5,924 nt of DNA from Anaerolineales bacterium. GTDB lineage: Bacteria; Chloroflexota; Anaerolineae; 4572-78; NAK82. The notes beneath the pieces are model-generated. The model saw nothing but the letters and a program-made list of their open reading frames with translations, ran no database searches and was not told where the DNA came from. The stretch's first letter is position 1. Each line of letters opens with the position of its first letter. The stretch is from the NCBI GenBank assembly GCA_024643945.1, contig JAHELX010000404.1:1-5924 (forward strand), given 5' to 3'. Below are positions 1-5,924 of the stretch, piece after piece. A program made the position numbers and the translations under genes.

Positions 1-461
1 GCCGTCATTGCCTGGCGCTGCCTGTCGGTCAACTCCTCCTGTATCAGCCGGCGCAAGGTGCTCAAGATGACCCGCCGCATCGCCTGTTGTTCCAGCCCGA
101 TGGCTGGATCATCCACATTGTCCGGGATAAAGTCAATACCCTTGGTCTCTCTCAAGCCATCCAACGACACGTCACGCCAGCGGCGGCGACGCAGTTCAGT
201 GAAAGCCACACGTACCGCAATCTTATGCGCCCAGGTGGTGAAGCGACTCTCCCCCCGGAAGGAGTCCAGTCCAGCCAGGATTTTCAGAAGCGCATCCTGG
301 GCGAAGTCCTCCAAATCCGACTCTCGAAGGTTAGATCGGTCGCCCAGCGCATAGCCCAAGCGGCGCACCACCAACAGGCGCAAGTCCTCCAGGGCTGCGT
401 CGCGTTGGGCACCAGGCTGGCTCAGGGCCGCTATCCATTCCTCATTACTGCGCTCGACCAA
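1..461 (-). CDS. ECF-type RNA polymerase sigma factor, 3' end outside the window
   Basis: The first 153 codons are visible and the gene runs off the left edge. It should encode a group 4 (ECF) sigma factor that directs RNA polymerase to a dedicated promoter set. Region 2 spans about residues 20-95. DLEDFAQDALLKIL (49-62) is the region 2.2 core-binding helix. FRGESRFTTWAHKIA (68-82) is the region 2.3/2.4 segment for melting and -10 recognition, followed by a basic RRRRW stretch. A divergent linker follows (100-125), and region 4 begins near LTDRQRQAMT (144-153). I chose TTG at 461 because AGGAGAG lies 5 nt upstream. An in-frame ATG at 495-497 would add 12 residues but has no Shine-Dalgarno sequence and would sit only about 12 nt from the predicted transcription start. 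Any anti-sigma partner would lie beyond the left edge. Family assignment is strong; target promoters are unknown. Confidence 0.9.
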   Translation of the reverse strand, partial: MVERSNEEWIAALSQPGAQRDAALEDLRLLVVRRLGYALGDRSNLRESDLEDFAQDALLKILAGLDSFRGESRFTTWAHKIAVRVAFTELRRRRWRDVSLDGLRETKGIDFIPDNVDDPAIGLEQQAMRRVILSTLRRLIQEELTDRQRQAMT

Positions 462-466
462 AGGGA

Positions 467-473
467 CTCTCCT
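467..473 (-). promoter_or_regulatory. Ribosome binding site deciding a TTG start
   Basis: AGGAGAG on the minus strand, 5 nt before the TTG at 461-459. It is the only good Shine-Dalgarno match near the sigma-factor start. It favours TTG over the in-frame ATG at 497-495, which has none. Confidence 0.6.
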
Positions 474-515
474 GCCTGATGGCTTACATCTCAACATGAG
501 CGGCAAATCGAGCTC

Positions 516-544
516 ATTTTACCACAGCCCACACCACATGTCTA
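516..544 (-). promoter_or_regulatory. Sigma-70-type promoter of the ECF sigma factor gene
   Basis: On the minus strand, TAGACA (544-539) and TAAAAT (521-516) each match the sigma-70 consensus at five of six positions and are separated by exactly 17 bp. Transcription would start near 509, giving a leader of about 48 nt to the TTG start. No ECF-type GGAAC/GTC element is convincing here, so self-activation by the sigma factor is not indicated. Confidence 0.6.
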
Positions 545-562
545 GGCAATTTCCGCGCTGAG

Positions 563-694
563 GTAACTACTCAGGCCAGATAACCCTTGCGAAGGTTTGG
601 TGAAAGTTTTCAGAGCGAAGATGCCTTGGCCCACCGAAAACTGCCGTGTTAGCCAGGTGATTTGAAACCTTCGCAAGGGTAGCTGAGTAGTTAC
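563..694. repeat. 132-bp interrupted inverted repeat, MITE-like
   Basis: The outer arms GTAACTACTCAG (563-574) and CTGAGTAGTTAC (683-694) are perfect 12-bp complements. Inner arms ACCCTTGCGAAGGTTT (583-598) and AAACCTTCGCAAGGGT (665-680) are perfect 16-bp complements. They are joined by 8 nt on the left and 2 nt on the right. The 66-bp centre carries a further 7-bp pair, AGTTTTC (605-611) and GAAAACT (636-642). The small size, long terminal inverted repeats and lack of coding capacity resemble a miniature inverted-repeat element. I see no clear target-site duplication, so a large structured RNA leader is an alternative. Confidence 0.7.
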
Positions 695-705
695 AATTCT
701 AAAGC

Positions 706-743
706 TAAGCGCTGTCTGGCATCATATGCTCAGACAGCGCTTA
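706..743 (-). terminator. Palindrome with 13-bp arms: terminator of the selenoprotein gene, or an operator
   Basis: TAAGCGCTGTCTG (706-718) pairs perfectly with CAGACAGCGCTTA (731-743) across a 12-nt loop. The position, 53 nt past the selenoprotein stop, suits a terminator, but the sequence after the stem (GCTTTAGAATT on the minus strand) has only a poor U-tract. The loop contains the -10 box TATGAT of the repeat-driven promoter. The palindrome could therefore equally be a binding site for a dimeric repressor covering that promoter. The structure is certain; its role is not. Confidence 0.4.
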
Positions 744-778
744 CACCCCCCTTACAGGATCCTTACAAGTTTCTTAAC
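721..778 (-). promoter_or_regulatory. Promoter with four 11-bp-spaced hexamers, directed at the sigma factor gene
   Basis: On the minus strand the hexamers are GTTAAG (778-773), TGTAAG (767-762), TGTAAG (756-751) and TGTAAG (745-740), at an exact 11-bp period. The last copy is followed by 13 bp and then TATGAT (726-721), a five-of-six match to a -10 box. There is no good -35 hexamer. This suggests an activator that binds tandem sites in the -35 region, as OmpR/PhoB-family regulators do. The start would be near 714, about 250 nt before the sigma-factor start. The same architecture recurs at 3607-3664 and 5699-5734. Confidence 0.6.
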
Positions 779-795
779 GCAAGTGTAGGATCACA

Positions 796-1602
796 TCAAG
801 ATGAATCTTCAGCCAACAAGGCCTTGATCACTTCTTGGGTACGATCATAACCCCCTTCGCCGATGTGGAGGTATCGAATGTCTCCAGCCTTGTCAATGAG
901 ATACATGGCCGGCCAATAACGGTTTCGATAGGCGCGCCACGTCTTCCAGTCATTATCCAGGGCGACCGGATAAAGCACATCCAGGCGCACGAGCGCTTCC
1001 TTAACGTTGTTCAGGTCTTTCTCGTAGTTAAACTCGGGGGTGTGGACACCAATCACTACCAGGCCGTCGTCTTTGTAAGTGTTATACCATTCCCTCACCG
1101 AGGGAATTACGTGGATACAGTTAATTCAGCCAAAGGTCCAGAATTCAACCAGGACCACCTTGCCCCGCAGGTCGGCCAGCTTAAGAGGTTCCGAGTTGAG
1201 CCAGGCTTCGTTGAGCAGTTCAGGCGCAGTGCCCTGGCTTTCGAGGCTGGCCAAAAGCCTCAATTGCTCTTCAGATGGTCCTTTATTGTCATCCTCCGAC
1301 ACAGACTCGTCAGAGGTAACCACAGGCTCGGTCACCGGCTTTGGCGTAGGCGCATCTTGAATATCAGTGGGTGCAACCTCGATCCTGACTGTCGGAGTCT
1401 GCGCGGGTGCGTTCTCTGCCGGGGCAGTTTCAACTGGCCCGGCAACGCCTGAGACAGCCGTCGGCTCCGGTTGAGTCACTCTGATCGGGGGCGGCTCTTG
1501 AACCACTGCGGGACTTTGCGAACTCGTGCCAGGCACCCCACAGGCGGAAATCAAGGCCACCAGACTCAGCACCAGGCACCCCCATCGACTTGGTTTGAAC
1601 AT
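796..1602 (-). CDS. Thioredoxin-like lipoprotein with a U-x-x-C active site (candidate selenoprotein)
   Basis: The continuous frame has 268 residues if the UGA at 1128-1126 is read as selenocysteine 159. Residues 1-20 form a signal peptide ending in the lipobox ISAC, with lipidated Cys21. Residues 22-125 are a Pro/Thr/Glu-rich, probably disordered linker. The thioredoxin fold covers about 126-268. It includes GKVVLVEFWTFG, then U159-I-N-C162 where relatives carry C-x-x-C, then VVIGVHTPEF and the cis-proline loop WPAMYLID (Pro231), as in TlpA/DipZ-type domains. Mature protein has no cysteine other than Cys21 and Cys162, so U159-C162 is its only redox pair. It should act as a thiol-disulfide oxidoreductase outside the cytoplasmic membrane. 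Start ATG 1602 has AGAGGG 9 nt upstream; the final stop is also UGA (798-796). The molybdoenzyme gene ends 81 bp upstream. The alternative, a nonsense mutant, is less likely given the UGA position, intact downstream frame and SECIS-like hairpin. Confidence 0.85.
1089..1128 (-). promoter_or_regulatory. Recoded UGA and bacterial SECIS-like hairpin
   Basis: On the minus strand the UGA codon (1128-1126) is followed by 26 nt and then a three-base apical loop GGU (1099-1097). The loop is closed by a perfect 8-bp stem, ATTCCCTC (1107-1100) with GAGGGAAT (1096-1089). Bacterial SECIS elements, as I recall the published search rules, have a short apical loop with a G in its first two bases and lie roughly 16-37 nt after the UGA. 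All of these hold here. It would recruit SelB with Sec-tRNA to the UGA. Confidence 0.75.
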
Positions 1603-1683
1603 AATAATCTACCCTCTCGTCCTCATACCTGATCGCCGATTTCCTGATCCCTCAGGTTACCGTACCGCTCGTTTCTTATACTG

Positions 1684-3375
1684 TTAAATATCCACCGTCA
1701 CCAGGTGATAGCCGGTTGCACCATTGGGGCGGACACCGCTTACCTCCTCGATTTGTAGTGCTCCGGTGCCATCGGTGGCACGAACCCGAAACCTGTGGCG
1801 TCCGGTGCTCATCGGCCAATCGTAACGCCATTGCACCCATGTCAGCGAGCTGAGCGGTGGTGTGCGCAGGACAGCCTCTGCCCATTCCCCACCGTCCACC
1901 TGCAGCTCGACTTTCTGGATGCCGCGGTCTCCCGCCCAGGCGATGCCACCGACGGGTATCTTGCTGTCTACGATATGATCCTTGGCCACGGTATCAATCA
2001 CCGAGACAATTTGCACGCGCGCCTCGGCGCTCCAGCCCCGTTCTACCCAGTAGCCTGGCCCCTGGTGATCAATGGCCTCGATGCGCTTGATCCACTTGGG
2101 TTGCTTCATTCCATAGCGATTGGGGATATAAATGCGCAGCGGAAAACCATGCTCCACAGGCAGCGTCTCCCCATTCATCCCATACACGAGCAGGGTACGC
2201 GGGTCCATCAAATCTTCCATCGCCACACTCTCGTAAAAGCCATCGGCCGCCTCGATGTACAGTTCTTCGGCCTCCGGTCGCAGCCCCAGGTCTTTGAGCA
2301 CGTCGCGCAGGCGCACACCGGTCCAATTGCTGGTGCCGATCAAGTCGCCGGCAACGGGATTGGAGATGCAGCTCAGTGTAATCGCCTGGGTTGTCGCAGG
2401 ATAAGCCGTAAGGTCAGACAGCGTGAGCGGACGGGGATTGTCGAATAGCCCGTCTACTTCCAGCATCCAAGACGCCTCTTCAATGCTGACCGGGCGCGTG
2501 TTGATGTCAATGCGATAAAAATCTTCATTCGGAGTCAGTTCGAGACGTGTACCGGGTGCCGGTTGAACGCGGTCACGCATGGTTGCTGTCGCCGTCGGTT
2601 GCGGTAGCGGCGTAGACGAGGGTACCGGCGAGGTCCCCGACATAGGCGTTTCGGTAGGCGCCCCACCAAGAGACTGCACACCCGGCGAGGGCTGCGTCGT
2701 GGCGGTTGGTTCCGGCGTAGCCGTCACCAAATCAGCCAACGGCTGGCCGGCTCCGGTCGCTTCTTGCTGCGCCTCCAGAACGCGGCCCAACCCCCACGCG
2801 CCCAAAGCAATCGCCGCCGAGCCGCCAGCGATCTTGATAAGCGCGGCTCGGCGCGCGGCTCGGGCCTCATCCGTCACCGGTGGGGCTGCCTGGGACTCCA
2901 GCAGCTTGCCCAGCAACGCCCCCCAGCCGACGATCAAAAACGCCAGCCAGAGCAGCGCCAGGACGGGGTTGCCGGCGATCCCTATGAACTCGATGATGCT
3001 GACGAGGAGAAAGACCACCAGGCCGCTTGCAGCCCCTACGCGCCAGCCTGGGCCATCACTGCGCCTCAGCGCCCAGGCAATGACCACGCCGAGCAAAACG
3101 CCGCCGCCCACCACCATAGCAATCGCCATAAGCTGCTCGATCCGCTTGGCCGCCGCGCTTGTCGGTCCCAGATTCAGGGCGCCAACCGTCCGCACGATGG
3201 CATCGATTCCCAAGGTAATTACGTTGCCCGGCAGCACCCGCGCCAACCAGTCGAAGAGATCAAAAGGAACGAACGGAAATCCGGCGAACTGCTCGCCGAC
3301 GAACAAGAGCGCTATGAGGGGCAAGCTCGTCAGGCCCCCCAGCAGCGCACCAAATGCTATAGAAGGTCGTTTCAT
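1684..3375 (-). CDS. Polytopic membrane molybdopterin-dependent oxidoreductase, sulfite oxidase family
   Basis: 563 residues. Hydrophobic segments at about 8-27, 83-103, 113-134, 137-157 and 180-198 give five predicted membrane helices. A Pro/Thr-rich linker follows (205-265), then a molybdenum-cofactor domain (about 270-440) and a C-terminal Ig-like dimerisation domain (about 450-563). ITLSCISNP contains Cys336, the expected molybdenum ligand and the only cysteine in the protein. HGFPLRIYIPN (409-419) is the family's cofactor-binding signature. RRAALIK (175-181) just before helix five looks like an internal Tat signal. This fits a cofactor-loaded domain exported by Tat after Sec inserts the first four helices. 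The substrate is not readable from sequence; sulfite oxidation or MsrP-like sulfoxide reduction are candidates. ATG 3375 has AAAGGAAA about 7 nt upstream. It heads a probable operon with the selenoprotein gene, from a promoter near 3607. Confidence 0.9.
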   Translation of the reverse strand: MKRPSIAFGALLGGLTSLPLIALLFVGEQFAGFPFVPFDLFDWLARVLPGNVITLGIDAIVRTVGALNLGPTSAAAKRIEQLMAIAMVVGGGVLLGVVIAWALRRSDGPGWRVGAASGLVVFLLVSIIEFIGIAGNPVLALLWLAFLIVGWGALLGKLLESQAAPPVTDEARAARRAALIKIAGGSAAIALGAWGLGRVLEAQQEATGAGQPLADLVTATPEPTATTQPSPGVQSLGGAPTETPMSGTSPVPSSTPLPQPTATATMRDRVQPAPGTRLELTPNEDFYRIDINTRPVSIEEASWMLEVDGLFDNPRPLTLSDLTAYPATTQAITLSCISNPVAGDLIGTSNWTGVRLRDVLKDLGLRPEAEELYIEAADGFYESVAMEDLMDPRTLLVYGMNGETLPVEHGFPLRIYIPNRYGMKQPKWIKRIEAIDHQGPGYWVERGWSAEARVQIVSVIDTVAKDHIVDSKIPVGGIAWAGDRGIQKVELQVDGGEWAEAVLRTPPLSSLTWVQWRYDWPMSTGRHRFRVRATDGTGALQIEEVSGVRPNGATGYHLVTVDI

Positions 3376-3841
3376 CAGCTTTTCCTTTCCACCATGCGAT
3401 GATCACCACGCACAAGCAAATAAGTCTTGATGGGCCCAGGCCCAGGTTTTCCAGGCTAAGACACTCAGAATACCATACAGAACCTTTTTTGAATATACAC
3501 AATGATTGCACAGCTATGTTTTCAGATTCGAACGACAGAATATGACTCTCATACCATTATTGTGCGACAAAATTCGGATAATGTCTAGTACAAAACTCTT
3601 GTAAGTAGTATAATACCCGGTAACTCTTACGCTGATCTTGCAAAATTCTTACAAGATTCTTAAAAGCAAGCCCCCGCTCTTCAATGGACACGGTTAGTGT
3701 ATCTGTAGCGGCCGGCTTGAAATCAATCTGTACGCTTATTGCACTCTACCACCAGGTGTTGTAAACTGTGGGACGTAGCTGCCCGATATTTCATCGGCTG
3801 TATTTCATTCTAGTTCAAACATTAGTTTGGCAGTGTGTATT
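3376..3841. other. 466-bp divergent intergenic region
   Basis: It separates the minus-strand molybdoenzyme operon from the plus-strand phosphatase. No credible small gene was found. It contains the tandem-hexamer promoter (3607-3664), which would give the molybdoenzyme a leader of about 225 nt. It also has an isolated TTGTAAGTAGT followed by TATAAT (3599-3614), and an AT-rich stretch with only a weak possible minus-strand -10 (TATTCT, 3472-3467). Between 3665 and 3841 I see no convincing plus-strand promoter or Shine-Dalgarno for the phosphatase. Confidence 0.6.
3607..3664 (-). promoter_or_regulatory. Promoter with four 11-bp-spaced hexamers for the molybdoenzyme-selenoprotein operon
   Basis: Read on the minus strand, the hexamers are TTTAAG (3664-3659), TGTAAG (3653-3648), TGCAAG (3642-3637) and CGTAAG (3631-3626), at an exact 11-bp period. 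Thirteen bp after the last copy is TATACT (3612-3607), a five-of-six -10 box, giving a start near 3600. The layout matches the promoters at 721-778 and 5699-5734. The outer copies diverge most, so affinity may differ. The block could also influence the divergent phosphatase gene. Confidence 0.6.
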
Positions 3842-5680
3842 ATGTCAACTAGGCCCGATTTGATCCAGAACCTGACCATGCTTAATCAGATAGCTCAAAC
3901 GCTGAACCAGGCAGTGGACGTTCGTGGTGCCCTCAATACCGCCCTGGCACAACTGGTTGAGTTGATGGAACTGGAAACCGGCTGGATTTTTCTCATAGAC
4001 CCGACCGCTCAGGAACGATGGGGAGGTAAAGGGTATGTACTGGTGGCTCACCACAACCTGCCCCCTGCGTTAGCATTGGACAACACACACCTCTGGACAG
4101 ACGGCTGCGAGTGCCAGGATCTCTGCGACAAGGGGCGTTTGTCCCAGGCGTATAACGAGGTGCGTTGCAGCCGGCTAGAGAGCGCCAGCGGGGACCGACA
4201 TGGGTTAACGGTGCACGCCTCCACACCCTTGCACTCTGGCGATCGCACTCTGGGCATTCTCAACGTGGCCGCCAGGGACTGGTCCTCTTTCAGCCCCCAA
4301 GCTCTAGCCCTGTTGACCAACGTCGGCAGCCAGATGGGCATTGCCCTGGAGCGGGCACGCCTCTTCGACATGCTGCGTGAGCGGCGCATTCACGAACAGG
4401 CAGCCTTGCTCGACTTCTCAAACCAGTTGCTAAGCCGCCTGGACCTGGACGACTTGATGCAGTATCTGGTAGAGAAAGCCCGCCAGTTGCTGGAGGCCGA
4501 CGCTTGCGCGCTGCTGTTGCTTGACGAGGAGCCTGGCTACCTGGCCTTTGCCGCTGCCAGTGGCTGGCACTTTGATCCTGTAGCAGAAGGGCACCTGGTG
4601 CCGGCTGACAAGGGCAGTGGACCTGGACTGGTAATGCGCACGCAACAGCCCTTGTTGGCGGAGGACATCGCGACCAGCGACCCGGCCTCCTGGACGCCGG
4701 CCTGGTTACGCGCGGAGGGCTTTCGAGGCCACGCAGTGGTACCGCTAATCGCTGAAGGACGCTCCATCGGCGCTTTGGTGATCGATTCGCGACGTCCACG
4801 CCTGTTGGATGAGAGCGAGGTGCGCTTTCTGCACCTGATGGCCAACCAGGCTGCCATTGCCATCGAGAAAGCACGATTACACCAGGAAGAGATCAAGCGG
4901 CAGAGGTTGGAACAGGAACTGACCGTCGCCCGGCAGATTCAGCTTAGTTTTTTGCCTGAAGCCTGTCCAGTTGTGCCAGGCTGGGATCTCGCGGCGTGCT
5001 ATCAGGCAGCACGGTTGGTGGGCGGTGACTTTTACGACTTTTTTGAGTTGCCGGGGGGACCGGGCCGGTTGGGCATCGTGGTCGCGGATGTGGCGGACAA
5101 AGGAGTGCCCGCTGCTTTATTTATGGCTCTCAGCCGCACGATGATTCGCACTACCGCCCTCAGCGGCCGCAGCCCGGCGGCGGCGCTGATGCGGGCCAAT
5201 GAGTTAATGCTGAAGGATAGCCAGGCAGATTTGTTCGTGAGCGCCTTCTACGCGACTCTGGACATCCACAGTGGCAGATTGACTTACGCCAATGCCGGTC
5301 ACAACTGGCCGCTGTGGCTGCACGTCGCCAGCGGGGAGTTCCAGGCGTTAGCTGCTCGCGGTATCGTCTTGGGCATTTTCGAGAACATCGAACTGGAAGA
5401 ACGAGAGATCGAGGTGACTCCCGGCGACTTGCTCATCTTCTACACCGACGGCGTGACCGAGGCCATGAACGCCGAGGACGAGTTGTTTGGTGAAGAAAGG
5501 CTGCGGGCGGCTGTGGCGACCGCTGCCCCGGAAGCCAGCGCACAACGGGTCCTTGAGGCAGTGATGGACGCCATCAACGCTTTTACCGGCAACACTCCGC
5601 AGTCGGACGACTTCACCCTCCTCGTCGTCAAGCGAAACCCTTTGCAAAACCCTCCGCCTTCTGTCGTTCCTGCCGATTGA
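3842..5680 (+). CDS. GAF-GAF-PP2C serine phosphatase (RsbU/SpoIIE type)
   Basis: 612 residues from ATG 3842; in-frame TTG 3827 and GTG 3833 would add a few residues, and none has a clear Shine-Dalgarno. No membrane segments, so a cytoplasmic sensor-phosphatase. GAF domain 1 covers about 10-172, GAF domain 2 about 185-345, then a charged helical linker (340-366) and a SpoIIE-type PP2C domain (372-597). Metal-binding and catalytic motifs are intact: GGDFYD (394-399), VADVADKGVPAAL (414-426), NAGHN (484-488), FYTDGVTE (533-540) and SDDFTLL (588-594). Family members dephosphorylate anti-sigma-factor antagonists in partner-switching pathways, here presumably in response to ligands or redox state at the GAF domains. 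GAF 1 carries an unusual cysteine set, C89, C91, C95 and C109. No antagonist or anti-sigma kinase gene is in the window. The response regulator follows after 155 bp with its own promoter. Confidence 0.9.
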   Translation: MSTRPDLIQNLTMLNQIAQTLNQAVDVRGALNTALAQLVELMELETGWIFLIDPTAQERWGGKGYVLVAHHNLPPALALDNTHLWTDGCECQDLCDKGRLSQAYNEVRCSRLESASGDRHGLTVHASTPLHSGDRTLGILNVAARDWSSFSPQALALLTNVGSQMGIALERARLFDMLRERRIHEQAALLDFSNQLLSRLDLDDLMQYLVEKARQLLEADACALLLLDEEPGYLAFAAASGWHFDPVAEGHLVPADKGSGPGLVMRTQQPLLAEDIATSDPASWTPAWLRAEGFRGHAVVPLIAEGRSIGALVIDSRRPRLLDESEVRFLHLMANQAAIAIEKARLHQEEIKRQRLEQELTVARQIQLSFLPEACPVVPGWDLAACYQAARLVGGDFYDFFELPGGPGRLGIVVADVADKGVPAALFMALSRTMIRTTALSGRSPAAALMRANELMLKDSQADLFVSAFYATLDIHSGRLTYANAGHNWPLWLHVASGEFQALAARGIVLGIFENIELEEREIEVTPGDLLIFYTDGVTEAMNAEDELFGEERLRAAVATAAPEASAQRVLEAVMDAINAFTGNTPQSDDFTLLVVKRNPLQNPPPSVVPAD

Positions 5681-5698
5681 GAAGCGTCCCATCATAAT

Positions 5699-5734
5699 TG
5701 TAAGTAGTTTGTAAGAATTATGGGTTAGTATAGT
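5699..5734 (+). promoter_or_regulatory. Response-regulator promoter with two 11-bp-spaced TGTAAG boxes
   Basis: TGTAAG at 5699-5704 and 5710-5715 is repeated at an 11-bp period, each copy preceded by T. Thirteen bp after the second is TATAGT (5729-5734), a five-of-six -10 box. No -35 hexamer matches consensus at 16-18 bp. The start would be near 5741, leaving a leader of about 95 nt. The same architecture elsewhere in the window suggests control by one regulator, plausibly the product of this gene. Confidence 0.6.
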
Positions 5735-5761
5735 CTGTGATGCAAAGCGTGGTAAATGTCT

Positions 5762-5795
5762 CCGAGGGATTAGTAACGTCCTCGGCTACGACGTT
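5762..5795 (+). other. Two mutually exclusive leader hairpins
   Basis: CCGAGG (5762-5767) can pair with CCTCGG (5780-5785). Alternatively AACGTC (5775-5780) can pair with GACGTT (5790-5795). The right arm of the first overlaps the left arm of the second, so both cannot form together. They lie in the predicted leader of the response regulator, 40-75 nt before its start. Six-bp stems of this kind also occur by chance. Confidence 0.3.
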
Positions 5796-5835
5796 TCGCA
5801 ACCAGACTCAGCACGACAGTAGGACGGAACGCACA

Positions 5836-5924
5836 ATGAACGAACCGACAATCTTGGTGGTGGATGACGAACCCAGTATCAACGAGGTAGTTAGCATTTA
5901 CCTGAGACGTGCAGGGTATCAAGT
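5836..5924 (+). CDS. Response regulator, receiver domain start, truncated by the window edge
   Basis: Only 29 complete codons are visible. They read as the first strand and helix of a CheY-like receiver domain: TILVVDDEP (5-13) with the acidic pair Asp10-Asp11 that helps bind magnesium, then a helix ending LRRAGYQ. The phospho-accepting Asp and any output domain lie beyond the edge, so OmpR/PhoB membership is not shown directly. It is suggested by the tandem 11-bp boxes in its promoter and by the form of this N-terminus. ATG 5836 is preceded by AGGACGG about 8 nt upstream. A partner histidine kinase is expected downstream or elsewhere. Confidence 0.9.
   Translation, partial: MNEPTILVVDDEPSINEVVSIYLRRAGYQ

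Follow-up and report, generated by a model that had tools for sequence, protein, structure and literature searches.

A thioredoxin-like lipoprotein of an Anaerolineales bacterium with a probable selenocysteine at its first catalytic position

The window analysed here, a stretch of 5,924 nucleotides from an Anaerolineales contig (JAHELX010000404.1), carries a minus-strand gene for a thioredoxin-like lipoprotein that appears to be broken. Reading from position 1602, there are 158 codons, a TGA, 109 further codons and a final TGA. The question raised by this locus is whether the internal UGA marks a decayed or divided gene, a change in the genetic code, or a selenocysteine (Sec) codon. The comparisons described below indicate that, in spite of its broken appearance, the gene almost certainly encodes a complete selenium-containing thioredoxin that is anchored outside the cell membrane.

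Reading frame and codon 159

The original prediction that two open reading frame fragments share a single frame, split only by a UGA that occupies the first cysteine position of a C-x-x-C motif, was confirmed. The translation flanking the codon is VEFWTFG-U-INCIHVIPS, and codon 159 corresponds to the first CxxC cysteine of DipZ/TlpA-like thioredoxins. The fold was also proposed to continue intact beyond the UGA to a proline loop, in agreement with what was found. The read-through product scores above the Pfam cut-offs of AhpC-TSA, Redoxin (PF08534) and Thioredoxin_8, and an AlphaFold2 model of residues 108-268, with Cys placed at position 159, is one compact domain with a mean pLDDT of 95.9. 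In this model residue 159 directly precedes the long active-site helix, and the catalytic pair sits at the N-terminal end of the first long helix together with the proline loop, as in the thioredoxin fold. Pro231 is probably the cis-Pro of this fold. The coordinates of all features are collected in Table 1.

Table 1. Features of the thioredoxin locus in the window
Feature	Positions	Strand	Details and basis
Whole frame of the proposed Sec-containing thioredoxin-like lipoprotein	796..1602	-	268 residues + stop TGA at 796-798
Signal peptide with lipobox ISA-C, putative lipidated Cys21	1540..1602	-	By eye from the translation + simple pattern
Pro/Thr/Glu-rich linker between lipid anchor and domain	1282..1539	-	Translation
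DipZ/TlpA-like thioredoxin domain, residues 118-268	799..1251	-	phmmer DipZ 2hyx/5cyy E 8e-49; Foldseek rank 1 DipZ
In-frame UGA, codon 159, proposed selenocysteine, U of UINC (UxxC)	1126..1128	-	TGA in 59/172 distinct relatives (window included), TGC/TGT in 113
Resolving cysteine Cys162 of UxxC	1117..1119	-	Column invariant (14-sequence alignment)
SECIS-like hairpin, 8-bp stem AUUCCCUC/GAGGGAAU, GGU loop at 1097-1099	1089..1107	-	Fold, synonymous shuffles, covariation, covariance model
Pro231 of YWPAMYLID motif, probable cis-Pro loop	910..912	-	Column invariant (14-sequence alignment)
Molybdopterin oxidoreductase (PF00174), 563 aa, hydrophobic N-terminal region	1684..3375	-	Co-directional, 81 bp upstream of the thioredoxin gene

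The lipobox at residues 18-21, recognized by eye and with a simple pattern, predicts a bacterial lipoprotein. A pattern script detected a lipobox-like motif in 37 of the 59 relatives with TGA at the site, so by this test some relatives are not lipoproteins; the other 22 include truncated sequences, sequences whose start was not trimmed and sequences with a plain hydrophobic N-terminus.

Relatives were taken from species genomes (the best 80 of 584, among which nine Chloroflexota loci had TGA at the site) and from a search of 396 genomes of one class, drawn from a larger group, in which 119 genomes had relatives at E<=1e-25. For the latter set all listed places with a counted stop were used, together with part of those without one, some low-scoring places being omitted. 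The 172 distinct relatives that span codon 159 have TGC (92), TGA (59, window included) or TGT (21), which gives 113 Cys codons, 59 UGA codons and nothing else. All 59 TGA genes remain open in frame for at least 106 residues beyond the UGA, with exactly one stop in the aligned stretch of each. Among the 113 Cys rows, three are interrupted by a stop within the alignment; these stops correspond to query positions 67, 75 and 266, none of them close to codon 159. Cys occupies the site in five class matches for which TAA or TAG were the only stops that the search tool counted; in one further match (G221) the tool counted a TGA, yet the site encodes Cys. Varied sense codons followed by a decayed downstream frame, the pattern named beforehand as speaking against a selenoprotein, was looked for in these relatives and not seen. 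No relative was found in a scan of viral contigs, and none of the 261 records returned by a plasmid search covered 80% of the query. Since 58 other distinct relatives share the TGA and an open frame after it, and the read-through domain is modelled at the pLDDT given above, the in-frame UGA is not a chance event.

As foreseen, standard gene calling splits such genes, and databases contain the two halves. Among the best 120 database matches, at least 8 proteins with a length of 157-158 residues (80-91% identical over that length) terminate at the FWTFG that precedes the UGA, and the best 120 for the C-terminal half alone include at least 15 short proteins of about 100 residues (92-97% identical). 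Six of the 8 N-halves could be matched to a C-half whose longest contig has an equal size (42165, 14569, 8283, 6301, 5795 and 4049), so that N- and C-halves very likely lie on the same contigs, as judged from these sizes.

These halves might instead be two genuine proteins, a 158-residue lipoprotein and a 100-residue C-terminal protein started from an internal GTG at 1098, since an ORF with this start is present and C-halves are deposited. Such a division would lose the first active-site residue and cut the thioredoxin fold between strand and helix, whereas the full-length Cys homologues are single proteins and the model is one compact domain, which makes this reading very improbable. A pseudogene or sequencing error, in which a former Cys thioredoxin gene acquired a nonsense mutation, would agree with the two hypothetical proteins given by databases and with the Cys found at the site in the nearest full-length database relatives (14-sequence alignment). 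Its likelihood is reduced to almost nothing by the identical codon and intact frame in 58 other genes, by the identity of the C-halves of close relatives, which exceeds that of the N-halves, and by a covarying hairpin after the UGA. An altered code, in which UGA would generally be read as Cys or another residue in this lineage, would account for a UGA that interrupts a coding frame in place of a Cys codon but has a negligible probability, because TGA is the final stop of 24 of the 59 TGA genes (TAA of 21, TAG of 13, one lying past the end of its locus), the tRNA with a TCA anticodon is tRNA-Sec in 8 of 9 TGA genomes, translation with table 11 gives full-length neighbouring genes, and within the window both the thioredoxin gene and a GAF/SpoIIE-type gene (stop at 5678-5680) end in TGA, the same two stops from which it had been argued that UGA is not generally reassigned. 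All three readings were rejected on the codon 159 counts, the C-half identities and the intact downstream frames.

Hairpin and selenocysteine machinery

A bacterial SECIS is a hairpin located just 3′ of the UGA with a short apical loop that contains G(U). In the window, AUUCCCUC-GGU-GAGGGAAU covers nucleotides 19-37 after the UGA, with the stem starting at nucleotide 19 and the loop at nucleotide 27. Most TGA rows have, at a fixed distance, a hairpin whose loop reads G(U/G)U; it is rare in Cys relatives. Counts were made on 58 of the 59 TGA rows, the remaining one (L143) having too little upstream sequence, and on 39 Cys rows of the Chloroflexota set. Of the 8 stem pairs found in the window, 7 or more are present in 44 of the 58 TGA rows versus 3 of the 39 Cys rows, the loop of the best hairpin starts at the same nucleotide in 43 TGA rows, and loop nucleotide 27 is G in 54 TGA versus 12 Cys rows (Fisher p 8e-11). 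The 14 TGA rows with fewer than 7 pairs comprise 12 with a shifted hairpin and an AGUU or AGUUUG loop, one with an imperfect stem (L008), and one with no hairpin of this kind (L171).

Covariation was assessed on the 49 distinct TGA rows that were left after merging identical 51-nt stretches. Changes on both sides were found in 6 of the 8 pairs (shuffled mean 2.8; 3 of 500 shuffles as high). The cells with such changes numbered 21, against 4.1 for the shuffles, and none of the 500 shuffles reached that number; when the hairpin was slid out of place, these measures were lower. The number of further pair types in the same rows was not above that of shuffles, 137 of 500 being as high. The rare Arg codon AGG is used at codon 11 in 42 of the 58 TGA rows and for 20 of 510 Arg codons further downstream, and Leu TTG is found in 48 of the 58. 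Synonymous codon choice is bent by the hairpin.

Taken alone, the hairpin of the window does not stand out from dinucleotide shuffles (z -1.03). Against synonymous shuffles it gave p = 0.012 with downstream codon usage and p = 0.033 with usage of the hairpin region. The test with downstream usage was positive for 39 of the 58 TGA rows versus 3 of the 39 Cys rows. With hairpin-region usage p<0.05 was reached in 14 TGA and 5 Cys rows, but this first test was too strict because its codon usage was drawn from the hairpin region itself. An Rfam scan of the window gave no match at gathering thresholds. A covariance model built from the TGA rows had a single match in the window, at the very site that had been part of its training set.

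The machinery for Sec incorporation was searched in the genomes of TGA relatives. In the first nine such Chloroflexota genomes tRNA-Sec was found in 8, selB in 9, selA in 8 and selD in 8. ARAGORN reported SeC(tca) in the eight genomes with tRNA-Sec, whose selD genes contain one in-frame TGA each, and identified a match above the cut-off in G012 as tRNA-Ser. Fifty further TGA genomes contained tRNA-Sec in 42 cases (by score cut-off, without ARAGORN) and selB in 48, with one or the other in 49. Neither was found in the fiftieth (G326), and tRNA-Sec, selA and selD were not found in another TGA genome (G005); draft incompleteness is the likely cause of both gaps. The background of the Sec trait is high, with tRNA-Sec in 71 of 90 sampled genomes of the class and in 27 of 30 genomes of the further set that have no TGA copy, about as often as in those with one. 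The presence of machinery in relatives is therefore not diagnostic, and an association with TGA is not demonstrable since nearly all genomes of the set possess it. Two SelB-family matches above the cut-off were seen in G314.

Relation to known families and Sec/Cys exchange

The closest solved structure by sequence is the C-terminal periplasmic domain of DipZ from Mycobacterium tuberculosis (2hyx, 5cyy; phmmer), which also ranks first in Foldseek (TMq 0.87, 53% identity), followed by NHLRC2 and others. DipZ has Cys in its CxxC motif and a solved chain about twice as long, whereas the window protein would have Sec, is a single domain and carries a lipobox. ResA and TlpA share the extracytoplasmic, anchored thioredoxin fold but have Cys where Sec is proposed here; the ResA model NF002854 gave 65.8 bits against a curated cut-off of 170. 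Thioredoxin-NHL proteins of the NHLRC2/SOQ1 type have a homologous thioredoxin domain (6gc1, 7djj). Eight long TGA relatives from the class search (L193-L200) probably have this NHL architecture, as judged by length, with at least 442 residues after the site. Their TGA replaces the first catalytic Cys and is followed by a shifted hairpin of their own with an AGUU loop, and they form a possible second Sec group.

A quick tree calculated without the site residue, which included 161 of 190 rows and left out part of the Cys rows of L046-L080, shows Sec and Cys rows interleaved, with 19 changes by parsimony of which 5 are forced by well supported branches; some forks are open and the NHL-type group carries a long-branch warning. 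The window adjoins a Cys group of metagenome proteins (P0009-P0020, SH-aLRT 81), and together they belong to a clade in which 23 Sec rows are mixed with 16 Cys rows. When the covariance model was applied to Cys loci outside its training set, L224, L231 and L230 scored 40-48 bits and all other Cys-locus matches less than 24, scores that partly reflect coding similarity. In L176/L230 (8270-8320) a TGT codon is followed by the full 8-pair stem with a GGU loop, and in L224 (8292-8342) a Cys gene has kept the full 8-pair hairpin and lost the loop G. The hairpins of L230 and L224 are probable fossil SECIS elements that were left after reversion from Sec to Cys. With many related Sec and Cys members, and at least one Cys member that retains the hairpin, this group offers a natural system to study why Sec is kept or lost.

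UxxC selenoproteins of thioredoxin, Prx-like, thiol-disulfide isomerase-like and redoxin type are listed, between them, in PMC13188914, PMC9312934, PMC1794560, PMC2398784 and PMC1088965. The 'Redoxin family protein' and 'Thiol-disulfide isomerase-like protein' of PMC13188914 and PMC9312934 resemble the window protein, by their descriptions, in the thioredoxin fold, Sec as the first residue of UxxC and Redoxin PF08534. For Chloroflexi PMC1794560 gives 3 selenoproteins of 3 families, and for Anaerolineales the published use of selenocysteine concerns formate dehydrogenases and the elongation factor (PMC4959059; also PMC5736913). Term searches found no mention of 'Chloroflex' or 'lipoprotein' in PMC13188914 and no match in PMC12013277 and PMC5029168. 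Titles and abstract openings on selenoproteins with thioredoxin, Chloroflexota/Anaerolineae, NHL repeat or MsrP/MsrQ, a body in which subscription papers mostly fall outside the scope, do not describe the group. Since redoxin/TlpA-type UxxC selenoproteins already appear in reviews, the kind is known and the Chloroflexota group appears to be a new and sizeable addition. It adds many mis-annotated Sec thioredoxin genes from environmental Chloroflexota, and numerous database entries prove to be halves of one selenoprotein.

Proposed mechanism and gene neighbourhood

The selenoprotein reading is supported by a codon that is only UGA or Cys, by intact frames, by a covarying SECIS-type hairpin, and by Sec machinery in the genomes of most TGA relatives. 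We hold with high confidence that the gene encodes a membrane-anchored U-x-x-C lipoprotein, decoded by SelB and tRNA-Sec with the help of the hairpin, which would act as a thiol/selenol oxidoreductase of the cell envelope, probably in sulfur-redox repair. In the proposed mechanism SelB and tRNA-Sec would decode codon 159 as selenocysteine, directed by the hairpin that starts 19 nucleotides later. After export the Sec selenolate would attack and Cys162 would resolve, which would make the protein a fast thiol/selenol oxidoreductase on the outer side of the membrane. Electrons could be supplied by a CcdA/DsbD-type membrane protein, and the molybdenum oxidoreductase, which is MsrP in several relatives, may be a partner or a co-regulated enzyme.

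The neighbourhood was compared in 53 loci with flanks (35 TGA and 18 Cys). In 16 of them, window included (8 TGA and 8 Cys), a homologue of the PF00174 protein of the window is encoded on the same strand at a distance of no more than 160 bp, and an MsrQ-type gene follows further on in 13 loci, of which 12 belong to these 16. The MsrP-type neighbours of L009 and L017 score above the NCBIfam cut-off (456.7 each versus 207), as do three MsrQ-type neighbours (167-178 versus 130); several of the relatives with MsrP/MsrQ neighbours are of Anaerolineales type. In L009 (6512-10171) and similar loci the order is histidine kinase, Sec thioredoxin, MsrP and MsrQ, and the opposite strand nearby encodes a CcdA-type protein and another thioredoxin-like protein. 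A DsbD_TM-type gene was found on the opposite strand in 8 loci, mostly about 3 kb away. One protein cluster with 66 members is represented in 35 loci at a distance of up to 5 kb, and in 17 loci at up to 300 bp. The 14 members that were inspected are either response regulators or histidine-kinase-like membrane proteins, and Pfam confirmed one of each. The molybdenum protein of the window is below the NCBIfam cut-offs for both MsrP (54.2 versus 207) and SoxC (121.6 versus 420), and its gene is upstream, not downstream, of the thioredoxin gene. Since it is neither MsrP nor SoxC by these cut-offs and lies upstream, the functional link is put forward as a proposal.

Given the roles of MsrPQ and CcdA, these neighbours suggest a function in envelope sulfur-redox repair. 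The main alternative is that the Sec protein has a partner other than the molybdenum enzyme and functions in cytochrome c maturation or in the general reduction of envelope disulfides. ResA and TlpA are among the sequence and fold neighbours, the molybdenum gene adjoins in only 16 of the 53 loci, and nine Caldilineaceae-type relatives have different neighbours. On the other hand, every one of these 16 molybdenum genes keeps to the strand and distance given above, and most are accompanied by the MsrQ-type gene. We give this alternative somewhat less than an even chance. The linkage to MsrP/MsrQ makes the proposed role, repair outside the membrane, directly testable. A more speculative and rather doubtful extension is a selenium-dependent envelope repair module in Chloroflexota, in which a lipid-anchored Sec thioredoxin would be charged by a CcdA/DsbD-type transporter and would maintain surface proteins in the reduced state jointly with MsrP/MsrQ or a related molybdenum oxidoreductase, under two-component control and with repeated switching between Sec and Cys at the active site.

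Two further elements were seen between genes of the window. Direct repeats of CTTACANNNTN with 11-bp steps are present at 740-776, 3637-3662 and 5701-5715, with six matches at no more than one mismatch versus 0.04 expected. They resemble the boxes of OmpR/PhoB-type response regulators, and a response-regulator-like gene begins at 5836; the repeats may define a small regulon that includes the thioredoxin operon. The second element is a perfect 16-nt inverted repeat (583-598 and 665-680, 66 nt apart) between the thioredoxin gene and an ECF sigma factor gene, which possibly represents the ends of a small mobile element.
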